From Candidatus Nitrospira neomarina (GTDB lineage Bacteria; Nitrospirota; Nitrospiria; Nitrospirales; UBA8639), in assembly GCF_032051675.1 (NCBI RefSeq), contig NZ_CP116968.1:930001-994000 (forward strand): 64,000 nt of DNA, written 5' to 3'. The translations under genes and the position numbers were made by a program. Below, in pieces: positions 1-64,000 of the stretch. Position 1 is the stretch's first letter; each line of letters begins with the position of its first letter. The notes beneath the pieces were generated by a model. The model was not told the DNA's origin and did no database searches. It was given only the letters and a program-made list of their open reading frames with translations.

Positions 1-20
1 CTTCCAATCCCATCATGTAA

Positions 21-215
21 GCCCTTAACCATACCACGCCAACCCTGCGTCGGTTCACCTTCCATACACACCTGCGGAATGAGTACCTCGTGCTGGTCCC
101 CCTTCTGCAGTTCTGTGCCCAGGATCTTGCGGAATTTCAGGACCTGGACATGACACAAAAATTGGGCGTTCTCGCCAAGATCCAATCTACCCTCGAGTCG
201 GGCGGTCCCGACTGA
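21..215 (+). pseudogene. possible C-terminal remnant of an unknown gene
   Basis: An open frame runs from just after a TAA at 18-20 to a TGA at 213-215 and reads as ordinary protein (…HLRNEYLVLVPLLQF…AKIQSTLESGGPD). It has no start codon with a ribosome binding site. The previous stop lies immediately upstream, so if it was ever coding it is now a decayed tail. I do not recognise the family. The neighbourhood contains other scars, which fits a decaying region, but the call rests only on protein-like composition. Confidence 0.25.
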
Positions 216-538
216 TACGCGGCTAAGTTCATCGTTGACTCTTCCATGACACAAGGACGTCTCCTTGAGTTGGTAGACAAGCCTTTGCGGGACTCTCCGG
301 ATATCTGAAGCTTCGATAGAGAAGCGTAGCGAGGGACGAGGCAAGATATGTAGTAAGCCAAACTACTTGTGTTGTCCAGAATGAAAGCTCGCCGATTTCA
401 AGTTGAGTGAGACTAAGCCGGCTGCGGAAAGAATTTCCCCCATGTGAGCAATTTGGAACAGACGGCGAGCGGTCGCTGGTTTATCATGCAAGTGATTGCC
501 ATGGAATCCGTGGCAGAGCGAACGTGGCTGGTTTAACA

Positions 539-721
539 ATGAATAAATCTTTGGAGGCCTACGACAGAACCCTAATGACGATTATGTTCAAGCAATGTTA
601 TCGCTGTCGGCTCATCTATGACCACGAGGAAGCCCCAACGCCATCAGGCAATATCAGTCATGGGCTCTGCGGGCGTTGCCTTCCAAAAGAAAGGGAACGC
701 CTTGGTCTCCAGATCAAGTAG
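539..721 (+). CDS. small zinc-finger-like protein (two CxxC pairs)
   Basis: A 60-residue reading frame with a CYRC pair, an S-H-G-L-C-G-R-C segment and a basic C-terminus (KERERLGLQIK). The spacing resembles the small zinc-binding module with an S-H-G-x-C-x-x-C ending that is often attached to PAS or receiver proteins, here as a free-standing unit. The frame is open further upstream to 407. I use the ATG at 539 because the residues before it look non-coding, but no good Shine-Dalgarno precedes it and an ATG at 575 is also possible. The function is unknown; metal binding is inferred from the cysteines only. Confidence 0.4.
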   Translation: MNKSLEAYDRTLMTIMFKQCYRCRLIYDHEEAPTPSGNISHGLCGRCLPKERERLGLQIK

Positions 722-834
722 GAGTTGGGTTTGCCCTTAGGTCTCTCATAAGAAGCAACCATGGAGCTGATGCACCCAACGCACGCTTCTCGGATCACCG
801 AGCACAGTTGACGGGACATGAAATCTGCGATCTG

Positions 835-854
835 TGTGCAATATTGACCAGACG
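835..854 (+). promoter_or_regulatory. repeated 20-bp motif, copy A
   Basis: TGTGCAATATTGACCAGACG. It matches copy B (2907-2926) at 18 of 20 positions and shares the core GCAAtATTGACCAGAC with copy C (5104-5123). It lies 124 bases before the start of the secreted protein at 979. TTGACC could act as a -35 element, but no convincing -10 sits 16-18 bases downstream. It could be an operator, an alternative-sigma promoter or part of a decayed mobile repeat. Confidence 0.55.
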
Positions 855-978
855 ACACATCATGTAGGTGTTAACGTTAAGAAGTTCGGGAAGGAGAATT
901 ATTTACCAAGCAGAACATGTTCTGCTTGCGCATGAGGTGCTTGAGGCGCCGATGCATGCATTTCAAAGGAGGTTCGTG

Positions 979-1404
979 ATGAACGTCTGTAAAGTACTTG
1001 GTGGAGTCGCATGTGTGAGTTTGTTGCTGGGAACGGGAGCCTTGGCTGAGATGGTGGGGGGTGAGCCTGGAACATCGATCAATCCCAAAGAGAATGTGCC
1101 AAATGAGATTCAACGATCCACTCCGAGTGGAGGAGACTTTGGAAAGAGCGGCTCAGGTCCCGGTGATCGAAGTGACGCCCTATCAGGCATGGAAAGGGAG
1201 AAGGCTGTGGATGTCACTGAACAAGGGTTGGAACAAAACGCCGAAAAGACTCATGAGGGTGGAGCCGCGGTGGCCGCCGAAGAACTTCAAGAGAAGGGCG
1301 ATCAATCAGACAAAGATATTGCTGCTCAAAGCTCTCATAAAGACATGAAGAAAAAGCTCCCAAAGAAAGAGCTGGAACAGGCCGATCCTTCCGTGAAGGA
1401 GTAA
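979..1404 (+). CDS. small secreted hydrophilic protein, unknown function
   Basis: The product is 141 residues. Residues 1-23 form a clear Sec signal peptide (MNVCKVLGG…GTGALA), and the mature part is low-complexity, rich in Glu, Lys, Ser and Gly, ending in a highly charged KKKLPKKELEQADPSVKE tail. The start is fixed by AAAGGAGG at 965-972, six bases before the ATG; the longer open frame upstream to 868 lacks such a site. No conserved domain is recognised. The likely location is the periplasm, as an intrinsically disordered, stress-type protein. Copy A of the repeated motif lies upstream, and the neighbours (DUF3309, DUF1499, CsbD) are also small envelope or stress proteins. Confidence 0.65.
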   Translation: MNVCKVLGGVACVSLLLGTGALAEMVGGEPGTSINPKENVPNEIQRSTPSGGDFGKSGSGPGDRSDALSGMEREKAVDVTEQGLEQNAEKTHEGGAAVAAEELQEKGDQSDKDIAAQSSHKDMKKKLPKKELEQADPSVKE

Positions 1405-1913
1405 AGCGGGCTGGAAGTCAAAATGAACGCCTACGCCAGCCTGCCTGTCAATCGGGCAGGTTGGGCTATCTGCCGACAATCAGTTGGCGATCCATAAATC
1501 ACCTCCAGGATGCGACATCCCGGCCATTTCGGTTGTGTCAACTAGTGCCAGCACTTCCTCTCAGAATGTAGTCCGAACGCCCTCTTTCCGTGACCTCGGG
1601 GACCTGCTTCAAAAAGTTGGTTGGCGACCGTCCCTCCTCCACACTTCTAACATGTAAAATGGCGTGGGCGCTCCTATGTCGGTGCCCTTCTTGATCCTTT
1701 CTGCCGCGATCCATTCCCCAGTCTCCACTGGTTACCCAAGATTTTGGCTGGAGGCCTGCCATCTCTTTTGTGTTGAACACGGATGGACCCAGGATCCTGA
1801 TTCTTCACCGTGAGCAATAGTGAACAGACAAAAAGAGCTGGGGTTGATAGGGTTCCGGCCGTTCGTGGCATGTATCATACGCAGTTAACCATCATTGGAA
1901 AACGGAGGTGCAC
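1405..1913. other. 509-base gap, no supported gene
   Basis: Short open frames exist on the minus strand (for example 1538-1780), but none has a ribosome binding site or a recognisable product, and two overlap in different frames. A small inverted sequence around 1438-1465 (CAGCCTGCCTGTCAATCGGGCAGGTTGGGC) could be the terminator of the preceding gene, although no T-run follows. Nothing else is supported. Confidence 0.5.
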
Positions 1914-2066
1914 ATGAACACCATACTCCTCGTTATCCTGATCCTACTCCTTCTTGGCGCGTTGCCGACCTGGCCTCATAGTGCGAACTGGGGTTATGGC
2001 CCCAGCGGAGGGTTAGGGTTGGTCCTCTTGATTTTGGTTATTCTGTGGTTGACGGGCCGGCTGTAA
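1914..2066 (+). CDS. DUF3309 family small membrane protein
   Basis: A 50-residue protein reading MNTILLVILILLLLGALPTW, then PHSANWGYGPSGGLG, then a second hydrophobic stretch ending LTGRL. Two membrane segments flank the conserved LGALPTWPHS…WGYGPSG core that defines the DUF3309 family. GGAGG at 1904-1908 sits five bases before the ATG. Members are very common as lone small genes in proteobacterial and Nitrospira genomes, often near stress genes. Their function is not established. Family assignment is confident; the role is unknown. Confidence 0.85.
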   Translation: MNTILLVILILLLLGALPTWPHSANWGYGPSGGLGLVLLILVILWLTGRL

Positions 2067-2348
2067 GGTCTAGGAAACCATCATCCCAACCCGAATGACG
2101 CTCATCCGAGCAGAGGGAGAAGTTTTTTGATTCGGATTTCACGCATGGCGGTGTCGGTTCGGTGGAGCCCAACGAGTCGGTTTTCGGCGGCATCCATATT
2201 TAATCCCGCTAGATTGATTAATTTCGATCAGTATTTGTGGGTGTTCGTGCCAGACTGCATTCCTTTAGATTGGATGGGACCAGTGTTTTGTCGGGCCGAA
2301 ACCTGATTTATCTAGGTGTCTCTCGTCGAATATAAAGGGAATGCTCTC

Positions 2349-2786
2349 ATGACGAAAATGGTTTTGATGTTCTTCTTATTTATGGCCATGATGGCCCATG
2401 GAGCAACAGAAGGGGAATTGCAGATACAGGATCATCGTTTTACCCCGTGCCCAGACAGCCCTAATTGCGTCTCTACACTTAGTGACACTGAGGAGCATGG
2501 CATAGCACCTTATCGCTATGAGAAGACGCTGGCTGAGGCCAAAGCGGTGTTGAAACAGGTTGTCGGTGAATTGAGTCGCACCGAGTTGGTTCAGGAAGAG
2601 GAGGTCTACCTTCATTACGCAGTCCGAAGTTTTCTGTTTCGCTTTGTTGATGATGTCGAATTTCTGTTTGAAGACGCCACAAAGACTATTCATTTCCGGT
2701 CGGCATCACGGGTGGGCTACTCCGATTTGGGTGTCAACCGCAAGCGAATGGAGGAAGTTCGAAGTCTGCTGGAGGGCCGGATCTAG
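2349..2786 (+). CDS. DUF1499 domain secreted protein
   Basis: The product is 145 residues with an N-terminal signal peptide (MTKMVLMFFLFMAMMAHG). The diagnostic CPDSPNCVST motif follows, then a glutamate-rich linker, then RSFLFRFVDDVEFLFED and the closing SASRVGYSDLGVNRKRMEEVR, which together match DUF1499. The ATG at 2349 follows AAAGGGA at 2335-2340 with about eight bases of spacing; an upstream in-frame start at 2316 would add residues that spoil the signal peptide. The function of the family is unknown, though it often sits in envelope or stress contexts. It is transcribed alone. Confidence 0.8.
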   Translation: MTKMVLMFFLFMAMMAHGATEGELQIQDHRFTPCPDSPNCVSTLSDTEEHGIAPYRYEKTLAEAKAVLKQVVGELSRTELVQEEEVYLHYAVRSFLFRFVDDVEFLFEDATKTIHFRSASRVGYSDLGVNRKRMEEVRSLLEGRI

Positions 2787-2906
2787 CCACGTGTGGGCTC
2801 ATGGAAACAATCCTCAACTTCTGGAAGGAAGGGGAAAAACAATTTTTTTCGCCAAATCAGCGTCCCGGCTCGTCATAACGCGACGACACTGTGGTCGTTC
2901 GCCCAG

Positions 2907-2926
2907 TGAGCAATATTGACCAGACA
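2907..2926 (+). promoter_or_regulatory. repeated 20-bp motif, copy B
   Basis: TGAGCAATATTGACCAGACA, the best representative of three copies. It lies 80 bases before the CsbD gene start at 3007. An 8-bp inverted repeat, CACTGTGG at 2887-2894 and CCACAGTG at 2943-2950, brackets it symmetrically, about 12 and 16 bases away. The other two copies lack these exact arms. Confidence 0.6.
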
Positions 2927-3006
2927 TCGTCCAACCTTTCGTCCACAGTGACCCATTACAGGGACCGATGGAGACCGTACCCAGCGATAACGGAAGTGAG
3001 AAACAC

Positions 3007-3234
3007 ATGAACGCAGATCAAATCAAAGGAAAATGGAGGCAGTTCAAAGGTGAACTCAAGCAGCAGTATGGCAAGTTTATCGATGATGCCATGCAGCAGA
3101 TCGAAGGAATTGACGATATGGTCTTCGGTAAGGTGCAAGAGCGGTACGGTGACGGAAAAGATGAATTCATGAAGCGGGAGCAGCAGTGCCGCAACCAGTC
3201 GACGGCTGATGCCACAAAGCAAAAGACACGCTGA
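3007..3234 (+). CDS. CsbD family stress protein
   Basis: The product is 75 residues opening MNADQIKGKWRQFKGELKQQ, followed by D-D-x-x-x-x-I-E-G and V-x-x-R-Y-G-D-G-K-D-E-F, the classic CsbD/YjbJ pattern. The family is a small hydrophilic bacterial general stress protein whose biochemical role is unresolved. The start at 3007 matches the conserved N-terminus; an upstream ATG at 2968 would add 13 non-conserved residues. The C-terminal 15 residues after the CsbD core are basic and look lineage specific. Copy B of the repeated motif lies upstream. Confidence 0.85.
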   Translation: MNADQIKGKWRQFKGELKQQYGKFIDDAMQQIEGIDDMVFGKVQERYGDGKDEFMKREQQCRNQSTADATKQKTR

Positions 3235-3301
3235 CGAAAAATTTTCAAGAAGAGAGATTGATCATCTGCGAGAAAAATTCAATCCAGAAATAGAGAAAAT
3301 C

Positions 3302-3744
3302 ATGAAAATATCCTATCTCATAATAATTTGCACTGTTCTACTTGTCAGCGGGGCCATCAGCATTGGGTCGACGGACATCATTGGCAAGGCCGGTGAGACC
3401 ACACCGATCACTAACGGGTGGATGTTCGCCGAGCGGCAGATTGATGAAGAGACTCCTCATAGACAGCTACGGCTACTCCACAAGATCAATACCGATGCGG
3501 CTTACAAGGCGGCGGAGAACAGTCAACCCTCAATGGAGTCCGACGACAAGGGTGAATCCGTTCAGCCCCGTCGCCTTCATGTCAGCCGTGAACAATTGAC
3601 CATTTTCTCCTTGTATCTACTTTCGATGAAGCCATTAGGGCACGTGTAAGCGAGCGCATGGCGATGAACGCTAATAAGGCTATTCAGACCAAAGCGGAAG
3701 TGGTCTCACTCACGAGCGAGGTCCCGGTTATTCTGATCCGTTGA
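3302..3744 (+). pseudogene. secreted protein, probably frameshifted near its 3' end
   Basis: From the ATG at 3302 the first frame encodes a signal peptide (MKISYLIIICTVLLVSGA) and a hydrophilic domain, and stops at 3649. In the frame one base away, an open stretch from 3592 to 3744 reads STFDEAIRARVSERMAM… and ends EVPVILIR. This looks more protein-like than the first frame's tail and is loosely reminiscent of a BON-type domain start (D-x-x-I-x-x-x-V). A single indel around 3590-3610 would join the two. An intact short protein ending at 3649 remains possible. It lies 67 bases after the CsbD gene and has no strong ribosome binding site. Confidence 0.35.
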
Positions 3745-3917
3745 TCCTAGTGGGCCTGGGCAGCTTGTCGATCTCAGGGGATAGTTCTCACGGAAAAGTG
3801 TCTCAGGGAAAAGAGAAAGACTCACGCATCGGGAAACACATGACCCGTTGAAATCAAAATGGGCGATGCTTCGCAAGTGCATGCCAAACCATTTCTGACA
3901 AAAGGTCTCCTTTTAAA

Positions 3918-4289
3918 GTGATAAAAAAACACATTCTCGTGGTTGATGATGATCCTTCCTTGAGGGCCCTATTCCAGGCTCTCCTGGAAAGTTATGGGTA
4001 CACTAGCGAAACGGCAGCGAATGGCCTGGAAGCGCTGACCAGAATCGCGCAGGCCCCCTTTGACATTGTCCTGCTCGATTACATGATGCCAGGGATCACC
4101 GGCTTGGCGGTCTTACAGTATATGCAACGGCACCATCCGTCCACTCCGGTAATGATGCTGACCGGCCATTCCGAGGGACCGGTGGGCGCCCAGGCGCTCG
4201 CCGCGGGGGCGCGAGTCTGTTTATCCAAACCCTTTAACTGTGCGGAACTGAAAGAGGCCCTGAACTCTATGGTTGAAATGCATGCGTAA
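3918..4289 (+). CDS. single-domain response regulator (CheY-like receiver)
   Basis: A 123-residue stand-alone receiver domain. The acidic pocket is VVDDDPS near residues 8-14, the phospho-acceptor is Asp54 in IVLLDYMMPG, the switch Thr is in MMLTGHS, and the conserved Lys is in CLSKPF. There is no output domain. The start is a GTG at 3918, with AAAGG at 3901-3905, rather far upstream. No kinase is adjacent; the Crp/Fnr regulator follows 66 bases later, so the two may share a transcript. The partner kinase cannot be named; the NtrC-type kinase at 9.6-11.2 kb is the nearest. Confidence 0.85.
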   Translation: MIKKHILVVDDDPSLRALFQALLESYGYTSETAANGLEALTRIAQAPFDIVLLDYMMPGITGLAVLQYMQRHHPSTPVMMLTGHSEGPVGAQALAAGARVCLSKPFNCAELKEALNSMVEMHA

Positions 4290-4355
4290 GACCAGTCGTA
4301 TCCGGGCAGGTGGCTTCACCAGAAGTTGCTCACCCTTGTCACCTTAAGAGGATGT

Positions 4356-5021
4356 ATGGAACCTAAACGAACACCCTCGTTCAATCCCAAAACCTTCCTG
4401 AGGCAAGTCGGGAACGGTAAGACCATTATGTTGTGTAAAAAAAACCGTGTTCTTTTTTCGCAAGGAGAGACGGCGGATGCCGTCTATTACATTCTGGAGG
4501 GAAAAGTCACGCTCACGGTTGTTTCCCAACGCGGCAAAGAGGCCGTTGTGGCGATTCTGGAGCCAGCGACCTTTTTTGGGGAAGCCTGCCTCACGGGGCA
4601 GGTGTTGCGCCTGGAGGCCGCGACCACGGTGGGTGTCGCAAAAATCGTTCGCATTGGCAAAGCGGCCATGGTCCGGGTGCTTCACGACGAACCCACCTTT
4701 TCCGAACTGTTCCTCACGCATCTCCTGGCTCGAAACCTCCGCATCCAAGAGGATCTGGTCGATCAACTCTTCAATTCCAGCGAGAAGCGGCTGGCCCGCG
4801 TGCTGCTTCTCATGGCCCATTTTGGGAAAGAAAGCAAGCCGGAGGCCGTCATTGCGAAATTGAGTCAGGAAACGCTTGCGGAAATGATCGGCACCACGCG
4901 CTCTCGCGTCAGTTTCTTCATGAATAAGTTTCGCAAACTGGGCTTCATTGAATACAACGGCGGATCGAACAAAGAGTTGCACGTGCACAGCTCCCTCCTG
5001 AACGTCGTGCTCCACGACTAA
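4356..5021 (+). CDS. Crp/Fnr family transcriptional regulator
   Basis: The product is 221 residues. An N-terminal cyclic-nucleotide-type beta barrel (residues about 25-130) includes LFSQGETADAVYYILEGKV and FFGEACLTGQ. A long dimerisation helix follows (LLARNLRIQEDLVDQL), then a C-terminal winged helix with the recognition region AEMIGTTRSRVSFFMNKFRKLGFI. There is no cysteine cluster of the FNR oxygen-sensor type. The ATG at 4356 follows AAGAGG; an in-frame start at 4326 adds ten unlikely residues. The effector is unknown. It may control nearby stress genes, but none of the repeated motifs is a clear Crp/Fnr palindrome. Confidence 0.9.
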   Translation: MEPKRTPSFNPKTFLRQVGNGKTIMLCKKNRVLFSQGETADAVYYILEGKVTLTVVSQRGKEAVVAILEPATFFGEACLTGQVLRLEAATTVGVAKIVRIGKAAMVRVLHDEPTFSELFLTHLLARNLRIQEDLVDQLFNSSEKRLARVLLLMAHFGKESKPEAVIAKLSQETLAEMIGTTRSRVSFFMNKFRKLGFIEYNGGSNKELHVHSSLLNVVLHD

Positions 5022-5103
5022 GATTCCTTTTCCCCTTCCACTATGCCGGTTCCGGGGAATTGATCCAGATCGAGTTTTGCCGTATCTCCCCCATCATCAA
5101 TTC

Positions 5104-5123
5104 TGAGCAAAATTGACCAGACA
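5104..5123 (+). promoter_or_regulatory. repeated 20-bp motif, copy C
   Basis: TGAGCAAAATTGACCAGACA, 19 of 20 identical to copy B. It sits in a 389-base gap between the Crp/Fnr gene and the zinc-ribbon gene at 5411, about 290 bases before that start. The following GGTTTTGTCCGGAGGCC loosely resembles a stretch at 2279-2297, upstream of the DUF1499 gene, but that similarity is weak. Apart from this motif the gap holds nothing I can identify. Confidence 0.55.
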
Positions 5124-5410
5124 GGTTTTGTCCGGAGGCCTATTATTCAGGTAAGGGCAGTTTACACAAGCAGACCTCTATCTCCCCCGCTCAAGGAAGG
5201 TGGATTCATCCGCAAGAGGGCCTGCCATGAATTGTCCACCGGTCGTCTAGCCAAAAATGGATCTGCTGTGGGTTGTATCTTTCGCTGAACCATGTCGGCG
5301 GAGGGAGGCGATACCTGGTGTGAGCCGAACATCATTCGGCGATTTTGAGAATAGGCCTGCGGAGGAACAGTTATTTCGTATGGGAGGTCGTGGCTAACCA
5401 GGAGGTCATC

Positions 5411-5632
5411 ATGAATGGTATGAATTGTCCACGTTGCGGGGGATTTCAGATGTTGGACCAGTTTTACGGCCTAGAAAATAATGGATCTGTATGGATGTAT
5501 GATGGCGTGCGGTGCCTCAATTGTGGATCCATCGAAGAGCCCATGAGGGAAAAAAGGGAGGCTATCCCTTCGCTCCGCGCGGAACGGGCCAATCAGCATG
5601 CATTGAGCGTGCGGACAGTGGCAGCTCGATAG
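5411..5632 (+). CDS. small zinc-ribbon protein
   Basis: A 73-residue protein with CPRCGG at residues 6-11 and CLNCGS at about 35-40, a standard two-knuckle zinc ribbon spaced by a W-M-Y-D-G-V-R-C strand. The C-terminal third is basic, alanine-rich and probably disordered. GGAGG at 5401-5405 lies five bases before the ATG, which settles the start. Similar tiny zinc ribbons are scattered in Nitrospira-like genomes without assigned function. It is transcribed alone. Confidence 0.7.
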   Translation: MNGMNCPRCGGFQMLDQFYGLENNGSVWMYDGVRCLNCGSIEEPMREKREAIPSLRAERANQHALSVRTVAAR

Positions 5633-5923
5633 GTAAAAGCGGTCTCTGGCCATCTCGAAATATGGTAACACTGGGGTCATGTTGGTATGGAGCCGTGAAG
5701 GCCCTCAGCGGCCACGTGGCCCTGGGGGGCTGTGGTGAATCCTTCTCGGACCATTTCGCGCGAAGGGAAGATGTGTGAAGAACAAAAATCAATGAGCGAG
5801 TCAAGAATACAAAATACCGTCTGCGCAGGGTGAACTTGGGGAGGGAATGGGAGCAGTGTCATTCTATATAATTTTTTATCATTCATATATTCATTCATTT
5901 TCCTAACAAAGGGGGAATAGGGC

Positions 5924-6556
5924 ATGAGTACCCATTTTCGTCACATATATCGTTTCCTTATGAGGCCGTGGATAGCACGGGCATTCCGCCACTATCTCTT
6001 GCCCGTATCCATTGCAGACGGGGACTTCTGTGAAAGCCGGAGGCAGGGCCATTCCTCCCAGGCTATCCAGCGCCTGTGTGTCGCCATGCTCATGGGCGGG
6101 TTATTAACGGGATGTATTACCGATGCCACAACCGATTTGACCAAAGCTCCGTTTGATGCGTCCACCGAGCTGACTGACGCCTCGACAGATTCGATTACCA
6201 GACTGACCGATGGGACCAGTCAAGCGACAACCGATCTCACCGAGCCCACCAGAGAATTTCTTTCCAGCACGACACCCGGAGCCTGGTTCAATGCAGATGG
6301 CATGCTCAATCCTGACCATAAAAAGATCGCGTTTGTGGTCGTCAACTTTGACAATTTGCAAGAGGACATATCGAGGGGATCTGGAGAATATCTGGTCTCT
6401 CTTTCTGTGTTAATGGGTATCCCACCGGAAACGCGAGACAATTTCTTACAATCCGCGCAACGTCAACATGGCTATATTTTTGATGAAAATCAAACCAGGC
6501 CGGAATCGTTCAGACGTCTGATCAAGACGTTACGCGTGACGTCACCCTACTCGTAA
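5924..6556 (+). CDS. DUF3015-like lipoprotein
   Basis: The product is 210 residues. A lipobox (MLMGGLLTGC) is preceded by about 50 hydrophilic and basic residues if the ATG at 5924 is used; that ATG has a good AAAGGGGG site. The alternative start at 6088 would place the lipobox in the normal position but lacks a strong site. After the lipidated Cys comes a threonine-rich stretch of near-repeats (TTDLT, STELTDASTDS), then a compact domain, SGEYLVSLSVLMGIPPETRDNF…AQRQHGYIF, typical of DUF3015. The family function is unknown; it is probably an envelope protein. Confidence 0.7.
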   Translation: MSTHFRHIYRFLMRPWIARAFRHYLLPVSIADGDFCESRRQGHSSQAIQRLCVAMLMGGLLTGCITDATTDLTKAPFDASTELTDASTDSITRLTDGTSQATTDLTEPTREFLSSTTPGAWFNADGMLNPDHKKIAFVVVNFDNLQEDISRGSGEYLVSLSVLMGIPPETRDNFLQSAQRQHGYIFDENQTRPESFRRLIKTLRVTSPYS

Positions 6557-7063
6557 GGGAAGGCCGGAAAAAAGACGCTATTTTTTATGGGTGGGAAGGT
6601 GGCATTATCGAGCCATCATTGTAGTCACCTAGCTCACTCTTTCATTAAAAGGTTCCCTCGATTATCACCGACAGGTGGTCCATCCAGGCTCATGCGCAAA
6701 TCAACCGGTGAAGCGTTTTTTGGTTCAGGTTCGCATGATTTCATGTGGTCGATCTGAGTTCTCAGCCTGTGCGTGATGAAGTTCGAGGGCCATCGGCACA
6801 ACACTTACTCCATTTCTGGGTATGGCCACAACAATGGCCGACAAGAATGATTCACTGCAGGGTGGTCGGTCAGTCTACTCCCGAACGGTTGCTTCTAGCG
6901 TCGACTAGGTAAAAATCAGATCAAACGCTCGAGAATTCGAACGTGAATGGGCGTCTCAATGACACCGCGATTGAAAGCTATTTCCGCCCCACAGGTCGCA
7001 ATGGATAGAGGGACGGATGATGGCAGGGTTGTTTTTGTGGATTTCTGAAGAGACTCATCTCAC
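6557..7063. other. 507-base gap, mostly unexplained
   Basis: There is no open frame with a ribosome binding site. A fragment at 6913-7008, described separately, resembles a transposase motif. A short plus-strand open frame at 7017-7211 overlaps the end of the minus-strand lipoprotein and is treated as a shadow. Confidence 0.5.
6913..7008 (+). pseudogene. possible transposase scar (IS3-like catalytic segment)
   Basis: A 31-codon open stretch contains NGRLNDTAIESYFR. This resembles the region around the catalytic Glu of IS3-family DDE transposases (typically D-N-A-x-x-E-S-F-F). It starts after a TAA, ends at a TAG and has no start codon. The match is short, so it could be chance. A second, clearer IS3-like fragment lies at 62769-62966. 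Confidence 0.25.
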
Positions 7064-7582
7064 TCAACTTCTAGTTGGTGGATTATCCTCGGCAAAGACG
7101 CACAGGAAGCTATGCTCTCGCGGGACGGGCTCGAGACGGATCCGATGTTTAAACTCGTCACAGGTTTCCCATTCCGCGCCAGGCTCGCCCAATAAATACC
7201 GCAGGCGTTGAGCCACGAGGTCATAGTAAAATCTATTGCGTGGCATGACGGATCCCCCGACCCAATCGGCCTTGACGGACATGTGCAGATACATAGCGTG
7301 TTGGCGTTGGCGAAGGGTGAAGTCCCAATTTTCTGAAATCATAAAAAATCCCGAGTGGACGAGCCGCTCAACCTGGACGGCGTGGTCACTCTTCTGAATC
7401 ACCACCTTGGTGGGATCGGCTAGCATGAATAATTGATGGATGGATTCTACCAGTTGTGGCTGGTCGACGTGTTCAAATGTGACTATCTGGGATTGTCGGA
7501 TGTCTGTGCGGGTGGCGATAGGTCCGGCAAGGCATCCTGACAACAGCCCCCCGAAAAAGAGAATTATGATGAGAGGCCACAT
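7064..7582 (-). CDS. predicted lipoprotein, unknown function
   Basis: The product is 172 residues with a signal sequence ending in a lipobox (LLSGCLAG, Cys near residue 16). The mature part has mixed alpha/beta character with no recognised domain (…VQVERLVHSGFFMISENWDFTLRQRQHAM…). The start at 7582 is chosen because AGGAG lies eight bases upstream and the signal peptide then begins properly; the open frame extends to 7639. The likely location is a membrane-anchored lipoprotein. Transcribed alone, convergent with the DUF3015 gene. Confidence 0.6.
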   Translation of the reverse strand: MWPLIIILFFGGLLSGCLAGPIATRTDIRQSQIVTFEHVDQPQLVESIHQLFMLADPTKVVIQKSDHAVQVERLVHSGFFMISENWDFTLRQRQHAMYLHMSVKADWVGGSVMPRNRFYYDLVAQRLRYLLGEPGAEWETCDEFKHRIRLEPVPREHSFLCVFAEDNPPTRS

Positions 7583-8249
7583 TGTCTGGTCTCCTGTATT
7601 CAACGCTCTACCAATCGTTGTCATGAGGTGCACCGGCATCGCTCTGGACGCTCACCAGTTACGCCGCTCTTCTTTGGCTTCTCAAGTTCATGCGTGCTCG
7701 TGCCGCAAAGGTGTTCGTCCTATACTTGATTGTTGCGGGAGGCGTTGTGATGATAGGCTTTTTACAGAGGCTCGGAGTTGACCTGAGGGAAGACCAGAGC
7801 TGCGAACGGAGACTCAACGCATTCAGCGGGTTTGCCCTGGAGGATTTGAGAGTGTGAGGGCATGGATGTTTTTGAAAATTTCATGATCTATTTTCCCCTC
7901 TCACTGTTGCAATTCCTGTCAGATGTTCACTTAATTGGGTAAGGTCATTTTCAGTACTAGGAATATGTGTTATTGGTGCGTGGAAGTCAATGATATTTTT
8001 TAATTTTCGAAGTGTCAATGCATGTTCCATTAAAAATGTTTTGTTTATGAGACCGTACCCCCGTTTGGCCGGTTGGTAGGCGTCGGACCATGAGGAGACG
8101 AACCCGTTGGCCGACCTGAAAGGTGAAAGTAGCAGGGGGAAACTCTCGTCATATTTTTTTCTGCCTCCCGCCTGTTCTTTTTCCCTAGAGCAGAAGGAAG
8201 AATGGATGCCCAATGATGACTGTCGGATGACGTGGAAGACGGATTGAGG
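7583..8249. other. 667-base gap, no supported gene
   Basis: Open frames on both strands (7440-7781 plus; 7881-8213 and 8045-8344 minus) lack ribosome binding sites, and their translations are low-complexity or antisense-like. It lies downstream of the minus-strand regulator ending at 8250, so part of it is the 3' region of that operon. No clear terminator hairpin is seen. Confidence 0.5.
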
Positions 8250-9608
8250 TTAGCGGAGGCCGTATTCTTTGAGTTTGCGTTGGAGGGTTTTCCGGTGGAT
8301 GCCCAGGAGTTCCGATGTCCGGTTTTCGTCGCCTTGTTGGGCATCGAGGACTTTGAGTATGTGCTCCCGTTCGAGCTGTCCGAGTGTTTTCCAGTCTGGG
8401 TGGGATGGGGATTGGTCGGGTAGCGCGGGAGGCGCGACGAGCGCTAACGGGAGGTCGTGAGACATGATAAGCGAATGTGGAGTCATGACCACGGCTCGTT
8501 CGATGGTATGTTCGAGTTCACGCACATTTCCCGGCCACGAATAGTTGGTAAGCAGGGTTAACGCCTGCGGGTGCACTCCGGTGATGACCTTGTTGTTGAG
8601 CTGGGTATATTTGGTGAGAAAGTAGTCGATGAGTGTGGGGATGTCTTCGACCCGTTCTCTCAGCGATGGCAGATGCAGTGTGACAACGTTGAGCCGATAG
8701 TACAGGTCTTCCCGGAACTTGCCGGATTCCACCAGTTTTTTGAGGTGTTTGTTGGTGGCGGCGATGATGCGGACATCGACTTTTATCGATTCCATGCCGC
8801 CCACACGGCGGATTTCATGCTCTTGCAGGACCCGGAGAAGTTTGCTCTGCAGGTTCGGGGAGATATCGCCGATTTCATCCAGAAAACAGGTGCCTCGATT
8901 GGCCGATTCCAGAAGTCCTTTTTTGAGGGTGATGGCTCCCGTGAAGGCCCCGCGTTCGTGACCGAATAATTCACTTTCCAGAAGATTTTCTGTGAGGGTT
9001 CCGCAATCCACGGCGATAAACGGCCCGTCGCTTCGGAGACTGTTGGCATGGATAGCCCTGGCAATGAGTTCTTTTCCTGTTCCTGTTTCACCATGGATGA
9101 GGACGGTGGATTCCGTTGGGGCGACACGGGCGATGAGTTTGTACACGGCCACCATCGGCGGACTGTTGCCTTGTATCTGGTTGATGCCATTTCCTTTTGG
9201 CAGAAGTGGTTGAATGGTTACGCGTGCCTGCTCCAGGGTGAGTTTATGGTCACAGGCCCGTCGGACGACGGAACGAATTTCTTCCAATGCGAAAGGCTTG
9301 GAGAGGTAATCGAAGGCCCCGGCCTTGATCCCTTCCACTGCGGTCGACAACGACCCATAGGCGGTGAGGAGGATGACCTGGGTGAGGGGGCTGCGTTTTC
9401 GTGTTTCAGCCAGGAGGGCGAGTCCATCCATGTGTGGCATTTGAATATCCGATAACACTACATCCGGCGTTTGATCGACGAAGGTGTGTAGGGCGGCTTG
9501 ACTGCTCGTCGCAGTGTAGACCTGATAGCCTTCTTTTTCCATGATTTCCCGAAGCAGGATCAGTGTGTCCGGTTCATCATCGACGATGAGGATGGTCGCT
9601 TTATGCAT
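8250..9608 (-). CDS. NtrC-family sigma-54-dependent response regulator
   Basis: The product is 452 residues in three domains. The receiver (residues 5-115) has DDE at 10-12 and phospho-acceptor Asp54. The central AAA+ domain has Walker A GETGTGKE at 173-180, GAFTGA at 220-225 for contact with sigma-54, and Walker B FLDEIGDI. The C-terminal Fis-type helix-turn-helix ends NRTSELLGIHRKTLQRKLKEYG. It should activate sigma-54 promoters when phosphorylated by the upstream kinase. Its ATG at 9608 overlaps the kinase stop by eight bases, implying translational coupling, and the GGAGG lies inside the kinase gene. Target genes are not evident nearby. Confidence 0.95.
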   Translation of the reverse strand: MHKATILIVDDEPDTLILLREIMEKEGYQVYTATSSQAALHTFVDQTPDVVLSDIQMPHMDGLALLAETRKRSPLTQVILLTAYGSLSTAVEGIKAGAFDYLSKPFALEEIRSVVRRACDHKLTLEQARVTIQPLLPKGNGINQIQGNSPPMVAVYKLIARVAPTESTVLIHGETGTGKELIARAIHANSLRSDGPFIAVDCGTLTENLLESELFGHERGAFTGAITLKKGLLESANRGTCFLDEIGDISPNLQSKLLRVLQEHEIRRVGGMESIKVDVRIIAATNKHLKKLVESGKFREDLYYRLNVVTLHLPSLRERVEDIPTLIDYFLTKYTQLNNKVITGVHPQALTLLTNYSWPGNVRELEHTIERAVVMTPHSLIMSHDLPLALVAPPALPDQSPSHPDWKTLGQLEREHILKVLDAQQGDENRTSELLGIHRKTLQRKLKEYGLR

Positions 9609-11211
9609 AATCCGAGTTCCTCCAGGACGGCAGCCGAATGAGAAAACGGGTGCCATGGCCCTCTTCGCTGTGCACGGTGATGTGGCCCTTATGCAATTGA
9701 ATAATTTCGGTGGTGATGGCTAGCCCCAATCCCGTTCCTGACCCCACGCTTTTGGTGGTAAAGAAGGGGTCAAAGATTTTTTCTATGTGTTCCCGCGGAA
9801 TTCCTGGTCCTGAATCGTGAATATCAATGATGACCTCCGGTCCCGCTTGAGGGGTATCTTCGGCGTTTCGGGCCTGAATGGTCAATTGTCCGCCGTCCGG
9901 CATGGCATCGATGGCGTTATCGATGAGGTTATTGATGGCCTCCTGAAGATGAAAGGCATCTCCCTGGACCGGCCACAGATCGGGTGCAAAGTGGGTCAGG
10001 CCTTGAATGCCGTGCTCTTGGAGAAGCGGGCGAAATAATAGTAACGACTGGTCGATCAGGGTCGGAACCGAGACCTGTTCGACGGAGATGGTGGGTGTTC
10101 GCGTAAAGGTGAGTAAGTCCTGGATGCTGTGGGTGAGCCGGTCGGTTTGTTTGAGCATGGTTCGCACCCGCTCCAGGACTTCCTGGGGTAGATGCGGATC
10201 TTCCTGGAGTAGTTGAAGGTGTCCGAAGATGGCCGTTAAGGGAGTGCCGATCTTGTGAGCGATGGTGGCGACCAGTTGACCCAAGACAGACAATCGTTGT
10301 TGCCGGAGAATGTCACGTTGTGCAATGGAGAGTCGCTCGTTGACGGCGGCCAACTCTTCATTCCGTTGCCGGAGTTCTGCCGTCGCATCCTCCACTCTGG
10401 TCTGTAGGACATCCCGGGCCTGAGCTAGCGCCTGATTCAATGAGGCATTTTCCCTCATGATCTCCTGGATCTGTTGTGCCATGGAATTGAACTGGCGGGC
10501 TAATTCGCCTATTTCGTCTGTTTTTTCGATCGGGACCAGGGTGGCCCATTGGCCCTTTTGGACTTCAGCCAGCCCGGCTTTTAGCCGTCCAAGTGGACGG
10601 ATCACATGCCGGTAGAGAAAGAAGTTTAACGCCGCCACGATGCCGAATCCCATGATCAGGCTGATGATGAGCGACCAATTGAGAAAGAATCGGGTGATGG
10701 TGGTGAGTTGTCCCGTCCAATATTCGGCGTAGATGACGCCGGTGATTTTTCCCTGTATGGCAAGAGGCGTGGAAAGTTTGAGCCGATCATCACCGGTTTG
10801 ATTGTGAAAGCGGCCTTGGGGTTCTTCAAATTGGAAGGTGTGGGTGACCATCAACGGAATTTCCCTTGAAGCCTCCTTGGTGTCTCCAACTTGCGTCAGC
10901 AGGATGGGCGGTTCATCGGGTTTGGCACCTTTCCCGTAGACCCGGAGAAAGATGAGATCCGGATTCCGGCTCATCAAATCTTTTAAATATTTCTCCCGCA
11001 ATATCGCATTGTGAAAGTGCGTTTCTGATTGAAAGCGCGCGCCGATTTGACGCAGAAGGACAAGAGATTTGGAGTGAATGACATCTTTGGCCAATTCCGC
11101 CACATAATATTGATGCAAGAGTTCCGTGACCAGAATGGCCCCGCCCACAATGAGGATGATGATGAGAGAAGCTTTGGCTTGGAGCTTCCAGGGATGGTGC
11201 CAGGAAATCAT
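9601..11211 (-). CDS. membrane sensor histidine kinase, partner of the NtrC-type regulator
   Basis: The product is 536 residues. A membrane segment (about 14-34), a periplasmic sensor region of about 140 residues, a second membrane segment (about 177-199), HAMP ([13 protein letters not shown]), a coiled coil, then HisKA and HATPase domains ([25 protein letters not shown]). The phospho-acceptor is His319 in [12 protein letters not shown]; the residue after it is Lys instead of the usual Glu or Asp. The open frame reaches 11277; the ATG at 11211 is preferred because it puts the first membrane segment near the N-terminus, but its ribosome binding site is weak. It probably phosphorylates the regulator encoded immediately downstream. 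Confidence 0.9.
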
Positions 11212-11390
11212 TGTTTGAAATTTCCACGGATGGTTATCATCTTGTGATAAGGGTTGCAGGGATACCAAAGGTCGCATGCCGGATGGAGGATGGGGAATGC
11301 GTGCGTCACATGCCTCTATCCTGCAAAGGCTTTGTCAGCCTGAGAGAATCGAAGGATCTCGCCCAGGTGTGCCTCTTTAATCTTGGCACA

Positions 11391-11417
11391 GATTCTTCGC
11401 CTCCGGCTCAGAATGAC
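11391..11417. repeat. REP-like imperfect palindrome
   Basis: GATTCTTCGCCTCCGGCTCA followed by GAATGAC; the ATTCT and AGAAT arms pair around a GC-rich centre. Short palindromes of this kind are common dispersed intergenic elements in bacteria. It lies in the 372-base gap (11212-11583) between the kinase start and the hydrolase end. Nothing else in that gap is supported. Copy number elsewhere in the genome cannot be judged here. Confidence 0.4.
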
Positions 11418-11583
11418 AATATGGCCGGCTTCCCGGTTCATTTTGCCAATGGCTCATGCAGTATGAGTGCCTTTAGGTCGCCACATGACACAGCCTGTCA
11501 CTCTTTCCCGTCTCATTGTCTGATTCCTTGCGCCTATTGTTTCCGATTTTTTTGGTTGGACACTAAGACGAGTTGAGGGCCGA

Positions 11584-12330
11584 CTACGGGTTTCTGGTTC
11601 GCTGGTAGTGTTGGCAGGATCGGACAAAGGCCCGCAAGAGCCGTTGTGTGGTCTGACTGCGGAGTTGTCGTTCCGGGTGCCACTGAATGGTAAATATGTG
11701 AGGGTATTTGGGATGTTCCATCGCCTCAATGAGTCCGTCGCTGGCGATGGCGGCAGGAATGAAATCTGGAGCCAGTGTCCGGACACCCTGGTGATGTTCT
11801 GTGGCCACTACCTTGCGACCTTTTCCGAGGATTTTTGCTAATCGAGTGCCCTGAATGACTTTGACTGGATGCAGCCCGTTTTTCTTTCCTTCATGATCCA
11901 CATTGTAGCCCTTCTTGGGCGGGTGAATATGTTGATGAAGGGTTCCGCCTTCCAGGACATTGATTAGCTGCATGCCATAGCAGATTCCTAAAATGGGTAA
12001 CCGACGGGTTTTCCCGGCGTGGTATAACCAGGCTTCAAATTTGGACCGGTTTTGAAACGCAACTTTTGTGCGTTTTTTGGGGCGTTCTCCATACCAGGTT
12101 GGGTCCAAATCGTCCCCTCCGACAATGACCAACCCGTCGATGCCTTCTAAATAGCGGTTGCGAAGGGTTTCTCTGTGGTTAATCGGGAGCAACACGGGAT
12201 GGCCGCCCGCTTCAGTGACGGCGGCTGCATAGCGGTGATCACATAACAAGTCGTAGTTGGCGAAGTCCTTCCGTTTAGACACGGCTTCACAGGTGATCCC
12301 GATCAACGGGGCGGGATAGCGTTTACTCAT
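11584..12330 (-). CDS. class-I amidotransferase / gamma-glutamyl-GABA hydrolase family protein (peptidase C26)
   Basis: The product is 248 residues. It shows the C26/PuuD pattern: PLIGITCE at the N-terminus, GLVIVGGDDLDP, the nucleophile elbow PILGICYGMQLINV with catalytic Cys, VVATEHHQGV, and the catalytic His-Glu pair in TIQWHPE. The family hydrolyses gamma-glutamyl amide bonds. The ATG at 12330 overlaps the stop of the upstream GCS2-family gene by eight bases, so the two are co-translated; no independent ribosome binding site is visible. The open frame continues upstream, but that part is antisense-like overlap with the neighbour. The exact substrate is unknown. Confidence 0.85.
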   Translation of the reverse strand: MSKRYPAPLIGITCEAVSKRKDFANYDLLCDHRYAAAVTEAGGHPVLLPINHRETLRNRYLEGIDGLVIVGGDDLDPTWYGERPKKRTKVAFQNRSKFEAWLYHAGKTRRLPILGICYGMQLINVLEGGTLHQHIHPPKKGYNVDHEGKKNGLHPVKVIQGTRLAKILGKGRKVVATEHHQGVRTLAPDFIPAAIASDGLIEAMEHPKYPHIFTIQWHPERQLRSQTTQRLLRAFVRSCQHYQRTRNP

Positions 12331-13441
12331 CGATGGAGGCTCGTTTTCGACCCAGCCACACCCGTTCGGTGCTGGGAAAGGGCACTTCCAGTTCTGCGGC
12401 AAAATCCTGCAAAGTATTGCCACTGAGCAAATGCCCCAATCCTGAGCGATAGCGTTTGGCGAAACGGCGTTGCCAGGTTTGCGGGTGTTCGCGAATGGCC
12501 AGAGCCACCGCATCATGAATGAGTCGGGCTCCGTTATATCTGCGTTTGAGCAGGCGCAGGACCTCATAAATTTCTTCAGGAATATCCATGGCGTCGAATT
12601 CCTCTCGGTGTTCCCACAAGAACTGGTCTAAATAGTCCGGAGCCGGCATCCATTCGCGTTTCCAGGGAAGCCTGGCTTTCATGCCTTTCGTGGCGGCTTC
12701 TGTCCGGGCGAGGAGGTAATCGGCATGGCTCATTCGATTGGCCGCGGCTTCTCCCCGCAGCCATCGCAGGCAGACCGCCTTAACCAGGCATAAATTAGCC
12801 ACGACAAATTCCGGAATATTGGAATCGAATACCCGTATTTCCAGAGTGGGCGGTTTGGTTTTCCGGCCTTTGCTATAGACCAGTTCCCTGGTATCGACCG
12901 ATGTGAGATCCCCTCGTTTTGTGGGGGTGAAGTAGGTGGCATTTCCACGAAGAAACCGGTTTGAGGCTTTGCCCGTGACTTTTTTGTCCCAGATGGGAGA
13001 ATTGGCTCCGGTCGCGATGAGCAACGGAAGCTGGTCATGAAGGTGCCAGCTGAGTGCGGTGGCTTCTTGTTTGGTGAGTTTACGATTGGCGACAGAGATG
13101 TGGAGATGGGTGCCGGCAAACCGGTTCGTCCAGCCTCCCACAAATAACGGCACACGATAGTCCTGTTCGTCTTCTCGACTGCGATACAGACCTCGCAGAT
13201 ATTTTCGCAAACCGGCTTTAAGTAAAAACAAGCTTTCCCGGATGGTCGTGAATGGTCGGCTATTATATTCACTGCCGATGGAGGCATCCCGGGTAAATCG
13301 TTCGCCGGATTCAGAAAGACCAGGGCGGGGTTTTGACAGGCGCCTGCCGATCTTGTGATCGGTGACATTGATACTGTACGCCTCAATTTCGACGCCAATG
13401 ACGATTCGTTGATGAAACGGAGTGTGTGTTAAGCCTGCCAT
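12323..13441 (-). CDS. glutamate-cysteine ligase family (GCS2-like) carboxylate-amine ligase
   Basis: The product is 372 residues. The N-terminal GVEIEAYSI, the central FAGTHLHISVANR, SNRFLRGNATYF and LEIRVFDSN match the ATP-grasp-like fold of GCS2/YbdK proteins, which join the gamma-carboxyl of glutamate (or a similar acid) to an amine. It is the first gene of a two-gene unit with the C26 hydrolase, with an 8-base overlap. The pairing of a gamma-glutamyl ligase with a gamma-glutamyl hydrolase suggests turnover of a gamma-glutamyl compound, but the amine partner cannot be read from sequence. The start ATG at 13441 has only a weak GGAC upstream. Confidence 0.75.
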   Translation of the reverse strand: MAGLTHTPFHQRIVIGVEIEAYSINVTDHKIGRRLSKPRPGLSESGERFTRDASIGSEYNSRPFTTIRESLFLLKAGLRKYLRGLYRSREDEQDYRVPLFVGGWTNRFAGTHLHISVANRKLTKQEATALSWHLHDQLPLLIATGANSPIWDKKVTGKASNRFLRGNATYFTPTKRGDLTSVDTRELVYSKGRKTKPPTLEIRVFDSNIPEFVVANLCLVKAVCLRWLRGEAAANRMSHADYLLARTEAATKGMKARLPWKREWMPAPDYLDQFLWEHREEFDAMDIPEEIYEVLRLLKRRYNGARLIHDAVALAIREHPQTWQRRFAKRYRSGLGHLLSGNTLQDFAAELEVPFPSTERVWLGRKRASIDE

Positions 13442-14064
13442 GGCAAGATCGTATGTCCTTATCTGTTGTGGTGGTCCATGAACGGGACTGGTTTTGGGTG
13501 TCTACTCAGATTCGTGCCACCTTCCCAGGGCGGAACCATCCGTCAGAGAAGGAGATTTTCCTGCGAATATGAAGGGGTTGAGCTTGGTGAATGTACAGCA
13601 GACCAATGCAGAGTATCCCGCTCAAAATTTCGGGAATAACTTGTAATGTGGAAACACGTTCAAATAGATACCGGAATTTTGGAAGGTCAATGGGACAGAC
13701 ACCAGGTGCTAATTGTATCCCTCTGGGCAGGAAGAGTCTAGAAGGGGTAAATTGTTCCTCGATTTTTTCGGGTTGTTCCTTGAGTCCAAAACATCTACTG
13801 TATGGGCAAGGCCCTCTCCCAATTTGTCTTCCTGAGCCCCTTGAAAGGATCTGCGACAAGAATGAATAAGCCCAACTGAGACTGATGGTCTTCGATTGAA
13901 CTCGGATTGTGCCCCTTCGACTACGATCAGGGCAGGCTTGTCGAACAGCTCTGGATGACAAGGTCGCTCAAAATGACATCGCCTCCCCCGGCGTCTTCGC
14001 TTCGTTCATGGTTATCTATACCGTGAACATTATCTGACCACTCGCCAACAAAAAAGTGCGGGAA
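13442..14064. other. 623-base gap with repeat debris
   Basis: Open frames on both strands (13506-13961 minus, 13591-13869 plus) overlap each other. Neither has a convincing ribosome binding site, and the minus-strand one runs through the palindromic repeat at 13916-13945, so I do not call either. A degenerate relative of the 20-bp motif (TGAACATTATCTGACCA) occurs near 14023-14039. Confidence 0.4.
13916..13945. repeat. REP-like palindrome (TTCGAC…GTCGAA)
   Basis: TTCGACTACGATCAGGGCAG followed by GCTTGTCGAA. The terminal TTCGAC and GTCGAA are exact inverted copies. Sequences of this form (TTCGACTACGCTCAGGGC…) are familiar dispersed intergenic repeats in many bacterial genomes. A single copy was seen in this window. 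Confidence 0.5.
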
Positions 14065-14298
14065 TTAAGCGCCCATGACGGCCGCTTTTCCTCTTTTGAC
14101 AAAATCGTCAACTGTTTCTTTGGTATTATCTAGCCAGTCTTCGGCTTGATCCAAGGTATCGGAGGCAAGATCGTGTAGGTCTTCTCTGGTTCGTTTCCCG
14201 GACTGAGGGGCCCACAACAACCCTGCTGCGATTCCCAATGTGATTCCGGACACAAAGGCCATCGTCCCGATTGCGCATCCTGAAGACATCCTTTTCAT
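14065..14298 (-). CDS. YtxH domain stress protein
   Basis: The product is 77 residues. A hydrophobic segment (FVSGITLGIAAGLLWAPQSGKRTRE) is followed by an amphipathic helical tail (DLASDTLDQAEDWLDNTKETVDDFV). The G-x-x-x-G-x-x-x-G-L-L-x-A-P-x-S-G-x-x-x-R signature defines the YtxH family, small membrane-associated general stress proteins. GAGGGAGG upstream of the ATG sets the start. Transcribed alone toward the repeat-rich gap. Confidence 0.85.
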   Translation of the reverse strand: MKRMSSGCAIGTMAFVSGITLGIAAGLLWAPQSGKRTREDLHDLASDTLDQAEDWLDNTKETVDDFVKRGKAAVMGA

Positions 14299-14655
14299 TG
14301 CGACCTCCCTCTTTTTATACGTCTGCTGAAAATGGTGAATGTTGGCCGACCCGTTCGGTTTACTTTCTCCCTCTCAATATTTTTAGAAGCAACTGATGTG
14401 CCAGTGATGGTTGTGTCAATTCATTATAAACGATGGCCCGATTTTGAGCATTATGTGAATTTCCAGTTCGGTTCTGTATTCAGGATGGAACAATTTGTCT
14501 TTGTGTGAGACGGTTTGTTTTGGTAAAGGATGGAGGTGCTGGGTTTTGGCGGGTAAGAGAATTTGCTGGGTCATGCACGGCCCTCGCTAAGGCGTCATGT
14601 GTTGGATATGGTCTGTGGGCGTGGTGAATGTTTCATGGGGCAGGAGGGGGTGTGG

Positions 14656-15474
14656 ATGTCAGATGACATGTTGAGTTCCGATATATCCACTTGCATTCAG
14701 ATTCACCGTGCGACGGTGTACCGAGGCACTCAGCCCGTCCTTCATGATTTGTCCCTGGTGATTGGCCAGGGGTGTTCGACCGTCATCCTGGGTCCCAATG
14801 GGTCAGGGAAATCGACATTCATGAAACTGCTATCGAGGGAACTGTATCCGGTCGTCGGGACGGATCGATATGTCCGACTGATGGGGAAGGAGCACTGGAA
14901 TGTGTGGGACCTACGCGCACAGATCGGGTTAATTTCGGCGGAAATGCAACAGGCCTACCCCTGTCATACAACCGGGCTGGACATTATTCTTTCGGGGTTT
15001 TTCTCCAGTTTGGACGTGTATGAACATCAAACCATCCGTCTCCGACATCGTACCAAAAGCTCTGAGATGATGCGCATGCTCGGGATTGCCCATCTTCGAG
15101 ATCGCCCTTTCGGGGAGATGTCGACCGGAGAACAACGGCGAGCCTTGTTAGGACGGGCATTGGTTCACGAGCCTCGGATCCTTGTGTTAGATGAGCCAAC
15201 AACCGGACTGGATGTGCAGGCTTGTTTTCAATACCTTCAGATCATTCGAAATTTCATACGCCATGGAGGCACGGTGATTTTGGTGACGCACCATGTCCAT
15301 GAAATTCCTCCTGAGATTGAGCGGGTCGTGTTGTTGAAACAGGGCCGGATTATGGAAGATGGTCCAAAGGGGAATGTACTGAATGATCACAGCTTGTCTG
15401 CCCTTTTTGAGACTCCGGTTCATCTTCTCCATGATCAGGGATGGTTTCAGATTGTTCCTGCCTTACCCGGATAA
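14656..15474 (+). CDS. ABC transporter ATP-binding protein
   Basis: The product is 272 residues, a single nucleotide-binding domain. Walker A is GPNGSGKST, the Q-loop region includes IGLISAEMQQAY, the signature is MSTGEQRRALLGRAL (variant of LSGGQ), Walker B is ILVLDEPTTGLD and the switch His is in LVTHHVHEIPPEI. The ATG at 14656 lies behind AGGAGGGGG with ideal spacing; longer forms starting at 14563 or 14635 have no site. No permease or binding protein is adjacent, so it is an orphan ATPase of the iron/molybdate-importer type or a ModF-like protein. The substrate cannot be assigned. Confidence 0.85.
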   Translation: MSDDMLSSDISTCIQIHRATVYRGTQPVLHDLSLVIGQGCSTVILGPNGSGKSTFMKLLSRELYPVVGTDRYVRLMGKEHWNVWDLRAQIGLISAEMQQAYPCHTTGLDIILSGFFSSLDVYEHQTIRLRHRTKSSEMMRMLGIAHLRDRPFGEMSTGEQRRALLGRALVHEPRILVLDEPTTGLDVQACFQYLQIIRNFIRHGGTVILVTHHVHEIPPEIERVVLLKQGRIMEDGPKGNVLNDHSLSALFETPVHLLHDQGWFQIVPALPG

Positions 15475-15545
15475 GATCGGGTTAGGAAGACCGTTTGTTT
15501 AAGGGGCTGAAGATGACATTGCCTTCCGGGACGTGTTCTATTCCC

Positions 15546-15640
15546 TAGCAGGGTGTTTAAAAAGCATGCCCTGAGTCTGGCCGAAGGGTTCGCCAGCGGC
15601 GTTCTCGCCCCTTGGCCTTTGAATTTTTCAACAGCCTGCA
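15546..15640. repeat. 95-bp palindromic repeat element (MITE-like)
   Basis: The ends are near-perfect inverted copies: TAGCAGGGTGTTTAAAAAG at the left and AATTTTTCAACAGCCTGCA at the right. The interior has CGAAGGGTTCGCCAGCGGCG, itself partly self-complementary. Elements of this form (GCAGGCTGTTGAAAAAG ends around a GC-rich centre) are, to my knowledge, recurrent in Nitrospira-like genomes. It may fold into one long hairpin in RNA and could end transcription of the ABC gene upstream. Confidence 0.6.
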
Positions 15641-15720
15641 CGAGGATCCTGGTTTATCCGGCATGGTCTGGACACGAGGTTTCCATTTTTTAAATCCTGT
15701 GTTAAGGAAAGAGGGCGGAT

Positions 15721-16809
15721 ATGGTTGACGGGTTTCTTCTCTTTACGGTCTTGGATGTATGGCGGATGGTGTTGCCGTTGGGGTTGACACTTCTATTGCT
15801 GATGACGGATCTACTGTGTCGATGGCGGAGCGATAACCCACATAAAGGCCTGCGCGACCTTCTCAGCTCCCTGGTTCTTCGCTTAACGCTCGGGTTATGG
15901 GTGTTGTGCGGGATTATCGGTCTTCTTGTGCCCGCCATTCTTGGGTATCCGCTGCCGGAATCCCATATTGCCGGAGGACCGTGGAGCTATGAAGAAATTC
16001 TGGGTTTTGTGTTGGGGGGAATCTGTCTTTGGAAAAGCCGACCGCAGGAAAATCCTGGAGGAAATTCAGGCCCTGTCTGGCTGGTCTGTGCAGGCATGCT
16101 ATTTTGGGGAGCAGGTGTCGTATGGATTGGGCGATGGGATGCGATGGCTCATGAGGGGTATGTGGGCAGTGGGTGGTTTCTTCTTGGATTGTCGACCGTG
16201 GATTGGACTCGTGTCATTCCGAAAAGCCTGCACCTCCTTTTTGCCAGCTTGGCAGCAGGGGGGTTGGTGGTGACGGTGCTTGGTCTGCTCGGGTGGTCAG
16301 GTGCGTCGAATGGTTCCGCCTCAACCATTCTTTCCCGCTACCCCCCCTCTGATGAGCGTGTTCGTTATGGTGTGGGATGGATGTTAACGGGGCTGGTTCC
16401 GCAAGTGCTTATCGGACCCTGGTTGTTTCTCGTCTTGGGTGAGGTGCCGAGGGGAGGACTGATTGACGGGGCGGGTTTGCCCTCTATGTTCTTCTTTGTG
16501 GGGGTAACCACTGCGTTACTGGCCATGGTCTTGTTGAATGCGTCATTTATGGTTCCCCAGGTCAAAGGTCTTGTTTGGGGAGGGCTCATTTGTACGGTGA
16601 CGACGCTGGTGCTGATGGGAATGATCCGGTATGTGATGTTTCTGGGCACCCTGCAGGCACAGGGGATTCCCATTGCGATTGGAAATCTGACCCTGTTTCA
16701 TCTTCTGACCGTCCTGGTTCTGACAGGTCTTGTTGGAGCGATTCTCGTTCGTTGGTGCGTATGGCCCATTGCTGTTTTTCAAACAGGGCCGAACCGTGCC
16801 GGAGACTAG
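15721..16809 (+). CDS. polytopic membrane protein, possibly haem-binding
   Basis: The product is 362 residues with about nine or ten membrane helices. The segment RVIPKSLHLLFASLAAGGLVV places a His at the start of a helix in a way reminiscent of cytochrome-b or bd-oxidase-like haem-binding membrane proteins. A few other His residues occur (LFHLLTVLVL near the C-terminus). The assignment is tentative; no cytochrome bd signature is complete. The ATG at 15721 follows AAAGAGGGCGG. It lies 26 bases upstream of metF and may be co-transcribed with it. Electron-transfer or sensing roles are both possible. Confidence 0.5.
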   Translation: MVDGFLLFTVLDVWRMVLPLGLTLLLLMTDLLCRWRSDNPHKGLRDLLSSLVLRLTLGLWVLCGIIGLLVPAILGYPLPESHIAGGPWSYEEILGFVLGGICLWKSRPQENPGGNSGPVWLVCAGMLFWGAGVVWIGRWDAMAHEGYVGSGWFLLGLSTVDWTRVIPKSLHLLFASLAAGGLVVTVLGLLGWSGASNGSASTILSRYPPSDERVRYGVGWMLTGLVPQVLIGPWLFLVLGEVPRGGLIDGAGLPSMFFFVGVTTALLAMVLLNASFMVPQVKGLVWGGLICTVTTLVLMGMIRYVMFLGTLQAQGIPIAIGNLTLFHLLTVLVLTGLVGAILVRWCVWPIAVFQTGPNRAGD

Positions 16810-16835
16810 ACAAATCTTGGTGAGCAATTTAAGGT

Positions 16836-17741
16836 ATGGACATGCATATTTCAGAAGTGTTGCGGACGTATCATCCTGCGATTAGTTTTGAGTTTTTCCC
16901 TCCAAAAACGGAACGGGGTTTTCAAGAACTGTTTGAAGCGATTTCGGCCCTCATGCCGTTAAAACCTGCCTATGTCAGTGTGACCTATGGTGCCGGCGGA
17001 TCTACCCGTGAACGGACGCATGATTTAGTGGTAAAGCTCCAACGGGAAACCGATTTGACCATTGTGTCGCATTTAACCTGCGTGGGGTCCAGGCGTGACG
17101 AAATTCATCATATTCTCTCGAAATATCAGGAGAGCGGTATACATAACATTATGGCTTTAAGGGGAGATCCTCCCAAGGGAAGCACGGATGTCCAGATTCC
17201 CGAAGATGGCTTTCAGTTTGCCTCTGACCTTGTGCGGTTTATTAAGCAGCAGTTTTCTGAAATGGGCGTGGGCGTGGCAGGATTTCCTGAGGGACATCCC
17301 GGTACGCCCAACCGATTACAGGAAATGGACAATTTGAAGCGAAAAGTCGATGCGGGAGCTGATTATATCTGCACCCAATTATTTTTTGATAATCGGGACT
17401 TTTACGATTTTTGTGAACGTTGCGAAGTTGTGGGCATTAAAGTGCCCATTATCGCAGGCATTATGCCGATAGTTTCCCGAAAGGGCATGACTCGCATGTC
17501 TGAATTGGCGCTTGGCGCCCGTATTCCTGCCAAACTCTTACGGGCTATGGATCGAGCTGAGAATGATACTTATGCGGAAGGGGTTGGCATTCATTGGGCG
17601 ACCGAGCAGGTGGTGGATCTTGTGGATCATAAAGTGAAAGGAATTCATTTTTATACCTTGAATAAATCAAAAGCGACCTTGAAAATCTATGAGTCTCTCG
17701 GTATTCAAAGTTCGGAAAGTTTGCAGCAACCGGTTGAATAA
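16836..17741 (+). CDS. metF: methylenetetrahydrofolate reductase
   Basis: The product is 301 residues, the usual bacterial MetF length. Hallmarks are FEFFPPKTERG with the active-site Glu near the N-terminus, TYGAGGSTRERT, SHLTCVG, IMALRGDPP and DAGADYICTQLFFD, along a single TIM barrel that binds FAD. It reduces 5,10-methylene-THF to 5-methyl-THF for methionine synthesis. The ATG at 16836 is preceded by AAGG; the ATG at 16842 is a close alternative. The preceding membrane protein gene is only 26 bases away. No SAM riboswitch was recognised. Confidence 0.95.
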   Translation: MDMHISEVLRTYHPAISFEFFPPKTERGFQELFEAISALMPLKPAYVSVTYGAGGSTRERTHDLVVKLQRETDLTIVSHLTCVGSRRDEIHHILSKYQESGIHNIMALRGDPPKGSTDVQIPEDGFQFASDLVRFIKQQFSEMGVGVAGFPEGHPGTPNRLQEMDNLKRKVDAGADYICTQLFFDNRDFYDFCERCEVVGIKVPIIAGIMPIVSRKGMTRMSELALGARIPAKLLRAMDRAENDTYAEGVGIHWATEQVVDLVDHKVKGIHFYTLNKSKATLKIYESLGIQSSESLQQPVE

Positions 17742-17954
17742 GTCCTGCCTCAGTAATCCTGTATTTTTCTCCATTCATCTATGATGGGCATTCGGCTTCC
17801 CAGCTCTCGTGGCTTGGTCCACTGTTTCCCTCTTCCTGTGTTTTGTAATGGCGGTGCGCTGTGTAATTGGGTGGGCCAGGGGATTGGGGATTTTACTCTT
17901 TCCCCTTGTGGTGCATGTTGGGTAAGATGTCTTGGGTTCTAAAGGAGGATACTC

Positions 17955-18611
17955 ATGACGAAGAATGCAGGGTTTCAAGTAACAGTCGATTTGGATGGCC
18001 GCCAGTGTATGGTGATTGGTGGTGATGAGGAAGCCGTGGAGAAGGTGCATCGCCTGTTGGATGCCGGAGCGAAAATTACCGTGGTCAATCCCACACTTCA
18101 TGTTGATTTGCGGAAGTTGACCGCCTCAGGGAAAATTATCCACCGGGGACGGACATTTCGATCGGGCGATGCCCAAGGGGTTGTGCTGATTATGAATGTG
18201 TTAAAGGATGATTTGGAATTGGCCAAGTCCTTGTTTGAGCTGGCGAAAAGCGAACGCTTCCTGTTGTGGTCGATGGATTTGCCTGAATACTCCACGATCG
18301 TGATGCCTGCGCTGGTCAAACGCGGGAATCTTCGAATAGCGATTAGTACGAGTGGGACCGCTCCGGCTCTGGCCAAGGTGCTTCGTCATAATCTTGAATT
18401 GCTGTTTGATGAGGAATTCGACCAGTTTCTGGATTGGCTAGGAGCTTTGCGTGAAGAGCTAAAGAGCACGGAAATGAGCGATCTGCGACGTCGTGAGCGC
18501 TTGACGGAAGCGGTTAATGGCTTTCAATTGTCCGGGGAATTGCAGTATCCCAATAGTTGGAAGTTGTCCGATGAGGAGCAAGTGGAACCGGTTGGAAAGG
18601 AAGGTGGGTAA
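17955..18611 (+). CDS. siroheme synthase N-terminal domain (precorrin-2 dehydrogenase / ferrochelatase, Met8-like)
   Basis: The product is 218 residues. The N-terminal Rossmann segment is VDLDGRQCMVIGGDEEAVEKVHRLLDAGAKITVVNP. The central AISTSGTAPALAKVLRHNLE is the conserved Met8/CysG-N motif (usually S-T-x-G-x-S-P-x-L-A). It lacks the CysG methyltransferase half, so it is the stand-alone form that oxidises precorrin-2 and may insert iron to make siroheme. The Rossmann turn reads GGDEE rather than the commoner GGGxVA. AAAGGAGG precedes the ATG. It overlaps the next gene by one base. The C-terminal 30 residues are poorly conserved. Confidence 0.85.
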   Translation: MTKNAGFQVTVDLDGRQCMVIGGDEEAVEKVHRLLDAGAKITVVNPTLHVDLRKLTASGKIIHRGRTFRSGDAQGVVLIMNVLKDDLELAKSLFELAKSERFLLWSMDLPEYSTIVMPALVKRGNLRIAISTSGTAPALAKVLRHNLELLFDEEFDQFLDWLGALREELKSTEMSDLRRRERLTEAVNGFQLSGELQYPNSWKLSDEEQVEPVGKEGG

Positions 18612-18922
18612 TGGTGCTGTTAGAATTTAGCATGTCCCCTCTTGGTAAGGGGGAAAGTGTCGGCAAATATGTGTCCCGGTCACTGGACCTGATTGATAAA
18701 AGCGGGGTTGAGTACCGACTCAATCCCATGGGAACGGTGTTGGAAGGGGAGTGGGATGACGTGTTTCGAGTCGTGAAGCAATGCTATACCAGGATGAAAA
18801 AGGATTGTCCGAGGATTTCTTGTGTGATTAAGGTTGATTACCGGCGTGGCCATAAAGGCCGGTTGGCCGGCAAGGTGGCGAGCGTGGAGAAACGTTTGAA
18901 GCGTAAGCTGAAAACGGCATGA
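18611..18922 (+). CDS. MTH1187 / YkoF-type thiamine-binding family protein
   Basis: The product is 103 residues. It matches the UPF0045/MTH1187 pattern: LLEFSMSPLGKGESVGKYV at the N-terminus, then YRLNPMGTVLEGEWDDVFRVVKQCY, ending with a basic IKVDYRRGHKGRLAGKVASVEKRL. The family has a ferredoxin-like fold, and members bind thiamine-like ligands. The start ATG overlaps the last base of the siroheme gene stop (TAATG), so they are translationally coupled; the functional link to tetrapyrrole synthesis is unclear. Confidence 0.85.
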   Translation: MVLLEFSMSPLGKGESVGKYVSRSLDLIDKSGVEYRLNPMGTVLEGEWDDVFRVVKQCYTRMKKDCPRISCVIKVDYRRGHKGRLAGKVASVEKRLKRKLKTA

Positions 18923-18984
18923 TTCTGGAGCGGTTTGAACGAGCCAGGATGGCCGTGTTGGGAAGACATCGGTGTGTTGAGGAG

Positions 18985-20208
18985 TTATTCCAACATTTTT
19001 TTTGCTGACTGGCTTGAGGTATGTGAAGAAGAAGGGTCAAGTGTATGGGGAAGGTAAATCCGGTTGGCTTTTCCCCCGATCCCGCACAACACTTCATAGG
19101 GAATCGTGTTCAACCATCCGGCATGATCTTCAGCTGTTATTTCCCGTGTCCCCTGTTTTCCCAGTAACACGACCTCGTCTCCAATCGTTGGATGGGGAAT
19201 GTCCGTGACATCCACCATCATCATATCCATGCAAATTTTTCCTATGATGGGGGCCTGTTCTCCTTTGATGAGAACATGTCCGACTCCCGTGAGGTGTCTG
19301 GGAAATCCGTGGGTATAACCCACCGGAAGGACGGCGATTTGAGATGGCCTCCGTGTGCGGAATAGGGCGTTATATCCCACAATTTCACCAGGCTGGAGAG
19401 ACCGGAGATGGGCCACGTATGTGGTGGCATGCATCACCGGTTCAAGAGTGAGGGCTTGGGGAGCACTCTCCTGCCGGGGTGCGTATCCATATAACATTAA
19501 TCCAGGTCTGACCATTCCCAAATGGGCAGTTGGATGAAACAAGATTCCTGCACTATTGGCCATATGCAGTATTGGTGGTTGGACTCCCAATTGCTTCGCT
19601 TGGTCGATAAAGGCCAAAAACTTTTGGATTTGAACATTGGTTAAGGTGTGATCCTGATTGTCGGCATCAGCAAAATGGCTTAAGAGGCCCTCTATTTCAA
19701 TGAGAGGGGTCGAGTGCGATAGCCTGCTTAGAAGGGAGAGGGCTTCATCATTCTCGAAGCCGAGTCGGTGTAATCCAGTGTCGACTTTGAGATGAATAGG
19801 AAATGGGGTGGCGCGAGGAAAAAGGAGCTCGATAAGTTGTTGAACGCTTTCTGCACGAGAAATCACCGGAGTAAGCTGATGGCGAATAATTTCGCTTAGA
19901 TGCTGAGGGAGGATGGGCCCCATAACCAGGATGGGGCAGTGAATGTGGTGCTCTCGAAGGGTTATCCCTTCCATGACGGATGCCACACCAAATCCAAAAA
20001 TTCCCAGGTGTTCCAGGGTCTGAGCCACAGGAATCGCCCCATGGCCATATGCATCAGCTTTAACGACGGCCAGAATTTTTGTAGATGGAGCGATCCATTG
20101 CCGGATTTGTTGGAAATTCCTGGCTAGCGCATCAAGACTGATAGAAACGGTAATCGGGGATGAGACGTGTCGGAGGTCGGAAAGTGAAGGTGGCCTGATC
20201 GGTATCAC
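18985..20208 (-). CDS. alr: alanine racemase
   Basis: The product is 407 residues. The PLP-binding Lys is in AVVKADAYGHG. The second catalytic base, a Tyr, is in IVGYNALFRTRRPSQIAVLPVGYTHGFPR, and GKICMDMMMVDVTD and EVLCGIGGKANRIY are conserved C-terminal blocks. It converts L- to D-alanine for peptidoglycan. It is about 20-30 residues longer than typical at each end (a low-complexity Ser/His tail). Last gene of the rpsB-tsf-pyrH-frr-alr series, nine bases after frr, so very likely in the same transcript. Confidence 0.95.
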   Translation of the reverse strand: MIPIRPPSLSDLRHVSSPITVSISLDALARNFQQIRQWIAPSTKILAVVKADAYGHGAIPVAQTLEHLGIFGFGVASVMEGITLREHHIHCPILVMGPILPQHLSEIIRHQLTPVISRAESVQQLIELLFPRATPFPIHLKVDTGLHRLGFENDEALSLLSRLSHSTPLIEIEGLLSHFADADNQDHTLTNVQIQKFLAFIDQAKQLGVQPPILHMANSAGILFHPTAHLGMVRPGLMLYGYAPRQESAPQALTLEPVMHATTYVAHLRSLQPGEIVGYNALFRTRRPSQIAVLPVGYTHGFPRHLTGVGHVLIKGEQAPIIGKICMDMMMVDVTDIPHPTIGDEVVLLGKQGTREITAEDHAGWLNTIPYEVLCGIGGKANRIYLPHTLDPSSSHTSSQSAKKMLE

Positions 20209-20217
20209 AAATATTCC

Positions 20218-20775
20218 TTAAATCGCGAGTATTTCCTCCTCCTTTTTCTTGGTGAGGTCATCGACGATCTGTATAAATTTATCTGTGAGTTTTTGAATTT
20301 CAGCCTCTAACCGGTGCTGGGTATCTTCTGTCAGTGAGCCTTCTTTGTGAAGGTGTTTGAGTTCGTCATTCCCTTCCCGACGAAATCCACGAATCTGTAC
20401 CTTGGTCTCTTCTCCATATTTTTTGCTGAGTTTGACCAAATCTTTTCGTCGTTCTTCACTCAGTGGGGGAATGGGTAGCCGGATGAGTTTGCCATCATTG
20501 GATGGGGTGAGGCCAAGCTCTGAACTAATGATGGCCCGTTCAATTTCTCTGATTTGGGAGGTATCCCAGGGCTGAATGGTAATCAGTCGGCTCTCAGGAA
20601 TCGCGAGGTTGGCGACTTGCTTGAGTGGAGTGGGCGTCCCGTAATAATCAACGGTGATATGGTCAAGTAATCCCAAGGAGGCGCGACCGGTTCGAAGGGA
20701 CATGAATTCTCTCTTGAGGTGCTCAATGGCTCCCTCCATTCGCTGTGTGGTTTTAAGAATGGTTGGATCGTTCAT
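20218..20775 (-). CDS. frr: ribosome recycling factor
   Basis: The product is 185 residues, the normal family length. The conserved opening is LKREFMSLRTGRASLGLLD, followed by DYYGTPTPLKQVANLAIPE, the RLPIPPLSEERRKDLVKL hinge segment and a long C-terminal helix. With EF-G it splits post-termination ribosomes. The ATG at 20775 has GGGGA seven bases upstream; the ATG at 20781 abuts that site and is less likely. It lies 14 bases after pyrH in the same direction. Confidence 0.97.
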   Translation of the reverse strand: MNDPTILKTTQRMEGAIEHLKREFMSLRTGRASLGLLDHITVDYYGTPTPLKQVANLAIPESRLITIQPWDTSQIREIERAIISSELGLTPSNDGKLIRLPIPPLSEERRKDLVKLSKKYGEETKVQIRGFRREGNDELKHLHKEGSLTEDTQHRLEAEIQKLTDKFIQIVDDLTKKKEEEILAI

Positions 20776-20789
20776 GATCATTCCCCACG

Positions 20790-21518
20790 TTAAGTGACAA
20801 GCGCATTTTTGGAAACAATGGTGCCGACCGGTTCCCCTTCAAGGATTTTTCTGATATTTCCTGATGAGGTCAGATCGAACACAATGATAGGCAGATCGTT
20901 ATCCATGCAGAGTGTAATGGCTGTGGCATCCATTACCTTCAAGCTTTTATTGAGCACCGATAAAAATGGTAATTCCGTGAAGCGTTTGGCCGAGGGTGTC
21001 GTCATAGGGTCCGCGTCGTAGATGCCATCAACCTTCGTGCCTTTCATGATAACATCCGCACCAATTTCCATGGCTCGGAGCGCGGCAGCGGTGTCGGTCG
21101 TAAAGTAGGGATTCCCGGTACCGGCGGCAAAAATCACCACGCGTTTTTTTTCCAAATGCCGAATAGCTCGGCGACGAATGTAACTTTCGGCTAACTGCCG
21201 CATTTCTATTGCCGATAAGACGCGTGTGGGGATGTCTTTACTCTCTAAAGCATTTTGTAAAGCCAGAGCATTCAACAAGGTGGCGAGCATGCCCATGTAA
21301 TCGGCCGAAGCTCGTTCCATGCCAGAGGCACTGGCAGCAAGACCTCTGAAAATGTTGCCACCTCCAATCACAATGGCGATTTCGACCTTCAGGGTCAGTA
21401 CGTCGGCAATTTCGGCTGCGAGATTATGTAAAACGGAAGGTTGGATGCCGTAGGTCTGCTCTCCAGCGAGCATTTCTCCACTAATTTTTAAGAGGACCCG
21501 ACGATATTTGAGGGGCAT
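20790..21518 (-). CDS. pyrH: uridylate kinase (UMP kinase)
   Basis: The product is 242 residues of the amino-acid-kinase fold. Motifs are [15 protein letters not shown] at the N-terminus, [10 protein letters not shown], the bacterial UMP-kinase signature [37 protein letters not shown], and [10 protein letters not shown]. It phosphorylates UMP to UDP with ATP. Its ATG shares one base with the tsf stop (TAATG), giving tight coupling. The order tsf-pyrH-frr is widely conserved. Confidence 0.97.
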
Positions 21519-22114
21519 TAGTCCTGGCCGAGTTGGTAACGCGTAAAGCGACTGATCGTGAGGTTTTCTCCTAACTTCGCGATTTTCTGTGAAAGGAGAT
21601 CTTGAATGCTGATGCTGGGATCCTTAATAAAGGCTTGTTCCAAGAGGCACTGCTCTTGATAATATTTTTCGAGCTTTCCCTTAATGATTTTCTCCCAGGT
21701 CCCTTCGGGTTTTCCGGACTCTTTCATCTGTGCGAGGTAAATATTCTTTTCCCGTTCGATCAAGTCCTCCGGAATGTCTTCCCGTTTAATGTACATAGGA
21801 TGAGAGGCAGCGATTTGTAAAGCCACTTCCTTAACAAAAGCTTGAAATTCTTCATTGCGTGCCACAAAGTCTGTTTCACAATTGACTTCAATCAGGACTC
21901 CAATTTTTGATCCTGAATGAATATACGAGGAAATAATACCCTCTTTGGTTTCTCGGCCTGCTTTCTTTTGTGCAGCGGCCAACCCTTTTTGACGCAACAG
22001 ATCGATGGCTTTTTCGACATCATTCCCTGTGTCTTGTAGGGCTTTTTGGCAATCAAGGATTCCTGCCCCTGTTTTGCCTCGCAACTCCTTCACCAAGGCA
22101 CTCAAACTAGACAT
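21518..22114 (-). CDS. tsf: translation elongation factor Ts
   Basis: The product is 198 residues, the short bacterial form. It has the N-terminal UBA-like domain ([20 protein letters not shown]) with the conserved T-G-A-G segment, then the core domain with [14 protein letters not shown]. It recycles EF-Tu by exchanging GDP. The ATG at 22114 lies about nine bases after AGGAG; the ATG at 22120 is closer (three bases) and would add Met-His. It lies 61 bases after rpsB. Confidence 0.97.
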
Positions 22115-22175
22115 GTGCATGCTCTCCTACTGACAGTAATATAAATTTCAGTTTAATTAGATGAACCCAGGATCC

Positions 22176-22958
22176 TTAGACAGGTTGGGTATTCTTGTTT
22201 GGCGCACCCGATGGATGACCTTGCTCGGTGTTGTCGGGAAGAAACCCTTCGCCATTCGCCACTGACTCCTGGCGCTTCCGGCGAAGTTCCGTACCTTCGA
22301 TGCAGGCGTCGGCAATCTGTCCCGTAAATAATTTGAGGGATCGAATGGCATCGTCATTACCGGGTATAGGAAAGTCCACCCCTTCAGGGTCACAGTTGGT
22401 GTCTACTAAAGCAATAACCGGAATGCCAAGGCGATTAGCTTCCTTAACCGTAATGTGCTGGATCCTGGTGTCTAATATGTAAATGCACCCAGGAATATCA
22501 TTCATGCCTTTGATACCGCTCAAATATTTTTCCAGTTTGGCTTGCTCTTTTTTCATGCGAACGATTTCTTTCTTTTTGAGTCGTTCGTATGTGCCATCGG
22601 TTTCCGCAGCTTCAAGTTTTTTTAGTTGGTTGATGCTGCGACGGAGTGTCTGGAAATTCGTTAACATTCCACCCAACCATCGCTGGTTAACAAAAAACAT
22701 TCCACAACGATTGGCTTCTTCTTCCACAATTCCCATGGCTTGCCGCTTAGTCCCCACGAATAAGACGGATTCCCCGGCAGCCACTGTATCACGGGTAAAT
22801 TCGTAGGCTTTTTGAAAGCATTGGAGAGAAATTTGAAGATCAATAATATAAATACCGTTTTTTTCTCCGAAGATATAGCGTTTCATCTTCGGGTTCCAGC
22901 GATTGGTTTGATGCCCGAAGTGAACTCCAGCTTCTAATAACGATTTAATCGTGACCAT
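22176..22958 (-). CDS. rpsB: 30S ribosomal protein S2
   Basis: The product is 260 residues. It begins [25 protein letters not shown], the canonical S2 N-terminus, and contains [21 protein letters not shown] and [29 protein letters not shown]. The ATG at 22958 is selected over 22973 because it matches the family start and GGGAAGG lies upstream. The C-terminal 25 residues are a low-complexity extension ([13 protein letters not shown]). First gene of a likely five-gene operon. Confidence 0.97.
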
Positions 22959-23370
22959 AACGGACCTTCCCACCCCCTTTCAGAGATATATTGATTAACA
23001 CAAAACCGTGGATTTTTTAAAGAAACACAAAACAGTAATTTGGCTCAAATGGGACCGGCAGGAGACAATAGATGTGGATTGTCTTATCAGGCAGGCTGTT
23101 CCAAGTGAAGAGACATTCATGCAATTTAGTGATGTTCAATATTTTTCCATTAAACCAATGGAGATTAGCATAGGTGAAAATTATAATTCAACCCTGACTA
23201 TCTTTTATGGGTATGCGACGCGCTGTTAGCTTCGGAGAGGGATCGTGGAATAACCAGAAAGTGTTCCGAGGAAAATCTTTTTTGAATCAATGCCATTTTT
23301 GACTCTGTGAGCCTTCATGGCTATAGTCAGTGCCGCATTCAGAAATTTTTATGATGAAGGAGTGCGAAGG
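22959..23370. other. 412-base divergent gap, promoter region of rpsB and the ProA-like gene
   Basis: It separates the minus-strand rpsB operon from the plus-strand ProA-like gene and should hold both promoters. An AT-rich stretch lies at 22986-23030, but no promoter hexamers stand out. A 73-codon open frame at 23008-23229 has a GTG start in a T-run and no ribosome binding site; I do not call it. Confidence 0.5.
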
Positions 23371-24726
23371 ATGGTTGAAGTACCTCTAAAATTATACGTG
23401 CAAGCGCTTTTGAAAGAAGCGAAGGAGGCTGCTCGCCCCATGGCGTGCCTGTCTTCCAGTGTGAAAAATCAGGCCTTAAAGGCGATGGCCGAGAGTCTAG
23501 TCAATCATACTCAGGAAATTTTGGAGGCCAATGCAAAAGATTTGGCTGGCATTTCCAAGGAAACCGATCAACAAGTCCATCGTGAGGCGTCAGAACGCAT
23601 TCGAATTTCCGAAGACACGATTCGCCTCATGCACCAAGGGTTGTTAGATTTAGAAGCTCTTCCTGATCCAATCGGCGAGGCGAGTCACGCCTGGCTCACT
23701 CCAGATGGAATGCAGGTTCATACTGTCCGTTCTCCACTGGGTATTGTCGCGGTGGTGTCGGATATGGGGCCATTGATGACCGCTGAATCGTTTGGGATGT
23801 GCATGAAGACCAACAATGTCTGTGTCTTTCGTGGGGGAACCGAGTGGTTTCATACTAATAGTGCGATTGTTCACTATCTCCAAGAGGCGGCGGTGTTCCA
23901 TGGTGTTCCTAATGGGGGGCTGACATTTCTCGACCGGAGTTCTCCGGAGGCGGCCCTGGAAATGGTGCGATATCCTCAGTATGTCCAAGCCGTCATTACA
24001 CGAGGGAGTGCTGGTTTGCGAAATGGGATCTTAGAGCATTCGAGAGTTCCTGTCATTGGATTTGAGGGAGGCCTGTGTCATGTGTATGTCGATCAGGATG
24101 TCGATATCCCATTGGCTCAAACCATCGCGGTGAATGCTAAACTTCAATCGCCATCTGCAGCGAATGCCATGGACACGCTCTTGGTTCATCAGGGCGTTTG
24201 TCGGCATTTATTGCCAGGGTTAACACGAAGATTTCTTCAGGAGTATCGTGTGACTTTGCGTGGCTGTCCTAAAACGGTTTCCATGATGGGTATTTTGGAA
24301 ATGACCGGGCATTTAGGGATTAAAGCGGCGGAAGAACCGGATTGGGGGAGAAAATATCAATCCTTAACTCTGAATATTAAAGTGGTAAAAGATAGTCAAG
24401 AAGCTATCGATCATATTGGGACCTATGCCCCAGGGCATACCGATACTATTGTAACTCGAGACTATCAGTTAGCCATGCGCTTTGTTCGAGAGGTCGATTC
24501 GAGCGCGGTTATGGTGAATGCTTCGACCCGTCTTCATGGCGGACCACAATTTGGTCTTGGTCCAGATATCGGGAGTAATAGCACGCGGATGCATGGGCGA
24601 GGTCCTCTTATTCTCTCGAAGCTCACGATTGAAAAATATATGGTATTGGGATCTGGACAACTTCAACAGCCACATCCAGTTCCTCAGATCTACCAGGATG
24701 CGATGATGTTATCTGCCAAGTTCTAG
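23371..24726 (+). CDS. ProA (glutamate-5-semialdehyde dehydrogenase) homologue lacking the catalytic Cys
   Basis: The product is 451 residues, end-to-end like gamma-glutamyl phosphate reductase: SPLGIVAVVSDMGPLMTAES, PVIGFEGGLCHVYVD, GHTDTIVTRDY and REVDSSAVMVNASTR are all in order. At the active site, family members read R-P-G-V-C-N-A-M-E; this protein reads S-P-S-A-A-N-A-M-D, so the nucleophile is Ala264 (GCG at 24160). The R-G-G-K-G loop is RGSAG, and I-S-T-D-K-L-H-A-R-G-P is NSTRMHGRGP. AAGGAG eight bases before the ATG at 23371 fixes the start. It probably cannot form the thioester intermediate, so it is unlikely to be the proline-pathway enzyme. A moonlighting or regulatory role is inferred only from these losses. 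No proB is nearby. Confidence 0.85.
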   Translation: MVEVPLKLYVQALLKEAKEAARPMACLSSSVKNQALKAMAESLVNHTQEILEANAKDLAGISKETDQQVHREASERIRISEDTIRLMHQGLLDLEALPDPIGEASHAWLTPDGMQVHTVRSPLGIVAVVSDMGPLMTAESFGMCMKTNNVCVFRGGTEWFHTNSAIVHYLQEAAVFHGVPNGGLTFLDRSSPEAALEMVRYPQYVQAVITRGSAGLRNGILEHSRVPVIGFEGGLCHVYVDQDVDIPLAQTIAVNAKLQSPSAANAMDTLLVHQGVCRHLLPGLTRRFLQEYRVTLRGCPKTVSMMGILEMTGHLGIKAAEEPDWGRKYQSLTLNIKVVKDSQEAIDHIGTYAPGHTDTIVTRDYQLAMRFVREVDSSAVMVNASTRLHGGPQFGLGPDIGSNSTRMHGRGPLILSKLTIEKYMVLGSGQLQQPHPVPQIYQDAMMLSAKF

Positions 24727-24894
24727 CCTTTCAGATGAAGCATGAATAGCCGGCCTCTTTGTGTCGGCTGTGCATATACCCAGGTTTCCGTTACCCACTC
24801 CTGTTATTGGTCTTTTTTTCTATCCCTGTGTTTTTTTGCTTCCCAACATTTTCTGTATTCCTTTTTTAGAGGAATCATCTTAATCTGGTTTAAT

Positions 24895-26388
24895 ATGGGA
24901 TATAAAAGTGAAGAAATTTCTGATTACCATGCGGAGCTTTTCCCGTATTTGCTGTCATGGGGATTGCGAGAGTTTCATGATGAGGCCTCATATTATGACT
25001 GGCAACGAGAGACTCTTTCCAAAGAGGAATTGTGCGACTTTCAACGATTAATCGAGCATCGATACGGTGGTGAAGACGTAAAAAGCGACATTGATTTTTA
25101 TGATGAATTGGCGCGTCGGGATTTTATCCCTGTTCTGTATTCCCAACGGTTGCATTATTTTTTGACGGTTGGAACCTCTGTGTGTGGCAGGATTGCTCCA
25201 GCAAACCAGGTATTGGACTTTGGTTGTGGGGTTGGCATTCTAACCATTTTTTTTGCCCAACAGCATCCTGACATTGAATTTGTAGGAATCGATCGGTCCT
25301 CTCGATCGATTGAAGTAGCTTGTTTCGAGGCAGAAAAACGACGAATCAGGAATGTTCGCTTCGAGGTCTCTCAGGTGCCACAACAGCAGATCTCGGGAAC
25401 CTACGATCTTATTCTTTCGACTCATGCGTTGTTTCAAGCGGAACGGGAGCCAGGGCTTCCAAGCCAAACCTGGAAAACGTTTCAACGTGCCTGTGACAAT
25501 CAACGACAGGAGCAACTGGAAGGTCTGACGGGGATACAGGGACGATTAGATGTCTTGTTGCGGATTTTAGGGCCAATGGGACGTATGATCCTTTTCGAGA
25601 AAACTTGGAATCTTGGTCGACGAATTTTGTTTCAACGAGCATTAGATGCCAGAGGGGTGTTTCCCATATCTTCTCCGGTTTTCTGCCGATATCGGTCAGT
25701 TGATGAAGAAGTGATCGATGGACCTCTGTATGAGGTTGCCCGACTCTCACATGGCGTGAATCCTTTTGAGTGGAATGAGGAACCGTATCGGGAACCAGGC
25801 GAAACGCTTTATCGTTGTATCGGAATTGCCGCCGAGCGAATGGGTCAGGTGCTGGTTAAGGGGAACGTGAATGCCACCATTACAGGTGTTCATTCTAATT
25901 TGGGCTCCTGGATGTTTCGTTTCGGACGATGGAAGGAGATCTTAACTTGGGGTTTGTGCGAGCATTCTTCTGGTCTGACAGGGTTGGTTATTGGGGGTGA
26001 GGCCGATCGGGATTTATTGTATCAATTAGTTGAAACTGTGACGCACATAACCGAATCTGATTTTCAACAATTGGTTCATGACTTTTGGGGAAACATGATT
26101 CGCGCTCCTGAGGATCCATCCTTGCCTTGTTATGAAAATCACCATTCCTCTGCTCAAATCATTTACGAGGATCTTCCCTCCAAATGCATTCAACAAGAGA
26201 CGACTTGCCAGGATGGTGGGGGAAGAGAAATGCATATCGAGTTAGGGACCACAACCCATTTAACATATCTGTATTGCGCCAATACTTTCGATCAACGCCA
26301 GCTCGTTCTTATTGATGAAGGACGGGCTCAAGTTCTATATGAATATTATCGAGAAAATCTCCAGCCCCCACGCGGTCTACCTGCCTGA
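24895..26388 (+). CDS. class I SAM-dependent methyltransferase with a large C-terminal extension
   Basis: The product is 497 residues. Residues about 100-190 form a Rossmann methyltransferase with motif I VLDFGCGVGILTIFFAQ and motif II VGIDRSSRSIEVA; a T-Y-D-L-I-L-S segment marks motif IV. A further 300 residues hold no recognised fold, though repeated acidic-aromatic segments suggest a second domain. The ATG at 24895 is chosen for its hydrophilic start; the open frame continues to 24742 with a hydrophobic, Cys-rich piece that looks non-coding. The ribosome binding site is weak. It lies 168 bases after the ProA-like gene. The substrate is unknown. Confidence 0.7.
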   Translation: MGYKSEEISDYHAELFPYLLSWGLREFHDEASYYDWQRETLSKEELCDFQRLIEHRYGGEDVKSDIDFYDELARRDFIPVLYSQRLHYFLTVGTSVCGRIAPANQVLDFGCGVGILTIFFAQQHPDIEFVGIDRSSRSIEVACFEAEKRRIRNVRFEVSQVPQQQISGTYDLILSTHALFQAEREPGLPSQTWKTFQRACDNQRQEQLEGLTGIQGRLDVLLRILGPMGRMILFEKTWNLGRRILFQRALDARGVFPISSPVFCRYRSVDEEVIDGPLYEVARLSHGVNPFEWNEEPYREPGETLYRCIGIAAERMGQVLVKGNVNATITGVHSNLGSWMFRFGRWKEILTWGLCEHSSGLTGLVIGGEADRDLLYQLVETVTHITESDFQQLVHDFWGNMIRAPEDPSLPCYENHHSSAQIIYEDLPSKCIQQETTCQDGGGREMHIELGTTTHLTYLYCANTFDQRQLVLIDEGRAQVLYEYYRENLQPPRGLPA

Positions 26389-26420
26389 GTTCCTTCAACT
26401 TGAGTCGTTATTCAGGTTCT

Positions 26421-26735
26421 TTATGGCGTTTCAATAACCTGCAGTATGCGCTGTTGTGTTTTGGCATAACAGGCGACTGCTTCATATGTCTCTTGCTGAA
26501 CGTCTGGGGGGAGGGATGTCCAATCAGAGGGGAGGCCAACAGTAAGTATGTGCCCATTATCCCTTATGCCCTTAATCCTACCAATGTATAGATAATCCAG
26601 TAGGGCGTCTCCATTGGTTTCTCCTGCACAGGCTTGAGCTGTGGAAGTGGTGCTGGGATTTCGATTCCTATACTCAATCGAGATGGTCATTGACCAGAAA
26701 AGAAGACTTGCCAAGAAAAAAAGGAGAAATCGCAT
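26421..26735 (-). CDS. small secreted protein, unknown function
   Basis: The product is 104 residues. An N-terminal signal sequence (MRFLLFFLASLLFWSMTIS) is followed by a mature part with two Cys (AQACAGE and AVACYAK) that could form a disulfide. No family is recognised. GGAG lies ten bases upstream of the ATG. It is convergent with the methyltransferase and divergent from the kinase at 27114 across a 378-base gap. Periplasmic location is inferred from the signal peptide. Confidence 0.55.
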   Translation of the reverse strand: MRFLLFFLASLLFWSMTISIEYRNRNPSTTSTAQACAGETNGDALLDYLYIGRIKGIRDNGHILTVGLPSDWTSLPPDVQQETYEAVACYAKTQQRILQVIETP

Positions 26736-26770
26736 ATGATTAGATCTCCATACTGCGAGGAGTCTGTCTG

Positions 26771-26806
26771 ACCTACCCCTACCGGTAAATACCTCAAAGG
26801 TAGGAC
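26771..26806. promoter_or_regulatory. candidate NarL/LuxR-type operator in a divergent gap
   Basis: CTACCCCTACC at 26773-26783, TACCTCAA at 26790-26797 and inverted GGTAGG at 26799-26804 cluster within 36 bases. TACCCCT fits the NarL heptamer consensus TACYYMT; the others are one mismatch away. The downstream plus-strand gene is a NarX/NreB-type sensor kinase whose partners bind such sites. This is a suggestion from sequence shape only. The rest of the gap (26736-27113) shows nothing I recognise. Confidence 0.3.
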
Positions 26807-27113
26807 CCTGGAATCAACGGCATGTCATGGCGGCAGGGTCTTGAAAAGGAGATTGGACTGAAGTTAATTGTCAAATCAAAGAGCCTACCTCAAAGTGATT
26901 GGACATCCGTTTTCTTAAGATGCCTTGAGAAATTTCCGACAAAGAAAATGAGGCTATGAAATGCACCAGGCAAGGGCTGTATATTTCGTGGATTGATTCG
27001 TTCTTGCCATAGCCAACATCTTTGAGTTTTACGAAACACAGTGAACAGAAAATGGCTCATGCAAGGTGAAGATGGAATGTCCAGGTATCACGAGGGAAGG
27101 ATGTCTTAGGTAG

Positions 27114-28079
27114 ATGGATGGTGGAAGCTTCTTGTTTTGGGTATTGATCGCAACCTGCCTGATGCATTGGTTGACGGTTATTTTGCTTCTTCGTCGGGTA
27201 CGTTTGACTGAAAACCCCCTTGTGTGGAAACTCTTAAGTGCGGCAGTTGGGCTTCTGGCCATTCAAAAAACCTATGGGGTATCTATTCCATTTCTTGAAA
27301 ACAATCCTCCTCCATTGAATTTTGTGAGTACATGGCTTGGTTGTGTTATCGCGGGATTATTGCTAGGCGGAATCGTACAGTTGTCTCCATTCCTGTATCT
27401 TCTTCAACGCAATAAAGAGTTATTAGCTGTCATTGAAGAACGAAATGTTATTATTCTGCATTTTCATGAACGAATAGCCCGCGCCTTGCATAAAATTCAA
27501 ATGGCTATGGAAATAGGGCGTCCCACCACCTTCATTATTGAGCAAGTGGCGGAAATGTCGGAAATGCTCCAGGTGTTTTTGGAGAATCTCAAGGCAGGAG
27601 TCCTGCTCGGAAACAAATTTGAAGTGGCACTTAAGACCCTGGTTGAGGATTTGAGTCGAGAATCCTCATTCCCGATATTAGTCTATGTTGATCCTTCCTG
27701 TGAGGATCATCTGTCACGGGAGCAGGGTGCCCAACTGTTACATATTGTACGAGAAGCCGTTCGGAATAGCGTACAATATTCTCACGCCAAACGAGGGCAA
27801 GTGTCTGCAAAGACGACGCCTACAGACACAATTATTGAGGTGTCAGATAATGGAAAGGGTTTTGAGGTTGATCTGGTCGGGGCTCAGGGACATGGGTTGG
27901 GAATTATGGTCAACCGGGCAAAGAAGATAGGGGGTCGTCTAAAAATTCACAGTCAACCTTCCAAGGGGGCTTCCGTAATCATTGAAGTGCCATTTAATGA
28001 AGCGTCGTCTGGTAGAAGCCATTCCGCTTCAATAGTCGATGCCTCATTGAAAGCAAACAAAAACGTTCATGTCGGGTGA
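27114..28079 (+). CDS. NarX/NreB-type (HisKA_3) orphan sensor histidine kinase
   Basis: The product is 321 residues. Two or three N-terminal membrane helices (about 5-25, 38-55, 75-98) lead into a coiled linker, then the dimerisation helix HERIARALHKIQMAM with phospho-acceptor His126, and a GHKL ATPase domain with N-box VREAVRNSVQYSHA, VSDNGKGF and GHGLGIM. The residue after His126 is Lys127, whereas family members have Asp or Glu there, which catalyses autophosphorylation and phosphatase chemistry. No response regulator is adjacent. The start ATG at 27114 has a modest AAGGA upstream. Signal and partner are unknown. Confidence 0.8.
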   Translation: MDGGSFLFWVLIATCLMHWLTVILLLRRVRLTENPLVWKLLSAAVGLLAIQKTYGVSIPFLENNPPPLNFVSTWLGCVIAGLLLGGIVQLSPFLYLLQRNKELLAVIEERNVIILHFHERIARALHKIQMAMEIGRPTTFIIEQVAEMSEMLQVFLENLKAGVLLGNKFEVALKTLVEDLSRESSFPILVYVDPSCEDHLSREQGAQLLHIVREAVRNSVQYSHAKRGQVSAKTTPTDTIIEVSDNGKGFEVDLVGAQGHGLGIMVNRAKKIGGRLKIHSQPSKGASVIIEVPFNEASSGRSHSASIVDASLKANKNVHVG

Positions 28080-28153
28080 GGTGAGTCTCCGATGCCTCCG
28101 ATGGGGGCTGCGGCTTCTTCTGGGATCAGAAAGGCAAGGGGGGAGAAGGAATT

Positions 28154-28229
28154 TGGTGGCGGTGGAGGGATTTGAACCCCCGGCCCGCGGCTTATGAGTC
28201 CGCTGCTCTACCACCTGAGCTACACCGCC
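28154..28229 (-). tRNA. tRNA-Met (CAU)
   Basis: 76 bases including an encoded CCA. Acceptor stem GGCGGTG pairs with CACCGCC, D-arm GCTC/GAGC, anticodon loop CTCATAA giving anticodon CAU, T-arm GGGGG-TTCAAAT-CCCTC. The anticodon stem GCGGA/GCCGC has an A31·G39 mismatch at the loop-closing pair. Elongator Met is the most likely identity; a tRNA-Ile2 with a CAU anticodon cannot be excluded without knowing whether C34 is modified to lysidine. It lacks the C1·A72 mismatch of initiator tRNA. Confidence 0.93.
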
Positions 28230-28432
28230 GTATTCCACCTTGAATGAAAAGATCTATACCATAGCTAGAGAACTTGGGACAATTCTTTTTCTGAAAAATG
28301 ATCAAGTTTAGGTGGATTTCTTAGCCCTAGTATCCTGGATTCAATGAGAGTCGCCTTTACTTGATCCTTGTAGGTCCTAGGGATTGTGGAGATACTTTTA
28401 CACCTCTTATTTATTTACCCTGGAATATTTTT

Positions 28433-29674
28433 ATGACTACAACGGCTGCTCCAAACATCAAGCAATCCGTTCTGGTTGGACGGCAAGCTATTTTTGATCG
28501 TCAAAATGGAGTTTTTGGGTATGAACTCCTGTATCGAGATGGTCAAGCCAATAGTGCGCAAGTAGTTGACGGGGATGAGGCCACCGCCAGGGTCATGGTG
28601 AATACGTTTTTAGAGATGGGAATCGACCAGATAGCTGGGACGAGTCAGGCGTTCATCAATCTGACAGCGAATTTCTTTTTAAGCCAACATTATGAAGTCC
28701 TGCCAAGTCACAATGTGGTTCTTGAGGTATTGGAGTCCATTGAGCCTACGCCCATCGTTATCCAATCGCTTCTCAGGGCTAGGCAACTTGGCTACAAAAT
28801 TGCGTTGGATGACTTTATCGTTCGGGATTCTCATCGAGCATTATTAGATGTTGCGGACTTTGTGAAGGTGGATATATTAGCATTAACGAGTGAACAGCTC
28901 CTTGAGCAAATTGATGTGTTGAAGCAATACCCGGTTCGATTGCTTGCAGAAAAAGTCGAAAATCAAGAAGTCTACACGCTGTGTTTTGAAAAAGGATTTG
29001 AATATTTTCAAGGATACTTTTTCTGTAAACCGCAAATCATGGAGGGGGTCAAGCTTTCCGGCAACCGCATGGCGATTGTGCTTTTATTGGCCAAATTGCA
29101 GGATCCTGATATTCAAATAAAAGATCTTGAGGAATTAGTCGAAAATGACCTGTCACTCAGCCTTAAGCTTCTTCGTTTTGTGAACTCTGCGTCTGTGGGC
29201 CTTCCCCGAGTGGTTAATTCAATTGGACAAGCCGTGGGGATGGTAGGCACCGAACGTATGCGGCAATGGGCCTCCTTACTGGTGCTGGCTCATACTGGTG
29301 GAAAGCCAAGCGAGCTGATGCGCATTGCCCTCATCCGTGGACGAATGTGTCAAGGTTTGAGCCGGTTGCGAGGAGAGTCTACCAGCCAAGGCTTTACCGT
29401 TGGCCTTTTTTCTGTATTGGATGCCTACTTTGATTGTGAGATGAAGCAACTTCTCGCAGACCTTCCTCTTGCTTCTGAAATTCTGCTTGCTCTGACCGAA
29501 GGGCAGGGATGTTTAGGGGAAATTTTAAAATGCGTAATGTCCTACGAACGAGGGGAGTGGGATCAAATTGAGAACAGTCTTTTTGAACCCCACGTGGTGC
29601 GACAAGAGTACTTTCTCAGTACGGAATGGGCCGACGAGGTCATGAAGACGACTCTTGCCGGGAATGAAAAATAG
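28433..29674 (+). CDS. EAL-HDOD (YuxH-type) signalling protein
   Basis: The product is 413 residues. An N-terminal EAL-like domain (residues about 12-210) has VGRQAIFDRQ, YELLYRDG in place of E-A-L, VLEVLES, IALDDFIV, VKVDILAL, LAEKVEN and YFQGYFFCKP. A C-terminal HDOD domain follows with LLRFVNSASVG and IGQAVGMVGTERMRQW. Known members of this architecture usually lack c-di-GMP phosphodiesterase activity and act as scaffolds or sensors; the degenerate EAL and DDFI motifs fit that. The start at 28433 suits the family N-terminus, though the ribosome binding site is weak; 28361 adds a spurious leader. Confidence 0.88.
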   Translation: MTTTAAPNIKQSVLVGRQAIFDRQNGVFGYELLYRDGQANSAQVVDGDEATARVMVNTFLEMGIDQIAGTSQAFINLTANFFLSQHYEVLPSHNVVLEVLESIEPTPIVIQSLLRARQLGYKIALDDFIVRDSHRALLDVADFVKVDILALTSEQLLEQIDVLKQYPVRLLAEKVENQEVYTLCFEKGFEYFQGYFFCKPQIMEGVKLSGNRMAIVLLLAKLQDPDIQIKDLEELVENDLSLSLKLLRFVNSASVGLPRVVNSIGQAVGMVGTERMRQWASLLVLAHTGGKPSELMRIALIRGRMCQGLSRLRGESTSQGFTVGLFSVLDAYFDCEMKQLLADLPLASEILLALTEGQGCLGEILKCVMSYERGEWDQIENSLFEPHVVRQEYFLSTEWADEVMKTTLAGNEK

Positions 29675-29710
29675 CGGGGAAGGATGAGGCGGAAGGTTTG
29701 GAAGCGAGGA

Positions 29711-30877
29711 TTATCCCCTTCGTTTGTCGTCTGGTTCTCCTACAAAATAATTCAGCACGCCTAAGCCCTTCTCGCTGAGCTCAATAGGCTTATCATCGGA
29801 TTCAGGGGCCAGTTGGTCATCAGGGAGTTGTGGGTAAATTTTGACCCGTAAGCTTTCTTCCAACCCTTCATCTGAAAAATCCATATCATTGATCAGAGCG
29901 TGTAATCGTTGGAAAGCTAAAATAGAGCGAGCATGGGATTTCCATGTTCCAGAAAATTCCGTGTCATTTACTTTAGTAATGCTCGTCCAAAACTTTGATT
30001 CTTCAGGCTCTGACATGCTTCCGTCGACGAATGCTCGCAATTTATCCAGTAAGGCCTCCTCTGTTTTTTCCAATCCATCATATTCAACCATTGACCTTTC
30101 AATGGGACGTTGGGATAAGAGGGCAAGAGTTTCTTGCCAGAGGTTAATTGGTTGCAACGACTCATTCGGTGCGGAGAGATTTTCCTGGTGTTTTTGTAAT
30201 TCAGTCAGAAAGTGTTGAAGGGCTTTGACCTTCCTCGCGCCTAGGCTGCCTAAAGGAATTCCCCAGACATGGGCAATTTCGTGATCCTTTAACGGAGAGT
30301 TTCCGGAAGAAAAGAATTCATTTTGAGCGAACTTCAATCGGCGTCTGAATATCCCACGTCGTCGCAATAAGGCCTGATATTCCAGGAGCAGTCGCTGTAT
30401 TTGATACTCCTTCGTGGAGAGTTCCTGGTTATCCCATGCACGCTGTAATTTCCGGAGTTCCTGTCGAAGGAGAATTGAGGGTGCTTGAGTTTTAGCATCC
30501 TGCAAGGCATTTTGGGCCAATCCAAATTCTGAAATGAGCAACCGTTCTGCGATCTGAATGGATTTATCAATGTTTTTCAATGCTTGAGTCAGGAATTCAA
30601 TGTGCATTCCTGGGCGTTCTCGTTTTTGTCGGTAGTAATCTTTGTACTGGTTCGCCCGGGATGTGATATTTCTTTCGGCTTCAAGGGAGAGCGGGTTTCC
30701 TTTTGGCTGATTGCCTGCCTGGAAGCGGGAATCGGGTTGATCGCTGACCATATAGTCGATGGCTTCAGAACTCAGGTTCATGTACTGCAACAGAAGAAGC
30801 TGTAGCATGGTGCGGCCTTGAGTTGGAAGCGCCTGAATGGCTGATTCAATGTGTTCAAACTGCAGTGTTGTAGACAT
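29711..30877 (-). CDS. hypothetical protein, unrecognised, helical
   Basis: The product is 388 residues, with no signal peptide or membrane segment. It is rich in Leu, Gln, Glu and Arg, with long predicted helices (for example QAPSILLRQELRKLQRAWDNQEL and YQIQRLLLEYQALLRRRGIFRRRL) and a segment HEIAHVWGIPLGSLGARKVKALQ that has the feel of a helix-turn-helix. No family is recognised. It follows the 71-residue gene at 30892-31107 by 14 bases and is probably co-transcribed with it. Cytoplasmic; a regulatory or scaffold role would be guesswork. Confidence 0.6.
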   Translation of the reverse strand: MSTTLQFEHIESAIQALPTQGRTMLQLLLLQYMNLSSEAIDYMVSDQPDSRFQAGNQPKGNPLSLEAERNITSRANQYKDYYRQKRERPGMHIEFLTQALKNIDKSIQIAERLLISEFGLAQNALQDAKTQAPSILLRQELRKLQRAWDNQELSTKEYQIQRLLLEYQALLRRRGIFRRRLKFAQNEFFSSGNSPLKDHEIAHVWGIPLGSLGARKVKALQHFLTELQKHQENLSAPNESLQPINLWQETLALLSQRPIERSMVEYDGLEKTEEALLDKLRAFVDGSMSEPEESKFWTSITKVNDTEFSGTWKSHARSILAFQRLHALINDMDFSDEGLEESLRVKIYPQLPDDQLAPESDDKPIELSEKGLGVLNYFVGEPDDKRRG

Positions 30878-30891
30878 AATTTTTATGTAGT

Positions 30892-31107
30892 TTATGGAGT
30901 GCCATTATCAAGGGACTCGAGGCATGTGGCTGCGTATTCTCTTAGTTGCTGTACTGTTCCATTGGCATAGAGTTCTCGGGGAATTTCAATTTTGACTAAT
31001 TGAGATGGATCGACCCCCCGTTCCGCGGCCCAATCTTCGTCAATATATAACGTTACCGCGCCATCTTTGTCCCGGCGCACAAAAAGAATATCTTTTTCCC
31101 CTTCCAT
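30892..31107 (-). CDS. small hypothetical protein, first gene of a two-gene operon
   Basis: The product is 71 residues, acidic (MEGEKDILFVRRDKDGAVTLYIDEDWAAERGVDPSQLVKIEIPRE…, quoted in part from residue 1). It has alternating beta strands and a C-terminal helix, with no known domain. The ATG at 31107 has GGGAG eight or nine bases upstream; a longer form to 31155 lacks a site. It lies immediately before the 388-residue gene. A pair of a small acidic protein and a larger basic helical one could form a complex, but nothing else supports this. Confidence 0.55.
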   Translation of the reverse strand: MEGEKDILFVRRDKDGAVTLYIDEDWAAERGVDPSQLVKIEIPRELYANGTVQQLREYAATCLESLDNGTP

Positions 31108-31496
31108 CTCTGACACTCCCAAATGAAAATTAGACTTTGATTTTCTTGATAACACACCTCTTTGAGGCCTGTCAAAATGGTCGAATGCCTAGGTGGGTGT
31201 TAACCGGAAGTTTGAAATCCAATGCATTTTAGAAGAAATTGGTTGCTGGAGGTTGGAGATCCGGTAAGGCAAGATGTCGCTGGTGTAACTGATGAAATTC
31301 TCCGTATGCACGGTCGGGCAGGAGCACCATGAAAGTCAGCCCTATCTAGATTGAGAAAGTTTGAATCTATCGGGAAAATTGGAATGAGAAGCACATACAG
31401 ATACCCTTCAATTGAAGGGTATCTGCTAAAGGGCTTATTTTTGAATGAAGTCTGTGGGCTGGTCTTAAAGTGCGTTCCAAGTATGATTGGGAGAGA
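31108..31496. other. 389-base gap with perfect palindrome
   Basis: It lies between two minus-strand genes. It contains the 28-base perfect palindrome at 31398-31425, described separately, and should hold the promoter of the two-gene operon ending at 29711. No RNA gene or other open frame is supported. Confidence 0.5.
31398..31425. promoter_or_regulatory. 28-bp perfect palindrome
   Basis: Half-site CAGATACCCTTCAA is followed immediately by its exact reverse complement TTGAAGGGTATCTG, with no spacer. On the minus strand it lies 71 bases downstream of the chlorite-dismutase-family gene and 290 bases upstream of the next operon. No T-run follows on either strand, so a simple terminator is unlikely. 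It could be an operator for a dimeric regulator or a DNA cruciform. Confidence 0.6.
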
Positions 31497-32204
31497 TCAC
31501 CCTCCGAGAGTTTCAACAGCTTCTTTAAGACTTTTCATAATACAGGTAAAAATTGGAATATCTCGTTTGACATACCGGCTGCCCTCGGTAGAGCGTAATT
31601 CCATGACAAGGTCTAGAAAATCCTGTGGGGAATCGGTTTCAAAGGCCACCACAAATTCCTGGTCATCCAATCCAAATGAATAGGTGGTATTGAGTTTGAC
31701 TGAGGGGTACTTATGCCCAATTGCGATATGTTCATCCATCATGCCTTGTCGGGCGGCTTTGGTGAGCAGGTACCACTCTCTGGTTTTTTCAAATGGATAT
31801 ACAAATATATATTTCGCACGGCCAGGAGAAATTTTCAGTCTTCGACTTTCTTGGCCCTCATGCACGTGATGATCGACGTATATGGATCGTTTCGTCATGG
31901 AAAGATAAGAGTACGGCGTGGTAAGATACCGTCCCAAGCCTGTAGCTAAAAGCTTTGAACTCATTTCTTGAAACATTTCGAGATCATAGCTGATTCGCCA
32001 CAACATAAAGTCGCAATCACCTCGTATGCCTGTTGTGGTGTAAGGCACGACAATGACTTTGCCGGAATACTCTTCTGCTGCGCGGATAAATTCTTGCTTG
32101 CCGAGGTCTCGCTCTTCTTTGGGAAGACGTCTCCACAAAGGGTCGACTTTATAGAAAGCAAAATTGACAAATTGTTGTTTGGCAGCCTCTTCGGCACCAG
32201 CCAT
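31497..32204 (-). CDS. chlorite-dismutase-family haem protein, no distal Arg
   Basis: The product is 235 residues of the Cld/HemQ fold. Trp144-Tyr145 precede a long helix, and the proximal haem ligand is His159 in MMDEHIAIGHKYPS. The distal position, anchored on the conserved G-L-D-D (178-181), reads Leu171 (or Asn172 with a different gap), where chlorite dismutases have Arg and firmicute HemQ has Gln. It is therefore unlikely to be an efficient chlorite dismutase. It may be a haem-related family member of another clade, perhaps linked to coproheme or peroxide. GGGGAGGT precedes the ATG. It is divergent from the secreted protein at 32391. Confidence 0.85.
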   Translation of the reverse strand: MAGAEEAAKQQFVNFAFYKVDPLWRRLPKEERDLGKQEFIRAAEEYSGKVIVVPYTTTGIRGDCDFMLWRISYDLEMFQEMSSKLLATGLGRYLTTPYSYLSMTKRSIYVDHHVHEGQESRRLKISPGRAKYIFVYPFEKTREWYLLTKAARQGMMDEHIAIGHKYPSVKLNTTYSFGLDDQEFVVAFETDSPQDFLDLVMELRSTEGSRYVKRDIPIFTCIMKSLKEAVETLGG

Positions 32205-32390
32205 AATTATACCTCCCCTAGAAAGAAAACCCGTGTTTTTTTAATCACTTAAAAAAATAGGTCTTAACATCGCTACTGCAATATTGTCAATGAGCAGATG
32301 GCGTGATGGCTGTTAAGATCCCTTCGGAATAGGAGGAGTCAGGAATAGGACGTTAATCTTAAGGGGGGAGAACCTTTTAGGTCATAGCCA

Positions 32391-33050
32391 ATGAATCAAA
32401 TCTTGGTTTTTCAACTATTTTCCCGATGTGTGGGGTCTTTGCTGGGGTCGGTAAGAGATGCCGGTTTTTGGTTTCTTTTGGAAGCGGGGCTGGTCATCTT
32501 AGTTTCTTCTCCGGTGTGGGGTATTGTTCCAGAACCCTCAGAATTTCAAATTCTTGAAGCCATCAAAAATGGTCAGGAGGGAGCCCGAAGCCAAACTCCA
32601 CCCAATAGGCTGTATTGGCATTTCGGTATATCTTCTGAAGATGTTCCTCAGGCCCATGGATTTCTTATGACAAAATTAAATGGAATTGCGGTGATGTCCA
32701 GTCATTTTGCTCTTCGAGGAGAACGTCTCTCATCCCAGGATATTCAGCAAATCCTTGATGAACAATCCCTTCAAGTCGTGGTGATGATTTTTGGGGATTC
32801 ATCAAGCTTTGCCAAAGATAGTTATCTTTTGCTTAAACAGGGAGATCGGTTGATCAAGCCTGATCGTATTCGGTTTGATGCCAGAGCGACGCTGCTCAAC
32901 CCAAACCAAGGCCCCCCCACGTATCGTGCAAAGATTGTGGCGTCCTTTAACTATCACGTTTTTGATGCCTTGGCTCAAACCACTGTCAAGGTCTTCCCAG
33001 GAACCGGAGGCGAAGTGACCTTTGATCTAGATTTTGCTTCCATTCCCTAG
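32391..33050 (+). CDS. predicted secreted protein, unknown function
   Basis: The product is 219 residues. The N-terminal 45 residues contain a hydrophobic helix (FWFLLEAGLVILVSSPVWG) that looks like an uncleaved anchor or a long signal peptide. The mature part is beta-rich (LYWHFGIS…GFLMTKLNGIAVM…RFDARATLLNPNQ) with no recognised family. Ribosome binding site AGG is weak. It lies 57 bases before cinA; divergent from the chlorite-dismutase-family gene across 186 bases. A periplasmic or outer-envelope location is inferred. Confidence 0.55.
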   Translation: MNQILVFQLFSRCVGSLLGSVRDAGFWFLLEAGLVILVSSPVWGIVPEPSEFQILEAIKNGQEGARSQTPPNRLYWHFGISSEDVPQAHGFLMTKLNGIAVMSSHFALRGERLSSQDIQQILDEQSLQVVVMIFGDSSSFAKDSYLLLKQGDRLIKPDRIRFDARATLLNPNQGPPTYRAKIVASFNYHVFDALAQTTVKVFPGTGGEVTFDLDFASIP

Positions 33051-33107
33051 GGTCATGGGGATGGGTGAACGATTGTGTTTGATGCAATTGGGCTGAATCT
33101 TTTGAAC

Positions 33108-34388
33108 ATGAAGTCCCTTCATGCTGACATTATTGCTGTGGGTTCAGAATTGCTTCTGGGCGGACGCCTCGATAGTAATTCGGTATTTGTCGCACATCTT
33201 CTCGCTGAGTGTGGCATTGAGGTCCGGAAAAAAATCTCCGTTGGCGATCAGAAACGGGATATTCAAGAAGCCCTTCGTTTCTCGCTGAAGCGCGCTCATG
33301 TGATCATCTTAACGGGTGGACTGGGTTCGACATTCGATGATTGTACCCGTGAGGCTGTTGCCGCGACACTTCACTGTCCACTGATCAGACGAAAAAAAGC
33401 CTATGACCATCTCAAGGCTTGTTATCGACGCTTTGGAAGACCGGTTACACCTCTATTGGCCAGGCAGGCTTTTCTTCCTTCCCGAGCCATGATGTTGGCG
33501 AATACCGTCGGCACGGCGCCCGGTTTTTTGATGCGTAGCGGGCAATCAGTCATTATCGCATTACCAGGTGTGCCTCGTGAGGCCAAAGTCATGATGGTTT
33601 CTCAGGTTCAGCCGATACTCCGGAAGTTATTTCACAGCAACAGGCGCTATTGGCAGCATACGTTCCAAACATTTGGATTACCCGAAACCGATGTTCAAAG
33701 ACATTTGAATCCGGTTTTGAAGGATTATGGAAGCATTCAGTTCGGTATTTTGGCTTCGCCCAGGGGAGTGATGGTGACGGTGAGTTGTTGGGTGTTCGGC
33801 GGCCCACTCTCTTCTGTAAAGGAGATGTCCCCGTTCTTCCCGGAATGGGATCACCTGATCCTTCGGATCCGTGATTGTTTAGGTCCCTGGCTCTTTTCGG
33901 AAGGTGAACGTACCATGGAGGAAATCGTCGGGGAAGTCTTGCGAGCCCGTTCCTGGACCATTGCAGTCGCCGAATCCTGCACCGGAGGATTAGTGGCCCA
34001 TCGTTTGACTGGCGTGCCCGGCAGTTCGCGTTATGTGAACCGGGGAGTCGTGTCTTATAGTAATGAAGCGAAACGAGAACTCGTGGGAGTTCCCGCCTCG
34101 ACGCTTCGTCGATATGGGGCCGTGAGCGCACAGGTAGCCGTGGCCATGGCCAAAGGAATTCGAATGGGAAGTCGAGTCGATGTGGGAGTTGGGGTCACGG
34201 GAATTGCGGGTCCCGGTGGAGGGACTCTGAACAAGCCAGTAGGGCTGGTGTATGGAGCGATTGATGGTCCGCAGGGGCCTCAGAGTCAATGTTGGAGATT
34301 TCATGGGGATCGAGCGGAAATTACATTGAAGACATCTCAGGCTGTTTTGGATTTGATCCGACGATACGCCAATGAATCGGTTTTCTAA
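33108..34388 (+). CDS. cinA: CinA (nicotinamide-nucleotide amidohydrolase / competence-damage family)
   Basis: The product is 426 residues. N-terminal MoaB-like domain with AVGSELLLGGRLDSNS, LTGGLGSTFDDCTRE and ALPGVPREAKVMM; C-terminal PncC domain with VAESCTGGLVAHRLTGVPGSS, NRGVVSYSNEAK and GVTGIAGPGGG. The C-terminal part deamidates nicotinamide mononucleotide for NAD recycling. An in-frame GTG at 33075 is an alternative start; ATG at 33108 matches the family N-terminus. It overlaps thpR by 17 bases. Confidence 0.93.
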   Translation: MKSLHADIIAVGSELLLGGRLDSNSVFVAHLLAECGIEVRKKISVGDQKRDIQEALRFSLKRAHVIILTGGLGSTFDDCTREAVAATLHCPLIRRKKAYDHLKACYRRFGRPVTPLLARQAFLPSRAMMLANTVGTAPGFLMRSGQSVIIALPGVPREAKVMMVSQVQPILRKLFHSNRRYWQHTFQTFGLPETDVQRHLNPVLKDYGSIQFGILASPRGVMVTVSCWVFGGPLSSVKEMSPFFPEWDHLILRIRDCLGPWLFSEGERTMEEIVGEVLRARSWTIAVAESCTGGLVAHRLTGVPGSSRYVNRGVVSYSNEAKRELVGVPASTLRRYGAVSAQVAVAMAKGIRMGSRVDVGVGVTGIAGPGGGTLNKPVGLVYGAIDGPQGPQSQCWRFHGDRAEITLKTSQAVLDLIRRYANESVF

Positions 34389-34986
34389 TCAGAAAAGTCT
34401 GCGAGTCTTTCTTGCTGTTGAACTTTCCTTGGATTTGCGTCGGAAAGTGGTGGAACTTCAATGTCAGCTGCGAGAAAGCTTACCAATGGTCAATTGGGTT
34501 CGTCCTGAGTCGATACACCTCACACTGAAATTTCTTGGATATGTGGACGCTTCCCTGGTGGAACCGGTTTTGACTGCCATTGAACCTATCCGGACAAGTC
34601 AGCCTCCTCTCACATTAGAGGTTCAGGGGTTGGGGGTTTTTCCGCATCTTCGACGTCCACGGGTACTGTGGATCGGATGTACGGGAGACATTCCTGCTTT
34701 GTTCAAACTTGTTTCACGAATCGAAGGTGCGATGGAACCGTTAGGCTTTCCTCCTGAGGATAAGCCCTATTTCCCTCATTTGACTTTGGCCAGGATCAAA
34801 CATGACCAATCTCAGGTCGGAGGCGTACTGACTCATTCCGGCTTACTGGAGCAACCTCGAAATCTTGGGATATTCCATGTTGACCGGATCACACTTTTTC
34901 GCAGTGACGTGAGCCAATCCGGTGCGGAATATACGGCTTTGAGGACGGTGCCATTCACTGAGCCTGGATCACATAATTCAATCTAA
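34372..34986 (+). CDS. thpR: RNA 2',3'-cyclic phosphodiesterase (2'-5' RNA ligase family)
   Basis: The product is 204 residues. The two catalytic H-x-T motifs are HLTLKF (IHLTLKFLG) and HLTLAR (YFPHLTLARI). The N-terminus SLRVFLAVELSLDLRRKVVELQ matches LigT/ThpR. The family hydrolyses RNA 2',3'-cyclic phosphates. The ATG lies inside the end of cinA in another frame, a common arrangement, so it relies on coupling. It precedes recA by 83 bases. Confidence 0.93.
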   Translation: MNRFSNQKSLRVFLAVELSLDLRRKVVELQCQLRESLPMVNWVRPESIHLTLKFLGYVDASLVEPVLTAIEPIRTSQPPLTLEVQGLGVFPHLRRPRVLWIGCTGDIPALFKLVSRIEGAMEPLGFPPEDKPYFPHLTLARIKHDQSQVGGVLTHSGLLEQPRNLGIFHVDRITLFRSDVSQSGAEYTALRTVPFTEPGSHNSI

Positions 34987-35069
34987 GTTAGGCATTTACC
35001 TGTTAAAGAGTGTGGGGTAAGATAGCCGCCACTTTGCATGCTCAGAAATATTGAACAAAAGGATACCCA

Positions 35070-36170
35070 ATGGCAGAACGCGTCGCTCCTCAAAAAGAGA
35101 CCCAAAAAGACGGAAAAAAACGAGCGCTGGATTTGGCTTTGACCCAAATTGAAAAGCAATTTGGCAAGGGGGCCATTATGAAGCTAGGAACGGAAGACGT
35201 TCCTCGTGATATTCCGGCCATTTCGACGGGGTCTCTCGGGCTCGATATGGCCTTGGGCATCGGAGGGTTGCCGCGAGGTCGAATCATTGAGGTCTTCGGA
35301 CCGGAATCGTCCGGAAAAACCACGTTGTGCCTGCATGCCATTGCCGAAGCGCAGAAAGCCGGCGGGGCGGCAGCCTTTATCGATGCCGAGCATGCGTTGG
35401 ATATCACTTACGCTAAAAAGCTTGGGGTCCACACCGATGATCTGCTGGTGGCCCAGCCGGATACCGGCGAACAGGCTCTGGAAATTGCCGAAACCCTGGT
35501 CCGAAGCGGAGCATTGGATATCATTGTCGTCGATTCCGTTGCAGCCCTGGTCCCTCGTGCAGAAATCGAAGGGGAAATGGGAGATTCCCATATGGGGCTT
35601 CAGGCGAGATTAATGTCCCAGGCCTTGCGAAAATTAACTGGGGCCATTTCCAAGTCTCAAGCTTCGGTGGTATTTATTAATCAGATTCGCATGAAAATTG
35701 GGGTGATGTTTGGTAATCCCGAGACCACGACCGGCGGCAACGCGTTGAAATTTTATTCTTCAGTGCGGTTGGATATTCGCCGGATTGAATCGATTAAAGA
35801 GGGCCAGGAAGTGATGGGGAGTCGGGTGCGGGTGAAAGTGGTCAAAAATAAAATGGCCCCGCCCTTCAAACAAGCCGAATTTGATGTCATGTTCGCCGAA
35901 GGCATTTCCAAAGTCGGGGAATTAGTGGACTTAGGCGTTGAGCGTCGAATCGTAGATAAAGCCGGAGCATGGTATTCTTATAAGGAGGAACGGCTCGGTC
36001 AGGGCCGGGAGGCGGTCAAAACCTTTCTGAAAAGTAATCCGGATATTGCCCAGGACATCGACACGCAATTACGAAACAGCTATGGCCTTTCCGGGGAGCC
36101 TCAAAAAAAAGAGGAATCATCCACGCCTGTCAGTTCTAACTTAAAAAAGTCAGCAGGAGACCGTGACTGA
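35070..36170 (+). CDS. recA: recombinase RecA
   Basis: The product is 366 residues. Walker A is GPESSGKTT, followed by FIDAEHALD, the [10 protein letters not shown] Walker B block, [31 protein letters not shown] and [14 protein letters not shown], all RecA hallmarks. It forms filaments on single-stranded DNA, promotes strand exchange and LexA cleavage. AAAGGA precedes the ATG. No clear SOS box is seen in the 83-base leader; a TTACCT…TAAGAT pair could be its promoter. No recX follows; alaS starts 42 bases later. Confidence 0.98.
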
Positions 36171-36212
36171 CCTGGCCCAATGGCAATATCATCTTGAGCG
36201 AACATCATTGAT

Positions 36213-38873
36213 ATGATTGCAACATCACTTGAACTTCGGCAGGCGTTTGTAAAGTACTTCTCGAGCCGTGGGCATACGGTGGTGCCCAGCGGGCCGCTCA
36301 TTCCGCAAGCAGATCCTACTCTCCTGTTTACCAACGCGGGTATGAATCAATTTAAAAGTGTGTTCTTGGGTGAGGAATCCCGACCCTATAGCCGGGCTGT
36401 TTCCATTCAAAAATGTCTGCGGGCAGGGGGAAAACATAATGATTTGGAGAATGTAGGTTTTACCCGCCGCCATCACACCTTTTTTGAAATGCTGGGCAAT
36501 TTTTCCTTTGGAGATTATTTTAAAGAGGAAGCGATTGCGTTTGGGTGGGAATTTCTCACTCAAATTGCCGGACTGCCGGCTGATCGATTGTGGGTGACCG
36601 TGTTTCGTGAGGATCAGGAAGCCTATGATCTATGGCATACACGACTGGGGATTCCAGAGAGTCGCCTTGTTCGTCTGGGTGAAAAGGACAATTTTTGGCA
36701 AATGGGAGAGACGGGTCCCTGTGGTCCTTGCAGCGAAATTCTCATCGATCAGGGTGAGGCATTCGGATGTGGGCGTTCGACCTGTGCCGTTGGGTGTGAC
36801 TGTGATCGATATCTCGAGATTTGGAATTTAGTGTTTATGCAATTTGATCGGGATTCTGTGGGCACGCTCAATCCTCTACCCAGGCCCAGTATTGACACGG
36901 GAATGGGGTTAGAGCGGTTGGCGGCGGTGACCCAGGGAGTGGCGTCAAATTATGATAGCGATGTGTTCAGCCCTATTTTGGAACGCATAGGGAAGAGTAC
37001 CGGACAGGTGTATGGTATCTCTCCAACGGCTGACCGGTCGATGCGGGTGATTGCGGACCATCTGCGGGCGATGACCTTTTTAATCACCGAAGGGGTGTTG
37101 CCATCGAATGAGGGGCGTGGCTATGTCCTGCGACGGATTATGCGTCGAGCCTCACGGCATGGCCGGTTATTGGGGGTGGAGCGAGAATTTTTATATGACC
37201 TCGTATCCTCCGTGGTTGATCTCATGGATTCGGTGTATCCGGACCTTCGTTTGATGAAAGATACGGTTTCTGAGATTGTGCAGGGGGAGGAAACACGCTT
37301 TATTGGAACCTTAGAGCAGGCCTTGCCTCTCCTTAACCAAATCCTGGAGGAAGCCAAGCAACAGGGGAGCCAAATCTTAGGAGGGGAAGCGGTTTTTAAG
37401 TTGTATGATACCTACGGATTCCCCCTTGATTTGGTGGAAGATGCTGCACGAGAAGAAGGGTTGGAAGTCGATCATATCGGTTATGAGCAAGCGCTAGAGG
37501 CCCAACGTGATCGAGCCAGAAAAACTGCCAGATTTAGCCAGGCGGATTCTCGGAGCGACCTGGTGAATGCTCTCGGGCAGTTCCCTTTGACTAAATTTGT
37601 GGGTTATGCCAGTCAGGAAAATAAAGGGAAGCTACTCGCCTTGGTGAAGGACGAGCATGTCATTAAGGAAGCCAAGCAAGGGGAGACGGTGGAGTGTGTC
37701 CTGGATACTACGCCTTTTTATCCCGAAGGTGGGGGGCAGGTCGGGGATCAAGGAACGTTGGTGGGCCCATCGGCCAGAATTGTCGTCCATGATACCACAA
37801 AGCTGGCAAAGGGGTGGTTTCTCCACAAGGGCCAGGTCATTGAAGGATCTGTTCACGTTGGCGATGTTCTCACCGCCACGGTACAGGGTCATTTACGGCA
37901 GAGTGCGGCACGAAATCATACGGCGACCCATCTTCTTCATGCCGCATTGCGGGAAATTTTAGGTCCTCATGTGAAGCAACATGGATCTTTGGTGGCCCCC
38001 AATCGATTGCGGTTTGATTTTTCACATTTCAAAGGATTGACCCCCAGAAATATTGAAGAAATCGAAGGACTGGTGAACGAACAAATCCGTCAGAACCTGT
38101 CTATAAAGGTTGAAGAAATGGAAATTCAGGATGCTTTGAGTCGAGGAGCTCTGGCTTTTTTTGGCGATAAGTATGGGGAACAGGTTCGGGTTGTAGAAAT
38201 GGGTTCGTTTAGTCAGGAATTGTGCGGGGGAACACATTGTGCTCGAACAGGCGATGTCGGTCTGTTTCGTATCGTGTCCGAAGGAGGTATTGCGGCAGGT
38301 GTCCGGCGTATTGAGGCACTCACGGGCGAGGGGGCTGTGGCCCAAACTCAACATCAGGAAGCCGAATGGCGAGAATTGGCGGCCGTGCTGAAAGCCGGGC
38401 CCAATGAAGTCGTTGAAAAAGTCAGGAAACTTGTTGGAACCCTCCGTGATACCGAACGCGAATTAGAGCGTGCGAAACAAAAATTGCTTGATCAGCAAGG
38501 TGCTGGTCAGGAAGCGTCGATTCGGGACATAGGTGGAATGCCGATCCTTACCCAGCGGATCGATGGTTTGACTATCCAAGAATTGCGAACCTTCTCTGAT
38601 AAGCTCCGGCACAAAGTGCCTTCCGGTCTCTTGGTTTTGGGGTCGGTCAAAGAAGGAAAAGTTTCGTTATTGGTGATTGTGGCCAAAGAACAGGCCCACA
38701 AAATCCCCGCAGGAAAAGTCGCTCACCATGTGGCTCAACTCGTTGGGGGGTCTGGAGGCGGCCGACCAGATATGGCTCAGGCTGGTGGTAATCAACCAGA
38801 ACAGTTAGATGAGGCCTTGCGGAGTGTATATGACTATGTTGCCTCACACATAGGTACATTGAAGGAGGAGTAA
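36213..38873 (+). CDS. alaS: alanyl-tRNA synthetase
   Basis: The product is 886 residues, normal for the family. N-terminal catalytic domain with FVKYFSSRGHTVVPSGPLIP, FTNAGMNQFK, RAGGKHNDLENVGFTRRHHTFFEMLGNFSFGDYF; editing domain with HTATHLLHAALREILG and the zinc-binding CGGTHCARTGDVG; C-terminal DHHA1 domain ending GGRPDMAQAGG. It charges tRNA-Ala and clears mischarged Ser/Gly. The ATG at 36213 agrees with the family N-terminus but lacks a strong site, so translation may be coupled to recA. mltG follows after 80 bases. Confidence 0.98.
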   Translation: MIATSLELRQAFVKYFSSRGHTVVPSGPLIPQADPTLLFTNAGMNQFKSVFLGEESRPYSRAVSIQKCLRAGGKHNDLENVGFTRRHHTFFEMLGNFSFGDYFKEEAIAFGWEFLTQIAGLPADRLWVTVFREDQEAYDLWHTRLGIPESRLVRLGEKDNFWQMGETGPCGPCSEILIDQGEAFGCGRSTCAVGCDCDRYLEIWNLVFMQFDRDSVGTLNPLPRPSIDTGMGLERLAAVTQGVASNYDSDVFSPILERIGKSTGQVYGISPTADRSMRVIADHLRAMTFLITEGVLPSNEGRGYVLRRIMRRASRHGRLLGVEREFLYDLVSSVVDLMDSVYPDLRLMKDTVSEIVQGEETRFIGTLEQALPLLNQILEEAKQQGSQILGGEAVFKLYDTYGFPLDLVEDAAREEGLEVDHIGYEQALEAQRDRARKTARFSQADSRSDLVNALGQFPLTKFVGYASQENKGKLLALVKDEHVIKEAKQGETVECVLDTTPFYPEGGGQVGDQGTLVGPSARIVVHDTTKLAKGWFLHKGQVIEGSVHVGDVLTATVQGHLRQSAARNHTATHLLHAALREILGPHVKQHGSLVAPNRLRFDFSHFKGLTPRNIEEIEGLVNEQIRQNLSIKVEEMEIQDALSRGALAFFGDKYGEQVRVVEMGSFSQELCGGTHCARTGDVGLFRIVSEGGIAAGVRRIEALTGEGAVAQTQHQEAEWRELAAVLKAGPNEVVEKVRKLVGTLRDTERELERAKQKLLDQQGAGQEASIRDIGGMPILTQRIDGLTIQELRTFSDKLRHKVPSGLLVLGSVKEGKVSLLVIVAKEQAHKIPAGKVAHHVAQLVGGSGGGRPDMAQAGGNQPEQLDEALRSVYDYVASHIGTLKEE

Positions 38874-38953
38874 ACTCCCTCAGCATGATGATGTGGCTGC
38901 ATTGTCCCCCCACATGGACCGACGGGGAGCAGTAGGAAAGGGGACCTCGTGAC

Positions 38954-39961
38954 GTGATCCTTGTTCGCCGGACCGTAGTTAGTCTTTTAACGGTGGTAGT
39001 TCTGGTCATGGCTGGTTTTGTGTGGATGAATCAACCCATGGGTGGATCAATCCAACCGGTTCTTGTCGAAATCCCACCTGGTACTCCTTTTACACAGGTT
39101 TCCCACATTCTCGAGCACCATCACCTTATTGGATCAGAATGGTTTTTTACTCTTTTGGGGCGTGCGCAGCGGGTCGATCGAAATATCATTCCAGGCGAAT
39201 ATGAACTGGATGCGGGAATGCAACCCACCGAATTACTGCACAAACTTGTGAAAGGTGAGGTCTATCAATATGCCATTACTATTCCCGAAGGCTATACCGT
39301 TGCACAAATTGCGGACATCCTGGATCAAAAACGTCTTGCCCTCAAGCAGGATATTTTTCGATTAAGCCATGACCCGGTATTTATTCAGAGCCTGAATATC
39401 CAGGCCCCTACATTAGAGGGTTATCTTTTTCCTGATACTTACCATATTGCTCGCTTTACTCCGCCAGAATCCATCATTCGAACATTTGTTCATCGGTTTC
39501 ATGATGTGATGATTCCAGAATTCAAAGACCGGGCAATGGTCATGGGCATGACTCTTCAAGAGGTATTGACCCTAGCCTCCGTGGTGGAAAAGGAAACGGG
39601 GCTGGCAGCCGAACGACCCTTGGTTTCCGGAGTATTTCATAATCGTCTCCGGCTGGGCATTCCCTTGCAGAGCGATCCCACCGTCATCTACGCCCTCGAA
39701 TCGTTTGATGGAAATATTCGCAAAGCCGATCTGTCGGTAGATAGCCCCTACAACACCTACAAGGTACGCGGCCTTCCTCCAGGACCCATTGCCAATCCGG
39801 GTTTGGCTGCAATTCATGCTGCGCTCTATCCTACCACAACCGATTTTGTCTATTTTGTGGCACGGAACGATGGGAGCCATCAATTTTCTGTCACATTAGC
39901 GGATCATAATAAGGCGGTAGACCTGTATCAACGACGATCGATTAGTAAACGTGCTTCGTAA
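38954..39961 (+). CDS. mltG: endolytic murein transglycosylase (MltG/YceG)
   Basis: The product is 335 residues. An N-terminal membrane anchor (VVSLLTVVVLVMAGFVW) is followed by a LysM-like segment (VEIPPGTPFTQVSHILEHHHLI) and the YceG catalytic domain: YTIPEGYT-type IPEGYTVAQIADIL, LEGYLFPDTYHI, the catalytic Glu in LASVVEKETG, and LQSDPTVIYAL, YNTYKVRGLPPGPIANPG. It cleaves nascent glycan strands. The GTG at 38954 follows GGAAAGGGG. It abuts ridA. Confidence 0.95.
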   Translation: MILVRRTVVSLLTVVVLVMAGFVWMNQPMGGSIQPVLVEIPPGTPFTQVSHILEHHHLIGSEWFFTLLGRAQRVDRNIIPGEYELDAGMQPTELLHKLVKGEVYQYAITIPEGYTVAQIADILDQKRLALKQDIFRLSHDPVFIQSLNIQAPTLEGYLFPDTYHIARFTPPESIIRTFVHRFHDVMIPEFKDRAMVMGMTLQEVLTLASVVEKETGLAAERPLVSGVFHNRLRLGIPLQSDPTVIYALESFDGNIRKADLSVDSPYNTYKVRGLPPGPIANPGLAAIHAALYPTTTDFVYFVARNDGSHQFSVTLADHNKAVDLYQRRSISKRAS

Positions 39962-39985
39962 GTGAGTGTTTGTGTATTATCTGCT

Positions 39986-40450
39986 ATGGATGTTCATGAA
40001 GCACTGAGCCGACTGGGATTAAAGCTGCCTGCGGCACCTTGTCCTGTCGGGTCATATGTTCCGGCTCGTCAGGCAGGAGACTTAATCTTTGTGAGTGGAG
40101 TGCTGCCTTTTCGTGACGGCTTAATTGTGCACCCTGGAAAACTCGGGCGAGAGTTGACCGTAAAGGAAGGAGCTGCCGCTGCTCAATTAGCCATGCTAAA
40201 TGGGTTAGCCATCCTTCAAGAGATGATGGGAGATCACGCCTGTCTCAAACAGGTGGTGCGTCTGACGGGGCATGTCGCGTCCGTGGAAGGTTTTGTGGAT
40301 CAACCTGCGGTGATAAACGGGGCTTCTGATTTGTTGGTCAACCTGTTTGGAGATGCCGGGCGTCATGCCAGATTGGCTCTTGGGGCATTCGAATTACCTC
40401 TTCATGCTTCAATTGAGCTTGAATTGATCGTTCAAGTGTCTCACCCTTAA
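39986..40450 (+). CDS. RidA family protein
   Basis: The product is 154 residues. The family core is LKLPAAPCPVGSYVPARQAGDLIFVSGVLPFRDG, then AQLAMLNGLAILQEMMGD and HARLALGAFELPLHASIELELIVQV. Members of this longer RidA/YjgF subgroup lack a well-defined substrate; archetypal RidA deaminates reactive enamines and imines. A GTG at 39962 directly after the mltG stop is a possible alternative start giving eight extra residues; neither has a clear ribosome binding site, which favours coupling to mltG. Confidence 0.85.
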   Translation: MDVHEALSRLGLKLPAAPCPVGSYVPARQAGDLIFVSGVLPFRDGLIVHPGKLGRELTVKEGAAAAQLAMLNGLAILQEMMGDHACLKQVVRLTGHVASVEGFVDQPAVINGASDLLVNLFGDAGRHARLALGAFELPLHASIELELIVQVSHP

Positions 40451-40973
40451 GCCGGTTCGTATTCCTTAATCATTCCTTCAGCATGTGCAACCCCGGCTCC
40501 TGCTTTTGTAAGGATTGACTCCCCTGGGTCCTGTTGCCGCTTCAAGTGAGCTTCAGGGGTTGCTATGGCTCGATATCTGAGTTGGTTTAGCGATGTTTTC
40601 TTATTTTGGCTTGTTCAAATCGAAAGACCGCCTGTAGGAGTGTCGGGAGATCTTTACAAATGTGGCGTGGGACTTTTTCACTCCCCTTTGGTTTGGTCCT
40701 AAAATGACATTTGGTAAACGACGAGTTTTGCTGAAAATCTTATGATAGGAAATGGCTGTGAAAGTCATCTTTCTGCCTGTACAGGATCTCTAAATTGACG
40801 CATGAAAAGATCGCTTGATATAGTCATTTTGGACACCCGCTCTGACTTGGTTCCATCCCCTGTGTTGGTAGCCACGAAGTTGGGTTGGCTCCTCTTCCCA
40901 GTTCGATTTAATGAAGAAGTCCATTGTTTATACCTCATTCATTTTTTGAATCAATAAGCAAGGTTTGTTACCT
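40451..40973. other. 523-base gap, no gene seen
   Basis: It precedes the TIG-repeat gene and presumably holds its promoter. A hairpin with arms CCCCTG (about 40522) and CAGGGG (about 40554) lies in it but has no T-run. No open frame with a ribosome binding site was found. Confidence 0.5.
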
Positions 40974-42620
40974 ATGAAACGAGTTCGAACTCTCATGAGC
41001 GTTGCCTTAGGTTTTTTTCTTTTTTCATCTGTGGCCCATGCTGAATTATTCCCTTCCGATGGACCTCCGGGCACGACAGTGACCATTAGTGGGGAAGGGT
41101 TTGGCGAATTCCAAAATACGCAGGCTAATCGAGTGGAATTTCAGGGCGTCTCGGCGCTCATTCAATCCTGGGAACCTGATTTCATTCTGGTTAAGGTGCC
41201 TTTGGAGGCTCGTTCCGGTCCGGTTATGGTTATCAACGGATCGGCCAAAAGAGAAGCCGGAATTTTTTCTGTTACCAATGTTCGTATTGACAGCTTGAAT
41301 CCTGCGAAAGCCGAAGCGGGTTCCCTGCTCACGATTGTTGGTGAACATTTCGGCAATACGGCTGGGTCTCGTGATCCCAATACCATGTTCGGGGTCAATC
41401 AAGTCATCATCAATGGGATTCGGGCGGAGGTGCGACGGTGGCGGCCTACCAAAATTGAAGTTCTCATTCCGGCAAATGCCAAGTCCGGGGATGTGGAAGT
41501 GCGCTTAGCGTCAAGCGACCCACTACCGGATGGATCATGTTGTGCTCCTGTTGAGTATGCGGTCAGTAATGCCGTCCCTTTGACCATAATTCCTTCTATT
41601 GCCTTTGATCCTACTGAGGGCCCAATCGGGAGTAAGGTCATACTGTCGGGTCAGGGATTTGGAGAAAGCCGACCTGAGGATGGACGAATATATTTTGGGG
41701 GAAAGCCTGCGATCATTGCGCAGTGGTCCGATCGAACCATCGTGGCCCATGTGCCGCTGAATGCCAAATCAGGTTCACTGATGCTCCATCGAGAAGGGAA
41801 GGAGCGGGAGATTGGAACATTTACCATATTGACTAGTCAGATATCAGGAATGACCCCCCCTCAAGGACCAATTGGGACACTCGTGACGATTAAGGGGAAA
41901 AATTTTGGTGTGTATTCAGAAGCCGGCGGCACTGCCTATGCCTTTGATTTTCTTTCCGGGGGCAACGGGGTAGAGATCGGGGGAGTGCCGGCTGTCATTC
42001 ACCGTTGGCTTGATGAACAAATCGATGTATGGGTGCCATTCAGCGCAAAAAGCGGGCCGGTGATTGTGAAACGTGGAGGAGCTACTCCTAAAAATGATGG
42101 CACCTGTTGTGACAGACAAGAGATTGTGACATTAAAGGCCGGAGATTTTACTGTTGTTCAACCGGAAATTCACTCCTATTCCCCCAAAGAAGCCGGCTTG
42201 GATGAAGTCGTGACTATTACTGGGAAGGGATTTGGTGATTTTCTGAAAATCTCCGAAGCCACTCGTTTATCTCTTAATCAGGATGCCCATGACTGGCATA
42301 ACTATAGATTAGGACAGGATGTGTCTCGCAGTGAGGTGCTGGTGAACGGCATTGCAACACATGTCGAATCATGGACCGATACGGAGATTAGGATCCGTGT
42401 CCCTCGCCGTCCGGCCTTTGGTTTTGGAAATCCCGAAGGTTTTGAGCCTGACGTCACTAAAGGGGAACTGATTTTGAAGCGAGGTTCATGGGATATGCTC
42501 GATACCGGCGAATGCTGTACGCCAAAAAAGTATGTTACTATCGTGGGGGGGCCATTTACGATTTTACAGCGAGGGCTTCCTGACAAAGACTATTGGAATG
42601 AAAAAGGGCGAGCACAGTAA
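40974..42620 (+). CDS. secreted IPT/TIG-repeat protein with Cys-Cys inserts
   Basis: The product is 548 residues. A signal peptide (MSVALGFFLFSSVAHA) is followed by five TIG/IPT immunoglobulin-like repeats, each opening P-x-x-G-x-x-V-T-I-x-G-x-x-F-G (for example PPGTTVTISGEGFG, AEAGSLLTIVGEHFG, GPIGSKVILSGQGFG, GPIGTLVTIKGKNFG, AGLDEVVTITGKGFG). Three repeats carry an adjacent Cys pair (GSCCAP, GTCCDR, GECCTP), unusual for TIG domains and possibly disulfide or metal sites. The start at 40974 has AAGG upstream. The stop overlaps the YCF48 gene start by one base (TAATG), so the two are coupled. Probably an outer-surface or periplasmic adhesion/scaffold protein. Confidence 0.85.
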   Translation: MKRVRTLMSVALGFFLFSSVAHAELFPSDGPPGTTVTISGEGFGEFQNTQANRVEFQGVSALIQSWEPDFILVKVPLEARSGPVMVINGSAKREAGIFSVTNVRIDSLNPAKAEAGSLLTIVGEHFGNTAGSRDPNTMFGVNQVIINGIRAEVRRWRPTKIEVLIPANAKSGDVEVRLASSDPLPDGSCCAPVEYAVSNAVPLTIIPSIAFDPTEGPIGSKVILSGQGFGESRPEDGRIYFGGKPAIIAQWSDRTIVAHVPLNAKSGSLMLHREGKEREIGTFTILTSQISGMTPPQGPIGTLVTIKGKNFGVYSEAGGTAYAFDFLSGGNGVEIGGVPAVIHRWLDEQIDVWVPFSAKSGPVIVKRGGATPKNDGTCCDRQEIVTLKAGDFTVVQPEIHSYSPKEAGLDEVVTITGKGFGDFLKISEATRLSLNQDAHDWHNYRLGQDVSRSEVLVNGIATHVESWTDTEIRIRVPRRPAFGFGNPEGFEPDVTKGELILKRGSWDMLDTGECCTPKKYVTIVGGPFTILQRGLPDKDYWNEKGRAQ

Positions 42621-43657
42621 TGAATTCCGGCATAATTGGAAACCATGATCTAATGAAAAATCGCCATGTGTGGAATCGAATGGTGAAAGGTCTGTGTATG
42701 TTGGGAGTTCTTGCTGGTATAGGCTTAGTTGTGAACCCTCAGCTAACCTTTCCTCAAAACACTCCGTCTGCTCTCACACTCCAGACCAGTCCTACCAAGG
42801 TAACCTTTCTTGGTGTGCATTTTCTGAATGCCAGGAAGGGATGGATCGTTGGAGCAGGAGGAACGATTCTTCACACCGACGACGGTGGAGCTACCTGGAA
42901 TTCGAGCCCTCGACGCACCAATGCGCTATTAACTGCGGTGACTTTTGCGGATGCAACGCACGGATGGATTCTTGGACAAAACGGAACCATATTGCATTCT
43001 GGAGATGGTGGAAAAAAGTGGGTCCCGCAGGAGAGTGGGACAAATGGAACGCTCTACGCGGCTGATTTTCTTACACCTGAACATGGATGGGTGGTCGGTT
43101 CCCGTGGTGTCATTTTACACACTGAAGACGGGGGAGAGAGCTGGGCAGATCAGGTCAGTGGGACGACAGCAGATCTCTTTGGCGTTCATTTTATTAATGA
43201 AAAACATGGTTGGGCCGTTGGTGCCCTTGGTGTCATCTTGGCGACTACTGACGGGGGAAAGAGTTGGGGGCTTCAGACCACCAATAATCCCGCCACATTT
43301 TTTGATATTGTGTTTACGGATAATGTGGCTGGATGGGTTGTTGGGACGCAGGGAACTATGTTCCAAACGCTGAATGGAGGCGAAGTATGGGTTGATCACA
43401 CTCGACCCTGTGGAAGTCCATGCATTAAACCCGCCGATTTGGTGAATATTAGTTTTATAAACCCACTGGTTGGTCGAATTGTTGGTGAGCGGGGGACCAT
43501 TTTAGAGACTAATGACTCCGGCTTTACATGGCAGGAAATCGAACCCCTAAACTCTGAAACCCTGTATGCTCAATCATTCCTTGAACTTTCTAATGGGTTT
43601 GCTGTGGGAGACCATGGGACGATCATTCGTTTGAATTCTTCTCCATCTCATCCCTAG
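42620..43657 (+). CDS. YCF48-type beta-propeller, secreted
   Basis: The product is 345 residues. A hydrophobic segment near residues 25-40 (MLGVLAGIGLVVNP) precedes six or seven repeats of the pattern G-W-x-V-G-x-x-G-T-I-L-x-T-x-D-G-G-x-x-W (for example GWIVGAGGTILHTDDGGATW, GWILGQNGTILHSGDGGKKW). This is the YCF48/HCF136 photosystem-II assembly fold, here in a non-phototroph. The family often aids assembly of membrane complexes. The ATG at 42620 overlaps the TIG gene stop. An alternative start at 42653 would shorten the leader. Confidence 0.85.
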   Translation: MNSGIIGNHDLMKNRHVWNRMVKGLCMLGVLAGIGLVVNPQLTFPQNTPSALTLQTSPTKVTFLGVHFLNARKGWIVGAGGTILHTDDGGATWNSSPRRTNALLTAVTFADATHGWILGQNGTILHSGDGGKKWVPQESGTNGTLYAADFLTPEHGWVVGSRGVILHTEDGGESWADQVSGTTADLFGVHFINEKHGWAVGALGVILATTDGGKSWGLQTTNNPATFFDIVFTDNVAGWVVGTQGTMFQTLNGGEVWVDHTRPCGSPCIKPADLVNISFINPLVGRIVGERGTILETNDSGFTWQEIEPLNSETLYAQSFLELSNGFAVGDHGTIIRLNSSPSHP

Positions 43658-43681
43658 TCCTGGGCGTCTCTGCTTTATTCC

Positions 43682-44416
43682 TCACAGATACTTGAGTCTG
43701 GCCTGTAGAATGACTAATGAAGCCAGGCTGGCTGTTTCTGCTCGTAAAATTCCCTGTCCCAACGTGGCAAAAACCACATTCAGGTTTTTGGCTATCTCTC
43801 GTTCCTCCTTCGTCCAACCTCCTTCTGGGCCGATGAACACCGAAATGCCGTTTGGATCATCAGATGGTAAGGCTATGGTCGATAGTGAAGCCTTCTCCTG
43901 CCTCTCGGCCAACATGATTTGTATCCCTTTATTTTTCTGCCGAAGAAAATCCTGAAAGGTCTGTATGGGAAGAATCTTTGGGACGCTCCATCGCTCACTT
44001 TGCTGTGCCGCTTCCAAAGCAATACGATCCCATCGTTCCTGATAATTCGTTGCATGTGATGGAGACACTCGTGGAATGACTCTTTCGGTAATCAGTGGTA
44101 CAAGCGCATGAACCCCGAGTTCGGTGGCTTTTTGTATGACCCAGGCCATTTTCTCTCCTTTTAAAATTGCTTGTGCCAGGGTGATAGGGGTAGTGGATGA
44201 GAGCGGGGATTCCTGAATACTCAGAACCGTTGAGTAGATAGCCTGCTTGGTTATTTGAAGAATTGTTGTATGGTATCGACAATTTCGTTCATCATTAAGA
44301 ATCAGCTGGTCTCCAGGTCTCATTCGTAAGCTTTTTGAAAGATGGCTGAATAAGGGATCGGAGATCGTGATTCTTTCATCATCAACCTGGGTTGAATGGA
44401 TGAAAAAGACGGGCAT
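43682..44416 (-). CDS. rsmE: 16S rRNA (uracil1498-N3)-methyltransferase RsmE
   Basis: The product is 244 residues of the SPOUT fold. N-terminal PUA-like region with HLSKSLRMRPGDQLIL, then GEKMAWVIQKATELGVHALVPLITERV, RIALEAAQQSERWSVP, the knotted SAM site FIGPEGGWTKEE and LGQGILRAETASL. It modifies U1498 of 16S rRNA. It follows dnaJ by 39 bases, an order also seen in Gram-positive chaperone loci. Confidence 0.95.
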   Translation of the reverse strand: MPVFFIHSTQVDDERITISDPLFSHLSKSLRMRPGDQLILNDERNCRYHTTILQITKQAIYSTVLSIQESPLSSTTPITLAQAILKGEKMAWVIQKATELGVHALVPLITERVIPRVSPSHATNYQERWDRIALEAAQQSERWSVPKILPIQTFQDFLRQKNKGIQIMLAERQEKASLSTIALPSDDPNGISVFIGPEGGWTKEEREIAKNLNVVFATLGQGILRAETASLASLVILQARLKYL

Positions 44417-44455
44417 CTGTTTCCGTGAGGAGGGAGAGGCAGCAAAAGAGGCAGG

Positions 44456-45580
44456 TTAATCAAACATGTTTTTAACTTTATCGAACAGGCCTTCTCCTTG
44501 CGTGTCCGTAGATATTCCGCACTCCTCCGCATAGGCGGAAAGGAGTTCGTGTTGTTTTGGAGTCAGTTTTGTAGGAATTTGAATTTTCGTCCGAATCAGT
44601 TGATCGCCACGAGTTTGGGACTTAAGCCCAGGAGCGCCCAACCCTTTGAGGCGGAGAATTTGATCGTGTTGGGTCCCTCCAGGGATTTTTACCATGGTGG
44701 TTCCACTTAATGTAGGCACTTCGACTTTTCCCCCAAGTGTCGCTGTTACAAAATCCAACCGAAGATCATAGAGGATCTCTTGGCCTTTCCGTTGAAAGTG
44801 GGGATGAGGCCGGACATTGAGCGCCACATACAAATCTCCAGGAGGTCCGCCATTCATGCCATGTTCGCCTTCATGGGAAAGTCGAAGTCTCATGCCGGAT
44901 TCGACCCCAGCTGGAATGGTGACTGCTAAAAGCCGTTCCTTGTGAACGCGTCTTTGTCCTCTACATGTCTTGCACGGATCAGCAATGACTTGACCTGACC
45001 CCTGGCATTGTCCACAGGTTCGATTAATGGTGAAAAACCCCTGTTGTAACCGTATTTGCCCCGCCCCACGGCATGCGGAACAGGGTTTGACGGCTTGATC
45101 GGATTTCGCGCCAGTTCCATGGCAGGTTTCACAGACTTCCCAACGAGGAATTTTGAGTTTGGCTTCCTTGCCGTTAATGGCCTCTTCAAAGGAAATTTCT
45201 AAGTTATATTGAAGATCATTGCCCTGTTCGGCTCGATTATGCCCTCTGCCTCCACCGAAAAAGTCTTCAAAGATATCCCCAAACATATCTCCGAAGCCGC
45301 CACCTCCAAACCCGAATCCATCGGCTCCTCCTCCCTGACCAGCCGCTGCATGACCAAACATGTCATATTTTCTTCGGCGATCTGGATCGCTGAGCACTTC
45401 ATAGGCTTCCCCGGCTTCCTTAAACTTTTCCTCAGCCGCTTTTTTCTGAACGGGGTCAGCATGCAAGTCCGGGTGATGTTGCCTGGCAAGTTTTCTAAAG
45501 CCTTTTTTAATGTCTTCTTCCGAGGCATTGCGGTCCACCCCGAGAATTTCATAATAATCTCGTTTTTGGGTCTGTGCCAT
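44456..45580 (-). CDS. dnaJ: chaperone DnaJ
   Basis: The product is 374 residues. The J domain begins [24 protein letters not shown] and has the HPD motif, then a Gly-rich linker ([20 protein letters not shown]), four zinc modules [24 protein letters not shown] and CKTCRGQR (the last lacks the final Gly), and the C-terminal substrate domains. It activates DnaK ATPase. Third gene of grpE-dnaK-dnaJ, 59 bases after dnaK. Confidence 0.97.
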
Positions 45581-45639
45581 CAGCGTTTTCCAAAGGTGGA
45601 ATAATGTATGCCTATGTGCATCAATCTGTTCAAAAGTTT

Positions 45640-47571
45640 TTAATTTTTGCCTTTATCAACTTCTTCAAATTCTGCATCTACAACTTTTTCCTCACTGCCA
45701 GCGCTTTCACCGCCAGTGGTCCCAGGGCCGTCTTCTGGTCCAGAGCCGCTGGCAGAGGCATCCGTAGAAGCCTTTTTGTACATTTCCTCTGCTAATTTAT
45801 GAGAGGCGGTGGTGAGGTTTTGCATGGCGGTTTTAATCGCTTCGAGGTCCGTTCCCTCCATAGCTTTACGAAGTGCGTCTACCGCCTCGGTGATATTGGA
45901 CTTTTCCGTTTCCTCAATCTTGTCTCCATGTTCGCTCAAATTCTTTTCTGTACTATAAATAAGGGTATCGGCTTGATTCTTGACTTCGACCAATTCCCGT
46001 TTCTTTTTGTCTTCTTCGGTATGACTTTGAGCTTCCTTAACCAAACGCTCAACTTCTTCCTTACTTAATCCGCTAGATGCCGTGATCTTGATTGATTGTT
46101 CTTTTTGCGTGGCCATATCTTTGGCAGAGACATGCACAATGCCATTAGCGTCGATATCAAATGTGACTTCAACTTGCGGAACACCCCTTGGTGCCATCGG
46201 AAGACCCACTAAATCAAACTGTCCCAATAGTTTATTGTCATTGGCCATTTCCCGCTCACCTTGGAAGACTCTGATGGTTACGGCAGTTTGATTGTCGGCG
46301 GCGGTTGAAAAAATTTGACTCTTTTTGGTGGGGATGGTGGTGTTGCGTTCGATGAGTTTCGTGAAGATTCCCCCCAAGGTTTCGATGCCGAGTGAAAGCG
46401 GGGTGACATCCAATAACAGGACATCCTTCACATCTCCCTTGAGGACTCCACCCTGAATGGCCGCACCGATTGCCACGACTTCATCAGGATTCACTCCACG
46501 GTGGGGTTCCTTTCCAAAGAATTGCTTAACTCGTTCAATCACTTTCGGCATCCGAGTCATTCCACCGACCAAGACAATTTCATTGATGTCGCTGGTGGTC
46601 ATATCAGCATCGGCAAGAGCTTTTTTGCAAGGTTCGATTGTTCGCTCAATTAAATCATTCACCAATTGCTCGTATTTTGACCTGGTGAGTTTAAGTACCA
46701 AATGTTTTGGTCCACTGGCATCGGCGGTGATAAAGGGTAAGTTTATTTCGGTTTCTTGGGAGGAGGAAAGCTCGATTTTTGCCCGTTCGGCTGCTTCTTT
46801 CAGTCGTTGCAGGGCCATTCGATCATTCCGTAAATCGATTCCTTGATCTTTTTTAAATTCTTCAACCAACCAATCCATGACCCGAAGATCAAAGTCGTCT
46901 CCGCCCAAAAAGGTATCACCATTTGTGGATTTGACTTCAAAGACTCCTTCTCCGATTTCCAGAATGGAAACGTCAAAGGTTCCACCACCGAGATCGTAGA
47001 CCGCGATACGTTCATCTTTTTTCTTGTCGAGTCCATAGGCGAGTGATGCTGCAGTCGGCTCATTAATAATGCGCAAGACATTTAGGCCCGCGATCTTCCC
47101 TGCGTCCTTGGTAGCCTGGCGTTGGCTATCATCAAAATAGGCTGGGACCGTAATGACAGCATCCGTCACTTTTTCTCCTAAATAATCTTCAGCGGTTTGC
47201 TTCATTTTCTGAAGGATCATGGCTGAAACTTCTGCCGGACTATAACTTTTCCCTCGAATGATGACGTGGGCATCCCCATTAGCACCTTCGGCCGTTTTAT
47301 AGGATAGCCGGTTTGAGGCATTTTTGACCTCGGAAGAAGAATACTTTCTTCCCATCAAACGTTTCACCGAATAAATAGTGTTTTCCGGATTGGTTATGGC
47401 TTGCCGTTTGGCAATCTGTCCGACCAATCGTTCGTCCTTATCGGTCAAAGCCACCACCGAAGGGGTGGTTCGTCCGCCTTCTGAATTGGCAATGACCGTT
47501 GGGTCTCCACCGCTCATGACGGCCACGCAAGAATTTGTTGTTCCTAAGTCGATTCCAATAATTTTGCTCAT
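45640..47571 (-). CDS. dnaK: molecular chaperone DnaK
   Basis: The product is 643 residues. The HSP70 signatures are [31 protein letters not shown] and [13 protein letters not shown]-type [16 protein letters not shown], followed by the substrate-binding domain and a Gly/Ser-rich lid ending in acidic residues ([14 protein letters not shown]). The start overlaps the grpE stop by four bases (ATGA). ATP-dependent folding chaperone. Confidence 0.98.
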
Positions 47572-48173
47572 ACGTGTATTCCTCCCTCTTCACCGGATTC
47601 TTCAGTCGAACCAGGTTCTGTCAGTTCTGATTTTTCTTTCGCCACGCTTACCATAGCCGGACGTAAAATGCGATCGTGCAATAAATATCCTTTTTGAAAT
47701 TCCTCGATGACCGTGTTCGGCTCCATGTTTTCCGATTCCACCTGGGTCACTGCTTGATGAATAGCAGGATCAAAGGAGTTTCCTGTGGTGCTTAGTTGTC
47801 GAACGCCAACTTTGCCCACGGTTTCAAGAAATTGTTTGTGGGTAAGCTCTACCCCCTCTAGTAATGGGCCACTCGTTCCTGCATCTTTCGCGCATTGAAT
47901 GGCTCGCTCAAGGTTATCAATAATAGGAAGTAAATTTTTCAATAATGATTCATTGCCAAATCGAATAGAATCGTTCTGATCCCGCTGGGCCCGGCGTTTG
48001 TAGTTTTCAAATTCTGCGGCCAGGCGCAAATATTTATCTTGAAAAATTTGAAGTTCTTCTTCTGGCGTTCCGCCATTTTCAGAAGCACTTTCTGATGTGT
48101 CCCCGGTCGAATGTTCTTGAGGACTGACTTCTTCTGTAGTCACTTCTCCAGTAGTTTCCTCTGTTGAGGACAT
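47568..48173 (-). CDS. grpE: nucleotide exchange factor GrpE
   Basis: The product is 201 residues. A disordered Glu/Thr/Ser-rich N-terminus leads to the GrpE coiled coil ([20 protein letters not shown]) and the C-terminal head with [10 protein letters not shown] and [18 protein letters not shown]. It releases ADP from DnaK. The ATG at 48173 has AAAGG seven bases upstream; longer forms at 48203 and 48230 lack a site. No hrcA precedes it, and no CIRCE element (TTAGCACTC…GAGTGCTAA) was found. Confidence 0.95.
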
Positions 48174-48251
48174 GGTTTTACCTTTTCCCGATTGTTGCGT
48201 CATAAATGACCAGTAAGAAGAGAGAGACATTTCAAATTGCTTATGGCAAGT

Positions 48252-48279
48252 TAGATAGTCACTTCATCTGGCAAGTCAA
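48252..48279 (-). promoter_or_regulatory. candidate promoter of grpE-dnaK-dnaJ
   Basis: On the minus strand TTGACT (48274-48279) and TATCTA (48252-48257) are separated by 16 bases, resembling a sigma-70 promoter with a strong -35 and a poor -10. It is about 80 bases upstream of the grpE start. A heat-shock-specific element is not evident. Confidence 0.3.
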
Positions 48280-48341
48280 CCCATCTTCTTAAATTTCTTA
48301 TGATTTTTGGTTAAGCTAAAGTAATTAGAATCCGGAATAAG

Positions 48342-49118
48342 TTATCCACAGGAATGATTCATGCGATCATAGAGAAGCTTTAAGCCTTCTAATGTGAGGT
48401 TGGGCCTAACCTCCTGAATAGTGTGCGAAATGGGAACAATTGTTTGGGCCAACCCGCCAGTCGCGATGACAAGTGGGGATTCTCCGATTTCCTGTTGAAT
48501 TCTCCTCACGATTTCATCAACCAATCCAGCATATCCATACATGATTCCTGCCTGGATACTGGAAGTCGTATCTTTGCCAATCACGGATGCCGGGATAACC
48601 AATTCAACTTTTGGAAGCTTTGCTGTTTTGGTGTGTAGGGTATCTGCTGCGCTTTTTAAGCCAGGGGCAATGGTTCCACCTAGGTACTCGCCTTGTTGAG
48701 TGACGATACAAAATGTGGTCGCGGTCCCAAAATCCACAATAATCAGATATCGTCGATACCGGGCAAATGCTGCAGCCGCATTGACGAGACGGTCTGTTCC
48801 GATTTCCTCTGGATTACTGTACCGGAGGAGGAGACCATGAGGACATGCGCTAGTGACGATTAAAGGTTGTTGTCCGAATAATGATTGGGCCAACATGTCG
48901 AAAATATGTGTGAGAGGGGGGACCACACTAGTGACAATACAGCCTGAGATGTCTTCTGGCAGGATTTTATGAAATTGAAGGAGGGAACGAAGAATGATGC
49001 TATATTCATCAGGAGTCTTGGAATGGTCGGTGGATAAGCGCCAGTGTGAGATCAGGTTGCTGTCCTGGAAAACCCCACAGACAATTTGTGAGTTTCCAAT
49101 GTCGATGGCTAAAAGCAT
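48342..49118 (-). CDS. coaX: type III pantothenate kinase
   Basis: The product is 258 residues of the ASKHA fold: LLAIDIGNSQIVCGVF at the N-terminus, EIGTDRLVNAAAAFARY, LIIVDFGTATTFCIV, GGTIAPGLKSAADTLHTKTAKLPKV and VIATGGLAQTI. It phosphorylates pantothenate, the first step of CoA synthesis. Last gene of the valS-nadC-birA-coaX series; AAGGAG lies about 12 bases before the ATG. Confidence 0.95.
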   Translation of the reverse strand: MLLAIDIGNSQIVCGVFQDSNLISHWRLSTDHSKTPDEYSIILRSLLQFHKILPEDISGCIVTSVVPPLTHIFDMLAQSLFGQQPLIVTSACPHGLLLRYSNPEEIGTDRLVNAAAAFARYRRYLIIVDFGTATTFCIVTQQGEYLGGTIAPGLKSAADTLHTKTAKLPKVELVIPASVIGKDTTSSIQAGIMYGYAGLVDEIVRRIQQEIGESPLVIATGGLAQTIVPISHTIQEVRPNLTLEGLKLLYDRMNHSCG

Positions 49119-49164
49119 AAAAAAAGGTCACTCCTTGTAGCAGTTATTCAAAGATGGGTCATGG

Positions 49165-49983
49165 TTAGGCGGTTGTGCGAAGATGAAGGATTTCGCCGGA
49201 ATGAATATCTCGCATTCTAGCTGATTGATCGTTTGAGTCCGAAGGGGAAGGAATGAGTCGGAGTTGGCCATCTTCTCCTATGGAATGAGCCAGCCCCTGG
49301 AGTTGGCTTCCATCAGGAAACCGAACCTGAATTGTTTGTCCAATGGTGACACACCAATGTGTGTATTCCACAAGATAAGACAGAGGCCCGTTGGCCCTCA
49401 GGTTTTCCCAGTTTTTTTCCAGTGATGCGATCACCTTCATGATGAGCTCTTCTCTGTCCACAGCACAATGACAATGGATCTGCAGAGAAGTCGCGCTCGT
49501 TTGAAGTTCTGAAGGAAATTCCGATGGCGTGAGGTTTACGTTAATCCCAAATCCGATTACCACGCAGAAATGGTGTTTTGGATTCCGAAAGGAATCACAT
49601 AAAATGCCACCCAATTTACGTCCTCCAATTAATAAGTCATTGGGCCACTTTAGATCGATACGCATAGATGTCTGTTGTTCCAGTGCCTGGGCAATGGCCA
49701 CTCCGGCCATGAGAGGAACCCATCCTAAATATTGAATGGGTGTCTCATGGACAAAAAGGAGAGATCCGTAAATATTGGACTTGCCTGGGGAAAACCAAGA
49801 CCGATCTAATCGACCTCGTCCCGCGATTTGTCTGTCGGCCAGAATGACAGTTCCAGAAAGTGCTTGGGTCTTGGCTTTTTCCACTGCAAACGCATTGGTT
49901 GAATCTAATTCATCAAAAATATAAAGGGTATCGCCAAATTTTTTTGAGGGGAGAAGGGCGGCTAGTTTTGTGGAGGATAGCAC
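49165..49983 (-). CDS. birA: biotin-[acetyl-CoA-carboxylase] ligase
   Basis: The product is 272 residues. Catalytic motifs: LDSTNAFAVEKAK, the biotin-binding GRGRLDRSWFSPGKSNIYGSLLF, and LKWPNDLLIGGRKLGGILCD, followed by the C-terminal SH3-like domain. There is no N-terminal helix-turn-helix, so it is a monofunctional ligase rather than a BirA-type repressor. It biotinylates carboxylase carrier proteins. It lies 32 bases after nadC. Confidence 0.95.
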   Translation of the reverse strand: MLSSTKLAALLPSKKFGDTLYIFDELDSTNAFAVEKAKTQALSGTVILADRQIAGRGRLDRSWFSPGKSNIYGSLLFVHETPIQYLGWVPLMAGVAIAQALEQQTSMRIDLKWPNDLLIGGRKLGGILCDSFRNPKHHFCVVIGFGINVNLTPSEFPSELQTSATSLQIHCHCAVDREELIMKVIASLEKNWENLRANGPLSYLVEYTHWCVTIGQTIQVRFPDGSQLQGLAHSIGEDGQLRLIPSPSDSNDQSARMRDIHSGEILHLRTTA

Positions 49984-50015
49984 TGGTTAGTCAGGGGGTT
50001 AGAGGAAAACCAGTC

Positions 50016-50924
50016 TCATGATTGGCGCTTTTGAGGACGTCTTTTTGTTCGGAGAGGAACGATCTCCATGGAGAGGTCCATGGATGGGGCGGAATGTGTG
50101 AGTGCCCCAATCGAGATGAAATCCGGTCCGGCTTCTGCCATATCTCGAACATTGTCCAAGGTCATACCTCCCGATACTTCCACTAGGGCCTGCTTTTGGA
50201 TGATGTCAATGGCCTGTCTGACACGATTGGGGGTCATGTTATCCAATAAAAGGACATCGGCTTTTCCCTTCAAGGCCTGTCGGACCTGCGCAATTGTTTC
50301 GACTTCCACGCAAATTTGAAGGCCATGCGGGGCATGTTGCCTGGCCCATAAACAAGTCTGGGTGATGTTCATCCGTTGGGATGCCATAACCATCAAGTGA
50401 TTATCTTTAATGAGAATGCCGTCATGGAGTGAGAAGCGATGATTTTTACCCCCGCCAAGGCGGACGGCCCATTTTTCTAAGGCCCGGAGTCCCGGCGTTG
50501 TTTTTCGTGTGTCCACTAAAGCGACTGGAAAATCACGAACAGCCTCACAGAACCGATGGGTGAGCGTGCTAATTCCCGAAAGCCGTTGGAGGAAATTCAG
50601 GGCGATTCGTTCGCCTTGAAGGAGCGATTGCGCCTTTCCTTTTATGCTCAGGATAGTGGTTGACGGGCGCACCATGTTTCCATCGCCAGCATGAGTGGTA
50701 AGTTCAAGGGTTGAATCGACTGACTGAAAAACTTCCCTGGCAACGGCCACACCTGCCACGATCATGTGGGCTTTTGCGATGATGTCGGCGCGAGCTAATA
50801 GAGTTGGTGGAATGAGAAGGGTTGAGGTCAGGTCTCCGTAGGCAAGGTCCTCTTCCAGCGCAGCGCTGATTACGCGCCGGATGGAGAAAAGGGGAGGAGG
50901 CGAGGCGAGAGAGGATGCACCCAT
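50016..50924 (-). CDS. nadC: nicotinate-nucleotide pyrophosphorylase (quinolinate phosphoribosyltransferase)
   Basis: The product is 302 residues. N-terminal EDLAYGDLTSTLL, then NFLQRLSGIST, DTRKTTPGLRALEKWAVRLGGGKNHRFSLHDGILIKDNH, VEVETIAQVRQAL, LLDNMTPNRVRQ and VEVSGGMTLDNVRDMAEAGPDFISIGALTHS. It makes NaMN from quinolinate in NAD synthesis. Its ATG overlaps the valS stop by one base (TGATG). The C-terminal tail is basic. Confidence 0.96.
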   Translation of the reverse strand: MGASSLASPPPLFSIRRVISAALEEDLAYGDLTSTLLIPPTLLARADIIAKAHMIVAGVAVAREVFQSVDSTLELTTHAGDGNMVRPSTTILSIKGKAQSLLQGERIALNFLQRLSGISTLTHRFCEAVRDFPVALVDTRKTTPGLRALEKWAVRLGGGKNHRFSLHDGILIKDNHLMVMASQRMNITQTCLWARQHAPHGLQICVEVETIAQVRQALKGKADVLLLDNMTPNRVRQAIDIIQKQALVEVSGGMTLDNVRDMAEAGPDFISIGALTHSAPSMDLSMEIVPLRTKRRPQKRQS

Positions 50925-53707
50925 CAGGTCGTCATCGAAACCAGTTGTTGTTCGGTCATATTCAGAATTCCCAACTCATCGATCAGCTTGGTACGGCGGT
51001 CTTCTGATTCCTGAATTACGGAAGGCTCCGCTTTCTGCCTGAATTCAGAAGAGGATAACCGACTGCCAAGGCGCTGCACTTCCTTCTCTTTTTCTCCTAT
51101 TTGTTTCTGAATTTTTTTGACTACTTCATGAAGGTCAATCTCATTGGGAACCGGGATGCCAATGGTGCTGAAATGACCAGAAGGCAATTGTAATGTACGG
51201 AGAGAAGGGATGCCCTGGTCTGTGATGACCGATGAGCGGAGAATTGACTCGATATAGGGCGCAAGAAAGGTCAGAATGGCCGTGTCATTGACCTCGGTGC
51301 TCGCTCCATAGATCGAAGGAGTTTGAGCGGAGGAAATATTCAGGAAGGCTCGCCCGGTTCTTGCCGTGTTGACGAACGCTTGGAGAAATAAAAAAGCCTG
51401 TTCGGCTTCCGCATTGACCCATTCCGGTTTTGCAGAAGGAAAGGGTTGCGTCATGATTGATGGCCCTTCGTGCGGGAAGGATTGCCATATTTCTTCGGTA
51501 ATAAATGGCATCACAGGATGTAACAGCCGTTGGATGATTTCAAATGATTCCAAGAGTGTCTGGCGGGTGACCGGCGCGTCAGGATGGGTTTCCTGTTGGA
51601 GGCAGGGTTTGGCGAGTTCTATGAACCAATCACAATATTCATGCCAGATGAATTGATAGAGAGCAGAGGCGGCTTGATCAAAGCGATAGTCTTCAAAGGC
51701 ATTGCTCACTTCACGGATCGTATGGTTCAGTCGGCTGAGAATCCATCGATCTGGAAAAGGGCGGAACTCCGCTGCGAGTGATGACCGCGGTCCGTCCGCA
51801 TAAAGATGAATAAATCGTGCGGCATTCCAGAGCTTTGTGACAAAATTTCGATATCCTTCAATGCGTTCCTCGGCCAGTTTAATGTCCCGGCCAGGAGAGG
51901 CCATTGAGGCCAGGGTAAACCGCAGGGCATCCGTTCCATATTGGCGCATTTTGGTTAGGGGATCAATCACATTTCCTTTGGATTTGCTCATCTTCTGACC
52001 CTCCGCGTCTCGAACCAGGGCGTGAATGTACACATCACGGAATGGGACATCCCCAGTAAATTTCAGACCCATCATGATCATTCTGGCAACCCAAAAAAAG
52101 AGAATGTCCAGTCCGGTGACTAAGGTTGCTGTTGGGTAAAATGATTTAAAGTCTTCTGTGTCTTCCGGCCAACCGAGGGTAGAAAATGGCCAGAGGGACG
52201 ATGAAAACCAGGTATCCAATACATCAGGGTCTTGAAAAAGGTCGGTCCCGCCGCATGCTGGACAGGATTGTGGTGGAGTTCTCGAGACAATGGGTTGTGC
52301 ATCGGGGGTGATAAAGCAGCTCATTGTGATGTCGGAAGGAATCAAATTGTCGCTATGAGTTCCGCGAATCTGGCTAGTTTGGAGGAACTTGTCCTTGTTG
52401 CAGGTTCGACAGTACCAGGCGGGAATTTGATGTCCCCACCAGATTTGGCGAGATATGCACCAATCTTTGATCTGGCGCATCCAGCCCAGATAATTGTTTT
52501 TCCATCCATCGGGAATAATTCGAATGTTTCCGGTTTCGACCGCTTGGATGGCAGGAATTGCCAAAGGTTGGATTTTGACGAACCATTGGGGTGAAAGATA
52601 GGGTTCGACGACAGTTTTACATCGATAACATTTCCCGATGGCCATGGCGTGATCTTCAACCTTTAAGAGAAGTTCTTGTTTCTCCAGAGCTTCTATCACT
52701 ATGTTGCGGGCTTCCTGGACTGACTTGAGGTTGAGTATGGTTTGAAGTCTGGAGTCTGTTTGAGCTTCCTGAAGTCCTGATGGGCTCATTCGAGCTTGGA
52801 AATCGAGTATGGACAGGCGCGGAAGACCGTGTCGCTCGCCGGCTTCAAAGTCATTAAAGTCATGTGCAGGTGTAATTTTGACGGCTCCGGTTCCAAATTC
52901 CCGGTCAACTAATATTGGATCAGCTAAAATGGGAATGGTTCGTGTCGTCAACGGGACGCGAACTTCTTTGCCAATATACTGCTGATAGCGAGGGTCCTCA
53001 GGGTGGACAGCCACTGCGGTATCTCCCAGAACGGTCTCGGGTCTGGTGGTGGCCACCAGGAGGAATTGGGTTGGTTCGTCAGCGAGGAAATACTGAATGT
53101 GATAAAGCTTTCCCTTAATTGGTTCGTGCTCGACTTCAATGTCGGACAGGGCTGTCAGGCAGCGCGGGCACCAATTTATTAAACGTTCGCCTCGATAAAT
53201 AAGTCCTTCCTCGTACAGACGAACAAACACCTCTCGAACAGCCCGGGAAAGTCCTTCGTCCATGGTAAACCGAAGACGAGACCAATCGCAGGAGGCTCCT
53301 AACTGTTTTAATTGTTCGAGAATAGTATCTCCCGATTGGTGTCTCCACTTCCAGACCCGGTCGATGAAGGCCAAGCGCCCGACGTGCTCTCGTGACTGAC
53401 CTTCCTGCGCGAGTTGCCGCTCGACTACATTTTGGGTCGCAATCCCTGCATGGTCTGTCCCGGGAACCCAAAGAGTCTTTAGTCCCTGCATACGTCGCCA
53501 TCGAACGATAATGTCCTGGATGGTCGTATTGAGGGCATGGCCGATGTGGAGTGATCCGGTGACATTGGGCGGAGGAATGACCAGGCAAAATGATTGAGAT
53601 TGGTTTCCGAGGTCAGGCTGGAAGAGATTGTGCTCCATCCAATAGGACCCCCACCTCTGCTCGACTTCATGAGGATTGTAGGTTTTTTCTAACTGTGACG
53701 ATGACAT
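50924..53707 (-). CDS. valS: valyl-tRNA synthetase
   Basis: The product is 927 residues. HIGH-type motif PPNVTGSLHIGHALN, editing (CP1) domain with VATTRPETVLGDTAVAVHPED, KMSKS motif GQKMSKSKGNVIDP, anticodon-binding domain and a C-terminal coiled coil (VVKKIQKQIGEKEKEVQRL). A GTG at 53761 would add an 18-residue leader; the ATG at 53707 matches the usual start (KTYNPHEVEQRW), though neither has a strong site. First gene of valS-nadC-birA-coaX. Confidence 0.97.
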   Translation of the reverse strand: MSSSQLEKTYNPHEVEQRWGSYWMEHNLFQPDLGNQSQSFCLVIPPPNVTGSLHIGHALNTTIQDIIVRWRRMQGLKTLWVPGTDHAGIATQNVVERQLAQEGQSREHVGRLAFIDRVWKWRHQSGDTILEQLKQLGASCDWSRLRFTMDEGLSRAVREVFVRLYEEGLIYRGERLINWCPRCLTALSDIEVEHEPIKGKLYHIQYFLADEPTQFLLVATTRPETVLGDTAVAVHPEDPRYQQYIGKEVRVPLTTRTIPILADPILVDREFGTGAVKITPAHDFNDFEAGERHGLPRLSILDFQARMSPSGLQEAQTDSRLQTILNLKSVQEARNIVIEALEKQELLLKVEDHAMAIGKCYRCKTVVEPYLSPQWFVKIQPLAIPAIQAVETGNIRIIPDGWKNNYLGWMRQIKDWCISRQIWWGHQIPAWYCRTCNKDKFLQTSQIRGTHSDNLIPSDITMSCFITPDAQPIVSRTPPQSCPACGGTDLFQDPDVLDTWFSSSLWPFSTLGWPEDTEDFKSFYPTATLVTGLDILFFWVARMIMMGLKFTGDVPFRDVYIHALVRDAEGQKMSKSKGNVIDPLTKMRQYGTDALRFTLASMASPGRDIKLAEERIEGYRNFVTKLWNAARFIHLYADGPRSSLAAEFRPFPDRWILSRLNHTIREVSNAFEDYRFDQAASALYQFIWHEYCDWFIELAKPCLQQETHPDAPVTRQTLLESFEIIQRLLHPVMPFITEEIWQSFPHEGPSIMTQPFPSAKPEWVNAEAEQAFLFLQAFVNTARTGRAFLNISSAQTPSIYGASTEVNDTAILTFLAPYIESILRSSVITDQGIPSLRTLQLPSGHFSTIGIPVPNEIDLHEVVKKIQKQIGEKEKEVQRLGSRLSSSEFRQKAEPSVIQESEDRRTKLIDELGILNMTEQQLVSMTT

Positions 53708-53870
53708 ACTGTTGTTGATAGGGTGTTGGGAATTGGCAAAAAAAGTCTTCGATGTTATCACGGGCCCTACAGGCCCGCAATACGACCTCTTGTTCCTCCT
53801 ATGATGCCTGTGGTAAAAACAAATCCTATTAAAATTCTTAAAATTTTCAATTTACTCAGGAGAATAACCC

Positions 53871-53981
53871 ATGCCACGTGGTCGGCAAAAAGATCGTGAT
53901 CTGCGAAGAAAACATCGAAAAAACCAACAGCGGGTAAAAGGTTTAGAAGTGGCCCGGCGCGAAAAGGGCAAAAAGAAATAA
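53871..53981 (+). CDS. 36-residue highly basic protein
   Basis: The reading frame runs MPRGRQKDRDLRRKHRKNQQ and on to …ARREKGKKK, 16 of 36 residues being Arg or Lys. AGGAGA six bases or so upstream of the ATG makes it look genuine. Very small basic proteins with a similar RGRQKDxDLRRK start occur in several phyla and are uncharacterised; they may bind RNA or ribosomes, which is inferred from charge only. It is divergent from valS and lies 174 bases before the HAD gene. Confidence 0.6.
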   Translation: MPRGRQKDRDLRRKHRKNQQRVKGLEVARREKGKKK

Positions 53982-54155
53982 GAACCGGTTTTTTTGAGAC
54001 CGTGGTCTTCATTCCATAGAGCCTCATTTCTCTTCTTGAATTTCTATCCTTATGATTTTCGTTTGATCGAACGAACCTACAAGGTTTTTTGGGGGCAGAG
54101 GATAGGAGGTCATCGGCCCCTACCCCCATAATCCTCTTCTCTCCTCATTTATTGT

Positions 54156-54881
54156 ATGAGTTCCTCCCCCATAAAAGTCATTTTTTTTGATGCCGTAGGG
54201 ACTTTGTTTGATGTGAAGGGATCGGTAGGGGAGGTCTATTTAACGTATGCCAAAAAATACGGGGTCCCAGACACCGAACACACCCAACATGCATTGAATG
54301 CCGCATTCAAGCAAACCATGAAAGACATGCCTCTTCCGATTTTCTCGGTGGAGCGGCCGGAAAAACTCAAACAGTGCGAGCGGTTGTGGTGGTTTGATGT
54401 TGTGCATGCCGTTTTTTATCGAGTGGGGATGTTCGAAGGATTTGACGACTTTTTTGAGGAGGTATTCGAGGCGTTTGGGAAACCTATCCATTGGGAGCTG
54501 TTTCCTGAAACACTCGAAACATTAGCTGAATTGAAGGGGCAAGGCTTTGAACTCGGAATTATTTCCAATTTTGATAGTCGGTTTTTTCAGGTTTCGCGTG
54601 GGCTTGGTCTCAGCACGTTTTTTGATTCTGTGACCATTTCCAGTTTGGTCGGGTCTGCCAAGCCAGCCAAAAATATTTTTGCTCATGCCCTCAATGAACA
54701 TATGGTGATCCCTCAAGAAGCACTTCATGTGGGAGATCATCCTATTGAGGATTTCCAGGGGGCTCAACAGGCTGGTCTCCATGCCGTGTTGATTGATCGT
54801 TCAGCAAATAACCTTCCTCATCATCAGCAGACCCTTTCAAATTTGATTCAACTGTCTTCCTACGACCTCTTGCACCTCTAA
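54156..54881 (+). CDS. HAD-superfamily hydrolase (REG-2/HDHD3-like)
   Basis: The product is 241 residues. Motif I is FFDAVGTLFD (nucleophile Asp; the usual second Asp is Val), motif II ISNFDSRF, motif III Lys in SAKPAKNIF, motif IV HVGDHPIEDFQGA. A helical cap lies between residues 20 and 110. The D-x-V-G-T-L variant is characteristic of the REG-2-like subgroup, whose substrates are mostly unknown. The loss of the second Asp weakens the case for phosphatase activity. The ATG at 54156 has no strong ribosome binding site. Confidence 0.85.
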   Translation: MSSSPIKVIFFDAVGTLFDVKGSVGEVYLTYAKKYGVPDTEHTQHALNAAFKQTMKDMPLPIFSVERPEKLKQCERLWWFDVVHAVFYRVGMFEGFDDFFEEVFEAFGKPIHWELFPETLETLAELKGQGFELGIISNFDSRFFQVSRGLGLSTFFDSVTISSLVGSAKPAKNIFAHALNEHMVIPQEALHVGDHPIEDFQGAQQAGLHAVLIDRSANNLPHHQQTLSNLIQLSSYDLLHL

Positions 54882-55231
54882 AAGCCCACCCGGCATTCAA
54901 ATTTTTTACAACCTTCCCGAGTGCGAAATGAAAGCCATGTGCCCCCTGCCTTTCCCTAACCAACGGGTAAGTAAGAGGGTGAATTCTGAAAGGCCGAATG
55001 GCGGCCAGTAGTCAGGCACCAAGATCGCAAGGCCATCTTTCACGATACCAAAGAGCCTAAGAAGTCCGAAGACAATCAAAATGGGAAAACTTGACCATTT
55101 TGGCCATTCAGGTTACGGTTCATAATCAAAGTAAACCCCTTCTAGGCTGGTGCGGCCTTTTTTGACATGATGAACTTTTTCCAAGTGTGGAATCCGTAAG
55201 TTAATACTCCTTCGTCAAAAACACGAAGCCC
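54882..55231. other. 350-base gap, no gene seen
   Basis: It separates the HAD gene from the 7TM protein. A small hairpin, AGGC (about 55146) with GCCT, then a T-run at 55157-55162, could be a weak terminator on the plus strand. No RNA gene or open frame is supported. Confidence 0.4.
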
Positions 55232-57451
55232 GTGGAATTCTTTGCCATCAGTGGATTGTTGAATGGGTTGGCCGCTAGCGGATTGGCGTCCTTTGTCTAC
55301 TTCCGCGCTCCAAAGGATCCCAGGCATTGGACCTTTGGGTTATTTGGAATCGCCACTGCCTTATGGAGTTTTGGTTATTTTGCCTGGCAAATAGCGGATT
55401 CCGAGTTTTTTGCCCTCCTCAATCTTCGCATATTAATGGCAGGGGCTATCTTTATTCCCATTACATTTCTGCATCATGTTTTGTATTTACTTAAGAAAGA
55501 GAAGATTTATCATACCACCATTAAATGGAATTACCTTGTGGGAGGGGTATTCCTTCTTGCCGATTTCACACCTTTCTTTATTCAAGGTGTTCGCCAAATT
55601 TCCGTATTTCCGTTTTGGGGTGTGCCTGGCCTGGTCTTTCATTTTTGTCTGATTTGGTGGATCGGTCTTGTAATCTTTGCCCATCTTCTTCTTATTCAAG
55701 CCTTTGCCAAGGAAAGGGGATTGCGTCGAAGGCAATTTTTGTATCTCCTCATAGGCTCTGCAATCGGATACATAGGTGGGGCTACTAATTATCCCTTGTG
55801 GTATGGGATTGAAATATTACCCTACGGGACTATTGGCTTTGCCGTATATATTTCAATCGTAGCCTATACCTTGTTGCGATTTCACTGGTTGGAATTTTCA
55901 GTGTATGTTGAAAAAGGATTGTCCTATTTTGCTATTTTATTGTTTGTCTCACAACCAGTGTATCCGATGCTGCTACTGGCCCAGAAATCCCTCCTGGGTG
56001 CCATTAATGTCCGGTTTTCCGTCGTGCAACTTGTGCTCCATCTCATGACGGTTGTGGGTGTTTATCAGATGAAAGTGGGAACGAAGGGGGCGGTCGCGAG
56101 AACCATACTCAAGGGCCGGGAATTGAGGACTCAAGCTCTCTCCAGATTTTCTTCAAAAGTCGCTAGCATGCATAATATTCAGGATTTGGGCCAGGCGATT
56201 CTAGAAACGGTTGGAAGGAGTGCTGGAGCATCGAAGGCCGCAATCTTTGTTTTGCAAGTTGAAGAAAATCGGTATAGGGCCGTTTCAAATTTCGGATTTT
56301 CTCCTGATCATCCTGTTATCCAGAATGGATGGGCTATCTCCGATAATCTGCCACAATTATTACTATTTACGCAGGCAAAAGTCTCCATTGGGGAATTAAA
56401 AGGGTTAGATTCCAATGAAGGCGAGAGCCGTATGGCCGAAATATTAGAAGATGCCGGATTAGAGCTGTTCTATCCGATCTTTGGGAATAACCAATTATTA
56501 GGTGTTTTGGCGCTTGGCCCTACATCGAGTGAAGCTGTTCGGATGATGGGTGGAAAAACATTTTGGAATACAATTATTCAGGAATCTGCCTTAGCTTTAG
56601 AAAATGCTATTTTGCGCGAAGAAATTCACCGGTCCCAAAATTTGCTTTGCCAAGTGGATCGACTGCGGTCGCTTGAGGCCATGGCCAATGGATTGACTCA
56701 GGAACTTCATAGTCCATTAGTCTCGATTAAAGCTTTTGTTCAAGTAGCTGAAATGCGACGGCATGACGGGGAATTTATGGATAGGCTTCATCGTATAGTC
56801 GGAGAAGATCTTGCGAAGATAGAAGCCCTAACAAAAGAGATCAGGGAATATGTCAAGCCCTTATCGGGATCATTAAATGCAAAAGCCCATATCCACGATA
56901 TCATTGATTCCTGTCTTTTGTTTGTAGCGAGCAATCCTTCTTACCATAAGACGATGATTGAGAAGATATTTAGTCCAGATGTTCCAATGGTCTCTGTAGA
57001 TCGCCAAGGGCTCATGCAGGCCATTTTCAATGGCCTGTTATTTCTCTTAAAGGACCCCTCGCATTTGTCTGGAACTTTGCGAATAGAAACAGAAGCTGAT
57101 CGACAGGTTTTTGGGCAAAAATGGCTTCAAGTTTCGGTGTGGTGGAAAGCTGAAAAAACATCAATGGATTCTAAGCTGGTTTCAATAGAGGAGTGGGACT
57201 TTGATAATTGCTTCATTGATGAACCTGACCCTTCCGCCACGCAAGGATTAATCCTTGCACATCAAATTATTCAACGTCATTCTGGACGTCTTCAGCTTTT
57301 GACCAATGAGCGTGGCATTCTTGGATTTCAAATCCAACTGCCCGTCAGTCTACCCCATGGCAATGAGTATTCCCTGACTTCTTTTCGTAACCCCGCCATT
57401 CCTCTTGAGCAGGTGAAGGTAACCCCAGACGCTGGCCATCCTTTTTCGTAG
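55232..57451 (+). CDS. 7TM-GAF membrane protein with degenerate histidine-kinase core
   Basis: The product is 739 residues. About seven membrane helices (residues 5-270) of the HisKA_7TM type, then a GAF domain (about 310-460), then a coiled DHp-like region reading ANGLTQELHSPLVSIKAF. In kinases this position is H-E-L-x-x-P-L; here the phospho-acceptor is Gln490. The ATPase domain is eroded: no second N-box Asn (IFNGLLFLLKD), no D-x-G-x-G, and the G2 motif is ATQGLIL in place of G-T-G-L-G-L. It should therefore be a sensor pseudokinase. It starts at a GTG at 55232 with a weak site, and the next gene, a full hybrid kinase, follows closely. Confidence 0.8.
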   Translation: MEFFAISGLLNGLAASGLASFVYFRAPKDPRHWTFGLFGIATALWSFGYFAWQIADSEFFALLNLRILMAGAIFIPITFLHHVLYLLKKEKIYHTTIKWNYLVGGVFLLADFTPFFIQGVRQISVFPFWGVPGLVFHFCLIWWIGLVIFAHLLLIQAFAKERGLRRRQFLYLLIGSAIGYIGGATNYPLWYGIEILPYGTIGFAVYISIVAYTLLRFHWLEFSVYVEKGLSYFAILLFVSQPVYPMLLLAQKSLLGAINVRFSVVQLVLHLMTVVGVYQMKVGTKGAVARTILKGRELRTQALSRFSSKVASMHNIQDLGQAILETVGRSAGASKAAIFVLQVEENRYRAVSNFGFSPDHPVIQNGWAISDNLPQLLLFTQAKVSIGELKGLDSNEGESRMAEILEDAGLELFYPIFGNNQLLGVLALGPTSSEAVRMMGGKTFWNTIIQESALALENAILREEIHRSQNLLCQVDRLRSLEAMANGLTQELHSPLVSIKAFVQVAEMRRHDGEFMDRLHRIVGEDLAKIEALTKEIREYVKPLSGSLNAKAHIHDIIDSCLLFVASNPSYHKTMIEKIFSPDVPMVSVDRQGLMQAIFNGLLFLLKDPSHLSGTLRIETEADRQVFGQKWLQVSVWWKAEKTSMDSKLVSIEEWDFDNCFIDEPDPSATQGLILAHQIIQRHSGRLQLLTNERGILGFQIQLPVSLPHGNEYSLTSFRNPAIPLEQVKVTPDAGHPFS

Positions 57452-57532
57452 AAAGAATTGGTAGAATCCTGGAGGTTGGGTGCTGACTCCCTCCGAGTCA
57501 GGTCGGTAGTTGAATTGCGTCATTCTTCCTCT

Positions 57533-59833
57533 ATGAATAGCTTCTCTCAAAATGAGCGTTCTGTCTTTGACCACGTACCACTGGTTGTTTATCAGTGCAC
57601 TCAACAGGGGATTGATCGGAATTTTGAGTTTGTGAGTCCGTACGTTTATTCATTGCTAAGCCTAACTCCTGAGCAACTCTCCCAAGATTCTAAAGCGTTT
57701 TTTTGTCGGATTCATCCGGACGATCGGAATCTGTTTTTGAGAGCTTGGGAGAAGCACACCCAATTGCCTGTCACTATTCGGTTAGAATATCGGATGCTCG
57801 GTCAAGGAAATCGAGTGGTTTGGGTTCAAGAAAATAGTGTGATGTCTCAGGGAAGCGTCGAAAATGAAATGATCTGTCACGGGGCGTTAATCGAGATCTC
57901 TGATCACCAACATATCAGAGAGGAATTGCAGCGATGGGACCGGGAGCTTCAATCTTTGACCGGTAATCTTCCCGATATAATTGGACGCTTTGATCGTAAG
58001 AACCGTGTGATGTATTTAAATCGGTGGTGGGATAGCGTTGACCCAGTTCCCCCAGAAAAATATTTGGGGAAACAACTCATTGAGTTAGGGGTCTCTCAAA
58101 AGGTCGCAGGTGTGTTTGAAGAGAAAATTCAATCGGTTTGTAAAAAGGGGACATCAGAATCCCTCGAGATTTCCCATCCTACTGGAAAAGGACTGAAAAA
58201 TTTTGAAATACGATTTTGTCCGGAGCCTACTATCGGTGGACAAATTTTAACCGTCTTGTTGATCTGTCGTGATGTGACAGACGTTCGAATGGCTGAGTTA
58301 GCTTTCAAAGACAGTGATGAAAAATTTCGCCAACTGGCCGAAACGGTGGATAGTGTGTTTTGGATCTGGGATGTAGACCTACAGCAAATAGTTTATGTGA
58401 GTCCTGCTTATCAACGACTTTGGGGTGGGGATCCTCAAAAGCTCATGAATAATCCCTTTGATTGGTTGAGCATCGTTTTTCAGGAAGATCAGGCCAAGGT
58501 GGAAAATTTGTTTTTAAAGAGAATTGATGCGAAAGGCCTGGATATTGAATATCGAATCGTCACTGGTCACCATGAGCTACGCTGGATCCACAACCGAACC
58601 TTTCCGGTGAAGGATTCATCAGGGAGAATTCATCGGATCATTGGGATAGCTCAGGATGTGACGGAAAGAAAGAAATGGGAGGAAGAGCGGTTGAAGGGGG
58701 CAAAGCTCGAATCACTTGGGCTCTTGGCCGGAGGACTTGCCCATGACTTCAATAATCTGCTCACAGCTATTTTAGGCCAACTGTCATTGGCGAAATATAC
58801 CCTGGACTCATCCAACCCGTTATTTACTCGGATTTCTGAGGCCGAACATGCCTCTTTGAGAGCACAAGATATTGCGAGGCAACTCCTGACTTTTTCTAAG
58901 GGCGGGGCCCCGGTAAAAAAGACTGTTTCCTTAAAAGAGATCTTGTATGAGAATGTCCGGTTGGTGCTCGCGGGCTCGAATGTCCGTCCAATCTTTAACA
59001 TTTCCGATGAATTGTGGCCGGTCACAATTGATGCAGGCCAAATTTGCCAGGTGATTCATAATCTTGTGATCAATGCGAGGCAGGCGATGGAGGAGGGAGG
59101 GGAATGTATCATTCAAGCTCACAATGTTACAGGAGATGGGGTTGAACTATCGGGTTTGGGAGCAATGAGTTCGCATGCTCAGGATTGGATTGAAATCCGC
59201 TTCATTGACAATGGGATTGGAATTTCAAAGGACAATCTAGAAAAAATATTTGATCCCTATTTTACGACCAAGTCCACAGGGTCAGGGTTAGGACTTGCGA
59301 CGTCTTATTCCATTGTGAGGAATCATGGCGGATTGTTGGCTGTGAAGTCCGCACTCGGTGAAGGTAGTACTTTTTCTTTATTTTTACCCGCTACTCCCAT
59401 TCAAGAAATGTCTCCAGAATTGCCGGAGCGGAGCGTGAAAGTGGGACAAGGCAAAATTCTGATCATGGATGATGAAATCCAAATACGAAAGGTTCTTGGT
59501 GAGATGGTGGAAACCTGTGGTTACAGCTACCAAGCAGCCAAAGACGGAGACGAAGCCTTGAGGAATTTTTGTGAGGCAAGAGAAATGGGTTCCCCATTTT
59601 CAGCCGTCATCCTTGATCTAACCATACCTGGCGGGCTAGGAGGAAAGGAAGTCATCAGCCGGCTCTTAACTATAGACCCCCAAGTCAAAGCTATTGTGGT
59701 AAGTGGTTATTCGAATGACCCTGTCCTTGCCAATTATCAGGAATATGGTTTCAAGGGTAGAGTAGCCAAGCCTTTTAACCTTGTGGATCTCAGTGTGGTC
59801 CTTCATTCCGTTTTAGAGAAGACGACATCATAA
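57533..59833 (+). CDS. PAS-PAS-PAS hybrid histidine kinase with C-terminal receiver
   Basis: The product is 766 residues, with no membrane segments. Three PAS-like domains (about 10-130, 140-260, 285-400; the last reads FWIWDVDLQQIVYVSPAYQRLWGGDPQKL), HisKA with LAGGLAHDFNNLLTAILG (intact His-Asp), HATPase with NLVINARQAM, DNGIGI and GSGLGLAT, then a receiver with ILIMDDE, phospho-acceptor Asp in VILDLTIPGG and Lys in VAKPF. A TTG at 57458 is an alternative start. The nearby GGAGG at 57471 does not sit correctly for either. It follows the pseudokinase by 81 bases and probably works with it. Confidence 0.85.
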   Translation: MNSFSQNERSVFDHVPLVVYQCTQQGIDRNFEFVSPYVYSLLSLTPEQLSQDSKAFFCRIHPDDRNLFLRAWEKHTQLPVTIRLEYRMLGQGNRVVWVQENSVMSQGSVENEMICHGALIEISDHQHIREELQRWDRELQSLTGNLPDIIGRFDRKNRVMYLNRWWDSVDPVPPEKYLGKQLIELGVSQKVAGVFEEKIQSVCKKGTSESLEISHPTGKGLKNFEIRFCPEPTIGGQILTVLLICRDVTDVRMAELAFKDSDEKFRQLAETVDSVFWIWDVDLQQIVYVSPAYQRLWGGDPQKLMNNPFDWLSIVFQEDQAKVENLFLKRIDAKGLDIEYRIVTGHHELRWIHNRTFPVKDSSGRIHRIIGIAQDVTERKKWEEERLKGAKLESLGLLAGGLAHDFNNLLTAILGQLSLAKYTLDSSNPLFTRISEAEHASLRAQDIARQLLTFSKGGAPVKKTVSLKEILYENVRLVLAGSNVRPIFNISDELWPVTIDAGQICQVIHNLVINARQAMEEGGECIIQAHNVTGDGVELSGLGAMSSHAQDWIEIRFIDNGIGISKDNLEKIFDPYFTTKSTGSGLGLATSYSIVRNHGGLLAVKSALGEGSTFSLFLPATPIQEMSPELPERSVKVGQGKILIMDDEIQIRKVLGEMVETCGYSYQAAKDGDEALRNFCEAREMGSPFSAVILDLTIPGGLGGKEVISRLLTIDPQVKAIVVSGYSNDPVLANYQEYGFKGRVAKPFNLVDLSVVLHSVLEKTTS

Positions 59834-59884
59834 GGTTTGGCCAAGGTGGGTGCCTTGGCATTTGCATAAATGTTCGTTAAGAAC

Positions 59885-59926
59885 GGGGGAATCCTCTTGG
59901 TGACGGATTCCCCCATTTTCTATTTC
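59885..59926 (+). terminator. rho-independent terminator
   Basis: Stem GGGGGAATCC (59885-59894) pairs perfectly with GGATTCCCCC (59905-59914), ten-base loop, followed by ATTTTCTATTT. It closes the hybrid kinase transcript. A second, smaller hairpin (GCCAAGG at 59840-59846 with CCTTGGC at 59853-59859) precedes it. It is strong for plus-strand transcription; the minus side has no matching T-run. Confidence 0.85.
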
Positions 59927-59997
59927 TATGACCACTGTCCCTGAAAATACCATGCTCCCGGGCGATGTGAATAGGAGGGATGGCCTTTCATTTCTGG

Positions 59998-60951
59998 TTA
60001 ATTCTTTGTGATTACCAAAAATAGGTTGACCCCTTCCGGTTCTTGTTCAATACGGATTTGATTCTCAGTAAACCCGCATTCCTGGGCAAGCCTTCGAAGG
60101 TGCATTTGGCTTCGATGAAATAAATCCCATTTAAAAAGTTCCATATAGCCGCGACTGGGATTCTCAGTGGTGAAATTCCCAATCACCATTTTTCCATGTG
60201 GTTTGAGAAGAGTAAAAAATCTTTTTAAGGTTCGCTTGAAGATATTGTCATTGAAATAATCAAATAATCCCGCCGACCAAATCAGATGGTAGGTTTTGGT
60301 CGGTGAAAAACGAAACACGTTTTTGTGCGTAAATTGAATATGAGAAAGAAAGTCACGGCAAAGATCCTTGGCATAGTCGATGGCATGTGCGTCCTGATCC
60401 ACGCAATCAATCTCGAGTTTGGATGTCCCAAGAACCTTAAGAGCTTCATACATATCACGCCCAGGGCCGGAGGCTAAGTTGAGGATATGACTGGTTGATG
60501 GAGTTTCCATTTTGGTTTTCCATAATTGGTCCAGGAAGAAAGACAATCGGTTTCTGACTGCCTTAGGTGCTTTTTGGGTATGAAAAAACTCGTCCCACTT
60601 AGATAGATGAGGGTACGAGGATGTGTCGTAATTGTAAATTTTTTCAATAATTTGGTAATCGCCTGCATAACCTAACGGTTTATGGTACGCCCAACCCTGA
60701 ATGGTTGCAGGTGAAAGGGCTTCTCCAAAAGCTGCTCGAATCAACCCTAATTGATCAGCGGAAAAGATCTTGTGTATATTTTCTCGGGAAAACTGTTGAA
60801 GGAGTGTATTCAGCAAAGGATAATCTGTTAGGTTTGGTCCTCCTTTTTTTGAGAATCCGGAAATGAGTTCAGCCGTGCTTTGGACAAGTTTTTGAATCTC
60901 TGTGGCTCCATTTGGATAAAATTGGGAAAGTGGGATAGTGTGTGGGAGCAT
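59998..60951 (-). CDS. class I SAM-dependent methyltransferase
   Basis: The product is 317 residues. A helical N-terminal domain contains YHKPLGYAGDYQIIEKIYNY; the methyltransferase core has motif I ILNLASGPGRDMYEAL, D-C-V-D-Q-D-A as motif II and HLIWSAGLFDYF as motif IV. Proteins with this architecture (extracellular-signal or chemotaxis-linked methyltransferases) are common but mostly uncharacterised. AGGAGG is eight bases before the ATG. Transcribed alone. Confidence 0.8.
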   Translation of the reverse strand: MLPHTIPLSQFYPNGATEIQKLVQSTAELISGFSKKGGPNLTDYPLLNTLLQQFSRENIHKIFSADQLGLIRAAFGEALSPATIQGWAYHKPLGYAGDYQIIEKIYNYDTSSYPHLSKWDEFFHTQKAPKAVRNRLSFFLDQLWKTKMETPSTSHILNLASGPGRDMYEALKVLGTSKLEIDCVDQDAHAIDYAKDLCRDFLSHIQFTHKNVFRFSPTKTYHLIWSAGLFDYFNDNIFKRTLKRFFTLLKPHGKMVIGNFTTENPSRGYMELFKWDLFHRSQMHLRRLAQECGFTENQIRIEQEPEGVNLFLVITKN

Positions 60952-61499
60952 AAGAAACCTCCTGTTTGTTGTTAGGGAGAAATATAATGTTGAACCTTGA
61001 ACATATCCCTACACGTCAAAGACGGTGGGGACTGGAAGGCACGGAATGAAAATGGGAAAAAAATGTGAACGGAAAAATATCTTGATGTTCCCCTGAGAGG
61101 GGGCAGGGGAGGGGCAGTTCCTGGTCCGGAATTCGTCCGCATAGTAGGACAAAGGCCCGGGATTCCTGAAGGTTGACCGCTAAGAAAGATTTTGTGAAAT
61201 CATAGGATCTCGTCTATTCCCTCAGTTTTTCAAACAGTAGGAACATGTGGATGGGGGGACACATGAAAAGGAACAAAACGGTCCTGCTTAGTGTGCGGGA
61301 CAATACCCGATCTTAGAGACCCCTGTCTAGAAAATTTATGTAGCGGTTTCATGGAATCTCATGCAATAGATTAAATTTTGTGGGCTGTTTGGAAAAAGTG
61401 ATGTTTTGGTTTAATTTCTAATTCTTGAGAATGTACTGCGAATGTGGTGAAGTCCTATCCTGTTTTGGCTAGGATCAAAACTTAACAAAATTCTGTTTG
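60952..61499. other. 548-base gap between divergent genes
   Basis: It contains the promoters of the methyltransferase (minus) and mutY (plus). A run of GC-rich hairpin-prone sequence at 61093-61116 (CCCCTGAGAGGGGGCAGGGG) and 61130-61170 (CTGGTCCGGAATTCGTCCGC … GGACAAAGGCCCGGG) could fold into structured RNA; I cannot match it to a known family. No open frame is supported. Confidence 0.4.
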
Positions 61500-62216
61500 A
61501 TGGCGAAGATAATAAAACCTCAGAGTAAAAAAAAATCCGGGCCTCATGCTAAGGCTATTCAGGGAATTCCAAAATCTAAAAAAACACAATTTCAGAAACG
61601 CCTCCTGACCTGGTATGGGGAATTCGGGCGGGATCTCCCATGGCGGAGAACCAGTGATCCGTATAAAATTCTGGTTTCTGAGGTCATGTTGCAACAGACA
61701 CAGGTGGATCGGGTTATACCGAAGTTCCATGAATTTCTTGGGAAATATCCCACTCTGCAGGATCTAGCGGTCGCGCATCCTGATGATATTCGCAGGACGT
61801 GGTATCCCCTCGGGTACAATATTCGACCATACCGTCTTCATGGCATTGCCTGTGAGACGATTGAGCGTTATGGCGGAATAATTCCCAGTAAGGCAGACGA
61901 GCTGCTTTCTCTAAAGGGCATTGGTCGTTATACCGCAGGAGCCATCAGATCATTCGCGTTTAATAAAGATGCGCCAATTCTAGACACTAACGTGATGCGG
62001 GTATTGCACCGGATATTTATTGGGAAAGGGGAGGCCAAAAAGCAGAAGACCGAGTTATGGGTTCTCTCTGAAACACTAATTCCCAGAGGCAAAGGGTATG
62101 ATTTTAATCAGGCGTTAATGGATTTTGGGGCTATGATGTGTACGGCCAGAAAACCCACGTGTTTATTGTGTCCAATGAGGAATATTTGTCTCACCGTTTC
62201 TTCGGACGAAAGGTAG
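61500..62216 (+). CDS. mutY: MutY-type adenine DNA glycosylase without C-terminal domain
   Basis: The product is 238 residues. Catalytic Glu61 in VSEVMLQQTQVDRV, helix-hairpin-helix LKGIGRYTAGAIRSF (about 138-152), catalytic Asp162 in ILDTNVMRV, and a 4Fe-4S cluster Cys214-x6-Cys221-x2-Cys224-x5-Cys230. Full-length MutY (about 350 residues) has a C-terminal NUDIX-like domain that reads 8-oxoG; this one ends right after the cluster. A separate NUDIX gene follows 28 bases downstream. It removes adenine opposite 8-oxoG. The basic N-terminal 28 residues are an extension. No ribosome binding site precedes the ATG. Confidence 0.85.
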   Translation: MAKIIKPQSKKKSGPHAKAIQGIPKSKKTQFQKRLLTWYGEFGRDLPWRRTSDPYKILVSEVMLQQTQVDRVIPKFHEFLGKYPTLQDLAVAHPDDIRRTWYPLGYNIRPYRLHGIACETIERYGGIIPSKADELLSLKGIGRYTAGAIRSFAFNKDAPILDTNVMRVLHRIFIGKGEAKKQKTELWVLSETLIPRGKGYDFNQALMDFGAMMCTARKPTCLLCPMRNICLTVSSDER

Positions 62217-62244
62217 GGATCTGCAACAGTCGTCGACAATTGTT

Positions 62245-62631
62245 GTGGCTGCCGCCATCATCTGCCGGAAAGATATGATTCTTTTGGCAAGGAGAAAGCC
62301 GGAATCCCATCTAGGGGGACTTTGGGAATTTCCAGGAGGAAAAAAGGAAGTTGGAGAGACTCTGGAAGATTGCTTGCGCAGGGAGGTGAGAGAGGAGTTA
62401 GGAGTGGATATTAGTGAGCCTCTTCCGTTCCATGCTCTCCATTATCAGTACCCAGAAAAAGTGATGGAGTTGAATTTTTTTACCTGTTCCATCATTCAGG
62501 GCATTCCTCAAGCGTTAGAGTGCGCAGAGATCGCCTGGGTTTACAAGCATGAACTGAATTCCTTTGCTTTTCCTCCTGCAGATATCCCTGTTGTACACAA
62601 AATCCTTCAATCTGGGTCCCTGGCCGGATGA
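62245..62631 (+). CDS. NUDIX hydrolase, MutT-like
   Basis: The product is 128 residues. The NUDIX box G-x5-E-x7-R-E-V-x-E-E-L is present as GKKEVGETLEDCLRREVREELG; the N-terminus (IICRKDMILLARRKPESHLGGLWEFPGG) matches MutT 8-oxo-dGTPase. It lies 28 bases after the truncated mutY, so it may sanitise 8-oxo-dGTP in the same pathway or take the place of the missing MutY C-terminal domain as a separate subunit. The start is a GTG at 62245; the reading frame is open a few codons upstream. Confidence 0.85.
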   Translation: MAAAIICRKDMILLARRKPESHLGGLWEFPGGKKEVGETLEDCLRREVREELGVDISEPLPFHALHYQYPEKVMELNFFTCSIIQGIPQALECAEIAWVYKHELNSFAFPPADIPVVHKILQSGSLAG

Positions 62632-62768
62632 GTTTCTTTGGCTTTCTTACAACGTATCCATGAAGGAAATTAAGGGTTGACGCTTTCAATTTGATCGAGC
62701 CATCGCGCAATTCGTGCTCATTGGAACCGTGGGTTCCTCAGATGCCATGGTTCCCCAATTGGCAATTT

Positions 62769-62966
62769 TCACGCTTCCCCCAATAAGCAGACAGTTCGTA
62801 AGTAGAGTGGTTGGCTGTATGACGTTTGTGAAACCTCCCCGAACTTGACCGCTCCATGTTGGATATGCGATGCCTTCTGCAGTCCGGCTTGAGATGCCTG
62901 TTCGGCCAACTCCTGGGGCGTGAGATTCCCTAGTGGCCAGTGCGCCCGGTCTTCATTGTCGTTCAC
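62769..62966 (-). pseudogene. IS3-family transposase C-terminal scar
   Basis: A 65-codon frame begins with NDNEDRAHWPLGNLTPQELAEQASQAG. This closely resembles the terminus of IS3-family OrfB transposases (Y-N-x-x-R-P-H-x-x-L-G-x-L-T-P-x-E-F-A). No upstream transposase core is intact, and no inverted repeats were found. The remaining gap to 63359 shows nothing else I can support; a minus-strand open frame at 62963-63319 looks non-coding. Confidence 0.5.
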
Positions 62967-63359
62967 GCCTCGGTTCCTCCGCCTCGCTCTGGGCTGCTAT
63001 TCATCCCCATACAAACAAGGGACTTTTTGGCAGGTTTAGATAAACGGCCGTTTGAAATCAATCTGGAAAATTTCGGACTGAACTCAAGTACGAGATGGTG
63101 CCATTTGGAGTAATGGGGATATGCGGAATGAGAAAATGGACGCACATTACCCATGCATTGCCCTGAATGTGGAGAAATGGGCGGACACGGCGGATAAGTG
63201 GTAAGGGATAAAAGAAACAGCCCAATATTGTTTCTGGAATACCTATGTAATCGATGATTGCCAGTGTCCAATGACGTTTCGATATGATATGGCCGGAATG
63301 AGGTCTTCCAGGTCGTCAACCTATGGAGGTAGGACTATGAAGGTAGGATCATGATTTAT

Positions 63360-64000
63360 CTATTGACCGGAGGTGTCTTGAAGACGACGAATTTCCTCAG
63401 CCTGTTGGTCGACGATTTTTTGAAGGTCTCGCAACTGGGAGTTCAGTGAATCTATGGTCATGGGTGGTTCGATATTTTTATGAGGGGTCGTCTGTGTGCG
63501 AGGCTGGGTACGTTTCTTCTCGTTGTTGACTGGATTTAAAGATTCCAGGCTTTGATAGTTGATAGTAATCCCATTGGACGTCGAGGGAATTGTCATGAAG
63601 TTTTGTATCTCTTCTGTCCTTATGCTAGCTTCCTGATGGGTAAAGACCAGAGAGGTTGGCTGGAATTTTTGCGGAGAATTTTGCATTTTTGGAGATACCC
63701 CAGGGTAGGATTTTAAATTTTCCAAAGTCAACAGAAGAGTGGATGGAGGAAAAGCGGCGAGCATTCCCTGGGTCGGAAATTGCTGCTCGTTGGTCGGTGG
63801 ACACTTAAAATGAATTACTTCTTCTGGTGTGACCTGAGAAAATGCCATGGATACGTGGGGTGCCAAAAAAATTATTTGAGATGGAGAGAATGCTGGAACG
63901 GGGTGGCGATTTGAAAGCAGTAATTGTTGGAGTATGCCTTCATCTTGGCTGATGGTCATGCCATTTAAAATCTTGGCAATAAGAGATTCAGAAAGAAATG
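63360..64000 (-). CDS. hypothetical protein, runs off the window
   Basis: The C-terminal 213 or so residues of a longer protein; the frame is open to base 64000, so the internal ATG at 63959 is not necessarily the start. The sequence is Pro, Thr, Gln and Ser rich, with a C-terminal coiled coil (SLNSQLRDLQKIVDQQAEEIRRLQ). No family is recognised. A linker or stalk-like role is suggested only by composition. Confidence 0.55.
   Translation of the reverse strand, partial: FLSESLIAKILNGMTISQDEGILQQLLLSNRHPVPAFSPSQIIFLAPHVSMAFSQVTPEEVIHFKCPPTNEQQFPTQGMLAAFPPSTLLLTLENLKSYPGVSPKMQNSPQKFQPTSLVFTHQEASIRTEEIQNFMTIPSTSNGITINYQSLESLNPVNNEKKRTQPRTQTTPHKNIEPPMTIDSLNSQLRDLQKIVDQQAEEIRRLQDTSGQ

Follow-up and report, generated by a model that had tools for sequence, protein, structure and literature searches.

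A cysteine-less ProA paralogue encoded beside a SAM-dependent methyltransferase in Nitrospirales

Introduction

Among proteins of the ALDH fold, ALDH16A1 has been described as a pseudoenzyme; it belongs to another ALDH family, and has another domain architecture, than the ProA paralogue considered here. In ALDHs, the glutamate of the E-x-F motif contacts the nicotinamide ribose, and most of the dead ALDH-fold paralogues known so far come from eukaryotes. Specifically for ProA, literature searches of openly accessible papers found no report of the cysteine-less paralogue described here. For the E. coli enzyme, mutation of Glu383 brings a 190- to 2,100-fold activity loss for ProAs (PMC4271523). 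Outside this fold, dead paralogues that activate live copies are described for AdoMetDC and deoxyhypusine synthase of trypanosomes (PMC5201418, PMC3663545).

The new analysis concerns a window of 64,000 nucleotides from Candidatus Nitrospira neomarina, which encodes a cysteine-less ProA paralogue ("pseudo-ProA") followed by a methyltransferase gene. The data are best explained by an ancient ProA duplicate that has lost the residues needed for the reduction of gamma-glutamyl phosphate and probably became a non-catalytic partner or regulator.

Results

The gene for the paralogue (23371..24726, plus strand) is intact and full-length, with 451 codons plus stop. Its frame is mechanically open from 23317, and the start is placed at the methionine at 23371 because the orthologues share a conserved "MVE(V/I)P.K" N-terminus. 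The protein scores 401 bits against NCBIfam PRK00197 (NF001221), above the cut-off of 289, and 309 bits against TIGR00407, below the cut-off of 317. Solved ProA chains align across nearly its whole length, the best of them sharing 33-34% identity with it, and in this alignment Ala264 stands where these structures have the catalytic Cys. The AlphaFold model (pLDDT 80, with low confidence at loop 392-410 and in the C-terminal tail) has the ProA fold, with a TM of about 0.76 against solved ProA and with 1o20, 4ghk, 8zoo and 8zok as best PDB matches. The preliminary description had identified a ProA homologue with an intact frame, an alanine at the catalytic cysteine and altered loops. The first of these points is borne out by the PRK00197 score and the nearly full-length alignment of solved chains, and the second by the same structures; the altered loops are likewise seen, with "RGSAG" against canonical PRGG and "NSTRMHGRGP" against canonical STTRIHARGP. 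As the NF001221 score exceeds the cut-off, annotation by this profile would label the paralogue another proA (glutamate-5-semialdehyde dehydrogenase) and would mislead metabolic models of Nitrospira.

The same 4.8-Mb genome encodes a canonical proA with the Cys present (STCNSMET), about 4 kb from proC, as well as one clear proB. The second, canonical proA that the preliminary description had proposed looking for is thereby found, and the possibility that the genome has no canonical copy is rejected.

Around the active site of the paralogue, several invariants of canonical ProA are lost together in its clade, namely Cys, Arg133 and Asn135 of the ESRPN motif, Glu328, Asp390 and Glu399. Ala264 (codon GCG, 24160..24162, plus strand) occupies the position of Cys255 in T. 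maritima ProA, where 45 of 45 canonical sequences carry C; across 79 distinct orthologues, the column reads A in 31, S in 25, T in 14, P in 7, G in 2 and C in none. Because it varies in this way and is never C, the loss of the nucleophile is fixed and the replacement residue is not. This also rejects a conserved replacement nucleophile and answers the earlier question of whether Ala264 is conserved: the absence of Cys is, the alanine is not. Further replacements on the plus strand are Gly133 (23767..23769) for the ESRPN-motif Arg, invariant in canonical ProA (45/45), and Lys328 (24352..24354) for a canonical-invariant Glu, which falls on the E-x-F glutamate when profiles are aligned with aldehyde dehydrogenases of the same genome. 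Asp399 (24565..24567, plus strand) is the equivalent of E. coli Glu383, in a column that varies among the paralogues (E 15, D 13, Q 5, G 1; n=34), and Leu330 is likewise not conserved. From these lost residues, the paralogue would be predicted to lack reductase activity.

Of the 97 near-invariant columns of 45 canonical ProAs, 80 are retained, and most members of the inactive clade have lost the other 17. The NASTR and PRG motifs persist, and at the old cofactor site the PRG loop is kept together with Arg154, whose counterpart in the alignment is the adenosine-side lysine of ALDHs, while the nicotinamide-side Glu328 is changed to Q/K. In turn, the paralogue clade has gained 19 invariant positions, including Ser130, which stands where canonical ProA has Tyr/Phe, Arg217, which adjoins the PRGG loop, Gln250 and Asp268. 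A C-terminal tail with the pattern PHPVPxxYxDAxM (24670..24723, plus strand) occurs only in the cysteine-less clade and is absent from canonical ProA; it contains eight residues invariant in that clade (P434, H435, P436, P438, Y441, D443, A444 and M446) and is a candidate partner-docking segment.

A full-length cysteine-less orthologue is present in 47 of the 49 genomes of the window's family, nearly all of which also have a canonical copy, and about 151 of 175 genomes of the second large Nitrospirales family have full-length matches as strong as those of the inactive clade. In the order's two other families, none of 12 genomes has a cysteine-less copy, and the sampled members have only canonical ProA (order-wide family counts were made at E < 1e-150). 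Genomes of the carrier families in which the paralogue is missing are mostly incomplete assemblies, and the named relatives are Nitrospira/Nitrospirales MAGs. The families that oxidise nitrite are Nitrospiraceae, UBA8639 and NS-4 (PMC12342949); by way of the same source, the carrier families are very probably UBA8639 and Nitrospiraceae, and we infer that the non-carrier families (f2 and f4) are NS-4 and UBA2166. Because the latter assignment is indirect, no link between the paralogue and nitrite oxidation is claimed. The preliminary description had allowed that the Ala264 allele might be unique to this assembly; the Cys is instead absent across two families, and an assembly error or unique allele is rejected by full-length orthologues in about 200 genomes.

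A maximum-likelihood tree of 79 proteins (a quick search with SH-aLRT support and no bootstrap) recovers the inactive clade as monophyletic (SH-aLRT 100, stem 0.6). Its sister is formed by the canonical copies that the same two families carry, whose stem branch is 0.09, and canonical sequences from the other two families fall outside (99). A single duplication that preceded the split of the two carrier families explains this topology, which supports the reading of the paralogue as one orthologous clade of ancient origin; with canonical copies of the same families as sister, horizontal acquisition from outside is not supported. The 16 orthologues of the window's family align without gaps over all 451 columns. 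Pairwise dN/dS is 0.08-0.11 for the paralogue; the canonical copy gives 0.05-0.08 and the methyltransferase 0.24-0.27. Of the earlier proposal that a new or regulatory function is under selection, the selection is thus corroborated by the dN/dS values and the gap-free alignment, and the function is plausible; that proposal had passed over the strongest clue to function, the constantly adjacent methyltransferase gene.

This constant downstream neighbour encodes a class I SAM-dependent methyltransferase (24895..26388, plus strand; 497 aa from a conserved start in an ORF open from 24742). The protein matches Pfam Methyltransf_31 (E 1.7e-14) and has an intact SAM motif (DFGCGVG...GIDRS), in which D108, C111, G112 and G114 of motif I and D133 and R134 at the acidic beta2 end are invariant among 38 sequences. 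Its model (pLDDT 90) combines a Rossmann core with a duplicated C-terminal domain. The first copy of this unnamed alpha-beta domain (25807..26043, plus strand, residues about 305-383) is absent in many Nitrospiraceae homologues, and the second, conserved copy (26128..26364, plus strand, residues about 412-490) carries YENHxPSAQ...YLYxANTFDQRQLV. The two copies match each other in hhalign (96.9%, E 1.3e-10), and neither Pfam nor NCBIfam has a match for the duplicated domain. Among solved folds, those nearest to the protein belong mostly to methyltransferases of small molecules, such as DtpM, DnrK and TehB; by sequence it also weakly matches a protein lysine methyltransferase (E 4e-5).

Across the phylum, the methyltransferase gene is found in 136 of 396 genomes and 24 of 169 genera, and matches to the profile of the paralogue at the cut-off occur in 137 genomes and 24 genera, an approximate count, as the E-value cut-off also catches a few canonical copies. 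Wherever both genes could be placed by the listed match coordinates, they lie side by side, and in the loci measured the methyltransferase gene is 3' of the paralogue on the same strand with a gap of 3-286 bp. In three apparent singletons (G057, G061 and G108), the remaining gene lies at a contig edge or is a partial match; in G136 and G185, neither gene was found. At three loci (L087, L150 and L154), the simple ORF caller chose an antisense frame, and tblastn recovers the methyltransferase there. The pair is divergent from rpsB-tsf-pyrH-frr-alr in one family and has other flanking genes in the second; since the flanks differ, the adjacency is not simple frozen synteny and has survived relocation. 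In a mirror-tree comparison of paralogue and methyltransferase with canonical ProA controlled, the partial correlation is 0.69 in one family and -0.16 across both; differences in methyltransferase length and saturation probably blur the comparison, which does not discriminate between the two partners.

The surroundings of the pair yielded further observations. The alr-frr-pyrH-tsf-rpsB block (18985-22973, minus strand) lies divergently upstream in nearly all examined genomes of the window's family. Strong conservation in most of the Nitrospirales tested is also seen for a B12-binding radical SAM protein pair with distant similarity to PhpK/RiPP methyltransferases (for example L196, at G000:C1:1002542-1006283; L137:555-4450; L138:9137-12977). 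The genes of this pair lie directly 3' of the two-gene module in several Nitrospiraceae genera and ~48 kb downstream in the window's genome, and at L200, from a family that lacks the module, they stand beside a gene that flanks the module elsewhere. As the radical SAM pair also occurs where the module does not, it is rejected as a core part. Unusually long open frames in a radical SAM copy (L145:10628-12841, oriented with the module) and in a methyltransferase homologue (L043:7512-9560) are probably start-site or assembly effects.

Discussion

The genomic evidence gives about an even chance that the paralogue is a pseudoenzyme that forms a two-protein module with the downstream methyltransferase, in which it would be the subunit without catalysis. 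Constant adjacency and a shared distribution make the methyltransferase the candidate partner, although gaps of up to 286 bp leave co-transcription an assumption. Under such an arrangement, the ALDH-fold scaffold would hold or regulate the methyltransferase, the conserved C-terminal tail could be the docking segment, and two motifs suggest that the Arg154/PRG end, which is retained, might still let the paralogue bind an adenine nucleotide. In a more specific and doubtful form of the idea, the paralogue would sense nucleotides as an allosteric subunit of a SAM methyltransferase dedicated to this module, which would be conserved through the Nitrospira nitrifiers; its ligand would perhaps be an adenosine compound such as SAM, SAH or NADP(H), bound through the retained adenosine end of the old cofactor site.

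Other partners and other roles have to be weighed against this model. The paralogue might hetero-oligomerise with canonical ProA, or with ProB, and so regulate proline synthesis in the manner of a prozyme. Canonical ProA, ProB and ProC are all encoded in the same genome, and the 80 of 97 canonical near-invariant columns that are retained indicate that the fold, and perhaps an interface, has been kept. However, paralogue and canonical proA are far apart in the window's genome (G000; 953 kb vs 1276 kb), whereas the methyltransferase gene is constantly adjacent, and the canonical copies keep all catalytic residues on a short stem (0.09 vs 0.6) and therefore give no sign of dependence on the paralogue. 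This makes a prozyme-like subunit fairly unlikely, yet canonical ProA stays a serious alternative partner because of the dead-paralogue precedents (PMC5201418, PMC3663545). Cys-independent catalysis, either kept or gained in a pocket remodelled around the new invariants Arg217, Ser130 and Asp268, would fit the 19 newly invariant positions, among them Arg217 by the PRGG loop and Ser130, where Tyr/Phe is canonical; it is unlikely in view of an old catalytic column in which A, S, T, P or G may stand and of the loss of conservation at Glu328, Leu330, Asn135 and Arg133 in the cofactor- and substrate-side motifs.

The constant adjacency, the intact SAM motif and the clade-unique conserved tail would also suit a paralogue that is the substrate of the methyltransferase, with methylation of the tail or of a surface residue switching the scaffold. 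The closest solved folds, being mostly those of small-molecule methyltransferases, make this quite improbable, and the protein lysine methyltransferase that is weakly matched by sequence (E 4e-5) does not settle the matter. Finally, missing key catalytic residues are also what a decaying duplicate or an assembly artefact would display, but full length in about 200 genomes, a dN/dS of about 0.1 and the gap-free family alignment refute this explanation, which retains practically no probability. The proposed pseudoenzyme-methyltransferase module concerns a paralogue that is old, nearly universal in two nitrifier families and provided with a clear candidate partner, so that its role is directly testable.

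Compared with known systems, the methyltransferase shares the SAM-binding motif and Rossmann core of class I SAM methyltransferases (Methyltransf_31) but adds family-specific N-terminal helices and the duplicated C-terminal domain. The paralogue shares full-length homology, predicted fold and the NASTR and PRG motifs with ProA (NF001221/TIGR00407; PDB 1o20, 4ghk, 8zok); unlike ProA, it lacks the catalytic Cys, does not conserve the ESRPN Arg, the Glu383 equivalent or the nicotinamide-side Glu, has an extra conserved C-terminal tail and adjoins a methyltransferase gene. As an ancient, apparently inactive paralogue maintained by selection beside an active copy, it resembles the trypanosome AdoMetDC prozyme and the regulatory subunit of deoxyhypusine synthase (PMC5201418, PMC3663545). 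Those proteins bind their active paralogue, whereas here the gene order suggests an unrelated enzyme, the methyltransferase, as the candidate partner.
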